The translations under genes and the position numbers were made by a program. The notes beneath the pieces are model-generated. The model had not been told where the DNA came from, searched no databases, and saw nothing but the letters and a program-made list of their open reading frames with translations. Positions 1 through 64,000 of a stretch of 64,000 nucleotides of DNA are shown here, piece by piece. The stretch lies in assembly GCA_015490755.1 (NCBI GenBank), contig WFXF01000077.1, forward strand, positions 1-64,000, written 5' to 3'. Each line of letters starts with the position of its first letter. Position 1 is the first letter of the stretch. The stretch is from Gammaproteobacteria bacterium. GTDB taxonomy: Bacteria > Pseudomonadota > Gammaproteobacteria > JAADGQ01.

Positions 1-86
1 TGAAGGCGTTCTTCACCAGTTACAGCATCGGTCAATGTGAGTGACGGGGCTCCTTGCTCCAGTCGAGCGTTAATCATATAAGTCAT
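1..86 (-). CDS. 5' end of a small protein of unknown function, truncated by window edge
   Basis: Reverse strand ATG at 86 preceded by AGGAGA-like RBS; open to the window edge (MTYMINARLEQGAPSLTLTDAVTGEERL...). Divergent from the TonB receptor. Confidence 0.45.
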   Translation of the reverse strand, partial: MTYMINARLEQGAPSLTLTDAVTGEERL

Positions 87-132
87 CAAGAACTCTCCTG
101 CGAGTCAATGTTTTATTATTTAAATTAAATGT

Positions 133-202
133 TAATGGGAATGATTCGCATTTACAAGCATTAATTTTTTATTTGTAGATAATGATTGTGATTCTCATTT
201 AC
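133..202. promoter_or_regulatory. Fur-box-like sites upstream of the TonB-dependent receptor
   Basis: GGGAATGATTCGCATT and GATAATGATTGTGATTCTCATT resemble the Fur consensus GATAATGATAATCATTATC; located between divergent genes. Confidence 0.7.
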
Positions 203-314
203 TTTTTGTGTTTGTATGTTCATAATCCCTACTATCAGCCAGCCAATGATCTCTTATTTGAGTCACTTAGTAGCCAGCCAGATTATCTAAAAAATAAATT
301 GGAGAAGTTGAAAA

Positions 315-2588
315 GTGAAAAGACAAAATCGTTTGTTACGTGATGCTATCACGCTGGCAGCACTTGGCTTGGCGCTGCCTGCTGCTGCCTCAGATGAGCA
401 TTCTGCTGAGGCTGGAAAAGAGGGGGCAGTGCTTGATAAGATAATGGTAATCGGTAATCCGGCCAATATTGATAAAATACCAGGCTCTGCACAGGTGGTG
501 ACCAGGGAAGATATTCGCCAGCAAAATTATGATGATGTAAGCCGCGTACTACGCAAGGTTCCGGGGGTCTATTCACGGAGCGAGTACGGCGGACTGTTTC
601 CCAGTATCAGTATTCGCGGTGTGGATACCAGCCGCAGCTCCAAGGTGACCATTATGGAGGATGGGGTGATGATGTCGCCAGCTCCCTATTCGGCTCCTGC
701 TGCTTATTACATACCGACAACAGGTCGCATGAGTGGTCTGGAGATATTGAAAGGTTCCAGCCAGATCAAATATGGTCCTCATACCACCGGCGGTGTCATC
801 AACTATCTTTCCACGCCGATCCCGACAAAAGAGAAAGCTTACCTGAAATCAACATTCGGCAGCTTTAATGAACTGCGCACTCATGCCTATGCGGGTACGA
901 CCGTTGATGCCGGTAATGCTGGGCAATTCGGTGTACTGGTGGAAGGTTATCAACGAAAAAGTGACGGCTTCAGACAGATTGATAAAACCCCCGAATCTCG
1001 CAAAGGTGATGATGCAGGTTTCAGTAGAGAAGATGCCATGATCAAACTGTCATGGGAGCCGAATTCTGCTATCTACCAGCGCCTTGAGTTAAAATATGGC
1101 ACCAGTGATCTGGATGCGAATGAAACTTATCTTGGCTTGAGCCAGGCTGATTTTGATGCTGATCCGACCCGCCGTTATGCGGCTTCGCGTTTTGATAACA
1201 TGAACAGTGCGCAGGATCAGACCTCATTGCGTTGGAGTATCAGCCCTAATGATGATGTTGATGTGATTACGACACTCTATCAGACCAATTTTAAACGCAA
1301 CTGGTACAAGCTCAATAAAATTAATGGAGACAAAATTGCTGCTGTTTTAGAGACCCCTGGCGTATCGCAAAACTGTATGAAAGGTACGGCAGCTTGTGAT
1401 CTGAAAATCAAAGCCAATAATCGTAAATACAATACACAAGGGGTTGAGTCAGTTGGATACTTTCGTTTTGGTTCTGGTGATGTTAAGCATGAGGTCATGG
1501 CAGGTCTTCGTCTGCATAAAGATTATATTCGACGTTTTCAGTGGGAAGATACTTATGCACAAGCAGACAATGGCACCATCACGGGGGTGACTCCAGGTAC
1601 GCCGGGCGGTGCGGGTGATCGTTATCAGGAAACGAAAGCCTTGGCGTTGTTTGTGCAAGATACGATTGAAGCAGGTGCATGGACAATTGTCCCGGGTGTT
1701 CGTTATGAGAGCCTGGATCAAATTTCAGAAGATCCCAAGGGCACTCTACAAAGTGCGGGTGGCACTAAAAATCGGGATGGCGAAAATAGTTTTAACGTCA
1801 GTGCTTACGGTGTGGGAGCGGCCTATCAATTCAATGAACAGTGGACAGGTTTTGGTGGGCTGCATACCGGCTACTCTACGCCCAGCCCGAGAGGCACACG
1901 CGGGGGACTCGACCCTGAAACCAGCACGGCCTTTGAAATTGGTGCACGCTATACGAATGCATCACAGGCATTTGCAGCCGAAAGTACTTTTTTTAGCACC
2001 GCCTTTAAAGACTTGATCGTGATCGATAATGTGGGGGGGACAGGTACTGGGAATGATGAAAACTTTGGTGAGGTTGGTGTTCTTGGTCTTGAGCTTGCAT
2101 TACAATATGATGCAGGGCTTGCCAACGGTTGGAGAGTGAGTAACCCTTACTTCTTGAGCATGACATACACCAATGCAGAGCAACAAAATGATTCCAAATC
2201 TACAGATGCAGAGTCGATTTTCAGCTACGGTAAAAAAGGTAATAAAGTTCCCTATATACCCGAGCTGGCATTGAGCCTGGGTACGGGTATAGAGACAAAA
2301 AAATGGGGTTCGTTCATTTCAGGTAACTATGTGGGCGAAACCTATGCCAGTGCGAGTAATGTTAAGAATCAAATTAATGGTGAAGGGGAGCCCGATAGCC
2401 GGTATGGTATAATAGATGGCTATTTTATCGTTGATATTTCTGCCTTTTATCGCATCAATGACGCAGTGAAGCTTTTCGGTGGTGTACAAAATGTTCTCGA
2501 TAAAGAGTATGTTGTATCACGTCAACCTTATGGCGCACGCGGTGGTTTGCCACAGTTTGTTTATGCGGGTATAGAGATGGAGATGTAA
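315..2588 (+). CDS. TonB-dependent outer-membrane receptor, FecA-like (iron/siderophore)
   Basis: 757 aa with signal peptide, plug domain (PGSAQVVTREDI..., LEILKGSSQIKYGPHTTGGVINY) and C-terminal barrel ending in aromatic/hydrophobic residues; Fur boxes upstream. Confidence 0.92.
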   Translation: MKRQNRLLRDAITLAALGLALPAAASDEHSAEAGKEGAVLDKIMVIGNPANIDKIPGSAQVVTREDIRQQNYDDVSRVLRKVPGVYSRSEYGGLFPSISIRGVDTSRSSKVTIMEDGVMMSPAPYSAPAAYYIPTTGRMSGLEILKGSSQIKYGPHTTGGVINYLSTPIPTKEKAYLKSTFGSFNELRTHAYAGTTVDAGNAGQFGVLVEGYQRKSDGFRQIDKTPESRKGDDAGFSREDAMIKLSWEPNSAIYQRLELKYGTSDLDANETYLGLSQADFDADPTRRYAASRFDNMNSAQDQTSLRWSISPNDDVDVITTLYQTNFKRNWYKLNKINGDKIAAVLETPGVSQNCMKGTAACDLKIKANNRKYNTQGVESVGYFRFGSGDVKHEVMAGLRLHKDYIRRFQWEDTYAQADNGTITGVTPGTPGGAGDRYQETKALALFVQDTIEAGAWTIVPGVRYESLDQISEDPKGTLQSAGGTKNRDGENSFNVSAYGVGAAYQFNEQWTGFGGLHTGYSTPSPRGTRGGLDPETSTAFEIGARYTNASQAFAAESTFFSTAFKDLIVIDNVGGTGTGNDENFGEVGVLGLELALQYDAGLANGWRVSNPYFLSMTYTNAEQQNDSKSTDAESIFSYGKKGNKVPYIPELALSLGTGIETKKWGSFISGNYVGETYASASNVKNQINGEGEPDSRYGIIDGYFIVDISAFYRINDAVKLFGGVQNVLDKEYVVSRQPYGARGGLPQFVYAGIEMEM

Positions 2589-2603
2589 CCCCTTGTTTTT
2601 TCG

Positions 2604-2638
2604 CGGGCGGCAGGCGTAGCAGCGTGTCGCCCGTTTTT
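2604..2638 (+). terminator. candidate intrinsic terminator after TonB-dependent receptor
   Basis: CGGGCGGCA...TGTCGCCCG stem followed by TTTTT. Confidence 0.55.
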
Positions 2639-2676
2639 GTGTTTTAAGAGTAAGGAAAAGTGGTGATTAAGAGATT

Positions 2677-3354
2677 ATGAATATAGTAGACCTGTTTGAA
2701 CAAGGCGGGCCGGTGATGATCGTATTGTTGGCGATGTCTATATTGGCGATGGCCATTATCCTGCTTAAATTATTCCAGTTTTCCCGCAGTGGTTTGCGTC
2801 GTCTGAATTTTGTTGACCCTGCTTTAATTGCATTAAATCAGGGTGACTATAAAAAAGCACTGAATGAATTAGAGCCGCAACGCAGTCCGGTGGCTCATGT
2901 GATGGAGTGTGCCATACGTTGTGGTGCTGATCCTTTGATGTCGGCAAAAGATGTGGAGGCTGAAGTCAGTCGGATAGGTTCGGCTGAAATACGCAACCTT
3001 GAATCATGGTTGCGCGGGCTTTCATCTATCGCTCACTTGAGTCCATTGCTTGGATTGCTCGGGACTGTTACCGGCATGATTGTCGCTTTCATGAGTCTTG
3101 AAGCGGCAGGGAGTCGCGTTGATCCTTCGATTCTTTCCGGCGGAATCTGGGAAGCTTTGTTGACGACTGCTTTTGGTCTTACGGTGGCGATCCCTGCAAT
3201 GGCGGCTTTCTATTATCTGGAAGGCGAAGTGGATCAGGTTCGTGCCTCAATGAAAGATGTGAGTATTCGGGTGTTACGTCATTTCGGTAAAACACCGTCC
3301 AGCATCTCAAGCCGTGACGACGATAAAATTGAGGACGAAACTCATGGAATTTGA
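2677..3354 (+). CDS. exbB: MotA/TolQ/ExbB proton channel family protein
   Basis: 225 aa, three TM segments; ...LSPLLGLLGTVTGMIVAF...GGIWEALLTTAFGLTVAIPAMAAFYYLE typical of ExbB/TolQ. Confidence 0.9.
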   Translation: MNIVDLFEQGGPVMIVLLAMSILAMAIILLKLFQFSRSGLRRLNFVDPALIALNQGDYKKALNELEPQRSPVAHVMECAIRCGADPLMSAKDVEAEVSRIGSAEIRNLESWLRGLSSIAHLSPLLGLLGTVTGMIVAFMSLEAAGSRVDPSILSGGIWEALLTTAFGLTVAIPAMAAFYYLEGEVDQVRASMKDVSIRVLRHFGKTPSSISSRDDDKIEDETHGI

Positions 3355-3742
3355 AGGCCGTGCCCGCATTCACTCTCACCTTGATATCGCGCCACTCATT
3401 GATATTGTTTTTCTGTTGCTGGTCTTTTTTATGTTGACGAGTACCTTTTTAGTACCAGAAGCCATTGAGCTGGAGTTGCCAGAATCAAACAGTGCAAATG
3501 TGACAGAAATAACGCCCATTACAGTCACATTGAATCAGGCGGGTGAATTGACGCTGAATGGAGAAGCGATCGCTTTGGAGCAGTTAAAAGCAGCGATTGA
3601 ACCTTTGCTGGAACAAGATAGTGATGCGCCAGTGACCCTGAAGAGCGATGCTCATAGTGAAGTGCAACAGTTGCTTGGCGTGATGGATGAAATCCGCAGT
3701 GCAGGTGGTAGCAATATCGCACTGGCGACAACGCAGAAATAG
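3344..3742 (+). CDS. exbD: biopolymer transport protein ExbD/TolR
   Basis: MEFEGRARIHSHLDIAPLIDIVFLLLVFFMLTSTF is a canonical ExbD N-terminus; the ORF-track start at 3314 is probably too early. Confidence 0.9.
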   Translation: MEFEGRARIHSHLDIAPLIDIVFLLLVFFMLTSTFLVPEAIELELPESNSANVTEITPITVTLNQAGELTLNGEAIALEQLKAAIEPLLEQDSDAPVTLKSDAHSEVQQLLGVMDEIRSAGGSNIALATTQK

Positions 3743-4448
3743 TTTCTTGGTCATTACGCGGCTACATATCGGTATTACGTTATTGATTGCACTTTTGCTG
3801 CACGGTGGTTTGGCTGTGTGGCTCGTATTGCCTGCGAAAGAGCCACTTCCAGAGCCCATTAAACAAATCGTGCGTATTAATTTGCAGGCGGCTGTTGCCA
3901 AAACCGCTGTGACCACACCTGTGCCTATTGTTGAACCACCTACCGATCCGATTCAAAAACCAAAAATAGAGCCAAAGCCAACTCCTGTTCCTGTTTTCAA
4001 GCCAAAACCTAAGCCGACTCCAAAGCCGGTGATTCAGGAAACTCCACCGGAGCCACAACCCGTTGCTCCGCCCACGCCTGAGTCGGTGGAAATGCCTGAA
4101 ATTATTCAGGAAGTGGTTCCGCCACCGGTTGAATCCAAACCCATGCCGTTGGATGCTGTTGCGACTGCAAAATATGAACAGTTGCTCCAGGCCTGGTTGG
4201 AAAAGCATAAAAAATACCCAAAAATAGCCAAACGTATGCGTATTGAAGGGGAGGGGGTGTTGCGTATTTTGATTGATCGCATGGGACAAATACAGCAGAT
4301 TTCACTGGAGCAATCAACCGGTAACAGGTTGCTTGATAAAGCCGCACTGGAAATGGCAGAGAAAGCAAATCCATTTCCGGCTATGTCAAAAAAAGATCCA
4401 CGTCAATCGTTGGAGTTTTTTGCGCCTGTAGTATTTGTGCTTCATTAA
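3687..4448 (+). CDS. tonB: energy transducer TonB
   Basis: N-terminal TM, Pro/Lys/Glu-rich spacer (PKPTPVPVFKPKPKPTPKP), C-terminal TonB fold (YEQLLQAWLEKHKKYPKIAKRMRIEGEGVLRILIDRMG). Start uncertain; TTG at 3747 is an alternative. Confidence 0.9.
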   Translation: MKSAVQVVAISHWRQRRNSFLVITRLHIGITLLIALLLHGGLAVWLVLPAKEPLPEPIKQIVRINLQAAVAKTAVTTPVPIVEPPTDPIQKPKIEPKPTPVPVFKPKPKPTPKPVIQETPPEPQPVAPPTPESVEMPEIIQEVVPPPVESKPMPLDAVATAKYEQLLQAWLEKHKKYPKIAKRMRIEGEGVLRILIDRMGQIQQISLEQSTGNRLLDKAALEMAEKANPFPAMSKKDPRQSLEFFAPVVFVLH

Positions 4449-4586
4449 CAATTTTTTGATCAACTTAAATATTTCATTTCAAATGCCACAATTGGTATGG
4501 GTTTTGCCTTAACTGTTTATAGCAAAGATAAATGGTTATGTTTCTGATTGTATTGTGTGCATTTAAATATGTTGATAGCGACTGGT

Positions 4587-4603
4587 TGCACTGTCGTGGT
4601 GCA
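4587..4603. promoter_or_regulatory. NtrC-binding-site-like palindrome upstream of nasA
   Basis: TGCACTGTCGTGGTGCA against the NtrC consensus TGCACC-N5-GGTGCA: one mismatch. Confidence 0.55.
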
Positions 4604-4680
4604 TGAGTGATTTGACAAGATTTACTGTCGCAATTGATCGGTGAAGCAGCGTAAAAAGTTGGTTTTCAGGTTTATTAAAA

Positions 4681-7359
4681 ATGAAAGAGAAGAATTTATC
4701 CGAAACAACGGTATGTACTACTTGCCCATACTGTGGTGTGGGCTGTGGGGTAGTGGCGATGCCTCAGGCGGACGGCAGTATGGAGGTGAGGGGGGACGAG
4801 ATGCACCCCTCTAATTTTGGGCGGCTCTGTTCCAAGGGATCAGCGCTGGGGCAAACAGTGGGGTTGGAGGGTCGTCTTCTTTATCCTGAGATCAATGGTG
4901 AACGCTGTGATTGGGACGCTGCTTTGAGTGAGGTAGCCAACCGTTTTCAGCAAACTATTGCAGAGCACGGCCCTGATTCGGTCGCGTTTTATGTTTCAGG
5001 GCAGTTATTGACTGAGGATTATTATGTTGCAAATAAACTGATGAAGGGATACATCGGTAGTGCTAATATCGATACTAATTCACGTCTGTGCATGTCTTCT
5101 GTTGTAGCAGGCCAAAAACGTGCTTTTGGAGCCGATGCGATGCCTTGTGCCTATGAAGATCTGGAGCGAGCCAAGTTGATTGTCATTGTGGGTTCAAACG
5201 CGGCTTGGTGTCACCCTGTGCTATTTCAACGAATTGTTCAGGCCAAGCAGGGTAACCCTGACCTTATGGTTGTAGTAATTGATCCACGTCGTACTGCCAC
5301 CTGTGATACTGCCGATATTCATTTGGCTGTACGTCCGGGCAGTGATGCTGTTTTATTTACAGGCCTGCTGCACTATCTGGATCAAAAAGGGGAGAAAAAC
5401 CATCTCTTTGTCGATCATCACACCGAGGGCAGTCAACAGGCGTTGGTAACGGCGGCAAAAGTGGTGCCGACGATCGAGTCAGTAGCATTTCGCTGTGGCT
5501 TGAAAGTTGATGAAGTAACTGAATTTTATCGTCTTTTTTCCCGTACGGAACGAGTCATTACTGCCTATTCACAAGGGGTGAACCAGTCTATTAGTGGTAC
5601 TGACAAGGTGAACTCCATTATTAACTGTCACTTGTTTACCGGTCGTATTGGTCGTCCCGGCATGGGGCCATTTTCCTTTACTGGTCAGCCCAATGCTATG
5701 GGTGGGCGTGAAGTGGGAGGCTTGGCTAATCAGCTCGCTGCTCATATGGAAATAGGAAATGTTAACCATAGAGATATTGTGCAACGTTTTTGGCAGTCTC
5801 CAACTATTTCTGACAAGTCAGGACTCAAAGCGATTGATCTGTTTAGGGCCGTTGAGTCGGGGCAAGTCAAAGCAGTCTGGGTGATGGCGACCAATCCGGC
5901 AGTGACGCTGCCTGATGCTGATCGGGTAAGGGCGGCGCTGAAAAAATGTGATTTTGTAGTGATCTCTGATTGCGTTGAGGAGACCGATACAACGGCTCTG
6001 GCTCATGTGCTTCTACCCGCAGCCGCTTGGGGTGAGAAAGATGGGTCGGTGACTAATTCCGAACGCCGTATTTCGCGCCAGCGCCGGTTTCTGCCTGATG
6101 CCGGTGAAGCAAGGCCAGATTGGTGGATTGTGTGTGAAGTAGCCAAATGTATGGGGTTCGGCCAAGCTTTTAATTACGATAGTCCAGCGGCAATTTTTCG
6201 TGAACATGCAGCGCTTTCCGGCTTTGAAAACTCTGGTGAACGTGACTTTGATATCTCTGGTCTGAGTGAGTTAAGTGATGATGCCTATGATAGGTTGATG
6301 CCCGCTCAGTGGCCTATTCGCAAAAAGGGAGGCAGTACGCCTCGCCTCTTTAGCGATGGTCGTTTTTTCACTCCCAGTGGCAAGGCATGGTTTGTATCTG
6401 TCGCACCTCGCTTTCCCGCTAATCTGCCTGATGCCGATTTTCCTTTTGTGTTAAATACCGGTCGGGTGCGTGATCAGTGGCACACCATGTCACGTACAGG
6501 TAAATCTCCTCTTTTATCGGAACACAGCCCTGAACCCTATGTTGAAATGAGTACGGAAGATGCTAGGAAAGCAGGAGTGTCGGAGGGTGTGTTGGTGCAT
6601 ATTATAAGTCGTTGGGGTAAAGCTGTAGTACGGGCGCGCATTAGTGATGGCCAGCAGCGTGGCAGTGTATTTGTGCCGATGCACTGGAGTGAGCAGTACT
6701 CCAGTTCTGGCCGTATCGGTGCAGTGGTTAATCCTGAGTGCGATGTGATTTCTGGTCAGCCTGAGTTTAAACATACTCCTGTTCGTGTGGTATCTTATGA
6801 ACCGGTTTGGCATGGATTTATCTTGTCGCGCAGAAAGCTTGATCTTGAAGGTGTGACTTATTGGGTGGTGGCCAAAGGTAATGGCTTTTATCGTTATGAA
6901 ATTGCAGGTGAACAGACCCCTGAAAACTGGTCATACTGGGCTCGTAACATGTTGTGCGCCTCTGAAAATGATGTGAACTGGGTCGAATATCTGGATCAGG
7001 GTACGCATCGTTATCGTGGCGTGCGTATGGTTAATAATAGGGTAGAGAGCTGTTTGTTTATCGCTCCCAGCCACGATCTGCCTTCTAGAAGCTGGTTAGC
7101 CGGGCTGTTTAGTCAGGAATCATTGGATTGCAATGAACGCAAAGGGTTATTACTGGGTAAGCCACCGGTGGGTCAAAAAGATGTGGGTCGTATCGTCTGC
7201 GCTTGTTTTTCGGTGGGCATCAATACGATAAATGATGCGATTCGGGAGCAAAATCTAAAGTCTATTGAAGAGATTGGCCTGGTGTTAAAAGCCGGGACTA
7301 ATTGTGGTTCCTGTGTACCGGAGTTGAAGGCATTGATTGCGGCAGTGCATTTTTCATAA
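4681..7359 (+). CDS. nasA: assimilatory nitrate reductase catalytic subunit (molybdopterin oxidoreductase) with C-terminal BFD-like [2Fe-2S] domain
   Basis: 892 aa; N-terminal 4Fe-4S motif CPYCGVGCGV...LCSKG; molybdopterin domains; C-terminal VCACFSVG...GTNCGSCVPELK. Confidence 0.9.
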   Translation: MKEKNLSETTVCTTCPYCGVGCGVVAMPQADGSMEVRGDEMHPSNFGRLCSKGSALGQTVGLEGRLLYPEINGERCDWDAALSEVANRFQQTIAEHGPDSVAFYVSGQLLTEDYYVANKLMKGYIGSANIDTNSRLCMSSVVAGQKRAFGADAMPCAYEDLERAKLIVIVGSNAAWCHPVLFQRIVQAKQGNPDLMVVVIDPRRTATCDTADIHLAVRPGSDAVLFTGLLHYLDQKGEKNHLFVDHHTEGSQQALVTAAKVVPTIESVAFRCGLKVDEVTEFYRLFSRTERVITAYSQGVNQSISGTDKVNSIINCHLFTGRIGRPGMGPFSFTGQPNAMGGREVGGLANQLAAHMEIGNVNHRDIVQRFWQSPTISDKSGLKAIDLFRAVESGQVKAVWVMATNPAVTLPDADRVRAALKKCDFVVISDCVEETDTTALAHVLLPAAAWGEKDGSVTNSERRISRQRRFLPDAGEARPDWWIVCEVAKCMGFGQAFNYDSPAAIFREHAALSGFENSGERDFDISGLSELSDDAYDRLMPAQWPIRKKGGSTPRLFSDGRFFTPSGKAWFVSVAPRFPANLPDADFPFVLNTGRVRDQWHTMSRTGKSPLLSEHSPEPYVEMSTEDARKAGVSEGVLVHIISRWGKAVVRARISDGQQRGSVFVPMHWSEQYSSSGRIGAVVNPECDVISGQPEFKHTPVRVVSYEPVWHGFILSRRKLDLEGVTYWVVAKGNGFYRYEIAGEQTPENWSYWARNMLCASENDVNWVEYLDQGTHRYRGVRMVNNRVESCLFIAPSHDLPSRSWLAGLFSQESLDCNERKGLLLGKPPVGQKDVGRIVCACFSVGINTINDAIREQNLKSIEEIGLVLKAGTNCGSCVPELKALIAAVHFS

Positions 7360-7543
7360 TCCGGTGTTGACAATCGGTGTTATTAAAATAAAAATTCACA
7401 GCTCTTATTCTTGACTGAATGAAACCAAATATAAATTTGAGGGTCGTATCGCGAATGCAGTAAAAAATAGCATACTGTTCTATTATCCGGGATACTTTCC
7501 GGTTTCTATAAAATCATCAATACCAATAATATAAGGTTGAAAT

Positions 7544-8914
7544 ATGCTGATGCGCATTTGTCTGATTTTGGGTTTTGTATTTTCCCTGTTCTCTACCGCC
7601 TATGCAGGTTCCCCTCCCCACGAGTTCATGCTGGATAATGGACTGAAATTAATTGTTAAAAAAGATACGCGAGCCCCCGTTGTGGTATCTCAGGTGTGGT
7701 ACAAAGTGGGCAGCAGTTATGAATATAATGGTATTACAGGTGTTTCTCATGTTCTTGAGCATATGATGTTTAAGGGCACAGAAGAGTATGCTCCAGGTGA
7801 GTTTTCCCGAATCATTGCAGCGAATGGTGGGCGTGAAAATGCATTCACTGGCCGTGATTACACCGCTTACTTTCAGCAATTAGAGAAAAGTCGTCTAGAG
7901 ATTAGCTTTAAAATGGAATCGGATCGAATGCGAGGTTTGTTACTGCCTGAAGAGGAGTTTGCTAAAGAGGTCAAGGTGGTGATGGAGGAGCGCCGTATGC
8001 GTACAGAGGACAATCCTCAGGCATTGACTCGGGAGCAGTTTTATGCAACTGCTTTTATCAGTAATCCTTACCGGAACCCGGTGGTTGGCTGGATGGATGA
8101 TTTGGAGTCCATGGGTGTCGCTGATTTGCGTACTTGGTATCAGCGTTGGTATGCGCCTAATAATGCCGTGGTTGTGGTTGTGGGTGATGTCGAGCCACAA
8201 GCTGTTTTGGCATTGGCTAAAAAATATTTTGAACCTCTTGAGCCCAGTGAAATTCTTCCGGTCAAGCCACGCACTGAAGCGTCTCAGCTGGGTGAAAAAC
8301 GAATTTTGGTTAAAGCACCCGCAAAACTGCCTTATTTGCTGATGGGGTATCATGCTCCAGTGTTGAAATTTGCTGATGAACCTTGGGAGCCGTATGCGCT
8401 TGAAGTATTGGCGGGGGTACTGGATGGTGGTAACAGTGCTCGCTTGGCAAAAGAGTTGGTGCGTGGCAAAGAAATTGCAGCAGGTGCAAGCGTGGGTTAT
8501 AGCATGATCGGTCTGCATAATGATCTTTTTTCCTTGAGCGGTACGCCGACTGAAGCGCATAGCATAGAAACACTGGAAGCAGAGTTTTTAGCACAAATTG
8601 AAATATTGAAACAAACGTTAGTGGATGAAAGTGAACTGGCCAGAGTGAAGGCTCAGGTCGTGGCCAGTAATATTTATGAACTGGATTCTGTGTTTTATCA
8701 GGCAATGCAGATCGGTATGCTGGAAACCACAGGATTGGGGTGGCCGCTACTGGATGAATATGTTGATAATGTTCGTGCCGTGACTGCCGAGCAGGTGCAG
8801 GCTGTTGCGCGTAAATTTTTGGTAAAAGATCAGTTGACGGTGGCCGTGCTTGAACCCGTTGCTACAGAATTGGATATAGAGCCATCTCATCATGCTGGAG
8901 GATTAGTGCATTGA
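7544..8914 (+). CDS. M16 family zinc peptidase (active-type)
   Basis: Signal peptide; HVLEHMMFKGT (HxxEH) with downstream Glu; 456 aa. Confidence 0.92.
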   Translation: MLMRICLILGFVFSLFSTAYAGSPPHEFMLDNGLKLIVKKDTRAPVVVSQVWYKVGSSYEYNGITGVSHVLEHMMFKGTEEYAPGEFSRIIAANGGRENAFTGRDYTAYFQQLEKSRLEISFKMESDRMRGLLLPEEEFAKEVKVVMEERRMRTEDNPQALTREQFYATAFISNPYRNPVVGWMDDLESMGVADLRTWYQRWYAPNNAVVVVVGDVEPQAVLALAKKYFEPLEPSEILPVKPRTEASQLGEKRILVKAPAKLPYLLMGYHAPVLKFADEPWEPYALEVLAGVLDGGNSARLAKELVRGKEIAAGASVGYSMIGLHNDLFSLSGTPTEAHSIETLEAEFLAQIEILKQTLVDESELARVKAQVVASNIYELDSVFYQAMQIGMLETTGLGWPLLDEYVDNVRAVTAEQVQAVARKFLVKDQLTVAVLEPVATELDIEPSHHAGGLVH

Positions 8915-10287
8915 TTCATCTTATTCATAAAAAAATAAACCTGATTTTACTATTGGTGATTTCAGGCTTGATTCTTTCTGGTTGTAGCACCATCACTCCC
9001 GTATCAACTGATAACGATGTGGCACCCGTTGTCACAAAAAAAATACAGCATTGGACTACAAGTAATGGTGCGCGAGTCTATTTCGTACCAGCTCCAGAAC
9101 TGCCGATTCTGGATGTGAGTGTTACATTTGATGCTGGCAGTGCGCGTGACGGAGCTCAGGCTGGACTTGCGTTGCTGACCAATGGCCTTCTGGATGATGG
9201 CGCTGGCAGTTTAAATACAGATCAGATTGCGCAAAAATTTGAAGGTGTAGGAGCGCAGTTTGGATTGGCTGCTCATCGTGACATGGCAACCGTGACATTG
9301 CGCAGCTTGAGTGACGCTGAGCTATTGCAGCCTGCATTGGCAACGATGGCTCATCTACTGCACGCTCCTGCATTTCCGAAAGAGGCATTTGAGCGTGAGG
9401 TTAAGCAGATGATGATTGCTTTGCGTGCGATGGAGCAATCACCGGCGGCACTTGCAGAAAAAGCATTTTACCCCGCACTGTATGGTGATCACCCTTATGC
9501 ATCTCCTTCAATGGGAACACAGGAGAGCCTGGCGGCATTGACGTTGAATGATGTTCGCCAGTTTCATGCAAAATATTATGTTGCACGTAATGCTGTGATT
9601 GCGATGACGGGTGATATAGATCGTAAAGAGGCTGAAAAAATAGCTGAAAGTTTAATTTCTCCACTTCGTTCAGGGCGGGTTGCTAAACCACTCCCGCCAG
9701 TGAAAGCGTTGACGGAGTCGGTTGAAATTAATATCGACTACCCTTCCAGTCAAACACATGTACTTATGGGGCAACCCGGTATGCATCGTGGTGATCCTGA
9801 TTATTTTACACTGTATGTGGGTAATCATATTTTGGGTGGCAGCGGGCTGGTCTCCCGTATGAGTGAAGAGGTTCGGGAAAAGCGGGGCCTCTCTTACAGT
9901 GCGTATAGTTATTTTAGCCCAATGCGCCGTAATGGTCCTTTTATTATTGGTTTGCAAACACAAAACGATCAAGTAGCAGAGGCACTGAAAGTTGCTGGTG
10001 ATACGTTGCGTGAGTTTGTGAATAATGGCCCGACCTCTGATGAACTTGTTGCATCAAAGCAGAATATTATGGGTGGTTTCCCGTTACGTATTGCAAGTAA
10101 CAGTAAAATTGCAGGGTACTTGGCAATGATTGGTTTTTACGATTTACCACTTGATTACCTGGATCAATTTAATCCTACTGTGGAAAGTGTCACACTGGAT
10201 GATATTAAAAAGGCATTCAAAGCGCGTATTAATCCAGATAAAATGGTCACTGTGACTGTCGGCGGAAACGCTGCTAAAAGTGAATAA
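8911..10287 (+). CDS. M16 family peptidase-like protein (inactive partner), lipoprotein
   Basis: Lipobox LILSGCS; M16 fold sequence without HxxEH; overlaps the preceding M16 gene by 4 nt. Confidence 0.9.
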   Translation: MIHLIHKKINLILLLVISGLILSGCSTITPVSTDNDVAPVVTKKIQHWTTSNGARVYFVPAPELPILDVSVTFDAGSARDGAQAGLALLTNGLLDDGAGSLNTDQIAQKFEGVGAQFGLAAHRDMATVTLRSLSDAELLQPALATMAHLLHAPAFPKEAFEREVKQMMIALRAMEQSPAALAEKAFYPALYGDHPYASPSMGTQESLAALTLNDVRQFHAKYYVARNAVIAMTGDIDRKEAEKIAESLISPLRSGRVAKPLPPVKALTESVEINIDYPSSQTHVLMGQPGMHRGDPDYFTLYVGNHILGGSGLVSRMSEEVREKRGLSYSAYSYFSPMRRNGPFIIGLQTQNDQVAEALKVAGDTLREFVNNGPTSDELVASKQNIMGGFPLRIASNSKIAGYLAMIGFYDLPLDYLDQFNPTVESVTLDDIKKAFKARINPDKMVTVTVGGNAAKSE

Positions 10288-10852
10288 AAATAAGGGTGGC
10301 AGTAGAAATCAGCTGCGTATTATTGCTGGAAGGTGGCGAGGTCGAAAATTAGCTTTTCCTGATGTGGATGGTCTACGGCCAACCACTGACCGTGTTCGGG
10401 AAACACTGTTTAACTGGTTGCAGCCGGTGGTTTCTGGAGCTCACTGTCTGGATCTTTTTGCTGGCAGCGGTGCTTTGGGTTGGGAGGCGCTATCACGAGG
10501 TGCTGCCCATGTAACCATGGTGGATCACCACCCTTGTGTGATAGAACAACTCAAAAAACATGTCGTGTTGCTGGGTGATAAAGGGGCTCGCTGTATCCAG
10601 GCGGATGGTTTAAAGTTTTTGAATGGTTCTGAAAAGTCGTACGATATTGTTTTTTTGGATCCACCCTTTCAGGCGGATTTGTTAAAGGGTTGTATCGATA
10701 TGCTGTACCGCAAAAATTACCTGGAGACAGGGGCTCGAGTTTATATAGAGCACGATAAAAGTGAGGCTTTGCCAGAAATTCCACCAAATTGGCAATTGAG
10801 TCGAAGTAAACAGGCGGGTCATGTAGGCTATCATCTTTTTATAGTTTTGTGA
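10280..10852 (+). CDS. rsmD: 16S rRNA (guanine(966)-N(2))-methyltransferase RsmD
   Basis: LRIIAGRWRGRKLAFP...LRPTTDRVRETLFNWL...DLFAGSGALGWEALSRGA...FLDPPF. Confidence 0.96.
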   Translation: MNKNKGGSRNQLRIIAGRWRGRKLAFPDVDGLRPTTDRVRETLFNWLQPVVSGAHCLDLFAGSGALGWEALSRGAAHVTMVDHHPCVIEQLKKHVVLLGDKGARCIQADGLKFLNGSEKSYDIVFLDPPFQADLLKGCIDMLYRKNYLETGARVYIEHDKSEALPEIPPNWQLSRSKQAGHVGYHLFIVL

Positions 10853-10855
10853 TAA

Positions 10856-11347
<492 letters not shown>

Positions 11348-11370
11348 CCCAATAAAACAGGAGTATTTAA

Positions 11371-11625
<255 letters not shown>

Positions 11626-11631
11626 AATTCG

Positions 11632-13293
11632 ATGAGAATTTGGTTTCTCTTGGCGCTGCTGCTGGCTTTTTTGCCTCTATCAGCTTCAGAAAAACCACCC
11701 TCTGCTGCCATTGCATCGGCGCACCCGTTGGCAACGCAGGCGGGTTTTGATGTTTTAGAGGCGGGGGGAAATGCGTTTGATGCTGCTGTGGCTGTTACTG
11801 CCGCGCTCGCAGTTGTTGAACCTTATGGTTCCGGCCTGGGAGGTGGTGGTTTTTGGCTTTTGCATCGCGCCAGTGATGGTTTTGAAACCATGCTTGACGG
11901 GCGTGAGCGCGCGCCACTGGCTGCAGATCGAAATATGTATCTGGATGAAAAAGGCCAGATCATTAAAAACCTCTCTCTGAATGGTCCGCTGGCGGCCGGA
12001 ATTCCCGGTGTGCCTGCTGCAATGGCGCATTTGGCCGACCACTATGGCAAGCTCCCTTTGAAACAAAGCCTCTCTTCTGCGATCCGTTATGCAGACCAAG
12101 GTGTCGCTGTGGGTGATTCATATCGTCGCATGGCCGCTTTTCGATTAAATGCATTACGAGATTCAACAGATGCAAGTGCGATATTTTTACAGCGTGGTGC
12201 AGTACCCGATGAAAATTTTGTACTTAAACAGCCGGAGCTTGCAAAAACATTAAAAGTGATTGCCGATCAGGGTGAAAAAGGTTTCTACCAAGGTATAGTT
12301 GGTAAAAAGCTGGTCGAAGGTGTTCGTCAGGCTGGTGGTATCTGGACGTTAGATGATTTACAAAAGTACCAGGTGATCGAACGCAAACCTGTGTACGGCT
12401 ATTATAAAGGCACAAAAATAGTTTCGGCAGCACCGCCTTCGTCAGGAGGAGTTGCTCTGGTAACGATGCTGAATATTTTGTCAGGCTATGATCTGGATGC
12501 GTTGGAAGCTGTGCAAAAGAAGCATTTTGTTATTGAAGCTATGCGCCGCGCTTATCGTGACCGAGCTCTTTATTTAGGGGATAGTGATTTTATAGATGTG
12601 CCGTTAGAGCAGCTTACCAGTCGACTTTATGCTGCTGGTTTGCGAGCTTCGATTCATCCTGAAAAAGCCACTCCAAGTTCCATGTTATCTGGCAATGTGT
12701 ATGAGAACCCTGGTTTTCATACCACTCACTTTTCTGTGCTGGATAAAGATGGTAATCGAGTCTCTGCAACGTTGAGTATCAACTATCCTTTTGGCGCAGC
12801 ATTTGTAGTGCCGGGCACGGGAGTTCTGCTGAATGACGAGATGGATGATTTTTCAGCCAAACCCAGTGAGCCAAATATTTATGGGTTAGTCGGAGGTGAA
12901 GCCAACGCCATTGCTCCAGGTAAACGCCCTTTATCAAGTATGACCCCCACTTTTTTGGAGAATGATCAAGGTGTTGCAATCTTGGGTACGCCTGGTGGTA
13001 GCCGGATTATCACCATGGTATTGCTGGCTGCGCTTGATTTTATGGAGGGAAATCGCCCCGAATCATGGGTTGAACTCAAACGCTATCACCACCAATACCT
13101 TCCTGATAAAGTGCAGCATGAAGTTGATGCGTTTAATCAGAGTTCGCTTGAATCTTTAAAGCTTGCAGGGCATAGTTTTAAGCAACTTAATCGTACTTAT
13201 GGGAATATGCAGGCCATATTGTGGGATTTAAAAAACAACCAGGTCGAAGCCGCCAGTGACCCACGGGGCGAAGGGCTGGCGGAAGTTCGTTAA
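11632..13293 (+). CDS. ggt: gamma-glutamyltransferase (glutathione hydrolase)
   Basis: 553 aa; signal peptide, ASAHPLATQAGFDVLEAGGNAFDAAVA, autoprocessing nucleophile region HTTHFSVLDKDGNRVSAT, PLSSMTPTF. Confidence 0.94.
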   Translation: MRIWFLLALLLAFLPLSASEKPPSAAIASAHPLATQAGFDVLEAGGNAFDAAVAVTAALAVVEPYGSGLGGGGFWLLHRASDGFETMLDGRERAPLAADRNMYLDEKGQIIKNLSLNGPLAAGIPGVPAAMAHLADHYGKLPLKQSLSSAIRYADQGVAVGDSYRRMAAFRLNALRDSTDASAIFLQRGAVPDENFVLKQPELAKTLKVIADQGEKGFYQGIVGKKLVEGVRQAGGIWTLDDLQKYQVIERKPVYGYYKGTKIVSAAPPSSGGVALVTMLNILSGYDLDALEAVQKKHFVIEAMRRAYRDRALYLGDSDFIDVPLEQLTSRLYAAGLRASIHPEKATPSSMLSGNVYENPGFHTTHFSVLDKDGNRVSATLSINYPFGAAFVVPGTGVLLNDEMDDFSAKPSEPNIYGLVGGEANAIAPGKRPLSSMTPTFLENDQGVAILGTPGGSRIITMVLLAALDFMEGNRPESWVELKRYHHQYLPDKVQHEVDAFNQSSLESLKLAGHSFKQLNRTYGNMQAILWDLKNNQVEAASDPRGEGLAEVR

Positions 13294-13302
13294 ATATATT
13301 TT

Positions 13303-13494
13303 CTATTCTGTTGTTTCTTTTTCAACAAGCACATACTCATTACCGCAATAAGGACACTTAGCGGGTTTATCGGTTGTCACATTGATAAAAATACGAGGGT
13401 GCGAGTTCCATTGTGTCATCTCATCTGTTGGACAGTGTAGCGGCAAATCTTTTGAAGTAATTTCGTAACGGTTATTTTTGTCTTTTCTTGGCAT
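13303..13494 (-). CDS. zinc-finger domain protein (zf-CHCC type)
   Basis: 63 aa with LHCP...NSHPRIFINVTTDKPAKCPYCGNEYVL, similar to the zf-CHCC/NDUFS6-like domain. Confidence 0.85.
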   Translation of the reverse strand: MPRKDKNNRYEITSKDLPLHCPTDEMTQWNSHPRIFINVTTDKPAKCPYCGNEYVLVEKETTE

Positions 13495-13533
13495 GATGCG
13501 CTTTTCCTTGGGTTGTGACTGCTATTAAATTGG

Positions 13534-13851
13534 TTAAAGATTTTTTATAAGAGCTTCAATATAACGGCTAGCATTAAATATGAATAATACCTCCACTACT
13601 TGCTCATCATCTAAAGCACGATAATAAATATTATAGTCTCTATAAGATGTTGTTCTTATCTCTTCGTTTAAATCCAGGTTTTCCGCAACTCTTCCAGAGT
13701 AAGGGAAAATAGAGAGGTTTTTCTTTAATGAGCTTGTTATTTCGTCAATAAAACTGATTGCTCTTGCTGGGTTATCCAGAGCAATATATTCGCCAATTTC
13801 AAGCAAACCCTCTTTAGCCGTTGGCATAATGACTACACGGTAATTTTTCAT
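13534..13851 (-). CDS. type II toxin, RelE/ParE family
   Basis: 105 aa; YRVVIMPTAKEGLLEIGEYIALDNPARAISFIDEI...YRDYNIYYRALDDEQVVEVLFIFNASR; directly downstream of Phd/YefM antitoxin. Confidence 0.88.
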   Translation of the reverse strand: MKNYRVVIMPTAKEGLLEIGEYIALDNPARAISFIDEITSSLKKNLSIFPYSGRVAENLDLNEEIRTTSYRDYNIYYRALDDEQVVEVLFIFNASRYIEALIKNL

Positions 13852-13867
13852 GGGTTTTATTTATGAT

Positions 13868-14161
13868 TTATTTATGATTTATTCTTGTTCGTAACTCCAG
13901 TTTAATATTATCTATATAAGTATCAGTTAACTCTTCACCTCTACCCGCTTTACTGTCTACCAGACCAGACTGAACACCACTCTTAATGGTTTCCCTCATG
14001 GTATCTACAAGTGCAAATATTGCAGGTAGATTTTCCATAGAGAGCATCACCCCAACAGGACGGTTTCTTCTAGTTACCATGACCGGCTCACGTTGAGCAG
14101 TGTCCAAAAAAGAACCAAATGCATTTTGCGCTTCTTTTGAGGAAATAGTTTTCATGCTCAT
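13868..14161 (-). CDS. type II antitoxin, Phd/YefM family
   Basis: 97 aa; ISSKEAQNAFGSFLDTAQREPVMVTRRNRPVGVMLSMENL. Confidence 0.88.
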   Translation of the reverse strand: MSMKTISSKEAQNAFGSFLDTAQREPVMVTRRNRPVGVMLSMENLPAIFALVDTMRETIKSGVQSGLVDSKAGRGEELTDTYIDNIKLELRTRINHK

Positions 14162-14413
14162 AACTCCATATAAGTTAGTGTTGATGTAGCTATTGTAGCT
14201 ACTTTGCAGGGAAAGAAAAACTTTCCATAAAAAATAAGTCTGAATAAATATGAAGGTTGGAACGATAATTGGGGCTTAAGTTTGCTAGATCGTGATTTAG
14301 CATGGACTTTAAGCGGGTGTGCCATTAATATTCATTGTGCGTTTTGGCTTGGATTGCCAGTTTTCATGAAACGTGTATGTTTTAAATTCAAAAATCAAAA
14401 GGATGAGATTGTA

Positions 14414-14449
14414 GTGAAAATTGATTTTACCCCCCCCCCCATATTTATC
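14414..14449 (+). other. GTG-initiated leader ORF containing poly-C tract; putative phase-variable 5' end of the downstream lipoprotein gene
   Basis: GTG at 14414 (AAGGA 10 nt upstream) reads MKIDFTPPPIFI* with C11 (14430-14440). With 12 or 9 C it reads into the downstream ORF as MKIDFTPPPHIYLRKSGHFFVTASLALSLVAC... Confidence 0.65.
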
Positions 14450-14484
14450 TGAGGAAGTCTGGCCACTTTTTCGTCACTGCGAGT

Positions 14485-16836
14485 TTGGCTCTTAGTCTGG
14501 TCGCATGTGGTAGCGGTAGTGAATATAATGACGTGGCTGCGCCGATGGAGTCGCCTACTATTCCTGCGATCAACGACTCACCTGCTGAGTTTAGCAAGTA
14601 CGCACTTCTCTCTGGTGGTAATTTAACCATCAACGGCAAGTTTGTAACCAAGGGTGTTCTTTCAGATGTTCACTCCAATCAAACGATTACACTCAATAGC
14701 TATACCTCTCGCTTTAGCGGGAATGTAACTTCATACGAAAAGTTACAAAGTCTGGGCCATACTCCTAGAGTTTTGGACGGTAACACTCTTCGTGGTGCGG
14801 GTTCGAAAGTGTTGCTGGATAATTTGATGACAGTCGATATTAAAATGGCTGATAGCAATTTACAGAACGCAATCGTATTAGCATCGGATTGTTCGATGAC
14901 TATTCTTGATGAAGAAGGTCGTGGCAGCGATGCCACAAGCCAGGATGTTGATGGCGATTGGTCTTGTCATGCGGGTAACTGGTCAGTTTCAGGTCATAAT
15001 GTGATCATTCAGAGAGCGCTTTCAATCGAAGGCAATCTGGAAATCAATAGTACAAGTTTTGTTCTTAGAGCGCCTCTTTTTTCCCGTGGTAGTGTGGCAG
15101 CTCATGGGGCAGTGCGTATTGATATTAATAATCCATTTGAAGATGCAGTTATCATCAATGAAGACTTAACCACTGAAGGTTTTGACGTTGTCGGGAAAAT
15201 TCATGTCAATGGTGATTTTAATGCTAATGGTGCAGTCTATATTGTAGGTAGTGCGATGGTGGGTGGTGATGTCACTCTTCACAAAGAGGCGACTATTAAC
15301 TATCTGGACACTATTTACAAAGCAGCTTTGGCTAAAGCTAATGAGCAGTTTGAAGAGACACTGCTGGTTCATTCGCAAGTCTTTCGTGATGTTAGCAGTG
15401 ATAAAAACAATGCAGTGGCATTATTCACTTTTGTTAATGGCTACAGATACCATGAAGAAGGTGAGTTACTTGAAATGGTCAGAGCAGGAACGGCAAACCC
15501 TGATGATTATTTTAGTGTGATTATAGGGGCAAATCAGGGCTATGCTTCTGAGTTGGCTCATACTGAATATCTTCTGCCATACTACGCCAATCAAGTTAAG
15601 TTGTTTGATGATCTAAAAGCACAAGGTCATGATCAACTTCATATCGTAGATGCCATTAATTTACCGATGAATAATTTCTATCTGACCCTCAGTGATGGTG
15701 ATCAAGAGCTGGGTACCTGGCAGGTTTATGGAAATCCTGAGCTTGGTGAAAAAGTTGGAAAACATGTCAAGCTGACGGATGAAAATATCGAAGCAGCTCG
15801 CATTTCTCTAAAAAACCAGGGTGAGCAAGTGGCACAAAGAGTTGCTGATGCGAATGCTATGGCAGAGGAGCTGGGGCTTAAGGCTCTGGATGAAGATGAG
15901 TTTGACCTCAGTGATGATGAGCGTGCAAGAAGTGAAGCAATGCAAGGTAAATCTGACGAACTCTTGAGAATTGAAGAGTGGCGAGCCATCAAAGAGATGG
16001 AAGAAGAGCTGGTTGAAGTCGATGTGATGCCCGTATCACCAGATTCATTATCTACTGGCCCAGTCACTAATGGCTGGTTGAGTAAGGCGTGGAATAAAAT
16101 AAAGAAAAAAGTGAAGAAGATCATTCCACGCTGCAAGAAAAAATGGAGGGACAATAATTTTATTGCAGGGGTGAATCCATATTCAAGAAATGATTTTTGG
16201 ATGAATAATATCAGCCTTAAAAATAACTGGGCAAATAACTGTGGTCCAATAGCTGGATTAGCGATCGCTCGTTATCACGGAACACGTATTTCTAAATATG
16301 CTGCTGCATTGGCTCCAGCCGCGACCACTGCGGACAAAAGAAATGTAAATATCAAAGGCGTACTTAATCCAGATTTAAAAGAACTGAGAAAGTTTATGAG
16401 AACCAGTTCAAGAACAGGAACGATGATGTGGAATTTTTCATCTGGATTAGAAAAATATTTAGGTCAAAAAAATGTGAGCGGGAAAAAAGTTCGCTGGCTC
16501 TGGTATGACGCATGGATTACCAATTCGACATTCTCTATAGCTGGCTGGAATCCTCTTTACTCCACATTTAATTCGGAAGTAAAAGCAAATCGGCCACCTG
16601 CTGTATATACATACGGGCTTTACCTTAAAGTTGGTAATAAACGTATAAATGGTGGGCATATCATGCCCGTTCTTGGAACAAAGAAAAAAGTCTATTACAG
16701 CTTATGCTATTTAACTCCTACTAAGCACTATGTATATGTAGATACTGAATGGGATGCAGGGAAAGTATGGATGAGAATGGATCGCTGGGCTTATTGGTTC
16801 CAACACTTTGATGGTATCAAAATAAAAGTCTGGTAA
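14485..16836 (+). CDS. large lipoprotein-like protein with bactofilin-like beta-repeat region, acidic coiled coil and C-terminal papain/C39-like peptidase domain
   Basis: 783 aa from a TTG; LVACGSGS lipobox near N-terminus; GNLTINGKF / EGNLEIN / GKIHVNGDFNANGAVYIVGSAMVGGDVTL repeats; catalytic-like NNCGPIAGLAIARYHG and GGHIMPVLGTKK motifs. True N-terminus probably lies upstream across the poly-C tract. Confidence 0.65.
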   Translation: MALSLVACGSGSEYNDVAAPMESPTIPAINDSPAEFSKYALLSGGNLTINGKFVTKGVLSDVHSNQTITLNSYTSRFSGNVTSYEKLQSLGHTPRVLDGNTLRGAGSKVLLDNLMTVDIKMADSNLQNAIVLASDCSMTILDEEGRGSDATSQDVDGDWSCHAGNWSVSGHNVIIQRALSIEGNLEINSTSFVLRAPLFSRGSVAAHGAVRIDINNPFEDAVIINEDLTTEGFDVVGKIHVNGDFNANGAVYIVGSAMVGGDVTLHKEATINYLDTIYKAALAKANEQFEETLLVHSQVFRDVSSDKNNAVALFTFVNGYRYHEEGELLEMVRAGTANPDDYFSVIIGANQGYASELAHTEYLLPYYANQVKLFDDLKAQGHDQLHIVDAINLPMNNFYLTLSDGDQELGTWQVYGNPELGEKVGKHVKLTDENIEAARISLKNQGEQVAQRVADANAMAEELGLKALDEDEFDLSDDERARSEAMQGKSDELLRIEEWRAIKEMEEELVEVDVMPVSPDSLSTGPVTNGWLSKAWNKIKKKVKKIIPRCKKKWRDNNFIAGVNPYSRNDFWMNNISLKNNWANNCGPIAGLAIARYHGTRISKYAAALAPAATTADKRNVNIKGVLNPDLKELRKFMRTSSRTGTMMWNFSSGLEKYLGQKNVSGKKVRWLWYDAWITNSTFSIAGWNPLYSTFNSEVKANRPPAVYTYGLYLKVGNKRINGGHIMPVLGTKKKVYYSLCYLTPTKHYVYVDTEWDAGKVWMRMDRWAYWFQHFDGIKIKVW

Positions 16837-16904
16837 TTTTTAAGAGTCAAGTCACTCTCTAATTTATTTTTAGGGAGTGGTTTATCCATTGTTGAACGAG
16901 GTAT

Positions 16905-18968
16905 ATGACGATGCCATCAATTCCATTTAAATATTTTGCTTTTGCCTTTTCATTGATGACACTTTCAGGATGTTTTCAGCTCCCTTGCAGTGATAGCAGC
17001 GATGGACCACCAATAGATTTACAGGTATCCAATGGGGATTACGATGAAAAAATTGTAATTACATGGACATCACTGAGTTCAGAGGATATCTATACTGTCA
17101 GTAAAACTACAATGGATAGAGGTAGCTATGATGAGTGGTTTGGAGCTGATGACGATCTTGACATTTTGGTTGTTAAAGATAGTCAATACTTTAGGGAGAA
17201 TTATTATTATGAAGCGGGTGTTGGAGAAATGATCACTATTATTGATCATGATGTAAAGCCAGGTATCACTTATTATTATTGGGTTGATGCTTCCAGAGGG
17301 TGTGCTGTGAGCGATGCGGTTAAAGCTTCAGGTTATGCGGGCGCACTCACGGATACTCTTCTTAAACATCAATGGCCTCTTATAAACAAAGGTCAAAGTG
17401 CCTTTAGTGATCAACATGGCACTTCGGGTGAAGATCTCAGCGTTGGTAACGTTTATTCTAATGGCTTTAAAGGTCGTGGTAGTGTGGTGGCCGTGCTCGA
17501 TACGGGCATTGAATTCGATCATGAAGATCTAAAATCCAATATTGACCCATCACAGCAGATTGATTTTAGTCATGGAAAAATACCTCCTGATTCTATTGTT
17601 GGGCATGGCACCGCCATTGCGGGGCTTATTGCCGCCGAAGGGTGGAACAATCTTGGTGCGCGTGGTGTAGCACCTGAGGCAACATTGAAAAGTTTTAACC
17701 TGATGAGTCACTATTCCATAGGTAATGAAATCGTCGCTCTTGGCGGTGGAAATCATCCGTCAACAAGCAATGTCGATATTTATAATCGAAGTTACGGCAA
17801 TATAGAAACCGATGATGTGCCGATTGATCCTTTGATAGAAGCTCAGCTTAGAATGGGGGTGACTCAGTTGCGTGATGGCAAAGGTGCGATTTATGTTAAA
17901 TCGTCAGGCAATGGTTATACCGAGTTAGGTAATGCTTACTGTCGGTATGCCAATGAAGCAGGCTTACCTTGTCAAAATGCCAATTTAGATGCAGATAATA
18001 CGATTCCCTGGCAGATTGTAGTCGGTGCCGTGAATGCTAACGGGGTTCGTTCCAGCTACTCCACACCCGGCTCTGCACTCTGGGTGACAGCTCCAGGTGG
18101 TGAATCTGGATTAAGTGAAAGTATGGGTTGGGATAGCAGTGTTATTCCAGTCAGTGAATTTGGCCCCGCCTTATTGACAACTGATTTGACCGGTTGTGAT
18201 CGTGGTTATAGTCGTATTTCTGATGATGTGACACCTTTTAATCCCTTTGAAAATAATCAGAATGGTCTCAATAGAGGCTGTAAATATACGTCTACATTTA
18301 CGGGTACTTCAGCGGCTGCTCCTTTAGTATCCGGGGCTATTGCAGTGATGTTAAGTGCTAATCCTGATCTGACGTGGCGGGATGTACGTCATATTCTGGC
18401 CGTGACTTCGGATAAAGTTGATTCAGCGCAAAGTGGTATTGTGGTGAAGCTGGGTGATGGTTCTTATCAAGCCGATCAGGGCTGGGTTGAAAATGGTGCA
18501 GGCTTTTCATTTCATAACTGGTACGGTTTTGGTCGAGTTAATTTGACTCGTGCGGTATCAATGGCTCAAAGCTTCAATGCAACTTTTGGCAAATTGGAAG
18601 AGACACCTTGGTATGACAGTGGGGCTTTAGAGCTGACTATTCCTGACTATCAAAAAACGGGAGTGAGTCATTCAGTGTCAGTCGTGGAAAATATGACTAT
18701 TGAAGCCGTTCAAATAAAGGTTTCAGTTGATCACATTTATTCTGGTGACCTCGGTGTTGAACTTACATCCCCTTCTGGAACAACAAGTATTTTGCTCAAT
18801 ATTTACAATGGCATGGGTTCAAGTGATGATTTGAGTGAGATGGTCTTGCTGAGTAATGCATTTTATGGTGAGAGTTCATATGGGCAGTGGACAATTAAAT
18901 TGCTTGATGGAAATGAGAACTATACAGGTTCATTCAGGGGTTGGAAGATTAAAGCTTTTGGTCACTGA
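16905..18968 (+). CDS. S8 subtilisin/kexin-like serine protease, lipoprotein with C-terminal P (proprotein convertase) domain
   Basis: Lipobox LSGC; Asp motif VVAVLDTGIEFDHEDL, His motif VGHGTAIAGLIAA, Ser motif FTGTSAAAPLVSGAIAVM; P-domain-like C-terminus ending in SYGQWTIKLLDGNENYTGSFRGWKIKAFG. Confidence 0.9.
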   Translation: MTMPSIPFKYFAFAFSLMTLSGCFQLPCSDSSDGPPIDLQVSNGDYDEKIVITWTSLSSEDIYTVSKTTMDRGSYDEWFGADDDLDILVVKDSQYFRENYYYEAGVGEMITIIDHDVKPGITYYYWVDASRGCAVSDAVKASGYAGALTDTLLKHQWPLINKGQSAFSDQHGTSGEDLSVGNVYSNGFKGRGSVVAVLDTGIEFDHEDLKSNIDPSQQIDFSHGKIPPDSIVGHGTAIAGLIAAEGWNNLGARGVAPEATLKSFNLMSHYSIGNEIVALGGGNHPSTSNVDIYNRSYGNIETDDVPIDPLIEAQLRMGVTQLRDGKGAIYVKSSGNGYTELGNAYCRYANEAGLPCQNANLDADNTIPWQIVVGAVNANGVRSSYSTPGSALWVTAPGGESGLSESMGWDSSVIPVSEFGPALLTTDLTGCDRGYSRISDDVTPFNPFENNQNGLNRGCKYTSTFTGTSAAAPLVSGAIAVMLSANPDLTWRDVRHILAVTSDKVDSAQSGIVVKLGDGSYQADQGWVENGAGFSFHNWYGFGRVNLTRAVSMAQSFNATFGKLEETPWYDSGALELTIPDYQKTGVSHSVSVVENMTIEAVQIKVSVDHIYSGDLGVELTSPSGTTSILLNIYNGMGSSDDLSEMVLLSNAFYGESSYGQWTIKLLDGNENYTGSFRGWKIKAFGH

Positions 18969-19018
18969 AGCGGTGCAGGCTTGATATCACTTTCTTTGAA
19001 ATAAATATAAGGCATTCG

Positions 19019-19627
19019 GTGATGAAAATAACTTTCTTTAGTCTCTTGTTAATGCTCATGTCAATATCTCATGCTCAGGAGATTCGACCCGATCAATCGT
19101 TAGAGCAAAAAAATCTTGTTTCTTTATTGCAAGGCACCTCTGCGGCAACAATTAAAATTAAAGGACAAAATGGAAGTTATCAACTGCTTGAAGGATTGTT
19201 TGCTGTAAAAGATCGGACAAGTATGGCCTTTGAGCGAAGTTTATCTGATGATCGTGTCGTTGCTGTTGTGGGCGGTTACACTATCATGAAACTCAAAGTA
19301 AAGGGAGGCACTTCCGTTAAACGCCATTTAAAAGAGAGTAAAAAATATCAAGTAGTGTTTAATACTCGTCTGAAAAGATTGGCTGTATTAAATGGTGTAT
19401 TGAGAGTTAAGCTCGTTAATATGAAGCGAGCAGATGATATTGCCGAAAAGTATCAAACTGAAATAATCCATCGCTTCAATAATCTCGGTTACCTCTTTCT
19501 TGACGTGACCGATGAGCGTAATAATCTGATTTCGATATATCAGAATATGGAAAAAGACCCTGAAATTAAAGAGGTTACGTTGGAGGTTGTGGAGCGACAA
19601 CCTTCGTTGCTGGATCTCATTGAATGA
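19019..19627 (+). CDS. secreted protein of unknown function, possible protease chaperone/propeptide-like partner
   Basis: 202 aa with signal peptide, starting 50 nt after the S8 protease stop on the same strand. Confidence 0.55.
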   Translation: MMKITFFSLLLMLMSISHAQEIRPDQSLEQKNLVSLLQGTSAATIKIKGQNGSYQLLEGLFAVKDRTSMAFERSLSDDRVVAVVGGYTIMKLKVKGGTSVKRHLKESKKYQVVFNTRLKRLAVLNGVLRVKLVNMKRADDIAEKYQTEIIHRFNNLGYLFLDVTDERNNLISIYQNMEKDPEIKEVTLEVVERQPSLLDLIE

Positions 19628-19664
19628 AAACCTTAATGTGATATTGTGGTTCCTTGCACATATT

Positions 19665-19683
19665 AATAAGAATGATTATCATT
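19665..19683. promoter_or_regulatory. Fur box upstream of iron ABC transporter genes
   Basis: AATAAGAATGATTATCATT, close to the Fur consensus. Confidence 0.75.
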
Positions 19684-19729
19684 AACACTGGTTTTTGTTA
19701 AATATTCATTATTTTAAAGGCAAATAAAT

Positions 19730-20731
19730 ATGCGTAATTTAATTTTAGCTATGGCTGCAATATGTTCGGTATTTTTGAGTGCTTATGTTCACAGTGATGA
19801 GTTGGTGGTTTACTCGGGTCGCAGTGATAAGTTTGTGAAGCCTGTAGTGAAAGCGTTTACTGAAAAAACAGGCATTAAAGTTGTTTTACATAGCGCCAAG
19901 TCAACGGCATTGGTGAATAAGTTACGAGTTGAAAAAGAGCGTACTCAGGCTGATCTGTTTTTAAGTAATGATGCGGGTAATTTGCAGGTGGGTAGTGATT
20001 TGGGGTTGTTTCAGCCTGTTTCAACGCGGGTGGCTGAGGTGATCCCTGAAAATTTACGTGCGGATGATAATAGTTGGATTGGTTTATCAGCGCGGGCGCG
20101 AGTGCTTGTGGTAAATACGAACGCTAAGGGTCTGGAATTTGTTGGCTCGGTATTTGACCTTGCAGATCCACGCCTCAAAAATCGCTTGGCAATTACAAAT
20201 AGTACAAATGGTAGCTTTATCGCAGGAACAACGGTTTATATGGAAAAACTGGGCAAAGAAAAAACAGTTGACTGGTTAAAAGGTATCAAGAAAAATGCGG
20301 GCGATGGCGTATTTAATAAACATAGTAAGGTGGTTAAGGCGGTCGCTTCCGGTAAGAAGGATGTTGGATTGGTGAATCACTATTATATTTATCGCCATTT
20401 AGCTAAACATCCCGATGCTCCAATTCGTATCATGATTCCCGATCAAGGCAAAGATGGTATTGGGGTGGCCTGGAATGTTGCAGGTATTGCGATCAGCAAG
20501 TACACGGATCAAAAGCTATTAGCAGAAAAATTTGTTGAATTTCTGGTTTCAGAGGAAGGTCAAAAATTGTTTGCTGAGGTCAATCAGGAATACCCTGTTC
20601 GTGAAGGTGTAGCAGCATCGGCTGAAATTCCTGCTTTAAGTCAGCAGAAAATAGCTGACGTTCCGATGTCTGAGTTAGGCAAGAAGCGTAATGTAACGAT
20701 TGATCTTCTTGAAGAGGTGGGTATGTATTAA
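19730..20731 (+). CDS. fbpA: Fe(3+) ABC transporter substrate-binding protein
   Basis: Signal peptide; ELVVYSGRSDKFVKPVVKAFTEKTGIKV...; FbpA/FutA family; Fur box upstream. Confidence 0.9.
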   Translation: MRNLILAMAAICSVFLSAYVHSDELVVYSGRSDKFVKPVVKAFTEKTGIKVVLHSAKSTALVNKLRVEKERTQADLFLSNDAGNLQVGSDLGLFQPVSTRVAEVIPENLRADDNSWIGLSARARVLVVNTNAKGLEFVGSVFDLADPRLKNRLAITNSTNGSFIAGTTVYMEKLGKEKTVDWLKGIKKNAGDGVFNKHSKVVKAVASGKKDVGLVNHYYIYRHLAKHPDAPIRIMIPDQGKDGIGVAWNVAGIAISKYTDQKLLAEKFVEFLVSEEGQKLFAEVNQEYPVREGVAASAEIPALSQQKIADVPMSELGKKRNVTIDLLEEVGMY

Positions 20732-20743
20732 CACAAATTAATA

Positions 20744-22324
20744 GTGTCAGCTTTATTTAAAAAATTTGGAGGCCAGGGAGCTTTTGTAGGGATGATCGTT
20801 TTAATTGCGATCATCCCTTTGTTGTTTGTGCTCTATAATAGTGCACAGTTATCGATAGAGCAGTGGCGTGGACTCTGGAGTCAACGTTTACCTCAATTAT
20901 TGTGGAATACTTTCAGCCTTGCTGTACTGGTTGCAGGGGGTTGCTTTTTGTTGGGTGTATCATCCGCATGGTTAATTGCTCGCCGTCAATTTACGGGGCG
21001 TACGTTGGCTATTTGGCTTATGGTGTTGCCATTGGCAATTCCGACTTACGTGTTTGCTCATATCTATACTTCGTTATTGGAAAATGATGGTTGGTTGGGA
21101 CGTATATGGCTGTACTTTTCGAATGGCGACACAGTTCCTGAGCTCTCTAATGTTTGGGGTGTGGCCCTGATTTTGTCATTGGCTGGATTTTCTTATGTGT
21201 TTTTGTTGGTTCGTAGTGCATTAATGCGCTCCAACCAAAGTCTGGAGGAGGTTGCACGACTTCAGGGGAAAAGCTCAAAAGGGGTGTTTTTTCGAGTAAC
21301 TTTGCCCTTGTTAAGACCTGCTATAGCTGCCAGTCTGGCGCTGGTTGTATTGCATGTTTTATCTGACTTTGGTGCGGTGAGTATGCTGCGCTATCAGACA
21401 TTTACATTGAGTATTTATTTGCAAATGAGTGGCCGTTTTGATTATCAGGCAGCAGCAGGTCTGAGTCTGATTCTAGTCTTGATGAGCATCAGTTTTTTAA
21501 TTTTAGAACGTTTTTTTCGTAATCGGCAACGTTATTACTCGAGTTGCCAAAGTCGTCTGGTTCAGGCGAAGCAGGCAAGCCGTAGTGAGCTTTTAATGAT
21601 CTGGCTTTGTCTTGGGTTGATTTCGTTGTTTTCATTTATTCTGCCTTTGCTATGGATGATAGTCTGGAGCTGGGATGCCTGGTTTCAAGGGGTCGTGGAT
21701 TCAGTATTTTGGGGGTATGTCTGGAACTCAATGGTTATTGCTTTTATTGCAGCAACAGTTGCTGTCATCATGAGTTTGCCTGTTGGGCTCTATCATGCAC
21801 GTAAGCAGACACTTTTAAGTCATACTTTTTTGCAGCTCTCCAGCGTTGGTTTTGTACTGCCAGGGCCTGTAATTGCTTTGGGTGTGATGGTTTTTGCTTT
21901 GGCTCAGTTGCCTTTTCTTTATGGTAGTCTGGCTCTTTTGATTTTGGCAATAGTGATCCGTTTTTTACCTTTGGCAATACAAGCACAGGAAGCTGCAATG
22001 CAACAGATTACTCCATCTGTTGAGCAGGCTGGGCGTATTTTGGGGGCAGGTTATTGGGAAAGTCTATGGCGGGTAATATTGCCTATGATTCGTGGTGGAA
22101 TGATTACTGCGTGGGTGCTGGTTTTTATTGATACCTTAAAAGAATTGCCTGCTACTTTGCTGCTGCGTCCTGTGGGTTTTGATACATTGCCGGTGCGAAT
22201 CTGGATTGAGTCGAGTGAGGAGATGTTAGAGTTGGCTGCACCCGCAGCATTGATGTTGGTGGTGGCTACATTTCCCGCATTATGGGTTTTGATGCGTAGT
22301 GAAATGAAAAAAACTGAAATTTAG
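20744..22324 (+). CDS. fbpB: Fe(3+) ABC transporter permease
   Basis: 526 aa, two permease modules with EAA-like loops (EEVARLQGKSSKGVFFRVTLPLLRPAI; EQAGRILGAGYWESLWRVILPMIRGGM). Confidence 0.9.
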   Translation: MSALFKKFGGQGAFVGMIVLIAIIPLLFVLYNSAQLSIEQWRGLWSQRLPQLLWNTFSLAVLVAGGCFLLGVSSAWLIARRQFTGRTLAIWLMVLPLAIPTYVFAHIYTSLLENDGWLGRIWLYFSNGDTVPELSNVWGVALILSLAGFSYVFLLVRSALMRSNQSLEEVARLQGKSSKGVFFRVTLPLLRPAIAASLALVVLHVLSDFGAVSMLRYQTFTLSIYLQMSGRFDYQAAAGLSLILVLMSISFLILERFFRNRQRYYSSCQSRLVQAKQASRSELLMIWLCLGLISLFSFILPLLWMIVWSWDAWFQGVVDSVFWGYVWNSMVIAFIAATVAVIMSLPVGLYHARKQTLLSHTFLQLSSVGFVLPGPVIALGVMVFALAQLPFLYGSLALLILAIVIRFLPLAIQAQEAAMQQITPSVEQAGRILGAGYWESLWRVILPMIRGGMITAWVLVFIDTLKELPATLLLRPVGFDTLPVRIWIESSEEMLELAAPAALMLVVATFPALWVLMRSEMKKTEI

Positions 22325-22372
22325 CTGAACTTTTTCTTGTTTTTTGTGTGTGGAGTTTGTATCTTGCCCACG

Positions 22373-22740
22373 GAAGTTGGCTGGGCAGTCGCGGCTTTAT
22401 TACTATTTCGATAGTATTGAAGTGGAGGAAAGTCCGGGCTCCATAGGGTAGAGTGCCAGGTAACGCCTGGGCGGTGTGAGCCGACGGAAAGTGCAACAGA
22501 AAAAATACCGCCGATGGTCCAGAAATGGAAACAGGTAAGGTTGAAATGGTGTGGTAAGAGCGCACCGCGCCAGTGGTAACACTCGGTGGCAAGGTAAACC
22601 CCACTCGGAGCAAGACCAAATAGGGAAACAATGGTGTGGCCCGCACTGTTTCCGGGTAGGTTGCTTGAGGAGCGTGGTGACGCGTATCCCAGATGAATGA
22701 CTGCTCTCGACAGAACCCGGCTTATAGGCCAGCTTCCACT
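22373..22740 (+). ncRNA. rnpB: RNase P RNA (bacterial class A)
   Basis: Conserved blocks GAGGAAAGTCCGGGCTCCATAGGG, GTGCCAGGTAACGCCTGGGCGG, GTGCAACAGA, GGTAAGAGCGCACCGCGC, GGAGCAAGACCAAATAGGG, GATGAATGACTG...CGACAGAACCCGGCTTATAGGCCAGCTTCCACT. Confidence 0.97.
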
Positions 22741-22756
22741 CTATTCCTGATAATTT

Positions 22757-23215
22757 CTAAAGTGAATCTTTGATTGATTGAAATGTTGCTTGATCAACAC
22801 TTTCTATTTCAAAGTATCCACCTCTAAACTCTTCATCAATTGATTTGAGTACAAGATAATAATTTTTACCCGCTTTAAAGGTAAACCAGCGTTCGTTGAA
22901 CGTTTCTTTAATTTTATTTTTTGCGCCATATACATGTTTATAGCGCAGTGTGATTAAGTACTCTTCGGGTTCAAGCTCGATTGATGCGCTGCTTCGTTTT
23001 TTGAGTTTAAGGCGAGGTTGTTTGTCGATTTCAATTAAGAGTTTATTGTCCATAAAACCCATTGGACGTATTGTATTAGGGCGTAAAAAATGGATGGTTG
23101 CAGTGGCAGTATCATTTGATAAAGCTTTTTTTGATGAGCTAGAACATCCACTTAAAGAGAATAAACTGGAGATGACCAATAAGCTAAAAAAAAGGGTAAA
23201 TCTGTATCTTCTCAT
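22757..23215 (-). CDS. small lipoprotein, DUF2846-like
   Basis: MRRYRFTLFFSLLVISSLFSLSGCSSSSKK lipoprotein signal from an internal Met (ORF track extends upstream to 23446); ATIHFLRPNTIRPMGFMDNKLLIEID... Confidence 0.7.
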   Translation of the reverse strand: MRRYRFTLFFSLLVISSLFSLSGCSSSSKKALSNDTATATIHFLRPNTIRPMGFMDNKLLIEIDKQPRLKLKKRSSASIELEPEEYLITLRYKHVYGAKNKIKETFNERWFTFKAGKNYYLVLKSIDEEFRGGYFEIESVDQATFQSIKDSL

Positions 23216-23460
23216 TCGAACCTCTGGATAATCAAAGCGGTTGTTCATTGATAAGGTTATCGTCAATAATTGTGCTGAAATTGATATGAAATAAGCATCA
23301 AAATCTGGGTAAATATACCCGAATGTTGAATTCAGTGATAGAATTCCATTTTTTGCAAGGCCGTGAGCTGTAGATTGTGCATTACTGCTGCTAAAAGCAT
23401 CCGGATTCAAAAAAATAGAATTTTTATTTTTTATTAGATTAACCAAGGAGTTAACACCTT

Positions 23461-24333
23461 ATGTCAATAAAACATCCGGTGATTGCAGTTACGGGTTCTT
23501 CAGGTGCAGGCACTTCAACAGTGAAGCACGCATTTGATGATATTTTTCGTCGTGAAAAGGTGGCAGCGGCTATTATCGAAGGTGACAGTTTTCACCGTTA
23601 CGATCGTAATGAAATGAAAGCAGCAATCGCTGAAGCAGCAAAAACAGGCAAAACGATCAGTCATTTTGGGCCAGAAGGTAACCACTTTGACAAACTTGAA
23701 GAGTTGTTCCGTACTTACGGTGAAACTGGTACAGGTAAAAAACGTTACTATCTGCATAATGAAGAAGAGGCGGCGCCTTATAAACAAGAGCCCGGCACCT
23801 TTACTCCGTGGGAAGATATCGATACTGAGAAAGATGTTCTTTTTTATGAAGGTCTGCATGGGGGTGCAGTTTATGGTGATATCAATGTTGCACAATGGGT
23901 TGATCTGCTGATTGGTGTTGTACCGAGTGTTAATCTGGAGTGGATTCAAAAAATTCATCGTGATACGGCAACACGTGGCTACTCTGCTGAAGCAGTTACT
24001 GACACTATTCTTCGTCGTATGCCTGATTATGTTAAATTTATCGCTCCACAATTTTCACGTACTGATATTAACTTTCAACGTGTACCTATGGTGGATACTT
24101 CTAACCCTTTTATTGCTCGTGATATTCCGACTCCAGATGAAAGTTTTGTTGTGATTCGTTTTCGTAAACCTGAAGAGCATGATCTGGTTGGTTATCAACT
24201 CATGATCCAGGATTCATGGATGTCACGCCCAAATACTTTAGTTGTACCGGGTGGAAAAATGGGATTTGCAATGGAAATTATTTTGAAACCTATGATTCAA
24301 GAGCTCATTGCAAATAAGAAAACAGCAAAATAA
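23461..24333 (+). CDS. prkB: phosphoribulokinase (Calvin cycle)
   Basis: 290 aa; PVIAVTGSSGAGTSTVKHAFDDIF P-loop; EGDSFHRYDRNEMK; class I PRK sequence. Confidence 0.95.
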   Translation: MSIKHPVIAVTGSSGAGTSTVKHAFDDIFRREKVAAAIIEGDSFHRYDRNEMKAAIAEAAKTGKTISHFGPEGNHFDKLEELFRTYGETGTGKKRYYLHNEEEAAPYKQEPGTFTPWEDIDTEKDVLFYEGLHGGAVYGDINVAQWVDLLIGVVPSVNLEWIQKIHRDTATRGYSAEAVTDTILRRMPDYVKFIAPQFSRTDINFQRVPMVDTSNPFIARDIPTPDESFVVIRFRKPEEHDLVGYQLMIQDSWMSRPNTLVVPGGKMGFAMEIILKPMIQELIANKKTAK

Positions 24334-24346
24334 GTAATCCAATTAT

Positions 24347-24386
24347 AGCCTTGGTTTACTATTTGTTATTTAAATCAAGGCTGTTT
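24347..24386 (+). terminator. candidate intrinsic terminator after phosphoribulokinase
   Basis: AGCCTTGGTTT / AAATCAAGGCT stem followed by GTTTT. Confidence 0.45.
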
Positions 24387-24559
24387 TACAGCCCCCTTTT
24401 TTAAGTATCGTATTTATTTGTGCTAAAGAAATTCCACCAATGAGCGGACAACATAGTTAAGTTCTTACTTTGAAAAGTCACTTTTAAGGTGAGTAAATAC
24501 AGTTTTCACGGCCTTATGCTGTCGTACATTCAGATCTGTGTTGTAAAGGTAAATCTAGC

Positions 24560-26668
24560 ATGCGCGATAGAATTTTTGGCTTTACTCAAGTATTGAAATT
24601 ATGGCTGATTAGTACAGCTTTTCTATCAATGCCTGCGGTATGGGCCGCCAGCTTTCAAGTTGACCCTGATGTAGGTGATTCTATAGATTCACTGCCGGGT
24701 GATGGTTTATGTGCAAATTCCAATGGCGCATGTTCGCTGCGTGCTGCGATCATGGAATCCAATAGCCTGGATGGGGCTGATTTAATTCTTGTGCCACCGG
24801 GTACTTATCAAATTACACTCTCGACCACCAATGAAAACCAGTCAATCGATGGTGATCTGGATATTCTGGATAGTGTGACAATCGTCGGTCAAGACAGAGA
24901 GACAACCATTATTGATGGCAATGGTATTGATCGTGTATTTCATATTAAAGATCCGGATAAAAAAGGTACGATTGATGTGACGATAAGTGGCCTAACCATT
25001 ACGGGCGGCCAACCGGGAACGTTTGTCAGTAATGGCGGAGGTATTAATAATGAAGGTGGCTATCTGATCGTCTCTAATGTCATTGTTGAAGGAAACTCTG
25101 CCAGCTCTGGTGGTGGTATTAATAACAATAACACCGCATCTAACACGGTGTTTGGTACCTTTGTCCTTTCCAACAGTATCGTACGTAACAACGAAGCTAC
25201 ACTGTTTAATGGTGGTGGCATTCAAAATCTTAATGGTGAAATGAGTCTCGTCAACTCTGTTGTCAGTGGAAACCGAGCACCAATAGATCAATTCAGCGAA
25301 GGTGGACAATTTATTTTGAGTACAGGAGGGCGGGGTGGCGGTATCTATAATGCAGCAAATCTTAATTTAACGTATGTAACTGTCAGTGATAATGTCGGGT
25401 CGGGAGGGGGCGGTATCGCCAATTTTCCAGGTGCCGGATTTTCGGGTGAAGAAACTTATCTGGAGATATTGGGAAGTGCGATTATAAATAACAGAGCAAC
25501 TCATACTAAAACATGGTCAGTGGGTGGTGGCATCTATAATGTCGGTGCAAAAGCACGAGCGACTATTATGAATTCAACCGTGAGTGGTAATGAAGCATTA
25601 AGTAAAGATGGAAGTGGGCAGGTTTTTGCTCAAGATAGCAATGGTAATACGATCATCAGCCAAGGCGGGGGAATTTACAATAGTGGGGGCCAATCCTCAG
25701 TTGTTACATTACGTAATGTAACGATTGCGGATAATGTTTCAAGCGAAGGTGCTGGGCTTTATCAAAAAATAGAGGGCGCTGGTATTACCTCAATCAAGAA
25801 TAGTATTGTCGCAAAAAACTGGATTCAGACAGCGAACTCTGGGCCAACTCCTGGTGGTGATTGCATGGGACCAATAAGCTCTGATGGTTATAACCTGGAA
25901 AGTGGAGATTTATGTGGTTTTAATAATGCGGCAAAAGGGGAGTTAAACAATACCGATCCTTTTTTATCTGCATTGGAAATTGAGGCCGGTAGTCTGACCG
26001 AAACACATAAAATAGAGGTAGGCAGCCCTGCAATTGATGCGGGCGATGAAAATGGGTGCGTATCATTCGATGGTAAGAAGCTCAATATCGATCAACGGGG
26101 CTTTTTGCGCCATACCGATGGTGATGGTGATGGTGATGCAAGGTGTGATATCGGTGCTTATGAAGCGGGCTCTTTAGGCCCGGCTGTATTACAATTCAAA
26201 CAACCTAACTATACAGTTAATGAAAATGATGCCAGTGGGTTTGCAACATTGATTGTGCAGCGTACGGGCAATAGTGTGGGTGAAGTCAGCGTACGTTATA
26301 AACTATCTGAAAGCGATCCAGGAACCGCTTTTAGAGGCACTCATTACAATTTTACGGAGAGCCAGCTCACATGGGGCGATGGCGATATGAGTGATAAATA
26401 TATCACCGTGAATATTGTTGATGATACAGATTTTACTTTGGATAAAGTTGTGGTTTTGGAGCTTTATTCAAAATTGGGTGAAGCCATTATTGGTGGTAAT
26501 GTCAAAGCGATCTTGCAAATTATTGAAGATGAAGAGAGTGTAACGCCGAAACCTGCTCCCACTGGTGGTGAAAATGTAGAGCGTTTTGGTGGTGGTGGTT
26601 TTATCAGTTTATTAACACTGTTTATTTTTTCGTTACCACTGTTTAGAATTTGTGTTTTAAGGCGCTAA
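24560..26668 (+). CDS. exported right-handed beta-helix protein with CSLREA-type domain, choice-of-anchor Q-like region, Calx-beta domain and GlyGly-CTERM-like tail
   Basis: CSLRAAIMESN; repeated GGGIxN motifs; Calx-beta-like FKQPNYTVNENDASGFATLIVQRTG; C-terminus ERFGGGGFISLLTLFIFSLPLFRICVLRR. Confidence 0.8.
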   Translation: MRDRIFGFTQVLKLWLISTAFLSMPAVWAASFQVDPDVGDSIDSLPGDGLCANSNGACSLRAAIMESNSLDGADLILVPPGTYQITLSTTNENQSIDGDLDILDSVTIVGQDRETTIIDGNGIDRVFHIKDPDKKGTIDVTISGLTITGGQPGTFVSNGGGINNEGGYLIVSNVIVEGNSASSGGGINNNNTASNTVFGTFVLSNSIVRNNEATLFNGGGIQNLNGEMSLVNSVVSGNRAPIDQFSEGGQFILSTGGRGGGIYNAANLNLTYVTVSDNVGSGGGGIANFPGAGFSGEETYLEILGSAIINNRATHTKTWSVGGGIYNVGAKARATIMNSTVSGNEALSKDGSGQVFAQDSNGNTIISQGGGIYNSGGQSSVVTLRNVTIADNVSSEGAGLYQKIEGAGITSIKNSIVAKNWIQTANSGPTPGGDCMGPISSDGYNLESGDLCGFNNAAKGELNNTDPFLSALEIEAGSLTETHKIEVGSPAIDAGDENGCVSFDGKKLNIDQRGFLRHTDGDGDGDARCDIGAYEAGSLGPAVLQFKQPNYTVNENDASGFATLIVQRTGNSVGEVSVRYKLSESDPGTAFRGTHYNFTESQLTWGDGDMSDKYITVNIVDDTDFTLDKVVVLELYSKLGEAIIGGNVKAILQIIEDEESVTPKPAPTGGENVERFGGGGFISLLTLFIFSLPLFRICVLRR

Positions 26669-26681
26669 CCTATAATTTATA

Positions 26682-28046
26682 ATGTCGTTAGTATCAGTTA
26701 ACCCTGTCACGAGCCAGGTTGTAAAAAAATTTAAGGTTTGGCAGCAGGCACAGCTTAAAAGTGTGTTGGATGAGGTGGCGATAGCAGCACCACATTGGGC
26801 AGCTCGCTCAATTGATGAGCGTGCACGCTACTTGACGAATGTCGCGGTAAAATTACGAGAGCAACAAGAAACTTTGGCACAAATTGCCTCTCTGGAGATG
26901 GGAAAGCTCATTGCTGAATCACGTGCTGAAGTTGAAAAGTGTGCCAGAGTTTGTGAATATTATGCAGAGTATAGTTCACAGTTTTTGCAGCCTGAAGTAA
27001 TCGATTCTGATGCCGGAAAGAGTTACGTGGCATATCAGCCACTCGGAACCGTGTTGGCAGTCATGCCCTGGAACTTTCCTTTTTGGCAATTATTTCGCTG
27101 TGCAGTTCCGGCTTTAATTTCAGGTAATGCTGTTTTATTAAAGCACGCCTCTAATGTGCCTCAATGTGCTCATGCGATTGAGAAGATATTCAAAGCGGCT
27201 GACTTGCCAAAAAATATTTTTCGGACGTTGGATATTAAAGCCAAGCAAGTGGCTGATGTGATCAGTCATGATTGTGTGCAGATGGTGGCTCTCACTGGCA
27301 GTGAAAATGCAGGGCGAAAAGTTGCTGCAATGGCTGGTTCTAATCTAAAGAAAACAGTATTGGAGCTGGGTGGTGCCGATGCTTTTATTGTGCTTGAAGA
27401 TGCTGAAATTGATTTGGCTGTTGAGACGGCGTTAGTTTCACGGTTTTTGAATGCAGGGCAGAGTTGTATTGCGGCAAAGCGCTTTATTATTGTTGATGCG
27501 GTGGCTGATCTTTTTGTTAATCGTCTTAAACATGCAATAGAAACGCTGAAAATGGGTCCACCATTGGATGAGTCGGTGACATTAGCACCGATGGCGAGGC
27601 TTGATTTGCGTGATGAACTACATCAACAGGTGGTGGATAGTGTGTCTCAAGGAGCCATTATTGTTACAGGTTGTGTTGTGCCTGAATTAGAAGGTGCTTT
27701 TTATCCAGCATCACTGTTAGACTTTGTGCGACCGGGTATGCCTGCTTATGAAGAAGAGCTTTTTGGCCCTGTAGCGGCTGTGATCCGTGTTGCTGATGAG
27801 GGAGAGGCACTTGCCGTCGCAAATAGTTCACGCTATGGGTTGGGGGGAAGTATCTGGACGTCCGATCAAAAGCGTGGTGAGACACTGGCTTTACAAGTGC
27901 AGTCGGGAGCTTGTTTTGTCAATGGTTTGGTAAAAAGCGACCCACGTTTACCATTTGGTGGTATTAAAGCATCAGGTTATGGGCGCGAATTGTTTCGCCA
28001 TGGTATTCGTGAATTTGTCAGTGCAAAAACTATCTGGCTGCGGTAA
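26682..28046 (+). CDS. aldehyde dehydrogenase family protein, probable succinate-semialdehyde dehydrogenase
   Basis: 454 aa; MPWNFPFWQLFRCAVPALISGN, LELGGADAFIVLEDA, NAGQSCIAAKRFIIV, FVNGLVKSDPRLPFGGIKASGYGRE. Confidence 0.9.
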   Translation: MSLVSVNPVTSQVVKKFKVWQQAQLKSVLDEVAIAAPHWAARSIDERARYLTNVAVKLREQQETLAQIASLEMGKLIAESRAEVEKCARVCEYYAEYSSQFLQPEVIDSDAGKSYVAYQPLGTVLAVMPWNFPFWQLFRCAVPALISGNAVLLKHASNVPQCAHAIEKIFKAADLPKNIFRTLDIKAKQVADVISHDCVQMVALTGSENAGRKVAAMAGSNLKKTVLELGGADAFIVLEDAEIDLAVETALVSRFLNAGQSCIAAKRFIIVDAVADLFVNRLKHAIETLKMGPPLDESVTLAPMARLDLRDELHQQVVDSVSQGAIIVTGCVVPELEGAFYPASLLDFVRPGMPAYEEELFGPVAAVIRVADEGEALAVANSSRYGLGGSIWTSDQKRGETLALQVQSGACFVNGLVKSDPRLPFGGIKASGYGRELFRHGIREFVSAKTIWLR

Positions 28047-28137
28047 TTCAGCCTATTCCCATATGATTTTTTTGTAGGGGCGAGCCTTGTGTTCGCCCTG
28101 TTTGGTTCTGTTGAATTTATTTTAAGGAGTAAAAAAT

Positions 28138-29355
28138 ATGTCGAAGTTAGTCAAGCCTCACGGCAGTGATGAACTAAAGCCGTTGTTGCTGGAGGGTGAC
28201 GAACGGGCATCTGAGCTGGCGCGTGCTAAAAAAATGCCGCAAGTAAAGGTGAGTTCACGTGAAGTGGGTGATCTCATAATGATGGGGATTGGTGGTTTCA
28301 CACCGTTGGAAGGTTTTATGACCCATGCAGATTGGGCAGGTGTTTGTGATGGTATGAAATTGTCCAGTGGCTTATTCTGGCCGATTCCTATTACATTGTC
28401 TACCGATGAAGGTACTGCAAATAATATTGAGCTGGGCTCTGAAGTTGCACTGGTGAGCAGTGAGAATGATGAAATCATGGCGACTATGCAAGTCACTGAA
28501 AAATATAGTATTGATAAAGCACATGAGTGTATGATGGTTTTCAAGACGACTGATCAAGAGCATCCTGGTGTTGCGATGGTGATGGCGCAAGGTGATGTTA
28601 ATTTGGCAGGCTCGGTTAAAGTGCTGTCAGAAGGTAGTTTTCCAACAGAGTTTGCCGATACTTATATGACACCTGCACAAACTCGTGAAATCTTCAAAGA
28701 AAAAGGCTGGTATACCATCGCCGCTTTCCAAACACGTAATCCAATGCACCGCTCGCATGAATATTTAGTAAAAATTGCAGTTGAAATCTGTGACGGTGTG
28801 ATGGTTCATTCGCTATTGGGCAAATTAAAACCGGGCGATATTCCCGCTGATGTACGCAGTAATGCAATAGGTGCGTTGATCGATAAATATTTTGTAAAAG
28901 ATACTGTATTGCAGGCGGGTTATCCATTGGATATGCGTTATGCAGGGCCGCGCGAAGCACTATTGCATGCACTGTTTCGTCAAAACTATGGATGTTCACA
29001 CCTTATTGTTGGACGTGATCATGCTGGTGTCGGAGATTATTATGGGCCATTTGATGCGCACCATATTTTTGATGAAATACCTGCTGATGCACTGGAGACC
29101 AAACCACTAAAAATTGACTGGACTTTCTGGTGTTACGAATGTGGTGGAATGGCTTCTATGAAAACCTGTCCGCATGAAGCTAAAGATCGCCTGTTGCTGT
29201 CAGGTTCAAAGTTGCGTAAGGCTCTGTCTGAAGGAAGTGATGTGCCAGCAGAGTTCAGTCGCCCTGAGGTATTGAAAATTTTACGGGAGTATTACGCAGG
29301 TTTGAAAGAGGATGAGAAGGTTCAAGTGAAGCTGAGTGGTCATTCGGCCAAATAG
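28138..29355 (+). CDS. sat: sulfate adenylyltransferase (ATP sulfurylase)
   Basis: 405 aa; [70 protein letters not shown]. Confidence 0.97.
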
Positions 29356-29374
29356 GTTTTAACTTAACTTTGAA

Positions 29375-29410
29375 TTACAAAAAACCGCATTTATATGCGG
29401 TTTTTTGTAA
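29375..29410 (+). terminator. intrinsic terminator after sat
   Basis: TTACAAAAAACCGCATTTATATGCGGTTTTTTGTAA perfect stem with T-run; bidirectional shape. Confidence 0.85.
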
Positions 29411-29424
29411 TTACTATACTTTTT

Positions 29425-29452
29425 AGAGGTTAGAGGTTAGAGGTTGGAGGTT
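29425..29452. repeat. short tandem repeat, 7 bp x 4
   Basis: AGAGGTT AGAGGTT AGAGGTT GGAGGTT. Confidence 0.85.
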
Positions 29453-29488
29453 TATAATTCACTGTGTACTATATTCGCACAGCATACT

Positions 29489-30655
29489 TTAATCATCACC
29501 AAAAAGATCACGTGTATATACTTTATCTCGAACATCATTAATGTCATCCGCCATACGGTTTGTGACAATAATATCCGACTCTTTCTTAAACTCTTCCAGG
29601 CTTTGAATTACACGAGAATTAAAAAAACTATCTTCATGAAATTCCGGCTCATAGACAATAACTTCTATACCTTTGGCTTTAATTCTTTTCATGACCCCTT
29701 GAATTGATGATGCCCTAAAATTATCCGAACCACTTTTCATAATCAATCTGTAAACACCTACTACTTTGGGGGCACGCTTTACAATAGAGTCAGAAATAAA
29801 ATCCTTTCTGGTGCTGTTGGCATGCACAATAGCTTCAATCAAGCTATTAGGAACATTCTGGTAGTTTGCTAATAACTGCTTGGTATCTTTAGGCAGGCAA
29901 TATCCACCATAACCAAATGAAGGATTGTTATAGTGATTGCCGATACGTGGATCAAGGCAAACACCTTCTATGATTTGGCATGTATCCAGATCATGAGTCT
30001 GTGCATAGCTATCCAGCTCATTAAAATAGGCAACACGCATTGCTAGATAGGTATTGGAAAAAAGCTTGATCGCTTCGGCTTCTGTTGAATCAGTAAACAG
30101 CACTTGAATATCTTTTTTGTATGCCCCTTCGAGCAACAGATCCGAAAAAACTTTAGCACGTTCCGAGCGCTCACCCATAATAATACGTGAGGGGTAAAGG
30201 TTATCGTACAGTGCTTTGCCTTCCCGCAGAAATTCAGGTGAAAAAATGATGTTTTTGCAATTCAACTTTTTCTTGATGTTTTTTGTATACCCCACAGGAA
30301 CCGTTGATTTAATAATCATTACAGCATTTGAGTTAATCATTTTTACATCGTTAATGACAGCCTCGACTGAGCTGGTATTGAAGTAATTCGTTTCTGGATC
30401 ATAATCGGTTGGTGTGGCAATAATAACAAAGTCAGCTGATTGGTAAGCTTCTTGCTTATCCAGTGTTGCTTTAAAGTTGAGGGGTTTGTTTGTCAAAAAA
30501 TCTTCGATCTCGGCATCAACAATAGGAGACTGTCCCTGTTTCAGATTTTCAATTTTTTCCTTTACGATATCTAATGCAATAACTTCATGTTGCTGCGCCA
30601 GCAACATTGCATTTGAAAGCCCTACGTAACCTGTTCCTGCTACTGTAATTTTCAT
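29489..30655 (-). CDS. ugd: UDP-glucose 6-dehydrogenase family nucleotide-sugar dehydrogenase
   Basis: 388 aa; [68 protein letters not shown]. Confidence 0.93.
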
Positions 30656-30747
30656 AATTTTTTGTGATTTTCCAAATATGTTTCAGGCGTATATTCAATT
30701 AAACTTTTCTATTTAGGATGGGTAATGTCAGTGATACCCAAATCCAA

Positions 30748-31257
30748 CTACTGCACAGCAACAAGTGCAATTTGTTCTCTCTCTAAAAATACCCTGTTTT
30801 GGCCACCAAGAACATTCAATAAAATAGTGACCCGTTCTTCTGCGTTACTTTTGTGGAATATACCCGACAATCCCATAAACGGTCCATCTATTACTCTCAC
30901 TTGATCACCTTTTTTGAACTCAGGCATCAATTCAACATAAAGCCCTGATGAATCCTCAGCAGATGACTTTAGCTGCCTGATGATATCATCAGAAACTATT
31001 ACCAATTCATTGCCAAACCGTACAATTTGCGTAACACCTCTGGTATAACGTATTGAAGTAGCAGAATCATGACCTGATTTAAATTTAACAAATAGATAAC
31101 GCGGAAACAAAGCTTCAACTACCTTGATTCGTTTTCCTCTTTTTTTTCGTTCAACCTGAATTTTGGGGCAATATACTTCAAAACCTTGTCTAGCAAGGTT
31201 TTCTTCTGCGATAGTTTCCTGCCTCGGTTTCGAGTGAACTGCCAGCCACTGTTTCAT
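30748..31257 (-). CDS. rfaH: transcription/translation regulatory factor RfaH (NusG paralogue)
   Basis: MKQWLAVHSKPRQETIAEENLARQGFEVYCPK...ALFPRYLFVKF...GDQVRVIDGPFMGLSGIF. Confidence 0.9.
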   Translation of the reverse strand: MKQWLAVHSKPRQETIAEENLARQGFEVYCPKIQVERKKRGKRIKVVEALFPRYLFVKFKSGHDSATSIRYTRGVTQIVRFGNELVIVSDDIIRQLKSSAEDSSGLYVELMPEFKKGDQVRVIDGPFMGLSGIFHKSNAEERVTILLNVLGGQNRVFLEREQIALVAVQ

Positions 31258-31483
31258 GAGCCGAGCGCTCCTTAGATTATATTATTGTGTTCCATCAAAC
31301 CCAACAAGCGAGATATCGATAACTCCATAACAAACTGAATTGATGATAGTAACGTTATCGGGAGAATAAAAAATGTCGCCGAAGCCATCCATGGCTTCAG
31401 CGACTGCCCTGATTAAATCAGAGCAACCAACAGCTGCCGCTGCCGGAAAAAACGGTACATCCCTGCACCGCAAATCAGATTTG

Positions 31484-31648
31484 CTAGGAGCTTGTCCGAG
31501 AATGGAGTCGTAGCGAGGGAAAGCCGTTTTGAGGCAGATTTGGTGTAAATTTGAGGCGAATAGTTGTTCTATTTAACGAAAATTTACACCAAATATGGCC
31601 GAAATGGATTTTCCGCAGTAGACTTTTCATTCTCGGACAAGCTCCTAG
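31484..31648. repeat. 165-bp nested palindromic element, copy A
   Basis: Perfect 21-bp terminal inverted repeat CTAGGAGCTTGTCCGAGAATG (31484-31504 / 31628-31648) and inner 15-bp IR ATTTGGTGTAAATTT (31538-31552 / 31580-31594); core shared with copy B. Confidence 0.85.
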
Positions 31649-31933
31649 TCAATCAATGATGTTTTACTTTTCAAGCGTGAAACGGACAATAACACCTTGA
31701 AATAAAAAAAGATATCACGCCGATAAATGTAGTTTTGTAAAATTTTTTGACAACTTGTTTGAGTGACTTTTAACCATAGGAACAAGATAACCTGCATTAC
31801 ATCAACAATTCTTATGCGACTCTGTTGATACACAAAGAATAAATCATTATTTTTACTACGTAATAAAGCAGCACGTCTCCTATAAAAATAGAATAAATTT
31901 GTAAAAGTAATTGACATTTTTTTGAAAGATTTT

Positions 31934-32377
31934 TTATAAATTTACCTTGGTTTTTTTAAAAGCTATCCCTACGATACAGAACAATGCCGCAAATATCCCG
32001 CCAACCACAGCTAAACCTGCAAGGATAAACGATAGAAAAATGAGTGCTGAGCTCGCAATCACACCATTATTTTCCAGATTGATATTTTTTGCTACCCAAA
32101 TAATCAGTGGAATCAATAAAAGAAAAAACAGCCCATATTTTATGCCAATACTAATCAGATCGTTTTTAATATTTTTTTCTGAATTAAGCGCTCTAAATAA
32201 CACTTCAAGCTGATCTTTATCTTCCTTTGTAATTTCACCTTTGCTCTTTAGTTCATTATACTTAGCTTCGTACTCTGCTTTTGCAATTGCAGATTGTGGT
32301 AACAATAAATCGCTGGAAACCACTGCAACTCCCCACGCTACCAAACCAACCAGTAATACCTTCAAATATTGATTCAC
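31934..32377 (-). CDS. hypothetical membrane protein
   Basis: 147 aa with three hydrophobic segments; not overlapped by a better ORF. Confidence 0.5.
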   Translation of the reverse strand: MNQYLKVLLVGLVAWGVAVVSSDLLLPQSAIAKAEYEAKYNELKSKGEITKEDKDQLEVLFRALNSEKNIKNDLISIGIKYGLFFLLLIPLIIWVAKNINLENNGVIASSALIFLSFILAGLAVVGGIFAALFCIVGIAFKKTKVNL

Positions 32378-32724
32378 AAACAGACCTCCACAACTATTTT
32401 GTCTGGTAGTATATTTTAATGCGAATTAAGAGCCAATTCTTAATGTTATTCCAAACAGTATGACGGCTATAATCTGCCCAAAAGCATGAGCGATGACTCT
32501 CTGGTTTGAGCGCACTCCAAGTGATTCAATACGCTAAAACCTGGACATCTATCGGCTTTAATTCTGTTCTTGTTTTTTCCTTTAGGGTGAAATCTTCTCT
32601 TAAGTTATAATGCTGTGCATTTGAAATGCTACTGGCATCAGGCTGGAAAATCCGAGTCTTTCAAACACTTTTTTTGCAAGAGGGTTAAGTTTGATTCTTT
32701 GTACAAACTATAGGATATATAATA

Positions 32725-34311
32725 ATGAGTTCTGGAGAATTCCTGGAACAGGTAAGGTGCAGGCGTACTTTTGCTATCATCTCTCACCCCGATGCGGGTA
32801 AGACTACATTAACTGAAAAATTACTTTTGTTCGGTGGTGCTATCCAGATGGCTGGCACGGTAAAGGGACGTAAAGCTGCGCGTCACGCAACATCTGACTG
32901 GATGGAGCTTGAAAAAGAGCGTGGTATCTCTGTGACTTCATCCGTCATGCAGTTCATTCATAATGAACGTGTGGTTAACCTCCTGGATACGCCGGGTCAT
33001 GAAGATTTTTCGGAAGATACCTATCGTACTTTGACCGCTGTGGATTCGGCTCTGATGGTGATTGACTGCGTTAAAGGGGTTGAGCAACGTACGATTAAAT
33101 TGATGGATGTTTGTCGGTTACGTGATACGCCGATCATGACCTTTATCAACAAACTTGACCGTGAGGGGCGTGATCCGATTGATCTGCTGGATGAAATCGA
33201 AGATGTACTGAAAATTAAGTGTGCTCCAATTGTCTGGCCGATGGGAATGGGTAAGGCATTTAAAGGCGTGTTTCATCTTCAAAATGACTGCATTCATCTA
33301 TTTAGTGCGACACATGGCGGAAAAATTAAAGAGGGTGAGGTGATTCAGGGGCTGGATAATCCACGCCTGAACGAGCTGTTTGGTGATGAGGCGGACGAGT
33401 TTCGGGAGGAGGTTGAACTGGTTCGAGGTGCAAGCCACGAATTTGATCTGGGTGCTTATCTCAAAGGTGAACTCACACCTGTATTTTTTGGTTCGGCAGC
33501 GAATAATTTTGGTGTTAAAGAGTTACTGGATAAATTTGTAGAGTACGCACCCGCACCTTTGCCTCGCCAAGCCAACGAACGATTAGTTGAAACGACTGAA
33601 GAGAAATTTACAGGGTTTGTTTTTAAAATTCAGGCTAATATGGATCCGGCTCACCGTGATCGAATTGCATTTGTACGTATTTGCTCAGGATCCTATCAAA
33701 AAGGCATGAAAATACATCAAGTTCGTTTAGGAAAAAATGTACAAATTTCTAATGCGATTACATTTTTAGCAGGTGATCGAGAACATGTGAATGAGGCCTA
33801 TCCGGGTGATATTATTGGTTTTTTCAATCATGGCACAATTCAGATTGGGGATACCTTTACCCAAGGCGAAAAGTTAAAATTTGCAGGCATTCCCCATTTT
33901 GCACCTGAGCTGTTCAGGCGTGCTCGATTACGTGACCCGATGCGCTTGAAGGCGTTGCTTAAAGGGTTGCAGCAACTCTGTGAAGAGGGTGCGACTCAAT
34001 TGTTTAGACCCCTAAATAATAATGATCTGATTTTGGGGGCAGTGGGTATATTGCAGTTTGATGTCGTGGCTCATCGCTTAAAAAGTGAATATGGTGTTGA
34101 ATGCTCTTTTGAGACCGTGCAGGTGAATACTGCGCGTTGGATCGTGTGTGAAGACTCTAGGAAGCTGGAAGAGTTTCAGCGTAAAGTCAGTGATAATTTA
34201 GCTTTAGATGCCAGTGGGCATCTTAGTTATATCGCACCGACTCGGGTGAATTTACAGATTATGGAGGAGCGTTGGCCTGATATTAAGTTTGTGGCAACGC
34301 GAGAGCATTAA
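32725..34311 (+). CDS. prfC: peptide chain release factor 3
   Basis: 528 aa GTPase; [35 protein letters not shown]...[27 protein letters not shown]. Confidence 0.97.
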
Positions 34312-34326
34312 TCCATTTGTTCAGGT

Positions 34327-34872
34327 TTATTTCCAGTCTCTGACCAGCCGTCCATAAGCACGGGTGTTGAATTCAGTTTTGTGATTGATTGCGACGGTGC
34401 CGCTGTTAAATTGCACCGCCCATGCTTTGTAAGGTGAAAAAAATACAGTTGAGCTGCTCCAGAAAGAGACGCGTGATGTGTTGCTGAAGATATCCAGATT
34501 GATGGCGGGGCTCATGCAGCTGTACTCCACGATTGACTCAAGCTCCTTAATATTGGGAACTCGCCAATCATTGTAGTTGCGTGAGTCTCCTGTTTTTCCC
34601 TGGTTAAGTTGTTGTGTATATTCCAGCAGGCCTTGCCAGGTATAAACATTGGCATCATCATCACACTGCTCTGTTTTTGCATTGTAGCGTCTGCCTTCGG
34701 TACATTGTTTCCACATTAAGCCAGTTTTAGAATCGATCACAACGCCATTATTTTTGGCAAAACGGTCAGTCGGTGTTGAGGGTTTCTGGTTTTCATCACA
34801 AAGCTGGGCGAAGCTGTTGTTTGTGGTAAATAGTGTTGCAAGTAGCATAATAGATAGTGGGCGGTATTGCAT
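34327..34872 (-). CDS. exported DUF1566 (Lcl C-terminal-like) domain protein
   Basis: Signal peptide; DSKTGLMWKQCTEGRRYN...YNDWRVPNIKELESIVEY...FWSSSTVF. Confidence 0.8.
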   Translation of the reverse strand: MQYRPLSIMLLATLFTTNNSFAQLCDENQKPSTPTDRFAKNNGVVIDSKTGLMWKQCTEGRRYNAKTEQCDDDANVYTWQGLLEYTQQLNQGKTGDSRNYNDWRVPNIKELESIVEYSCMSPAINLDIFSNTSRVSFWSSSTVFFSPYKAWAVQFNSGTVAINHKTEFNTRAYGRLVRDWK

Positions 34873-34888
34873 CTTGTTAAACCTGAGA

Positions 34889-36925
34889 TTATTTAGACGA
34901 ATATACTAAACGTATAAACTGTTCTGTATCTTTTTTAACTGCTTTAGTGTCACCTCTCATAAAATCGACAATCCAGGCGCTATCTGATGTGGCTATGATA
35001 CGTTGCCTTGTAAGAAATTCCCTGATAACGGCTTTTGCACTGTCTTCGTTTTCTATCGTAAATTGAAGGCCTTCTTCAGTCGTTATTGTTGTATTGTTAT
35101 TTACAGGGGTAGCATCAACCAGTTTGGTGACATAAAGATTTAAAGCTTCTTCTTTTATTGTTTCAATAAATTCATTTTCGGCAGGGCTGTTGTCTCTATA
35201 TTGGGACTCTATGATGATTTCATCTTTAATCAGATTTCTGATTTTTGTTTTATCCTGCTTTAAGGCGACAACTGTTTTGGCGAGCGCTTTATGTTCTTCT
35301 TCACTACCCTGGATTCTGACATCATATGCAATGACCTTCTTGGATATAGATGCACTTTGTGTCCAATAATTTAGTGGCGGCTCTCGGCGACCAACGACTG
35401 GGTATGGAAAATAATTACGATCAATTGCGGGGTGGCTAGTGCCATAATTGACTATGGAGAGTAGTTCATTGCGTGTTGGAAGCCGCCATTGATTGATGCC
35501 ACATAAGGGCTGTGTCATTGCATTGATGGCTTCGATATAAGCATAAGTATCACAGCCGTTATAGTTGCACTCATCAAGGCTTTTTTTACCTTCATTGCCA
35601 CTTCCTGCAGAAGGAGTGTACCAGGTGTATTCTGCTTTATGGTATTGCAGGTCTGCATTGGCACTTTTATTTTCCCAGATCAGTCCTGTGACACTATCTT
35701 TTACGCAGTACCATTGTGGTGCTGTTGATGATAACGAGTTGCCTTCCATATCCAGTTTGGTGAAATTGAAACCGGCATGGCCATCACTATCATCATTTTG
35801 CGTTGCATCACGGCCATAGAGTGAGTCTTGCGCCGGAAATAGTTCCAGAGTGCTTTCAAGTGTTTCTGCTTCACACGTTGTATCATTCTCTTCGATTTGT
35901 TGCTCTGTGCATATCTTGGCAGGGTCAAGCGTATCAAAATATTGAACAATATCTTTGGTTTTGTTGGATGCGATTGTTGTGATGCCAGTATCATTGAGTG
36001 TTTTAGAGTCATCATCGGTGATAATGATGCCGGTGGCAGTTAATTGTTTGGATTTGGCAGCTATGTCGCTGTCTGAAATATTACTTAAGCTTAAAGTGAA
36101 GGTTTCGTTGACTTCGGATTTAGTGTCGCCATGAATTGGAACGGAGATTACTTTTTCCAATTCTCCCGGATAAAATGAAATTTCACCGGAAACGGGAGAG
36201 TAATCATTGTCGGCAGTTGTTGCTGTTCCATCGGTTGTTTGGTAATTAGCCGTGACACGGCTTTCGAATTTGTCATTAAGTGAGGCGGTAAATTGCAGCA
36301 TCTTTGTACCGTTGTTCCCTTCAGTGATTATTTCATTGCGGGTTTTGATCGCATAGCCATCATCATTGATGATGGTCGCGCGAGCTCTCATCTGGCTGCC
36401 TGCTTGCCCCTTGCTGGATGCTGCGATGGTTAACTGTACGTCAAAATATTCGTTGGCTTCGGCTTCATCGTCGCCATAAATAATAATTTTTAGTGGTTTG
36501 CTGGTTTTTCCTTCTTGAAAGACTGTGTTACCCGTTTGCGGGTCAACAACATCTCTACCTGGAAAGAAAAAAATCTGCCCTTTACGAGGTTGGTAGTCAC
36601 CTTCTCCGGCTGTTGCTGTGCCATCAATGGTACTGTAATCAACGACTAAAGACTCTGTTCTTCTGCGAACGGGAAAGTCAATTGTTACAGTAAATTCTGC
36701 AATAAATTTGGTGGGTTCATCAGGTTCGGAGCCATCTTCATTCAGTTCGATATTGCCTTCGGTAACAGTGATGTCAGTGATATTTACTGTAGGAGGAATC
36801 AGGTTTTCTGCGTTAGGATCGTAATCAATATCAATCTCTTCAATGCATGAAGTTAGTGAAAGAGCGATTATGATAATGCCCATAATTAATGGGATTTTCT
36901 TAAATAGAGGAAGTACAGCAGACAT
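34889..36925 (-). CDS. lipoprotein with two Calx-beta-like repeats and a DUF1566/Lcl-like domain
   Basis: Lipobox LTSC; two YxTxDGTAT...DY repeats; VTGLIWENKSA...INQWRLPTRNELLSIVNYG...YWTQSAS. Confidence 0.78.
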   Translation of the reverse strand: MSAVLPLFKKIPLIMGIIIIALSLTSCIEEIDIDYDPNAENLIPPTVNITDITVTEGNIELNEDGSEPDEPTKFIAEFTVTIDFPVRRRTESLVVDYSTIDGTATAGEGDYQPRKGQIFFFPGRDVVDPQTGNTVFQEGKTSKPLKIIIYGDDEAEANEYFDVQLTIAASSKGQAGSQMRARATIINDDGYAIKTRNEIITEGNNGTKMLQFTASLNDKFESRVTANYQTTDGTATTADNDYSPVSGEISFYPGELEKVISVPIHGDTKSEVNETFTLSLSNISDSDIAAKSKQLTATGIIITDDDSKTLNDTGITTIASNKTKDIVQYFDTLDPAKICTEQQIEENDTTCEAETLESTLELFPAQDSLYGRDATQNDDSDGHAGFNFTKLDMEGNSLSSTAPQWYCVKDSVTGLIWENKSANADLQYHKAEYTWYTPSAGSGNEGKKSLDECNYNGCDTYAYIEAINAMTQPLCGINQWRLPTRNELLSIVNYGTSHPAIDRNYFPYPVVGRREPPLNYWTQSASISKKVIAYDVRIQGSEEEHKALAKTVVALKQDKTKIRNLIKDEIIIESQYRDNSPAENEFIETIKEEALNLYVTKLVDATPVNNNTTITTEEGLQFTIENEDSAKAVIREFLTRQRIIATSDSAWIVDFMRGDTKAVKKDTEQFIRLVYSSK

Positions 36926-37024
36926 CGGTAAAGTTATTTGTGAATTGAAATGAGTACGACAGTATATTTCACGCGAGGTTCCGGTAAAATAGTGGAAACT
37001 GGAAAACTGTGGAAATAGGAACCG

Positions 37025-37756
37025 ATGACTAAACAGAGCTTTTTATCTGATAAACCGATCGAAACGAAAGATCGTTTGATTTTTGCACTTGATTTTGAAA
37101 GTACCGGCGCAGCGAAGGCCATGGTCGAAACGCTCGATGACGCGGTCACTTTTTATAAAGTAGGTATGGAGTTGTTTATGGCAGGCGGCTACTTTGAGCT
37201 GATTGAGTGGTTGATTGCCAAGGATAAAAAAGTGTTTGTTGATCTGAAGTTTTTCGATGTACCACAGACTGTGGCTTCAGCAATAAAGCGTCTAAGTGAT
37301 AAAGGCGCAACATTTGCGACGATTCATGGTAATGATGCGATGATGAAAGCAGCAGCGGCCACCAAAGGTGACTTGAAGGTTTTGGCGGTAACGGCCTTAA
37401 CGAGCCTTGATCGTGGTGATCTGGATGATCTGGGGTTTAAGTGTGATGTTGAACCGTTGGTGTTGTCACGTGCAAAACGAGCATTGGAATCGGGCTGTGA
37501 TGGTGTAGTCTCTTCTGGATTAGAAGCGAAAGGTCTGCGTGAATCACTGGGTTCAAAATTATTGGTTATTACACCGGGGATTCGCCCTGTAGATAACGAT
37601 GATGATCAAAAACGAGTTGTTAATGTAGAAACAGCTTTTCGAAATGGTGCCGACTATATTGTAGTGGGGCGACCGATTAAATTAGCGGATGACCCCTACA
37701 AAATGGCATGTGATATCCAGGATAAAATAGAGAAGGTCTTTAACAAGTCTTTATAG
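37025..37756 (+). CDS. pyrF: orotidine 5'-phosphate decarboxylase
   Basis: LIFALDF...KVGMELFMAGG...VFVDLKFFDVPQTV...VITPGIRP...ADYIVVGRPI. Confidence 0.95.
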   Translation: MTKQSFLSDKPIETKDRLIFALDFESTGAAKAMVETLDDAVTFYKVGMELFMAGGYFELIEWLIAKDKKVFVDLKFFDVPQTVASAIKRLSDKGATFATIHGNDAMMKAAAATKGDLKVLAVTALTSLDRGDLDDLGFKCDVEPLVLSRAKRALESGCDGVVSSGLEAKGLRESLGSKLLVITPGIRPVDNDDDQKRVVNVETAFRNGADYIVVGRPIKLADDPYKMACDIQDKIEKVFNKSL

Positions 37757-37783
37757 AATCTATGTGACTCAAGGAGCCGGGCG

Positions 37784-39202
37784 GTGATAAAAAAGATACT
37801 CATTGCAAATCGTGGAGAGATTGCCGTACGAATTGTACGAGCCTGTGCTGAGATGGGTATAAAATCAGTTGCGGTATATACCGATGCAGACCGCTATGCA
37901 CTGCATGTCAAAAAAGCCGATGAAGCTTACAACCTGGGGCCTGAAACGGTTACGGGTTATTTAAGTGTACATCGACTGATAAATCTGGCGGCAGCCACAG
38001 GGTGTGATGCCATTCATCCGGGGTATGGGTTTCTTTCGGAAAATCCTGACTTGGCGGCGGGTTGTGAAAAACGTGGAATTCAATTTATTGGCCCGAGTGC
38101 AGCGGTTATACGTCGTATGGGGGATAAAATTGAGGCACGTAAAGCGATGATAGGTGCCAATATTCCTGTGACACCGGGTAGTGATGCCAATCTGGGAAGT
38201 CTGGATGAGGCTCTGCTTTGTGCCGAGCGAGTGGGTTATCCCATTATGCTTAAAGCGACTTCAGGTGGAGGAGGGCGTGGTATTCGTCGCTGCGAAGATG
38301 CTGATGATCTAAAAATCAGTTATGAACGTGTCATTTCAGAGGCCACCAAGGCGTTTGGCAGTGCTGAAGTTTTTCTTGAAAAATGCATTGAAAATCCCAA
38401 GCATATCGAAATGCAAATTTTGGCAGATCGTTATGGTCATGTCATTCACCTCTTTGAGCGCGACTGCTCGATACAACGCCGCCACCAAAAACTTATTGAA
38501 ATTGCACCGTCGCCACAATTAAATGATGAGCAACGAGAACATATTGCTGATCTGGCTGTGCGTGCAGCAGAAGTAGTGGGCTACGAAAATGCTGGAACGG
38601 TGGAATTTTTACTCGATGATGAAGAGAATTTCTACTTCATGGAGATGAATACCCGCCTGCAAGTTGAGCATACGATCAGTGAAGAGATTTCGGGTGTTGA
38701 TATTGTTCAAGAGCAGATCAAAATCGCATCGGGTTTGCCGCTCTCTTATCAACAGGAAAATATCCAGCGTCATGGTTTTGCCATGGAATTTCGCATTAAT
38801 GCTGAAGATCCCCAAAATGATTTTTTACCCGGTTTTGGACGTATTACACGCTACTTTTCACCGGGCGGCCCTGGCGTTCGAACCGACAGTGCTATTTATA
38901 GTGGTTATGAAATTCTTCCTTATTATGATTCGTTGTGTGTCAAATTAACGGTATGGGCTATGACGTGGGATGAGTTGCTGGCCCGTGCAGCGAGGGCGCT
39001 GCATGATATGGGAGTATATGGTATCAAAACAACCATTCCATACTATTTGGAAATTTTGAAACACCCGGATTTTCGCAAAGGTGCTTTTGATACCGGTTTT
39101 GTAGAAGTAAATACAGAGTTAGTTAACTATTCAGAACGTCGTCCACCCAGCGAATTGGCGGCAGTGATTTCTGCTGCAATTGCAGTTCACAAAGGATTAT
39201 AA
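37784..39202 (+). CDS. biotin carboxylase subunit (pyruvate carboxylase subunit A-like/AccC-like)
   Basis: 472 aa; KKILIANRGEIAVRIVRACAEMGI...HPGYGFLSENPDLAA...EMNTRLQVEHTISEEISG. Confidence 0.93.
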   Translation: MIKKILIANRGEIAVRIVRACAEMGIKSVAVYTDADRYALHVKKADEAYNLGPETVTGYLSVHRLINLAAATGCDAIHPGYGFLSENPDLAAGCEKRGIQFIGPSAAVIRRMGDKIEARKAMIGANIPVTPGSDANLGSLDEALLCAERVGYPIMLKATSGGGGRGIRRCEDADDLKISYERVISEATKAFGSAEVFLEKCIENPKHIEMQILADRYGHVIHLFERDCSIQRRHQKLIEIAPSPQLNDEQREHIADLAVRAAEVVGYENAGTVEFLLDDEENFYFMEMNTRLQVEHTISEEISGVDIVQEQIKIASGLPLSYQQENIQRHGFAMEFRINAEDPQNDFLPGFGRITRYFSPGGPGVRTDSAIYSGYEILPYYDSLCVKLTVWAMTWDELLARAARALHDMGVYGIKTTIPYYLEILKHPDFRKGAFDTGFVEVNTELVNYSERRPPSELAAVISAAIAVHKGL

Positions 39203-39217
39203 AAACAGGAAGCGACT

Positions 39218-41032
39218 ATGGCACAAGTTCAGATTACCGATACGACACTGCGTGATGCTCATCAATCGCTATTGGCTACCCGCTTTCGCCTTAAAGATAT
39301 GCTTCCTGTTTGTGAAAAAATGGATCAGGTCGGGTTTTGGTCACTGGAAGTCTGGGGAGGAGCAAACTTTGACTCTTGTATTCGGTTTCTTAAAGAAGAC
39401 CCTTGGGAACGATTATGTCAATTCAGAAGAGCATTACCGAATACTCGTCTGCAGATGTTACTGCGAGGGCAAAATTTATTAGGCTATCGTCACTACTCTG
39501 ATGATGTTGTCCGCGCTTTTGTTCAAAAGTCAGCAGATCACGGCATGGATGTTTTTCGTGTATTTGATGCGTTAAATGATTTGCGCAACGTGCGTGTTTC
39601 GATTGAATCAGTTAAAGCTGCGGGCAAACATGCACAAGGTACAATCTGTTATACAACCAGCCCGGTACATAATGTATCAGTGTTTGTTGCAATGGCTTGT
39701 GAATTAGAGGCAATGGGCTGCGACAGTATTGCAATTAAGGATATGGCGGGTTTGCTGACTCCAGGTGTGACGGCAGAGCTTGTTTCGGCATTGACCCATG
39801 CGGTGAATATTCCACTGCACCTGCATAGTCATGCGACTTCAGGATTGGCTGAAATGTGTCAGCTTAAAGCGGTTGAGAATGGTTGTTTCCATATTGATAC
39901 AGCAACTTCTACCCTTTCCGGAGGAACCAGTCACCCTGCTACTGAAAGTATGGTCGCAGCATTTAAAGATAGTGAATATGATACGGGGTTGAACCTTGAG
40001 CTGTTACAAGAGATTGGTGCCTACTTTTATGGTGTTCGAAAAAAATACCACCATTTCGAAAGTGAATTCACCGGCCTTGATACCCGTGTTCAAGTTAATC
40101 AGATTCCAGGCGGCATGATCTCCAATCTAGCTCATCAGCTACGAGATCAAAATGCATTGGGGCGTATGAATGAAGTTATGGCAGAGGTGCCTAGAGTTCG
40201 AGAGGAGTTGGGCTATCCACCCTTGGTTACACCTTTATCACAAGTTGTGGGTACACAGGCGGTATTAAATGTACTGACTGAAGAACGTTATAAAAGCGTG
40301 ACCAACGAAGTAAAAAACTATCTGCTGGGGTATTACGGGAAATCTCCCACGGATACAAATGATGTGGTACGGCAACAAGTATGTGGCGATGAAAAAGTAA
40401 TTACCTGTCGCCCGGCTGATCTGCTTGATGATGAAATGCCCAGGTTACGTAAAGAAATTGGTCATCTGGCAGAGTCAGAAGAAGATGTATTGAGTTATGC
40501 AATGTTCCCTGATATTGGACGCGAATTTCTCGAACAGCGTGCTGCCGGAATATTGGTTCCGGAGCCATTGGAGCCAGTAGATTCCGGAAAGAGTGTTTGC
40601 GGTGCACCTCCGGTTGAATTTAATGTAGCGTTACATGGTGAGAAATATCATATAAAAGTTGTGGGAAAAGGCCTTGCAAGTCAAAATGGTCGAGCTTTTT
40701 ATGTTTTGGTTGATGGTATTTCAGAAGAAATTATTGTTGAAACACTGGATGAATTAGGAGCCATTGAGGTCTCAGAATCGACCGGTACAAATGGCAGCAC
40801 CCGGCCACATGCTGATGCGCCAGGAGATGTGAGTACATCAATGCCAGGGGTGGTCGTTGAGGTTCTTGTTAGTGCAGGTGATGTTGTGAAAGAGGGGGAT
40901 TCGTTGATCGTGGTGGAAGCGATGAAGATGGAGACTGAAATTCAAGCACCTATTAATGGTAAAGTAATGGCAGTTCATGTCAAAAAGGGTGATCATGTTA
41001 ACCCTGATGAAATGTTGATTCAGATTGGTTAG
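39218..41032 (+). CDS. carboxyltransferase-biotin carrier subunit (pyruvate carboxylase subunit B / oxaloacetate decarboxylase alpha-like)
   Basis: 604 aa; QITDTTLRDAHQSLLATR; C-terminal biotin site VVEAMKMETEIQAPINGKV; directly after biotin carboxylase gene. Confidence 0.93.
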   Translation: MAQVQITDTTLRDAHQSLLATRFRLKDMLPVCEKMDQVGFWSLEVWGGANFDSCIRFLKEDPWERLCQFRRALPNTRLQMLLRGQNLLGYRHYSDDVVRAFVQKSADHGMDVFRVFDALNDLRNVRVSIESVKAAGKHAQGTICYTTSPVHNVSVFVAMACELEAMGCDSIAIKDMAGLLTPGVTAELVSALTHAVNIPLHLHSHATSGLAEMCQLKAVENGCFHIDTATSTLSGGTSHPATESMVAAFKDSEYDTGLNLELLQEIGAYFYGVRKKYHHFESEFTGLDTRVQVNQIPGGMISNLAHQLRDQNALGRMNEVMAEVPRVREELGYPPLVTPLSQVVGTQAVLNVLTEERYKSVTNEVKNYLLGYYGKSPTDTNDVVRQQVCGDEKVITCRPADLLDDEMPRLRKEIGHLAESEEDVLSYAMFPDIGREFLEQRAAGILVPEPLEPVDSGKSVCGAPPVEFNVALHGEKYHIKVVGKGLASQNGRAFYVLVDGISEEIIVETLDELGAIEVSESTGTNGSTRPHADAPGDVSTSMPGVVVEVLVSAGDVVKEGDSLIVVEAMKMETEIQAPINGKVMAVHVKKGDHVNPDEMLIQIG

Positions 41033-41052
41033 AGTTTTAATAGAGGTACCCA

Positions 41053-41643
41053 TTGGCAGTTTTAAAACAGCAAATCGTTTTAGCATCAAGCTCAATTTAT
41101 CGAAGAGATCTGCTTCGTAAACTGGAGATTAAATTCAGTCGCTATTCACCTGATATTGATGAAACTCCTTTGCTTGATGAGTTACCAGAGGCGATGGTAC
41201 TTCGTTTGGCAGAAAAAAAAGCTCAGGCAGTTGCTGAAAAATACTCTAATGCCTTGGTGATCGCTTCTGATCAGGCGGCAGTCGTGGATGGTCAGATTTT
41301 AGGTAAACCTGGAAATTATGAAAAGGCATTGGAGCAGTTGCTTTTAGTGTCAGGCAAGTCTGTTGTTTTTCATACATCTCTGTGTCTATTTAATAGTGCA
41401 ACGGGGCATATTCAGTCTGTTGTTGAGCCTTTTACGGTACATTTTCGCTCATTGACGACCGATCAAATCGGTAATTATCTGCGGCGAGATAAACCCTATA
41501 ACTGTGCAGGCGCATTCAAGTCTGAAGGGTTTGGTGTTGTGTTATTTGAGAAAATGGAAGGGGATGATCCTAATGCTCTTATTGGGTTACCATTGATTCG
41601 TTTGCGGCAAATGTTGGAACGTGAGGGTATTTATCTTGTTTGA
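41053..41643 (+). CDS. maf: Maf family nucleoside-triphosphate pyrophosphatase
   Basis: IVLASSSIYRRDLLRKLEIKF...DIDETP...VIASDQAAVVDGQILGKPGN; TTG start. Confidence 0.92.
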   Translation: MAVLKQQIVLASSSIYRRDLLRKLEIKFSRYSPDIDETPLLDELPEAMVLRLAEKKAQAVAEKYSNALVIASDQAAVVDGQILGKPGNYEKALEQLLLVSGKSVVFHTSLCLFNSATGHIQSVVEPFTVHFRSLTTDQIGNYLRRDKPYNCAGAFKSEGFGVVLFEKMEGDDPNALIGLPLIRLRQMLEREGIYLV

Positions 41644-41656
41644 TGTTATAAAGTTT

Positions 41657-42337
41657 ATGACCCTAATACTTCGATTCAAAATTTTTCTGACACTTATTGT
41701 AGTGCTATTTAGCTCGAACGCTTTGTCAGCTTCGTCTGAATCGCCTCGTTGGTTTGATATTGAATTGATTGTTTTTGAAAACAGTGATCAGCACTGGATG
41801 GCTTCAGAGCAATGGCCTGATGATTTGGAAGCTCCACCTTTTGATAATGCACTGGATCTGGAGCAGCAAACATTGCTGGTAACAAAGAGGTTGGATGGGG
41901 TTGCAGGGCGCATTTCACGCTCTTCAAAATATAAACTGCTATTGCATACAGGGTGGAGGCAGTCAGTATTATCACGGGATAAAGCCGTGGGGGTCAGGCT
42001 GACAGCAACGGATGGAGACAATAAACTGGATGGAGTAGTAAAAATAAGTGTAGAGCGTTATCTTCATGTTAATTTTAATCTGCTCTATCAAAAATCAGAG
42101 GGGTCGGATCTGATTGACTCTCCTGTGAATATGAAGGCTTACAGCATCAAGGGAAAAAGGCGAATTCGCAGTAAAGAGTTGCACTACTTTGACCACCCGT
42201 TGGTCTCTATGCTGGTACTGGTGACACCTTATAAAGAGAAAGCTGAAAAAGTATCACAGGAAAAAACAGATTTGCCAACAAAAGTATTAACAAAGCCCGA
42301 TGCACTTTCCGATAATAGTGGCCAAATTATTCGCTAG
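41657..42337 (+). CDS. csiV: CsiV family protein
   Basis: Signal peptide MTLILRFKIFLTLIVVLFSSNALS (Met internal to ORF track); RWFDIELIVFENSDQHWMASEQWPDD typical of CsiV; stop codon lies inside repeat copy B. Confidence 0.78.
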   Translation: MTLILRFKIFLTLIVVLFSSNALSASSESPRWFDIELIVFENSDQHWMASEQWPDDLEAPPFDNALDLEQQTLLVTKRLDGVAGRISRSSKYKLLLHTGWRQSVLSRDKAVGVRLTATDGDNKLDGVVKISVERYLHVNFNLLYQKSEGSDLIDSPVNMKAYSIKGKRRIRSKELHYFDHPLVSMLVLVTPYKEKAEKVSQEKTDLPTKVLTKPDALSDNSGQIIR

Positions 42338-42501
42338 AAGGCTGTCGGACTTAGGGAATCGTAGCGAGGCGAGTGGGAAATCAAGGGCAGTTTTTCGGTG
42401 TTTTGAGGCGAATAGTGGATCTATTTGACGAAAAAAACCGGAAAAATGGGGTGATTTCCCACCGCCATAGTAGATTCACCCTAAGTTCGACAGCCTCCTA
42501 G
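42334..42501. repeat. 168-bp nested palindromic element, copy B
   Basis: 23-bp terminal inverted repeats with 2 mismatches (CTAGAAGGCTGTCGGACTTAGGG / CCCTAAGTTCGACAGCCTCCTAG); core TTTGAGGCGAATAGTGGATCTATTTGACGAAAA differs from copy A at 3 of 33 positions. Confidence 0.85.
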
Positions 42502-42645
42502 GATCACTGATTTAATCTCTGTTATTATTCGTCAAATCTGATGGCTCAATTTATAAGGAGATAAGTTGAGTTAGTCAGGTTTTTTACTTTCTATACTTAA
42601 ATAAAGTAAAAAATAATTATTAAACTATCAAAAGGATTTGAAAAC

Positions 42646-44541
42646 ATGACATCTCATTCAGTTGCTGTCCCTGGTCAGGGGAGAAGCATGGCCGACCTTA
42701 TTGTTGATTACTTACATCAGATTGGTGTGGAGTATGTTTTTGGTGTGCCCGGTAATGCAATGGAGCCACTTTATGATGCACTTGCTCGCAGTGAGCGAAC
42801 GGGTGGACCTAGAGCTGTTGTCGCACGCCATGAAACAGGTGCTGCATTTATGGCTGAGGGCTACACAAGAGAGACTGGCAAGCTGGGTGTGTGTTGTACA
42901 ACATCAGGTCCAGGAGCGACTAATATTATTACAGGTGTTGCCTCAGCTTATGAAGAACGTACGCCGATGCTTGTTATTACAGGGCAAACACCACTACCAA
43001 AACTTGGTTTAGGAGCCTTTCAAGATTCATCTTGCAGTGGGATCGATATTGTTCAGATGTTTCAGCAATGTACTCGATACAGTACATCAGTGTCGCACAG
43101 TGATCAGTTAGAAGGTAAGTTTATACACGCAATTACAACTGCATATGGACCTGTTCCAGGGCCAGTGCATTTAGGTATTTCAAGGGATATAGGTTGGGCA
43201 TCTGTTCAAAATAATAAACCACTATATGATTTGAAATCCCTGATTGAAACAAGTACGTCGTATTGTACAAATACTGCGGGCATTGAAAATGTTTTCAATG
43301 AAATTGTGCACTCAAAAAATAGTACTATTTTAATAGGTAAACGCAGCTCAATAGCCATTGATGTTATTTTTGAATTTGCTAGCTTGACTAATATGACTGT
43401 GATTTCGACATCTCAAGGGCGAGGTGTCATAAAAAGTTATCACCCTAAATTTCGAGGAGTAATTGGTAGGGGAGGGCATGCGAGCGCTAAAAGAGTACTG
43501 GAAGATAGCTCTATTGATTGCATTATCGCCGTAGGAACAGATTTTAATGAACTTGATACTTGTGGATGGTTTGCCAATATTTTATCTGACAAAGTGATAC
43601 ATATTGATTCAACGACGGAGTATTTCGCTCGTTCATTTATGGCGCGTTTACACGTTTGCGGCGATCTTTTGGAGATTTTTGAAGGGTTGATACAGAGTGT
43701 AAAATCAGACAACAGATTTATGAGAATTGAAAGTGAGTTTAATAAACCACTCAATGTTGTAAGTTTTGATCGGCGGCAAGGTAAGGGCAGACGTGTAAAT
43801 ATAAAAAGTGAAAAAAATTCTCAATTGAGTTTTCTGCATAGAGTAAATGAAAGACGTAATGGTAAGGATCGACGTTGTTTGAAAAGTGGAGAGCAATGGG
43901 CGGTAAAGCGTTATTTCAGCGTTGAAGATGAAAATGGGTATTTGAATAATAATAATTCACCACTGATAAAACCTCAGCACTTAATGTATGAGTTATCTCG
44001 CTTATTTCCCGTTCATACGCGCTTTCTAGCAGATGCAGGGAATAGTTATGAGTGGGCAGTTCACTATTTACACCCATACTCTCCATTTACTACGAAAAAT
44101 AGAAATTTTGGTAATGAAACCCTTATAACAGGTTTTGCTTTTGCTTCTATGGGGTGGGCTATTGGAGCAGCAGTGGGCACAGCGATGGGAAACTCTGAGA
44201 ACCCTGTGGTTTGTATTGTTGGCGATGGTAGCTTTTTAATGAGTGGCCAGGAAATTTCTGTTGCGGTTGACGAAAAATTAAGTGTGATTTTTGTTCTACT
44301 CAATGATAGCGCGCTTGGGATGATCAAGCATGGGCAAAAACTTTCTGGTCTTGAAGAGACAAGCTGTAAATTGCCTTCAGTAAATTATTGTCAAATTGCT
44401 AAAGCAATAGGCGCTCAAGCTTTTGAAGTTTATTCTGCGGGTGATATGGCTGCTTTAGATATTCAGGCAATATGCCGTTATCCTGGCCCGACATTGATTG
44501 ATGTTCATATTGACCGGAATGAGTTGCCACCTATAATATAA
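42646..44541 (+). CDS. thiamine-pyrophosphate-dependent enzyme, acetolactate-synthase-like large subunit, with internal insert
   Basis: 631 aa; GVPGNAMEPLYDAL...ARHETGAAFMAEGY; GDGSFLMSGQEISVAVDEKLSVIFVLLNDSALGMIKHGQ; insert containing FDRRQGKGRR and NERRNGKDRR. Confidence 0.85.
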   Translation: MTSHSVAVPGQGRSMADLIVDYLHQIGVEYVFGVPGNAMEPLYDALARSERTGGPRAVVARHETGAAFMAEGYTRETGKLGVCCTTSGPGATNIITGVASAYEERTPMLVITGQTPLPKLGLGAFQDSSCSGIDIVQMFQQCTRYSTSVSHSDQLEGKFIHAITTAYGPVPGPVHLGISRDIGWASVQNNKPLYDLKSLIETSTSYCTNTAGIENVFNEIVHSKNSTILIGKRSSIAIDVIFEFASLTNMTVISTSQGRGVIKSYHPKFRGVIGRGGHASAKRVLEDSSIDCIIAVGTDFNELDTCGWFANILSDKVIHIDSTTEYFARSFMARLHVCGDLLEIFEGLIQSVKSDNRFMRIESEFNKPLNVVSFDRRQGKGRRVNIKSEKNSQLSFLHRVNERRNGKDRRCLKSGEQWAVKRYFSVEDENGYLNNNNSPLIKPQHLMYELSRLFPVHTRFLADAGNSYEWAVHYLHPYSPFTTKNRNFGNETLITGFAFASMGWAIGAAVGTAMGNSENPVVCIVGDGSFLMSGQEISVAVDEKLSVIFVLLNDSALGMIKHGQKLSGLEETSCKLPSVNYCQIAKAIGAQAFEVYSAGDMAALDIQAICRYPGPTLIDVHIDRNELPPII

Positions 44542-44552
44542 ATGCAGTATAG

Positions 44553-44581
44553 AAAGCTTTCCAGCATTGCTGGAAAGCTTT
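44553..44581. terminator. hairpin between convergent genes, probable bidirectional terminator
   Basis: AAAGCTTTCCAGCATTGCTGGAAAGCTTT perfect stem; only a short T-tract. Confidence 0.55.
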
Positions 44582-45536
44582 AGGAGGAGGGAGAATGAAG
44601 TGGTATTAGGAATGAAACAGTAGCACCTTTTATTTCATTGTTTTTGGCGTATATTTTTCCATGATGAAGGGAAATTATTTCCTTGCAAATGGCGAGGCCA
44701 AGGCCTGTGCCGCCTGTTCCTGTTTTCGTTTTACTGCTTTGCACAAATTGATCAAAAATTGTTTCGGTTTCATCTTCTGGAATGCCTATGCCTTCATCTG
44801 AAACAGCAATTTTTATCGCGGGTATAGTTTTGCTATCAATACTCAATGAGGATGAGCTAAATTTAATATTAATTGTTGATCCGTTAGGTGAAAATTTAAA
44901 TGCGTTGGAGATAAAATTGTGTAACACTTGAGTAATTTTTTCTGCATCACATTGTACTTCTGTTGAAATATTATTTTCATTGTTAACTTTTATTTCTATT
45001 TGTCGTTCAGCGAGCAATGTACTGTATTCTTCAATAATGTTAAGTGTGGCCTGATTCAGGTTATTTGTACTTAAATGTAATTGATCCTGGTTTGCTTCAA
45101 GTTTTGATAGGTCGAGTAAATTATTCAATAGTGATAGCAGCCTTTTGCCACTGCTGTTTATTTTTGAAAAGTAGTTGCCAAGTTTTTCTGGATCAGCATG
45201 TTTGTATTTGTTAATACCAAACTGTGAAAAACTGAGTATGCCATGCATAGGAGTTCGCAATTCATGTGAAATATTGGCTAGAAATTCACTCTTACTGCGG
45301 TTGGCTTTTTCGGCAGCATCTTTTGCTTCCTGTAAGCTTTTCGTTTGTCGTTTTACTTCGTTCTGGAGCAAGGTGTTTTTTGCAAATAGTGATGATGAAC
45401 CATCAGTAACAAGGAAGCTTTGTTTTATACGCTCTTTGAGGGCTTTGTTAATTTTTACTTGTTTTTCAAGCTCTTTTTTGAGGCTTTCAAGTGTGTTGCT
45501 GTTCTGTTCATGTATTGTATCCTGGGATAAATTCAT
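44580..45536 (-). CDS. soluble sensor histidine kinase
   Basis: Coiled-coil N-terminus; HisKA KSEFLANISHELRTPMHGIL; HATPase NFISNAFKFSPNGS, DEGIGIPEDE, GTGGTGLGLAICKEI; no predicted TM segment. Confidence 0.92.
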   Translation of the reverse strand: MNLSQDTIHEQNSNTLESLKKELEKQVKINKALKERIKQSFLVTDGSSSLFAKNTLLQNEVKRQTKSLQEAKDAAEKANRSKSEFLANISHELRTPMHGILSFSQFGINKYKHADPEKLGNYFSKINSSGKRLLSLLNNLLDLSKLEANQDQLHLSTNNLNQATLNIIEEYSTLLAERQIEIKVNNENNISTEVQCDAEKITQVLHNFISNAFKFSPNGSTINIKFSSSSLSIDSKTIPAIKIAVSDEGIGIPEDETETIFDQFVQSSKTKTGTGGTGLGLAICKEIISLHHGKIYAKNNEIKGATVSFLIPLHSPSS

Positions 45537-45571
45537 AATGGTGCTACCTGTTTACTTGAGGCTACTCAGTT

Positions 45572-46690
45572 TCAAAAATTTCTAGTTCCGAAAACAATAC
45601 CTGTGAGTGTCTGATTAATATGAATGGAATTGTATTGTTCGCCATAAGTATTAAAGCCAGCAAAGTTGAGTTGATTAAATATATTTTCTATTTCTTTTTT
45701 TACACCGCTCTCTAAAATTTCCAGCTTTCGAAATAGACAATCACAGCCAAGAGTGAGATTTATCGTTGAAAACTCTTGCTTGAAATAGGATACCTTTTCT
45801 TTTAGAGATATGCTGATATCTTTAGCATGACCCAAGGTGATAGGCAGGCCATTGTCGATGGCACAAGCAGTTAATAAACTACCATCATCATTAAGCTTTA
45901 ATATGGAGCGAAGATACCATTCACCACCTATTTTTAGCATGGTAGGGTGCATCGAAAATAATTGTGGCGATAGCTCTTCAATTGATACATTAAGCAATGA
46001 GGCGTAATACTCAGCAGCGGGGTCGCCATCAATTTCATAAATAATACGATTTTCAGGGTCTGCCTCAGTAACAATAAATTCAATGTCTGAGGGTTCAAAA
46101 TGTTGTAACTTGAATATTTCAATATCTAATATTGTCTCTATGACTGTAAAAACAGCGGCATTACTATGAAAAGCTCCATTTGTGTAGACAAATGTTTTTT
46201 CAAATTTTAGACCATTACCTGCTGATCCACCAAAAATTTGTAGTGGGGAAAATGCATGATAGATTGTATTTATAACCGACTCTTCTTTACCAGACATACC
46301 ATCAATCAATAAAAAGCCTACTCTGTTTTTAAAGCTGGGATGATGGCTGTTCTTACTGGCAAGATTCTCAATCTCTGCCTGATCCAATTGGTCAATATTT
46401 TCAATAAGCATTGGTGTCAATTTGAATGCTTTGGAAGAAAAGCTGATGCCAACAATACTATCGTCGGTATAACTTGTTCCAATTTCACCGGCTGTTGTAC
46501 AGCCAATAATTGGGCAATCAAAATGCTTTTCAAGCGCTTTACCGAGTAGACTCAGGTTATAATTTGAAGAACAAAAAAATATAACTCCCGCCATGTTTTT
46601 TTGATAAATTTCATCTTTTAATGTGGCAACAGCAGCGGGTGCTGACAAATTAGATACTTGTGCTGTTTTAATATGCTTCCGAGTTTCCAT
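45572..46690 (-). CDS. FIST domain (FIST_N/FIST_C) sensory protein
   Basis: GVIFFCSSNYNLSLLGKALEKHFDCPIIGCTTAGEIG...VGFLLIDGMSGKEESVINTIYHAF...IFGGSAGNGLKFEKTFVY; 35 nt upstream of the histidine kinase gene. Confidence 0.88.
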   Translation of the reverse strand: METRKHIKTAQVSNLSAPAAVATLKDEIYQKNMAGVIFFCSSNYNLSLLGKALEKHFDCPIIGCTTAGEIGTSYTDDSIVGISFSSKAFKLTPMLIENIDQLDQAEIENLASKNSHHPSFKNRVGFLLIDGMSGKEESVINTIYHAFSPLQIFGGSAGNGLKFEKTFVYTNGAFHSNAAVFTVIETILDIEIFKLQHFEPSDIEFIVTEADPENRIIYEIDGDPAAEYYASLLNVSIEELSPQLFSMHPTMLKIGGEWYLRSILKLNDDGSLLTACAIDNGLPITLGHAKDISISLKEKVSYFKQEFSTINLTLGCDCLFRKLEILESGVKKEIENIFNQLNFAGFNTYGEQYNSIHINQTLTGIVFGTRNF

Positions 46691-46778
46691 AGAATAAGTT
46701 CCTTTTTTCTATAGGTCGGTTAAAAGATCTTTTTTCTTAAATATTGTCGCAAAAATTTGGCTTCATGTGATTTATGGT

Positions 46779-46866
46779 GGGTAGTGAATGAGTTGTGACT
46801 TGCTGGATTGGTGTCATGTCTCTCGTCAATTACTTTGTCGGGTTACGCTGCGCTAACCCGACCTAC
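46779..46866. repeat. 88-bp dispersed repeat with REP-like palindrome (inverted relative to 62654-62741)
   Basis: Reverse complement of 62654-62741 with 2 mismatches over 88 bp; contains GTCGGGTTACGCTGCGCTAACCCGAC. Confidence 0.9.
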
Positions 46867-46911
46867 GTTACTTAAATGTTGTTAAAAAATTTATTGTGTT
46901 ATTGGTTGTAG

Positions 46912-48426
46912 TTATGGTAGGGAAAATCCTGTTGCCGATATTTCATCAAACAGCCCATCGCCATTATTATCATTAACAGCCAACAGGTCAGATTTAATCT
47001 CTTTTCCTGGATCAGTGTTGGGGGAGTCAGTCATATTCGAATCATAGCTAAAACTGCCTAGACCATCATAGTTACAGCTATTAGTCGGAGCATAGGTAAT
47101 ATGTGAATCACTGGCAGTCACCGAGCCAGTTTCAGCGCTGATTTCAAGTGTCTGGTGTTGAACATAATTGCTGAGTGTGTGGTCATTGCCCGGTCCTGCC
47201 CAGTTACAGATAAATCCGGTAATGCTTCCATCGCTACTTGCAATATCATCACCATATCCGTAAAAGGCATCACCTGTATTGCTTGAAAAATCGCTGATGA
47301 TGTTAAAAACACGGCTATTGCTATCATTGGGGCCGGCTTGCCAAGCGTAAGCGTAGTTTCCACTCAGCGTTAATTGGTTGAAGTTCGCACTGAAAATAGC
47401 AAAGTTATTGCCCCAGCCATTGTTAAAACCATTAAATTTTTCTGATGAATCAACTTGGTTTTCACTATCTAAGCCATTGATATTATGTCCACAAAATTGA
47501 GCTTCACGGACTTCAGTCTGTATTTGATTATTTGAGTCACGTTTATAATGCAGAGAGTTGTTACGGGTGATATTTGAGTCTGGGCAGTTTCCACCACTGA
47601 ATGTATCGTTAACTTGTGTGGTGACAAAGCCTGAATAACCATCTGTGCTGCTTTCAGTGCTGTGCTCCATATTAACTATAATAGAGTGATGAGTGCCTGA
47701 TGGCGCGTAATCAAAATCCATGGAATAGCTATAAATATCATTTCCTGAAAGGTCAGTTGAATGGGTGAGAGTGACATTGTTAAAAGTGGTATCTGTGATA
47801 CCGAGAGCATTCATTTCATCTGTAATCGGTAAAGTGGATGAGCTGGGAAGTGCAAGACTGTTGCTGTTGATTACACATATCATGGATGAAAGCCCCATCA
47901 ATGATGCCAATGAGCGGTCACGCATGCCTTCCATTTGCGCTGTAAGCTGTGCTGCGGAGCAAGCTTGTCCATTGCTTTGATCTGTCTCCTGCCAAATTCC
48001 CAAATCTCCTGAGGGTAACTGACCATCTGCATCAGTGATAAAAGAAGCGTCAGGGTGACCTACATAGCTGACAGCAGGCCCATAACAAGAAGCATTACGC
48101 GACTGTTTTAAAAATAGCTCAGGATCAAATCGGCATATAGAAGGTGTGCTGCCTTTAAGCAATCTTTCAATACGAACGGTTGACCATGCATATTTTGAAA
48201 TGGTTTTATTTGAGTATTCACGCAATGATCTGTTCTTCGTTTCAGTTTTAAATTCAAATGGCGAAGTGACTGCCAGGTTTTCGGGGAAATATTTTTCTAT
48301 ACTCAAGCTGCTTCGGTTTTCTTGAGCAGGGACTTTTTCTGTTGTTTCTATGGGAGTACAGGCTGCAATAATAAAGCTGCTGAACACTATTAGGGTAATT
48401 GACAATTTTTTGCTGAAATATATCAT
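46912..48426 (-). CDS. hypothetical lipoprotein
   Basis: 504 aa; lipobox FIIAAC; no family recognised. Confidence 0.65.
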   Translation of the reverse strand: MIYFSKKLSITLIVFSSFIIAACTPIETTEKVPAQENRSSLSIEKYFPENLAVTSPFEFKTETKNRSLREYSNKTISKYAWSTVRIERLLKGSTPSICRFDPELFLKQSRNASCYGPAVSYVGHPDASFITDADGQLPSGDLGIWQETDQSNGQACSAAQLTAQMEGMRDRSLASLMGLSSMICVINSNSLALPSSSTLPITDEMNALGITDTTFNNVTLTHSTDLSGNDIYSYSMDFDYAPSGTHHSIIVNMEHSTESSTDGYSGFVTTQVNDTFSGGNCPDSNITRNNSLHYKRDSNNQIQTEVREAQFCGHNINGLDSENQVDSSEKFNGFNNGWGNNFAIFSANFNQLTLSGNYAYAWQAGPNDSNSRVFNIISDFSSNTGDAFYGYGDDIASSDGSITGFICNWAGPGNDHTLSNYVQHQTLEISAETGSVTASDSHITYAPTNSCNYDGLGSFSYDSNMTDSPNTDPGKEIKSDLLAVNDNNGDGLFDEISATGFSLP

Positions 48427-48667
48427 CCCTCATTCTCCATCCGTATTATGAAAGCTACCTGGTTTTAATATCGACTTGTAGAATTGGGTTGTTTAAATGC
48501 TTGGTAAGGTGGTATTTTTAAAAAAGTTTTTGTGTAAAACAGCTATTTGTAGTGTTAAAAACATAAAGCTGCTGGCCGAAACAGTGAGCTGCATCACTAT
48601 TTTTTTGTGAATTTGAAATAATAAAAATGGCATCTTGTGATGGGTGTCGCAGAACAGGGTTCCAATA

Positions 48668-50992
48668 ATGAAAAAAATATTTAAAATTGTCGGCATTGTT
48701 GTTGTATTTTTGATTGCCTTAGTGATCGCTATTCCCTTTTTTATTGACCTTAATGATTATAAACCTCAAATAAGCGATGCGGTGCACGAAGCAACAGGAA
48801 GAGAGCTTGATATTAAAGGCGACATAGATCTTTCACTGTTTCCATGGATTGGTTTGGAGCTCGGTGTTGTACAGCTCAGTAATGCCAAAGGGTTTGCTGA
48901 TGTTCCTTTTGCTCAAATGGAGCGTATGGATATCAAACTGAAGTTACTGCCGTTACTTAAAAAATCGGTCGAGATGAAAGCGATCGTCCTGCATGATCTG
49001 GGATTGAATCTGGAAGTGAATAAACTGGGTGTGAGCAATTGGGATGATTTAACCCAAAGCTCTACAGCCGTATCAGAAGAGCCTGAAGTCAAAGAGAGCG
49101 CTGAAGGGAGTGAAGCATTACCGCTGGAGTCGCTGGTCGTTGAAGGTATTGAGCTTGTTGATGCACGTATTGCCTATACCGATCATCAAACGGGTGCAAA
49201 ATACACTTTGAATAATTTAACTCTTGAAACAGGCGAGGTGGTACTAAATGAGCCACTGGATTTGAAATTTAATACTGATTTTGAGAGCAATCAACCTGAA
49301 GTTCGTGGCCATCTGTCACTGGCATCACATATTATCTACAACCTGGATAACCAGCAGCACCGTTTGGAAAAAACAGCTGTGAAGTTGGTTTTTGATAGTA
49401 AAGAGTTCTCTTCTAAAGGGGAGGTTAAGCTCGATTTTGATGCACTGCTTGATCTTGCTGCTCAGCAATATAGTTTGAATGGGGTGATATTACGGATAGA
49501 GATTGATCACCCTGATATGCCTAAAGGTAAAGCTATTGTTAATTTATCGACTGAAATGGCTGCAAATCTGGAATCACAAGTGGCGACTTTGAGTGATATA
49601 AAACTGGAAAGTTATGGTCTTAATCTCAAAGGTGATGTAAAAGCACAAAAAATTATTGACGCCCCTGAATTTCAAGCAGAATTTAATCTTGCTGAGTTCA
49701 ATCCACGAGAAATGATGCAAAAACTGGCCATTGAAACTCCTGAAATGGCCGATGCGACCGTGCTGACAAAAGCAGACTTAAACCTGAAGCTTAAAGGTTC
49801 AACTGAATTCATTGAGGTGACACAGTTGAAAGTTAATTTTGATGATACGACTCTTACAGGAAAAGCAACAATACACAATTTTGAAAAGCCGGCAATTACT
49901 TATGACCTTAATATTACAGGTATTGATGCAGATCGTTATTTGCCTCCGCCGAGTGATGTCGTGGAAGAAAGTCCTCCTGTCGCAGCAGAAACAGATGAGC
50001 CTGAGTTACCACTGGATACGTTGCGTGACCTAAATATTGATGGCAAATTTTCAATGGGTAATCTAAAAGTATCTAATTTGAACGTGAATGACATTCGTGC
50101 AGACCTAAAAGCGAAAAATGGTGTGATCCGTCTGTATCCGTTAGGGATGAAGCTTTATAGCGGTGAGTATAAAGGTGATATTAAACTGAATGTAACAAAA
50201 AATGTTCCCGTGATTTCGTTAAATGAAAAAATAAGTGGTGTTCAGGCAGGCAAATTACTTAAGGATCTAATGGATGATGATCTGATTAGTGGTACAGCCA
50301 ATATACAAGCTAAAGTGACAGCGCAGGGTTTAACACCTGAAAAAATCACAAAAACACTGAATGGCAATGCAAACTTTCTATTTTCTGATGGTGCGGTCAA
50401 AGGCTTGAATCTTGCCCATATGCTACGCAAAGCGAAGGCAAAGCTTAAAGGGAAATCACTGCCGGACAGTGATGTCAAAAAGACTGATTTTGCTAAATTA
50501 AGCGGTTCATTCTTGATTAAAAATGGAGTTGTGAGTAACAGTGATCTCAAAGCAGCATTACCCTTTGCTCGTGTCACGGGTGAAGGAACGGTTGATTTGC
50601 CTAAAGAGAGTCTGAATTATCTTGTGATGGCTAAAGTCGTAAATACCAGTAAGGGGCAAGGAGGGGCTGAGCTGTCTGACCTAAAAGGCCTGACTGTTCC
50701 TGTTAGAATTAAAGGCAGTTTTTCTGATCCATCCATTAAACTGGATATGGATAAGTTGATTGGTGATAAAGCCAAGGCTCAATTAAAAGAAAAAAAAGCA
50801 GAGCTAAAAGCCAAAGCAGATAAAGCAAAAGAGAAGCTAAAAGCGGAAGCAGATGCCAAAAAATCAGAATTAAAGGCTAAGGCGGATGCTAAAAAAGCAG
50901 AAGCTGAGCAAAAGTTAAAAGAGCAGCAAGAGGCTTTGAAAGAGAAGGCGGCTGATGAGGTCAAAGATAAATTAAAGAGCCTTTTAAATTAG
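48668..50992 (+). CDS. AsmA family protein
   Basis: MKKIFKIVGIVVVFLIALVIAIPFFIDLNDYKPQISDAVHEATGRELDIKGDIDLSLFPWIGLELG; C-terminal Lys/Ala/Glu-rich tail. Confidence 0.92.
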   Translation: MKKIFKIVGIVVVFLIALVIAIPFFIDLNDYKPQISDAVHEATGRELDIKGDIDLSLFPWIGLELGVVQLSNAKGFADVPFAQMERMDIKLKLLPLLKKSVEMKAIVLHDLGLNLEVNKLGVSNWDDLTQSSTAVSEEPEVKESAEGSEALPLESLVVEGIELVDARIAYTDHQTGAKYTLNNLTLETGEVVLNEPLDLKFNTDFESNQPEVRGHLSLASHIIYNLDNQQHRLEKTAVKLVFDSKEFSSKGEVKLDFDALLDLAAQQYSLNGVILRIEIDHPDMPKGKAIVNLSTEMAANLESQVATLSDIKLESYGLNLKGDVKAQKIIDAPEFQAEFNLAEFNPREMMQKLAIETPEMADATVLTKADLNLKLKGSTEFIEVTQLKVNFDDTTLTGKATIHNFEKPAITYDLNITGIDADRYLPPPSDVVEESPPVAAETDEPELPLDTLRDLNIDGKFSMGNLKVSNLNVNDIRADLKAKNGVIRLYPLGMKLYSGEYKGDIKLNVTKNVPVISLNEKISGVQAGKLLKDLMDDDLISGTANIQAKVTAQGLTPEKITKTLNGNANFLFSDGAVKGLNLAHMLRKAKAKLKGKSLPDSDVKKTDFAKLSGSFLIKNGVVSNSDLKAALPFARVTGEGTVDLPKESLNYLVMAKVVNTSKGQGGAELSDLKGLTVPVRIKGSFSDPSIKLDMDKLIGDKAKAQLKEKKAELKAKADKAKEKLKAEADAKKSELKAKADAKKAEAEQKLKEQQEALKEKAADEVKDKLKSLLN

Positions 50993-51028
50993 GAACATTC
51001 ACGAATCAGGAGAGATATATATAGTGGT

Positions 51029-51062
51029 TTCAGGCCAAATGATTTCAACCATTTGGCCTGAA
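51029..51062. terminator. hairpin between convergent asmA-like and cytochrome genes
   Basis: TTCAGGCCAAATG-ATTTCAAC-CATTTGGCCTGAA, 13-bp perfect stem. Confidence 0.5.
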
Positions 51063-51081
51063 CAAGAAAGTTAGCCAGGTT

Positions 51082-52671
51082 TTAACGTCCAGACCAACCC
51101 CAGGAAGCAAACCAGCTCCATAGAGACCACCAATCGGGACGGCCTGTTTCACAATCAACCGATACTGCGGCATCACCAAAAACACTATTAACCTGGAGAT
51201 TCCCAATATTGCCTGAGCCACAATCTGCAATAATGTTTGTATCTGTCCAGGATTGAATGTCACACTGCTCTGAACTACTCATGTTAATAATTTCTGTTCC
51301 GGACCGGGCTGCATTGAGGTAACTTCCAAAGCCAGTACCGGCAATGGTAATGATGTTGTTTTCACAATCTGTTGAATTAACGTTTACAGAGGGCGTTACC
51401 ACTAAATTAATCGGTATACTGGCCATGTTTCCGTTGACTGCGCTGACACTGTAATTTCCCGAAGGCTGAGTTGAGGGGATTTGCACGTCCATGGATGAGA
51501 ACGTGACATTTTCTGGTACGATCTCTATCGGAGGTTTATTGCTATCAGTCGGAGTTAAAACAACTTTGGTCGTAATTTTGTTGTCTGGTGTCTCTACTAA
51601 ATATCCAGCTCCTTTCAATTTCAAAGTCGAAGCTGTGCCTTCAATGATTCTTGCTGTATTTCTCTCTTCAATTCTGGGAAGTAATGGTCCAAATAACGGA
51701 GTTTCTTCCGCAGCAAGAGCTCTTGCTGTAGAGACTGCTGCAGCGGTTCCTCCCATATGGCATCCCATGCAATCGGTAGAAGTTCCAATATGTCCAAAAA
51801 ATGGCTGTTCCTCATAATCCCCAGCTGTACCATTGCCATCTGAATCAGCCTGAACGCTATGTAGCGAGGTTGGCGCATGGCATCGAACACACCCTTGCAA
51901 GGTATGGTTCGGTGGTGTGGCATCATGACACAGACTACAGGTATGTACAGTATCGCTATCTGGCTGAGCGATTCCGGTTCCATGATGAGTCAACATGTTG
52001 GCATTGGGTCCTGGCACAACGCGGCCTGTGACATCATCAGTACCACCATTATGACAATAGCGACAACCACCCATTCTATATCCAGTGTCACCAATATCTC
52101 CATCACCAAAACCAGGGTTAGGGCTCATAGAAGATATAACTCTCAATACCCATAGTTCACCATTGGGATCATTGATCAAACTACCATGACAAGCATTACA
52201 ATCTGCAGCTTGTGCTTTTTTGGTGAGATGATGAACGGATGTAATTCCCGGTACCTGTTTATGGCAGCTTAGACAGTCTCGAAATTCTGGTTCGGTTGGT
52301 TCAAGTGCAAACTTGAAATATCCACCCAGGGGCCGAGATGGATCTTCAACCCAGTCGAGCAAATGGCAGGTAATACATTTATGTGTTCCATCTGAGGATT
52401 TTTCCGGAAAAGGGGAGGCTGAATATTCTTCAATCGGTGTATCTATTCGCAGGTGATGCCTATCTGGTAAATAACCTTGCTTAACAGGAGCGGGCGCTGT
52501 GTCAGGATTGAAATGACAGATGCCGCAATCATTAAATGTCATATTGTTTGATATGGCATCAGGCATACCGAGATTTTGATTGACTGGTGGGGGAGGGGTA
52601 CTGGCCCAGGTTGAAACAGAAATCGCTGATACCAACAGCAACACCAATGTGGTAAATGATTTACGAACCAT
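51082..52671 (-). CDS. exported octaheme c-type cytochrome with C-terminal IPT/TIG-like region and Trp-rich tail
   Basis: Eight CxxCH motifs (CGICH, CITCH, CLSCH, CNACH, CRYCH, CSLCH, CVRCH, CMGCH); signal peptide from MVRKSFTTLVLLLVSAISVSTWA; C-terminus RPDWWSLWSWFASWGWSGR. Confidence 0.85.
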   Translation of the reverse strand: MVRKSFTTLVLLLVSAISVSTWASTPPPPVNQNLGMPDAISNNMTFNDCGICHFNPDTAPAPVKQGYLPDRHHLRIDTPIEEYSASPFPEKSSDGTHKCITCHLLDWVEDPSRPLGGYFKFALEPTEPEFRDCLSCHKQVPGITSVHHLTKKAQAADCNACHGSLINDPNGELWVLRVISSMSPNPGFGDGDIGDTGYRMGGCRYCHNGGTDDVTGRVVPGPNANMLTHHGTGIAQPDSDTVHTCSLCHDATPPNHTLQGCVRCHAPTSLHSVQADSDGNGTAGDYEEQPFFGHIGTSTDCMGCHMGGTAAAVSTARALAAEETPLFGPLLPRIEERNTARIIEGTASTLKLKGAGYLVETPDNKITTKVVLTPTDSNKPPIEIVPENVTFSSMDVQIPSTQPSGNYSVSAVNGNMASIPINLVVTPSVNVNSTDCENNIITIAGTGFGSYLNAARSGTEIINMSSSEQCDIQSWTDTNIIADCGSGNIGNLQVNSVFGDAAVSVDCETGRPDWWSLWSWFASWGWSGR

Positions 52672-52794
52672 ACAGCTCACTCCGCCAGAAAACGACAAAA
52701 AATACAAGGGAATTTATAGTTACTCTCTTGGAGTATCGGCCAGTCGGGCTTAAAAAGTAAACTTTACGCAGATTATTATGACAGTTGCGATTCA

Positions 52795-54837
52795 TTAATG
52801 AGCCAGCAGGTGATATGCATTACGCAAACGTAACAAATTATTCTTGATATAAGCTGGGTTTAATCGGCCCTGGTTTTGATAGACATTTTCAGTATTATGG
52901 AAAACTGAGGGCACGACAGCGATTTTTGTATCCAATGCATTTGATGTTTTGTTAACGCCTCTGGCAATGGAGGTTTGCAAGCCATAAGTCCAGCGATTTG
53001 CACCTTTAACTTGCAACATCGAAGGGCGCATATCTTTGCGTGGAGTTAAGGGGAGACTGACTTTTAAACCGGCTGCGCGTTCATCATTCTCTTTATAAAA
53101 CAGAGTGATTTTTGTATCACCAAAATAACGTGCAGCTTCTATCAATACTGCTCTGTCATCAAACCAGAACTGTCCAAATGATGCTTCCATAAGCACATCT
53201 TTAGGTGCATAAAGGTATCGAATGGAACCGACTGCAATTGATCGGTTATCTACGGTTTTTTTATGATCATAATATCCAATACGTGTACGAACTCGAAATG
53301 GAGTGTTGGCGATATGGGCAATAGTATCGTTGAATAGTGCCAGATAGTTTTGCTCATACTGGCCAATACTGGTTAATGAAGTTATATTTTTATGCGGTTT
53401 GAATGCTTGGTGAAATAAAATATTGCTCAAGCCATTTTGTATCTTAAAACGTCCAAATGGCTTGCCTTCATTAAAATCTGAGGTATGGTAGAACTCTTTT
53501 TGATAAGCAATATTGAATGTCGCGCCTTTCCATAAAGGCAAATACCAATCAGCTTGTAGAGCAATAGATGAATCAATGACACCCAGTTCAGTCCCTACAA
53601 AAATTGAAGTTTTAGGGTAGAGAAAGAGTTCTGAGCGAAGCGACTTTTTATTAGGTGTGGAGTGAATGAAATCAATGCCATCGTAATGATATGGAGTCAC
53701 TGGGTAATTTATTTTTAGTGTGGGATATTTTGTCGATTCGAGCGCGGTTAAAAACTGTTTGTAATGAGTGACTTGTGTATGGATTTCAAGTATTGCAATT
53801 CCATGTTTACGCGATAAAACAGTTAATGAAGTGATGTTATCGGGTGCTTTCATTGCGGCAACTCCGAGTGCGATTCCTAAAGCATCCATCTCGTTATGGT
53901 TGTAACGATGATTTTCGTATTCAACAAAGAGCTGTTTTTTTTGATGATTAATGCCAATTCGTACCTTTTCTAAACCAAGGTGGTTCAGTGTTTGGTGTAG
54001 ATCATTCAGGTTGCTTTGATTGTGGTTTTTCTGAATATTGCTCAGTTTTCTTTGGGTGTTACTGGCGGTAGAAGGAGTCTTTGACTTCATTTTTTTTGGG
54101 GGGGACAATTTTATGGGGGCAGTGTTGTTTGATTGAGTTCTTCCTGTTAAAGGCATGCTGATTCCAATGCCGTAATAGAAAGAGTTTTGTTTGGATTTGA
54201 GTGATTTTTTTGCAGTCAATGAGAGTGCAAAAGGAAGATTCCAGGAGTCACTGGTAATTCGTATTCCATAATTAGTGTCAACGGTATCGTGTTCTGCAAG
54301 CAAATAGACCCCTTTTGTTAATTGATGTTCAATTCCACCAAATAAACCTTTAAGACGGTTGGAATTAAAACCGTAGCCCGCGCTCATGCGAGTATTGAAT
54401 AACTGTTTTGTCGCGACAATATATTGGCTGCGTGAGGTACGTGCTTCACCTGCAAAATCTTGCGAGCCTATTGCAAGTGATGGCCAAAGTTTATGATTAA
54501 AAAATTGCCATTTTATATTTCCAGATAAATCCCGCCTTCCTTTAAATTTACTCTCTTGGTTAACCAGGCTTACTAAGCGTCCGCCCAACTCAATATTAGG
54601 CCAGATACCAATAGAGAAAAGGTAACTGTCTACTGACTGAGTGTAATCAGGAAAATCATTATCGAAATTATTGGTGTAAAGCAGGTCAATTTTTTTTTCG
54701 TGTGTAATAAGTGCATTGGGTGTATTTAACAGGCCGGTATAGCCTTGTAGAGAGAGTCTGTCGCTGAAGTTGGAGGTTGCAGCGTTCGTTGTTGCGATTG
54801 AAATAGTGAAAAGCAGAAAGTATCTAAATAAAATCAT
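52795..54837 (-). CDS. YjbH family outer-membrane/exopolysaccharide-associated protein
   Basis: 680 aa; signal peptide, LSLQGYTGLLNTPNALI..., C-terminal beta-barrel-like segments with VLIEAARYFGDTKITLFYK. Confidence 0.8.
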   Translation of the reverse strand: MILFRYFLLFTISIATTNAATSNFSDRLSLQGYTGLLNTPNALITHEKKIDLLYTNNFDNDFPDYTQSVDSYLFSIGIWPNIELGGRLVSLVNQESKFKGRRDLSGNIKWQFFNHKLWPSLAIGSQDFAGEARTSRSQYIVATKQLFNTRMSAGYGFNSNRLKGLFGGIEHQLTKGVYLLAEHDTVDTNYGIRITSDSWNLPFALSLTAKKSLKSKQNSFYYGIGISMPLTGRTQSNNTAPIKLSPPKKMKSKTPSTASNTQRKLSNIQKNHNQSNLNDLHQTLNHLGLEKVRIGINHQKKQLFVEYENHRYNHNEMDALGIALGVAAMKAPDNITSLTVLSRKHGIAILEIHTQVTHYKQFLTALESTKYPTLKINYPVTPYHYDGIDFIHSTPNKKSLRSELFLYPKTSIFVGTELGVIDSSIALQADWYLPLWKGATFNIAYQKEFYHTSDFNEGKPFGRFKIQNGLSNILFHQAFKPHKNITSLTSIGQYEQNYLALFNDTIAHIANTPFRVRTRIGYYDHKKTVDNRSIAVGSIRYLYAPKDVLMEASFGQFWFDDRAVLIEAARYFGDTKITLFYKENDERAAGLKVSLPLTPRKDMRPSMLQVKGANRWTYGLQTSIARGVNKTSNALDTKIAVVPSVFHNTENVYQNQGRLNPAYIKNNLLRLRNAYHLLAH

Positions 54838-55018
54838 TAAGCCGTCCTGGCAGTGGGTTCGCTTCTTATAGCGTCATGTGATATTCAGAGTTTGAGTCTA
54901 TTTGAATGAAACTCTTAAAGTTTTTTCTCTGTGATCCGAAAATTGAGCCTATGGAAGTTTTTATAGCAAGAACTTTTGTATTGTTATTTAAGTAATTTTT
55001 TTATTTGGAGGGAGTCAA

Positions 55019-56653
55019 ATGGGTTCAAAAGATTTATGGAAGAAGCAATGCCTGGGTGTGGGTGTGGCACTTCTGGTTACTATGGGGGCGGGGTGTTCTT
55101 CATCAAATAACGATGACAATGGCACACCGGTGATTCCACCTGCTGTACCAGGCAGTGAAGAGATCAATATTTCGGGGCGTATTATATTAGGCTCTTCAGC
55201 GACTGGGGGCGGTGAAGGTGTCTCTGGTGTGACGGTCAGTATTAAAGGGGATCAAAAAAATAATGTTTTTAATGGTTCTGGCCAGCAAGTGAGTCAGTTT
55301 ACAACGGATGAAACCGGGCTGATCGGATTTCATATGCGCAACATAGATTCATCAGACTTTCCAGTTAAATTAAAAGTAGTAGCGAGCCATCCTGATTATG
55401 AAAGCAGTGGCACAACTGTTGATGTTACTAAAAATGGTGATACTAATTTTAATATTTCACTTGTAGATATGAGTGAGCCGCCAGCAGGTGTTGTGGCGAA
55501 GTCAGTTATGGGCTCCTCTTCTGATGATGGAGTTGTCGAAGCCGACATTACCCTGAACTCCGGTATTGATGACAGCAGTGGTGGAAAAGCCACTATGGTT
55601 GTGACTCAAGGTACTGTAATGACCGATGCTGCAGGCAAACCTGTGACTGGTGAACTGACCGCAACAACGGTTTACTACAACAATACAGATGAAACTGCAT
55701 TAGAGACTTTTCCTGGTGGTTTGACGGGTGTGGAGGTGGATAACTATTCTGACAACGCTGTCACCTTTATCTCAGGAAGTTTTGCATCATTTTCAATTAA
55801 AAATGATGAAGGCGATCAGGTTAAAAATTTTAGTACACCTGTTACATTTAAAATGCGAGTGCCTAAAGCAACGATCAATCCTACAACTGGTGTTGAGGTT
55901 AAGGTAGGTGATTCACTTCCAGTCTGGAGTTATGATCCTGATACCGGAGCGTGGCAAAAAGAAGGGGATGATGGCATCGTTCAGGATGATGGTGATGAAA
56001 AAACTTACTATGTTGAAGCTTCAATTGACCATCTATCCTATTGGAATCTGGACTGGCCTGCACAGACATGTGATTTGTCTGCCCAATGGAATGTACCCGG
56101 TGGTGAAGGCCATAACATTCGCTTGAAAGTAATAGGCTCAGGTTACACCCAGGACACCTTTACTAATGGTGATAGTTTTATAAGGTACTGGAATGCACCA
56201 CTAAATGTTCCAGTTAAAATTGTGGCGCATCTGAGTGGTATAAAAGTGGGTGAGCTGGATAATATTGTAGACTTGTGTGCTGGAGGATCTGTTCCGATCA
56301 ATATACCTGCTGATCAGGCATTCTCTGATATCACTGTCACTGTTAATCAGATGTGTACTGAAGATAACTCTGTGACCACTCCGATTCCTTCTGTTTCTGT
56401 CTATTTTGGAGGAGAGCCGATTGGTTCTACGAACTCCAATGGTCAAGTTATAGCGCTTAATCGTTTTGTACCTAAAAACAATGTCAAGGTACAGGCGTAT
56501 AATCGTATTACGAATAAATGGCTCACCCAGCATGTTGATGTGACACAGGGTAGTAGCGTTACTTTCTCTGTTCCAGTGGCTTGTAATGACGTGACCGGCG
56601 GTGGTAGTACAACAGGTGGTGGTGATGTGACCGGTGGCAATGGCGCAGGTTAA
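55019..56653 (+). CDS. lipoprotein with carboxypeptidase-regulatory-like repeats
   Basis: Lipobox MGAGCSSSN; GVSGVTVSIKGDQ, IPSVSVYFGGEPIGSTNSNGQV domains; Gly-rich C-terminus. Confidence 0.7.
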   Translation: MGSKDLWKKQCLGVGVALLVTMGAGCSSSNNDDNGTPVIPPAVPGSEEINISGRIILGSSATGGGEGVSGVTVSIKGDQKNNVFNGSGQQVSQFTTDETGLIGFHMRNIDSSDFPVKLKVVASHPDYESSGTTVDVTKNGDTNFNISLVDMSEPPAGVVAKSVMGSSSDDGVVEADITLNSGIDDSSGGKATMVVTQGTVMTDAAGKPVTGELTATTVYYNNTDETALETFPGGLTGVEVDNYSDNAVTFISGSFASFSIKNDEGDQVKNFSTPVTFKMRVPKATINPTTGVEVKVGDSLPVWSYDPDTGAWQKEGDDGIVQDDGDEKTYYVEASIDHLSYWNLDWPAQTCDLSAQWNVPGGEGHNIRLKVIGSGYTQDTFTNGDSFIRYWNAPLNVPVKIVAHLSGIKVGELDNIVDLCAGGSVPINIPADQAFSDITVTVNQMCTEDNSVTTPIPSVSVYFGGEPIGSTNSNGQVIALNRFVPKNNVKVQAYNRITNKWLTQHVDVTQGSSVTFSVPVACNDVTGGGSTTGGGDVTGGNGAG

Positions 56654-56674
56654 CTGAATCCATTCAAAAGCTGT

Positions 56675-56706
56675 AAAAAAGGGCAATATTAATATTGCCC
56701 TTTTTT
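56675..56706. terminator. intrinsic bidirectional terminator
   Basis: AAAAAAGGGCAATATTAATATTGCCCTTTTTT, perfect palindrome with A and T runs between convergent genes. Confidence 0.88.
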
Positions 56707-56724
56707 GTGCTTACTTTTAAAAAT

Positions 56725-58974
56725 TTATTGTGCTGTTATGGATTGATCGGGTGCTTCTCCAGAGCCTTCAATTATTTCAGCTTCAACGGCCTCAGTTTCA
56801 GGGGTTGTGTCTGTTCCTGTATTTACCACCCATGGAGCAATTGGTTTGAGCCATTCCTGAATGGTTCCGTTTTGCCAAAGCATTGTTCCACTTCCACCCA
56901 ATAAAGCAAAAATTACAAGCCAGATTTTCCATGGACGTTTTTTCTCGGCAAATGGGTCTTTCATTGAACGATTTGCGCCGACAGGCAGCTCAGCAACTTT
57001 AGTAAGTGATTTGCCGAATGGAATGTTTAATTTGGCTCGCGTATTAACGGCCCAGCCATTTGCATCAAGTATGGGAGCAAGATTGCGTTGCCTTAATTTG
57101 AGCCATGCAAGAAGCATTGAGGGGCCAGAGATTAATAACATGACACCAATAATGGCCAACGGCATTTGCCACCAGACCAATGTCATAAATCCCGATAATA
57201 GTGAGGCTAATGCAGCAGCAATTGCGCCAAGAGCCAAACCAATGGCAGCGAAAATACCGGCAAACTTCCCAATATCAAAAGCTGTTGTCGAAGTTTTGCC
57301 TGCACCAGCAACACCGGAGGCCGCTTTCGAATCGATGGCTTTATCACGCGCAGAAGCCATTTTTTCGATTTGATCACCGATCATTTTAGCGATGCGTTTA
57401 TACGGTGACCAAAATGCCTGGCGAATACTGATCGGTTGCTCAATGATTTTTAAAATTGTGGCATCCCAGTCTTTATTGTCACGGTCATAAAAAATACCAT
57501 TTCTTCCAACCATCAAATGATCAGCATCACCATCAGTAAAAGCTGCGGCAATGGTTATTTTTTCATCGCTTCCGGGACGTGTGCATTCACAATAAGCGAT
57601 GTAGGCACGGCTGAGTGAAGCCAGAGTGCTGTGTTTAGTGATCTCTTCAACATGAACACAAAGATCGCAACTGCGACCATCAAGGTAGAGTGTTCCTGCC
57701 TGAAAAATTGCTTTTTTATCAGGATTGTAAAAATCAGCAAAAGAGACGTAGTTACGCAGTAGTACATTCAAGTCACGATGATAACGTACCAGTCTGTCAA
57801 CGGATGCAATTGAATCCAATTCAGGTTTGAGTTCATTATCCTGTTCGATCAGCTCTGTAATACTTTCCTGAGCATTGCTATCCAAAATTTCACGAACCAG
57901 CTCAAGACCCAGAGGCTCAACTTCCTCCCCTTTTTTCTCTTTTTTCCAAGCTTCATAAGCGGAAAATTTGCTACTGATTGTTCGCCACTCAGTTGGGCTT
58001 AAGTGCATTTTTTCGCCGAATAATGGCGTAACTATTTCACTTTTTAGTTGAGCGATTGCATCTGCCCAGGCAGGGTTAACACCCTCTTTAAGTGGCAGAG
58101 GGCCATCAATTTTAATTCGTGCTAGTGGTAGTGTTGCGATCTCTTTCATGGAGGTTTGGAGATCGACTTCAGTGAAAGATTCATACTTTGATAGTGGTGG
58201 ATTGAGAGGAGCAGTGGCGGTTGCATCAAATTGCGCAAGTTGACAGCGTGTGAAGTAGTCGTCCACTTTATGTTTTATCTTTTCAAAAGAGGTTGCAGCT
58301 GCAGCTGTTTTATCACCAAAAGGCAGTATGTTGGATGCATCTCTTTCAGCCATTTCCCACCAATTGGAAAAATTATGAGCAGCCTCAAAAAACGTATCAT
58401 TCTTTTCTTGTGATATGCCATCTGCGCCACTGATATCTTTTTCAGCGCCCATGCAATCGATAATATTTTGAATGACCGATTGCAGTGTCTCCTCTTTTGC
58501 CGCTTCAACGGGAATAATGCCGTCACCATTGAAATGAGTATTTGCAAATATTTTTTCAGTGTTTGAGGTATCTTCAACGGTGATCGACTCTGCATCAGCC
58601 TTACCGAGATTGCTTAAAATCTGTTTGGCAGATTCAAAAAGCTGTTGGCCTTCTTCGGTGTCGGTGTTGATCGCTGATAATGGCAGTTCCCTGGCATTAT
58701 TGATAAGGTCATCAGGATTATTTAATACCGAAGTGGCCCATTGAACTGCTGCAATCACTTCGGGAGCACGGATGTGGCCATCGCCATCGGTGTCGATGAG
58801 ATCCAGTGTGTTTTCATCAAATTCAATACCACGAGTTGGGCAACTTAAAGCCGCCCAGAGTTTTTGATCAAGTTGGTCGAGTGATTTAAGATCTTGGCCG
58901 TCCAGCAGTTGAACCTGATCAAAGCCACCCAAGCGCAAAAAGTTCCAGCGGTGTGTGTTAGAAAAGTTACTCAT
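56725..58974 (-). CDS. large membrane protein with EF-hand-like motifs, unknown function
   Basis: 749 aa; DLIDTDGDGHIRAPEVIAAV (EF-hand loop) and THFNGDGIIPVEAAK; C-terminal TM segments (GIFAAIGLALGAIAAALASLLSGFMTLVWW...). Confidence 0.7.
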   Translation of the reverse strand: MSNFSNTHRWNFLRLGGFDQVQLLDGQDLKSLDQLDQKLWAALSCPTRGIEFDENTLDLIDTDGDGHIRAPEVIAAVQWATSVLNNPDDLINNARELPLSAINTDTEEGQQLFESAKQILSNLGKADAESITVEDTSNTEKIFANTHFNGDGIIPVEAAKEETLQSVIQNIIDCMGAEKDISGADGISQEKNDTFFEAAHNFSNWWEMAERDASNILPFGDKTAAAATSFEKIKHKVDDYFTRCQLAQFDATATAPLNPPLSKYESFTEVDLQTSMKEIATLPLARIKIDGPLPLKEGVNPAWADAIAQLKSEIVTPLFGEKMHLSPTEWRTISSKFSAYEAWKKEKKGEEVEPLGLELVREILDSNAQESITELIEQDNELKPELDSIASVDRLVRYHRDLNVLLRNYVSFADFYNPDKKAIFQAGTLYLDGRSCDLCVHVEEITKHSTLASLSRAYIAYCECTRPGSDEKITIAAAFTDGDADHLMVGRNGIFYDRDNKDWDATILKIIEQPISIRQAFWSPYKRIAKMIGDQIEKMASARDKAIDSKAASGVAGAGKTSTTAFDIGKFAGIFAAIGLALGAIAAALASLLSGFMTLVWWQMPLAIIGVMLLISGPSMLLAWLKLRQRNLAPILDANGWAVNTRAKLNIPFGKSLTKVAELPVGANRSMKDPFAEKKRPWKIWLVIFALLGGSGTMLWQNGTIQEWLKPIAPWVVNTGTDTTPETEAVEAEIIEGSGEAPDQSITAQ

Positions 58975-59047
58975 AAATACGGACTCCCATTATTTGATAT
59001 TTCAACTCTATCTCAACGGGTAGTTGAAGAGTAATCAGGATTGTTAC

Positions 59048-60670
59048 TTACGGTCTCTTTTGTATTAGATTATTGAGGTTTTCTGTTGTCTGTAAGAGTT
59101 CGATTTGATCACTGTCTGTTATTTTTTTGAGCTCATTGAGTAAGTATTCGTGCTCGGTGTTGATACTATTCCATAGGGTTTTTAGGGAGCTGTTTAGCTC
59201 TTCTATGCCTGATCGGATGCCTTTTTGTAATCCGCGCTCAGCCGCAGAGGCGAGCGAGGGGCGTAGTTTACGTTGCAAGAGCCAGGGAATTAACCAGGCC
59301 AGGCCGATGAGCAGCCCACTGTGAACTGCAAAATCAACCCCTAGAAAAGCGTTGTTTCCTTGAGTGCCGCTGTAAAAGCCAATCACGACGTGATAAATCG
59401 CCCATGATGCGGCAGCAAGAGGCAGCAGGCCACTGAGCAATCCTGTGAGTTTGTATAAGATTCGTTGCAGCTGTGTGCCCGGTTTAGCCAGGGCGGTGGT
59501 AATGTGTTTTTCTATGGCATCGTTAAGTTTCTGGTGCGCTTCCGCTGTGAAACTGTGCAATTGAGTCTGGAATGGGGTGTCAGGTATGTTCGCCTGGCGC
59601 AAATTGTTTTGTAGCTCTATTTTTATATCATTCAGCAAACGGTCGCTACGTGTTGTACGCAGAGCATCGGTGAGTGTTTGTATGGATGGTAAAGGCGGTT
59701 TGTTCTGTTTGTTGCTGAACAGGCTTTGCTCTGTGGTTTCCAATAAAAGCGTTTGTTTAACAATACTTGCTTGGATTTTTAATAGCTCTTCCAGTTTGGA
59801 TAGCTGAGTCTGGGCAGTATTCTGCCACTGTTTTTGATGGGATTTCCAGTGCTCTTTCGAGCCGATGGCTTTTTGAATCTGAGCCGCATGGTTTTTAAAA
59901 TCATCCACTCTGGCTTGCTGGCTGATCTGTTGTAATACCTCTAAACCATGTGTCTGCAAAGCTTGATTAATGGTATTTTCCAGAAGATGAAAGTCATCTT
60001 CAGTTTTATTGCCTGAACAGTTTGTACGCAAAATCGTCGGACTTTTGAAACCTGAACTTTGTAAACGATGATTGAAATCATCAAGCTGCTCGCTTCTTCC
60101 TTCATCCCAATGATTCATGACGAACAGCCAGGCATGGCGATGGCCGCGTTGCTGTAAAAAGTTCCAGCCGATATCATCTTGATAGCGTTCAGGGCTGACG
60201 ACGTATACCAACCAGTCAATATATGGTAACCATGCGAGCACTAAATCACGATTTTGGGTGGCGGTGCTATCAATATCTGGCATATCAAGCCATGCAATTA
60301 AGCGGCGACTATCATCCTGGTGATAACTGATGTTGATTTGTTCGGTGGGAAATTCTTCAGGCAGTGGTTTAAGTTGATACTCCTGGTGCAGGTAAAGTGT
60401 GACTTCATGAGAAGTGGGGCGTTCTACACCGACTCGTGCAATAGCCGCATTGGCCAGGCGGTTCAGCAAGCTGCTTTTACCGACACCTGTGCCACCAAAA
60501 AGGGCAACGATTAATGGGCGTTGATGGCTGGTTTCAAATAACTGCTCGGCATGTTGCTGTTCAATTTTATCCAGTGCTTGAACCTCTTCTTGATTGATCC
60601 ATCCTGCTTGTTGCGCTGCAATTGCCCAGGTTTTTAATTTGTCTAATGGTGGTTGTTTGCCGGGAGTCAT
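59048..60670 (-). CDS. membrane-associated dynamin-like/Era-like GTPase
   Basis: FGGTGVGKSSLLNRLANA (G1), DMPDIDS (G3), MNHWDEG (G4-like); two hydrophobic segments near residues 410-470. Confidence 0.82.
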   Translation of the reverse strand: MTPGKQPPLDKLKTWAIAAQQAGWINQEEVQALDKIEQQHAEQLFETSHQRPLIVALFGGTGVGKSSLLNRLANAAIARVGVERPTSHEVTLYLHQEYQLKPLPEEFPTEQINISYHQDDSRRLIAWLDMPDIDSTATQNRDLVLAWLPYIDWLVYVVSPERYQDDIGWNFLQQRGHRHAWLFVMNHWDEGRSEQLDDFNHRLQSSGFKSPTILRTNCSGNKTEDDFHLLENTINQALQTHGLEVLQQISQQARVDDFKNHAAQIQKAIGSKEHWKSHQKQWQNTAQTQLSKLEELLKIQASIVKQTLLLETTEQSLFSNKQNKPPLPSIQTLTDALRTTRSDRLLNDIKIELQNNLRQANIPDTPFQTQLHSFTAEAHQKLNDAIEKHITTALAKPGTQLQRILYKLTGLLSGLLPLAAASWAIYHVVIGFYSGTQGNNAFLGVDFAVHSGLLIGLAWLIPWLLQRKLRPSLASAAERGLQKGIRSGIEELNSSLKTLWNSINTEHEYLLNELKKITDSDQIELLQTTENLNNLIQKRP

Positions 60671-62421
60671 TTAGTTAATTGCTCCATCGCTTGTTCTGCC
60701 TTTTCCAGTTCTTCTGCACTGAATTGATATAAGCCATCACTGGGCATACGGGTAGTTAACTCTATAAGTTTGGGTTTGAGTAATTGCTCTATGATGTGGT
60801 GCTCTAATGAGACGAGTTGTTTTTGTTTTAACTCTTTTTCCACGGTCTGCATGTAACTGCCAACGGCGCTTTCTGTGAGAAAAGATGTAAAAGAGAGTAC
60901 GGCCGGTGCAACAGCAAGATCATAAGCATTAATACCGCCACTTTTTACTGCAAATACAACAGCGGCGGCATCTGTGGTAATACGTGTTGCTCGCAGACTG
61001 TTGAGTGCAACAGGGTGATCTTGCAGGTAGAGATAGAGCTTTTCAGCAGCAGCGTCTATTTCAGGTTCAAAAGCCGTTTGGTGATTTTTTATTGCATTGT
61101 CAGCGGCATGAATGATGGTTGATTTTTCTTGTTGTAATTGCTGGGCCAGCGCACGATTCCATTGTGCACTTTGATCCGTGCCGTGGATATGTTCCATTAA
61201 GTTGTTTTGCAGTGTTCGTAGTGTGTGCAGTATGGATTCGTTAATAACAGCCGTTTCATTGTCGGATGTATTATCAGTCGATTTTGACTGGCGTTGTTCT
61301 TGCCATAGCGATACCAGCTTTCTGCCAGGCCATGTGACGATTTGTCGTGCCGTTGTGAGGGTGTTGGCAATACCAGGGAGCTCAAGCAGAGCCAATAGCT
61401 GTACGATCGCTTTTTGCAGTGTTTCGGAGTAGTGTGGATTTTGCAGATAATCTCGGTTGTAAATTTCCAGAGTGTTATTTGTTGCCAGTTTGATTTCATC
61501 TTGCCATGATTTTTTTGCACCCACTTCCTGGCGAACTGGTGTGAGCCAGCTTTCCCAGTCACGTTGCAGGCTATTTTTTAATAGAGAGGGTGATGAAATC
61601 TGTGGTGTGTTTGGCAGGGCATCGTGAGCCTGTTGCCTAAAGTTTTGACTGGCATTAGAGAGTAGCAGTTTATCTGTTTCTATATATGGCAGCGTGATAA
61701 TGGCTTCGTAATTGATCTGTGCTTTTTCTAATCGTTTTCTGACCGATGATGCGAGAATATCAGCTGCATCCTCTGAAGTTTTATTGATGCATATTACGAG
61801 TGGTCGATTAATTGGTGCAATTAAATCTAACGTTTGCCAGACGCTCTGGTCGGCATATTTTTCTTTACTGACCACTAAAATAATAAGGTCAGCAATGGCG
61901 CAAAGCTGTGGCACGGAGGTGCGGTATTCACGCGAACTGACCGAGTCAAAGTCCGGTGTATCCCAGATAATGCAAGGTTTGTCTGAAAAAACAGCCGTAG
62001 TTTCTATTTGGACTAACGAGTAGCTGTCGAGCTGATGATTGCTGAGCTGTTTGAGAGGCAAGCATCTCCATTCTGGAAATAGTTGAGCAATGGCTGAACT
62101 CAGTGGTTCGGTCACCTGTTCGGTTGTAAAGCCCTGAGCATGACGTGTAAAACCGGCCAGCGGATTAGCTACAGCGGCCTGTGTGCTTGCCAAAATATTA
62201 ACGACTGTACTTTTTCCTGATTGTGTAGGGCCAATCACAGCCACTTGCAGGGGTAATGATTTCAGTTGTGGGCGTAACAGGCTATGGCGCAGCAGAGCGT
62301 TTGCATAGGCGAGTGATTGTATCGATAAGTCTGCCGTACCTTTGTTTGTGCTGCTTTGCAGTACATGTGAGTGGCGATCTTTCAGCTTGGAAATGAAGTG
62401 ATAGAGTGTTTCCGTTTGCAT
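60667..62421 (-). CDS. dynamin-like GTPase, partner of downstream GTPase
   Basis: GPTQSGKSTVVNILAS (G1), WDTPDFDSVSSREY (G3), CINKTSED (G4-like); overlaps next gene by 4 nt. Confidence 0.78.
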   Translation of the reverse strand: MQTETLYHFISKLKDRHSHVLQSSTNKGTADLSIQSLAYANALLRHSLLRPQLKSLPLQVAVIGPTQSGKSTVVNILASTQAAVANPLAGFTRHAQGFTTEQVTEPLSSAIAQLFPEWRCLPLKQLSNHQLDSYSLVQIETTAVFSDKPCIIWDTPDFDSVSSREYRTSVPQLCAIADLIILVVSKEKYADQSVWQTLDLIAPINRPLVICINKTSEDAADILASSVRKRLEKAQINYEAIITLPYIETDKLLLSNASQNFRQQAHDALPNTPQISSPSLLKNSLQRDWESWLTPVRQEVGAKKSWQDEIKLATNNTLEIYNRDYLQNPHYSETLQKAIVQLLALLELPGIANTLTTARQIVTWPGRKLVSLWQEQRQSKSTDNTSDNETAVINESILHTLRTLQNNLMEHIHGTDQSAQWNRALAQQLQQEKSTIIHAADNAIKNHQTAFEPEIDAAAEKLYLYLQDHPVALNSLRATRITTDAAAVVFAVKSGGINAYDLAVAPAVLSFTSFLTESAVGSYMQTVEKELKQKQLVSLEHHIIEQLLKPKLIELTTRMPSDGLYQFSAEELEKAEQAMEQLTK

Positions 62422-62653
62422 GTATTAGAGTATGGCGTATGTTGCGATGGTTGTGCAATGTTTTAAAAATCAGGTTCTCATAAGAAGGTATAAGGCGGCA
62501 ATCAAATTTCAGTTACTTGTGGTAATGGGGTTTTCATCACGAAATGAATATTGTATTTGTACGATATTTATCCTGAAGCTGATAGGCATTTCTCTGGCTA
62601 TAGATTGAGGTAAGAGTCATGACAAATAGATTCTTTCCGGGTCAAACAGTAGT

Positions 62654-62815
62654 GTAGGTCGGGTTAGCGCAGCGTAACCCGACAAAGTAATTGACGAGAA
62701 ACATGACACCAATCCAGCAAGCCACAACTCATTCACTACCCACATCCGCCGCTAACACCACGAACTTCCTTTCCATCATGTCGGGTTACGCTGCGCTAAC
62801 CCGACCTACGTTACT
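62654..62815. mobile_element. MITE-like unit bounded by inverted REP-like palindromes
   Basis: 30-bp GTAGGTCGGGTTAGCGCAGCGTAACCCGAC at 62654-62683 and its reverse complement at 62780-62809; left 88 bp also present inverted at 46779-46866. Confidence 0.65.
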
Positions 62816-63338
62816 CAACCCTATTAAAACCGAGCTTTCAACTGAATTGCCTCTAAAGTTTTCACTTAGAGTCGCTAGCGACTTATTTAAAGGTCAAAAC
62901 TAAAAAGCCATACTTTAGCCAGGATTTGATTATTAAAAAACTACTAAAAATTAAGCCCGATTGCCCTGGGAGTCTTATGCCTAATCATCTACTAATTTAA
63001 CAATGCCCATAAAATAAACATAGACTAATATCGATATTAATGTAGACTTTGCCGTGGAGTCAGATCATGGGCGGTTCGTGTTGTGCGGCAGTTCTTGATT
63101 CGGCAACCATAGGGGATGTGTGTTGTGTAGTTCGCAACTGCAACCCAGGAGAGTGTTATTTTTAAGTTGGTTACGTTGTTTTTTTAAGGTGTTGACCAAA
63201 TTAAAACTGTTTGAACTTTAATGGTATTGATGATTGCAAATGGAGATCATTCAAATTATCGATTTGTTTTAGTGGCTCAATCACAATACTCTCCATTCCA
63301 CAGAATTTTAAAACAACCACGGCAGGAGTGAACTGACT

Positions 63339-64000
63339 ATGGCAAAGAAATATGATGCTGGTGTAAAAGAATATCGTGATCTGTATTGGGCGCCGGACTA
63401 TGTTCCGCTGGATACGGACTTGTTGGCTTGCTTCAAGGTAACCCCTCAAGAGGGTGTTTCGAATGAGGAGTGTGCGGCGGCAGTTGCGGCTGAGTCTTCA
63501 ACGGGAACTTGGAGTACTGTGTGGTCAGAGTTGCTGACTGATATGGAGTTTTATAAGGGGCGTGCATATCGTATTGAGGATGTGCCTGGTGATAAAGATT
63601 CGTTTTATACCTTTATTGCTTATCCGCTTGACCTTTTTGAGGAGGGTTCTATTGTAAATGTGTTGACCTCTTTGGTTGGTAATGTGTTTGGTTTTAAGGC
63701 GTTGAAGCATCTTCGTCTTGAAGATATTCGTTTTCCAATTGCGTTTGTTAAGACTTGTATGGGGCCACCAAGTGGTATTCAGGTGGAGCGTGACAAGTTG
63801 AACAAGTATGGCCGTCCAATGCTGGGTTGTACTATTAAGCCTAAGTTGGGTTTATCTGCTAAAAACTACGGTCGCGCTGTATATGAGTGTCTTCGTGGTG
63901 GTTTGGATCTGACAAAAGATGACGAAAATGTAAACTCTCAGCCCTTTATGCGCTGGCAGAACCGTTTTGAGTTTGTTGCGATGGCGGTTGAAAAAGCCCA
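63339..64000 (+). CDS. cbbL: form I RuBisCO large subunit, N-terminal part, truncated by window edge
   Basis: Translation [84 protein letters not shown]...[49 protein letters not shown]; absent from ORF track because no stop is reached. Confidence 0.97.

Follow-up and report, generated by a model that had tools for sequence, protein, structure and literature searches.

What keeps the two arms of a long palindromic repeat complementary when the arms differ from copy to copy? The question is raised by two repeats, copy A and copy B, in the window, by which we mean the whole 64,000-nucleotide stretch of gammaproteobacterial DNA that was analysed. Copy B is an imperfect palindrome of 168 bp. A sequence-only reading had set its boundaries at 42334-42501, exactly where we find them, and had suggested that its arms reflect selection on the hairpin or homogenisation of the two ends during propagation, rather than plain decay of a repeat.

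Two hairpins with a common core

The core common to both copies is 33 nt long and identical at 30 positions (91%; 31550-31582 in copy A, 42402-42434 in copy B), and the block TCGTAGCGAGG is present in both, as the sequence-only reading had it. The outer arms of copy B are CTAGAAGGCTGTCGGACTTAGGG and, read from the opposite end, CTAGGAGGCTGTCGAACTTAGGG, where copy A has CTAGGAGCTTGTCCGAGAATGGA. Each copy folds end to end as a single hairpin (-87 kcal/mol, z = -10.4 for copy B; -90 kcal/mol, z = -12.7 for copy A; no shuffle equalled either), which bears out the description of arms that differ and yet pair with themselves. The features are as follows.

42334..42501, + strand: copy B, whole hairpin element, 168 bp; the + strand is the better-folding strand
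42334..42337, no strand: left CTAG of copy B, comprising C, the duplicated TA and G, the element's first base
42498..42501, no strand: right CTAG of copy B, with the second TA target duplicate
42337..42360, + strand: outer stem of copy B, 5′ arm and terminal inverted repeat, B-type, GGAGGCTGTCGGACTTAGGG-like
42474..42498, + strand: outer stem of copy B, 3′ arm and terminal inverted repeat
42361..42367, + strand: conserved internal loop 1 of copy B, 5′ side, GUAGCGA
42467..42473, + strand: conserved internal loop 1 of copy B, 3′ side, AUAGUAG (consensus GCAGUAG)
42368..42404, + strand: middle and upper stems of copy B, 5′ arm, variable and covarying
42432..42466, + strand: middle and upper stems of copy B, 3′ arm, variable and covarying
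42405..42431, + strand: near-invariant apical core of copy B, GAGGCGAATAGTGGATCTATTTGACGA, with tandem-GA internal loop 2, a short helix and the TNNNT loop
31484..31648, + strand: copy A, 165 bp, same family, A-type ends GGAGCTTGTCCGAGAATGG

Copy B lies directly 3′ of an ORF (41621-42337) whose TAG stop falls inside the left CTAG of the element. Judged from the translations, the product of this ORF appears CsiV-like, and that of an ORF about 145 bp downstream of copy B thiamine-diphosphate-enzyme-like. The window also holds a bacterial class A RNase P RNA gene (22373-22740) and three copies, in both orientations, of another repeat family, TGTCGGGTTACGCTGCGCTAACCCGACCTACG (46777-46875, 62648-62743 and 62779-62818).

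A widespread, mobile family

Copy B belongs to a multi-copy family whose range covers many Gammaproteobacteria and extends to at least one further class of Pseudomonadota. A BLAST search with copy B as query matched 38 distinct places (E <= 1.7e-5) in its own genome of 2.63 Mb; four of these copies, copy B included, are B-like (90-100% identical, the close copies at 90-93%) and most others are A-like. Many of the places lie at contig ends. A degenerate pattern for the 27-nt core found copies in other GTDB genomes, at least 103 stretches in total. Carriers among the matches listed include Nitrosomonas, Thiotrichaceae, Chromatiales, Pseudomonas, Marinobacterium, Pseudomaricurvus, Methylobacter, Halieaceae and others; a few contigs come from Bacteroidetes, Aquificaceae and Hyphomicrobiales MAGs and are possibly mis-binned. 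Pseudomonas aestuarii, Motiliproteus sediminis and Marinobacterium rhizophilum are examples of carriers available in culture. Every core inspected sits in the same type of element, and full-length copies are nearly all 165-169 bp. With a covariance model, the element was detected in 90 of 369 Gammaproteobacteria genomes (73 of 272 genera); seven candidates were scored per genome, so per-genome copy numbers are lower bounds. In a sample of the phylum, 46 of 299 genomes carry it, 42 of these lying outside Gammaproteobacteria and mostly in one family. One complete chromosome has roughly 90 copies. Terminal-repeat sites number 70 in one complete genome and 183 in another (0 for a reversed-pattern control). 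Records of E. coli and of phages contain no copy of the element (0 each). Carriage by phages or plasmids was rejected, given these phage records, the lack of any IMG/VR match to the exact core pattern and a single match in plasmid records.

Among 136 copies, the element starts with G in 135 and finishes with C in 135. TA stands outside both ends and is bordered mostly by C and G, which gives CTAG as the preferred target (general form NTAN). Terminal inverted repeats of ∼ 20-22 bp are found at each end. For seven insertions of one genome, the two flanks were joined and searched in two congeners, and six of the joined sequences were matched contiguously across the junction. Three empty sites are clear: GCTTGGT[AGAG-element-CTAC]TTGCC versus GCTTGGTCCAGCTGCC, GGTT[CTGG-element-CTAA]CCA versus GGTTCACTCCA and ATCCC[TTAG-element-CTAG]C versus ATCCCCTAGC in the congener; the remaining contiguous matches align poorly at the junction. 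Insertion positions differ between congeners. The element is thus mobile, as the empty sites indicate. It is short, multi-copy and dispersed, with terminal inverted repeats, target duplication and empty sites, and is a non-autonomous MITE-like mobile element. A TA target duplication best fits the unequal ends, judged from the end statistics and, in part, from the empty sites; a 4-bp footprint is the less likely reading. Our first reading of the ends, a 4-bp CTAG duplication, was abandoned because the TTAG..CTAA and ATAG..CTAG cases favour TA.

The terminal repeats vary between lineages but agree within a genome, where other repeat families carry them too (L171, L187 and L193). This is expected if an enzyme acting in trans recognises the ends. 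The family at these last loci, in one Thiotrichaceae genome, is a distinct small hairpin repeat, ATATAGTGGTTTTCGCAT..., with the same terminal repeats and CTAG sites (L171:259 and 4445, L187:6610, L193:107). A third type of end, TAGACTTGTCCGGGTTTAAAC, accompanies the same core in Thiotrichales BB31 (L110, L116, L128, L144, L197, L204); the flanks there read A-TA..TA-A or T-TA..TA-T, which makes the target an asymmetric ATAA, not CTAG. Elements of genome G123 (L249-L252, L308, L310, L311) often adjoin CCCGGATATTGCACCAAGGCGG, which suggests a second repeat family using the same CTAG sites. In genome G306 (L275-L281) the subterminal arms occur in both arrangements, GGGTGA..ATCACC and GGTGAT..TCACCC, read on the contig strand, not the core strand.

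The enzyme itself was sought from several sides. IS630 elements duplicate TA and prefer CTAG, and MITEs derived from IS630/Tc1-mariner share this target choice. The present element differs from them: genes of the IS630-type DDE_3 family (PF13358) are absent from its own genome, and across genomes DDE_3 and the element are not associated (24 shared, 21.7 expected). An IS630-derived MITE was rejected on these grounds, although the TA duplication fits. For an IS1182-type DDE_Tnp_1_6 transposase, also rejected, there was one sub-threshold match, a truncated transposase on contig C34 that Pfam assigns to DDE_Tnp_1_2 and that lacks the element's ends. At the unpaired terminal repeats checked in two complete genomes (G123 and G357), no autonomous element with the same ends was found among the matches listed. 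In the element's own genome, A-type ends run into non-element sequence at two contig ends (C18:27638-27788 and C32:49413-49562; L049, L052), which are candidate ends of an autonomous partner. A pattern search for such a partner in this genome gave no interior contig, and the C32 end sequence was not found elsewhere in 369 genomes of the class. The C32 end also occurs alone, in truncated form, at C38:10442-10579 (L211).

Internal-deletion derivatives of 63-104 bp that lack the core are found at L132:2448-2543, L133:796-890, L143:5932-6027, L319, L322-L325 and L091:990-1052. They seem to spread in this short form. Several share breakpoints across different loci, and the apical core is therefore seemingly dispensable in cis for movement. 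Given this, the near-invariance of the apical part is the main puzzle.

Paired change and a strand-specific fold

Paired change was followed across dozens of genera. In a MAFFT alignment of 43 copies made from sequence only, RNAalifold gave 66 pairs, 53 of them with compensatory change. In 89 copies aligned to a structural model, and hence fitted to the structure, changes on both sides that keep the pair were found at 60 of the 66 base pairs; 95.3% of cells pair, compared with 39-48% in controls whose partners are displaced by 1-3 columns, and none of 500 shuffles reached any of these measures. A tree-preserving null was then applied (a FastTree phylogeny of the element's own sequences, with the substitutions reconstructed by parsimony placed anew on its branches and a G statistic with APC correction). 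Eighteen column pairs were significant, 16 in the structure, one adjacent to it and one elsewhere; for the unfitted MAFFT alignment, the structure held 10 of the 14 significant pairs. On a tree from the element itself, covariation thus exceeds phylogeny, which is one criterion for a structured RNA. The outer ∼ 20 bp are also the terminal inverted repeats, and paired change there could reflect both ends matching one transposase. Ten of the 16 covarying structural pairs lie outside these repeats, in the middle and upper stems (columns 37-71). Compensatory change along the hairpin across genera is unlike plain decay, in line with the sequence-only reading.

Unpaired loop positions are better conserved than paired ones (0.83 versus 0.74), with many loop residues at 0.97 or above. 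Near-invariant are GUA..GA / GCA..A in loop 1, GA-G-GC / AA-C-GA in loop 2 and the apical helix capped by TNNNT. In our reading both loops are able to form tandem G-A pairs. On the core strand, 411 cells are G-U and 52 are A-C (226 versus 47 without the columns where G-U is the rule); in the 43-row alignment A-C is down to a quarter of the shuffled expectation and G-U stands at three-quarters. Moreover, the + strand gives the more stable fold in 68 of the 69 sequences compared (-92.5 versus -75.7 kcal/mol). Neither the G-U excess nor the strand bias is what cruciform selection, palindrome repair or another process acting alike on both strands would produce, so it is the fold of one strand that is selected. 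Selection acts on this single-stranded fold, as RNA or ssDNA. Of the two causes offered at the outset, selection on the hairpin is upheld by covariation that includes the middle and upper arms, whereas homogenisation or repair alone is disfavoured because the asymmetric internal loops are unrepaired and nearly invariant and G-U far exceeds A-C. No family in Rfam 15 matched at its gathering score, and the weak eukaryotic miRNA matches are attributed to chance; membership of a known RNA family was rejected accordingly.

Proposed mechanism and alternatives

We consider it probable that this is a MITE-like element whose one-strand fold, bound by a putative protein, keeps the arms changing in pairs. 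A DDE-type transposase would recognise the ∼ 20-bp terminal inverted repeats in trans, and where these differ by lineage the outer arms would switch in pairs. The single-stranded form of one strand would fold as a long hairpin that contains two tandem-GA loops and ends in an invariant apical helix with a TNNNT cap; we slightly favour a transcribed RNA over ssDNA as the folded strand. A putative protein would bind this fold, and lineages that retain it intact would keep multiplying, which would leave the arms free to change only in pairs.

It is possible, but in our view rather unlikely, that the functional fold is ssDNA exposed in replication or transposition and recognised strand-specifically by a recombinase, like integron attC or IS200/REP hairpins. 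G-T pairs are tolerated in DNA hairpins too, and selection on one strand combined with random gene orientation fits a DNA step at the level of the element better than a host-gene UTR. However, the TA/CTAG duplication and the ∼ 20-bp inverted repeats point to a double-strand DDE enzyme, not to HUH or tyrosine recombinases; the element has no GTAG-tagged REP structure and no such recombinase is linked to it.

A plain MITE with a functionless fold, in which the terminal repeats track the resident transposase and template switching occasionally repairs the palindrome, is improbable. It would account for outer arms that are terminal repeats of distinct lineage types, for the ends shared by different repeat families in one genome and for the spread of the short core-less forms. 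It does not account for the covarying pairs beyond the terminal repeats, and repair would perfect palindromes, yet the mismatched GA loops are nearly invariant. The 8:1 excess of G-U over A-C also requires a strand-specific cause.

Gene context bears on a third alternative, a host-beneficial regulatory RNA, i.e. a 3′-UTR hairpin that stabilises upstream mRNAs or is processed from them, as proposed for YPAL and NEMIS; we regard this as the least probable of the three. By simple ORF calling, without a gene caller, 87 of 88 copies lie outside long ORFs and genes running toward the element end at a median distance of 24 bp from it; copy B itself overlaps the stop codon of the gene upstream. The orientation of the element relative to neighbouring genes is random (51:46) and therefore does not favour transcription together with the host gene; a role as transcription terminator or UTR was rejected for this reason. 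Only one strand has the selected fold, but both orientations are equally frequent near gene ends, and intergenic copies near stops in random orientation argue against a one-strand host 3′-UTR function and for an element-level property. Positions are unconserved between congeners, and CTAG targets together with gene avoidance account for the 3′ bias.

Relation to known repeats

Among known repeats the element comes nearest to hairpin MITEs, and the precedent most like it in size, placement and conservation of the fold is YPAL/RU-2: this repeat is ∼ 167-168 bp long, intergenic and mobile with empty sites, forms a long hairpin and may influence upstream transcripts, and a stem-loop survey gave YPAL an RNAz P of 1.00 and a conserved-structure score of +++ (PMC2229807, PMC2759123, PMC2267715). 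YPAL/RU-2 has been reviewed as lacking terminal TA, with target duplications of 3-26 bp, and is reported from Yersinia/Erwinia only. Compared by eye, the published RU-2 sequence lacks GAGGCGAATAG, TCGTAGCGAGG and the loops and terminal repeats of our element; the sequences are unrelated by this comparison and membership was rejected. Correia/NEMIS, ERIC/RU-1 and RUP are short, with TA termini, target duplication and hairpin transcripts (PMC2229807). ERIC is 127 bp and Correia 107 or 155 bp with 24-bp terminal repeats, and their host groups differ from those of the present element, whose fold, unlike that of Correia, ERIC or RUP, is conserved over at least 73 genera. REP/REPIN sequences with RAYT are also palindromic, dispersed and intergenic. 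REPs are 20-40 bp and GTAG- or CGTC-tagged (PMC3733652); at 167 bp and with a target duplication at CTAG, our element falls outside their definition. A search of 5.4 million open-access papers for its ends and core gave nothing evidently relevant, subscription papers and ISfinder being outside its scope.

Implications

What is new here is a very widespread hairpin MITE with no Rfam entry and an unexplained conserved fold. Typically, a hairpin MITE has been described in a single genus and regarded as debris. In the present case compensatory change maintains a single 167-nt fold in roughly one in four of the gammaproteobacterial genomes sampled, as well as in another class. An annotation model is gained for a repeat at which many draft assemblies are broken, the one analysed here included. 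The question of why palindromic MITEs keep their structure, whether for transposition, RNA function or protein binding, becomes directly testable. A more far-reaching version, which we advance tentatively and think unlikely, is a selfish element of two Pseudomonadota classes with its own structured ncRNA or ssDNA fold serving propagation and a dedicated putative protein at the tandem-GA loops. If true, this would be a new kind of transposition, in which RNA or ssDNA assists elements that encode no protein.
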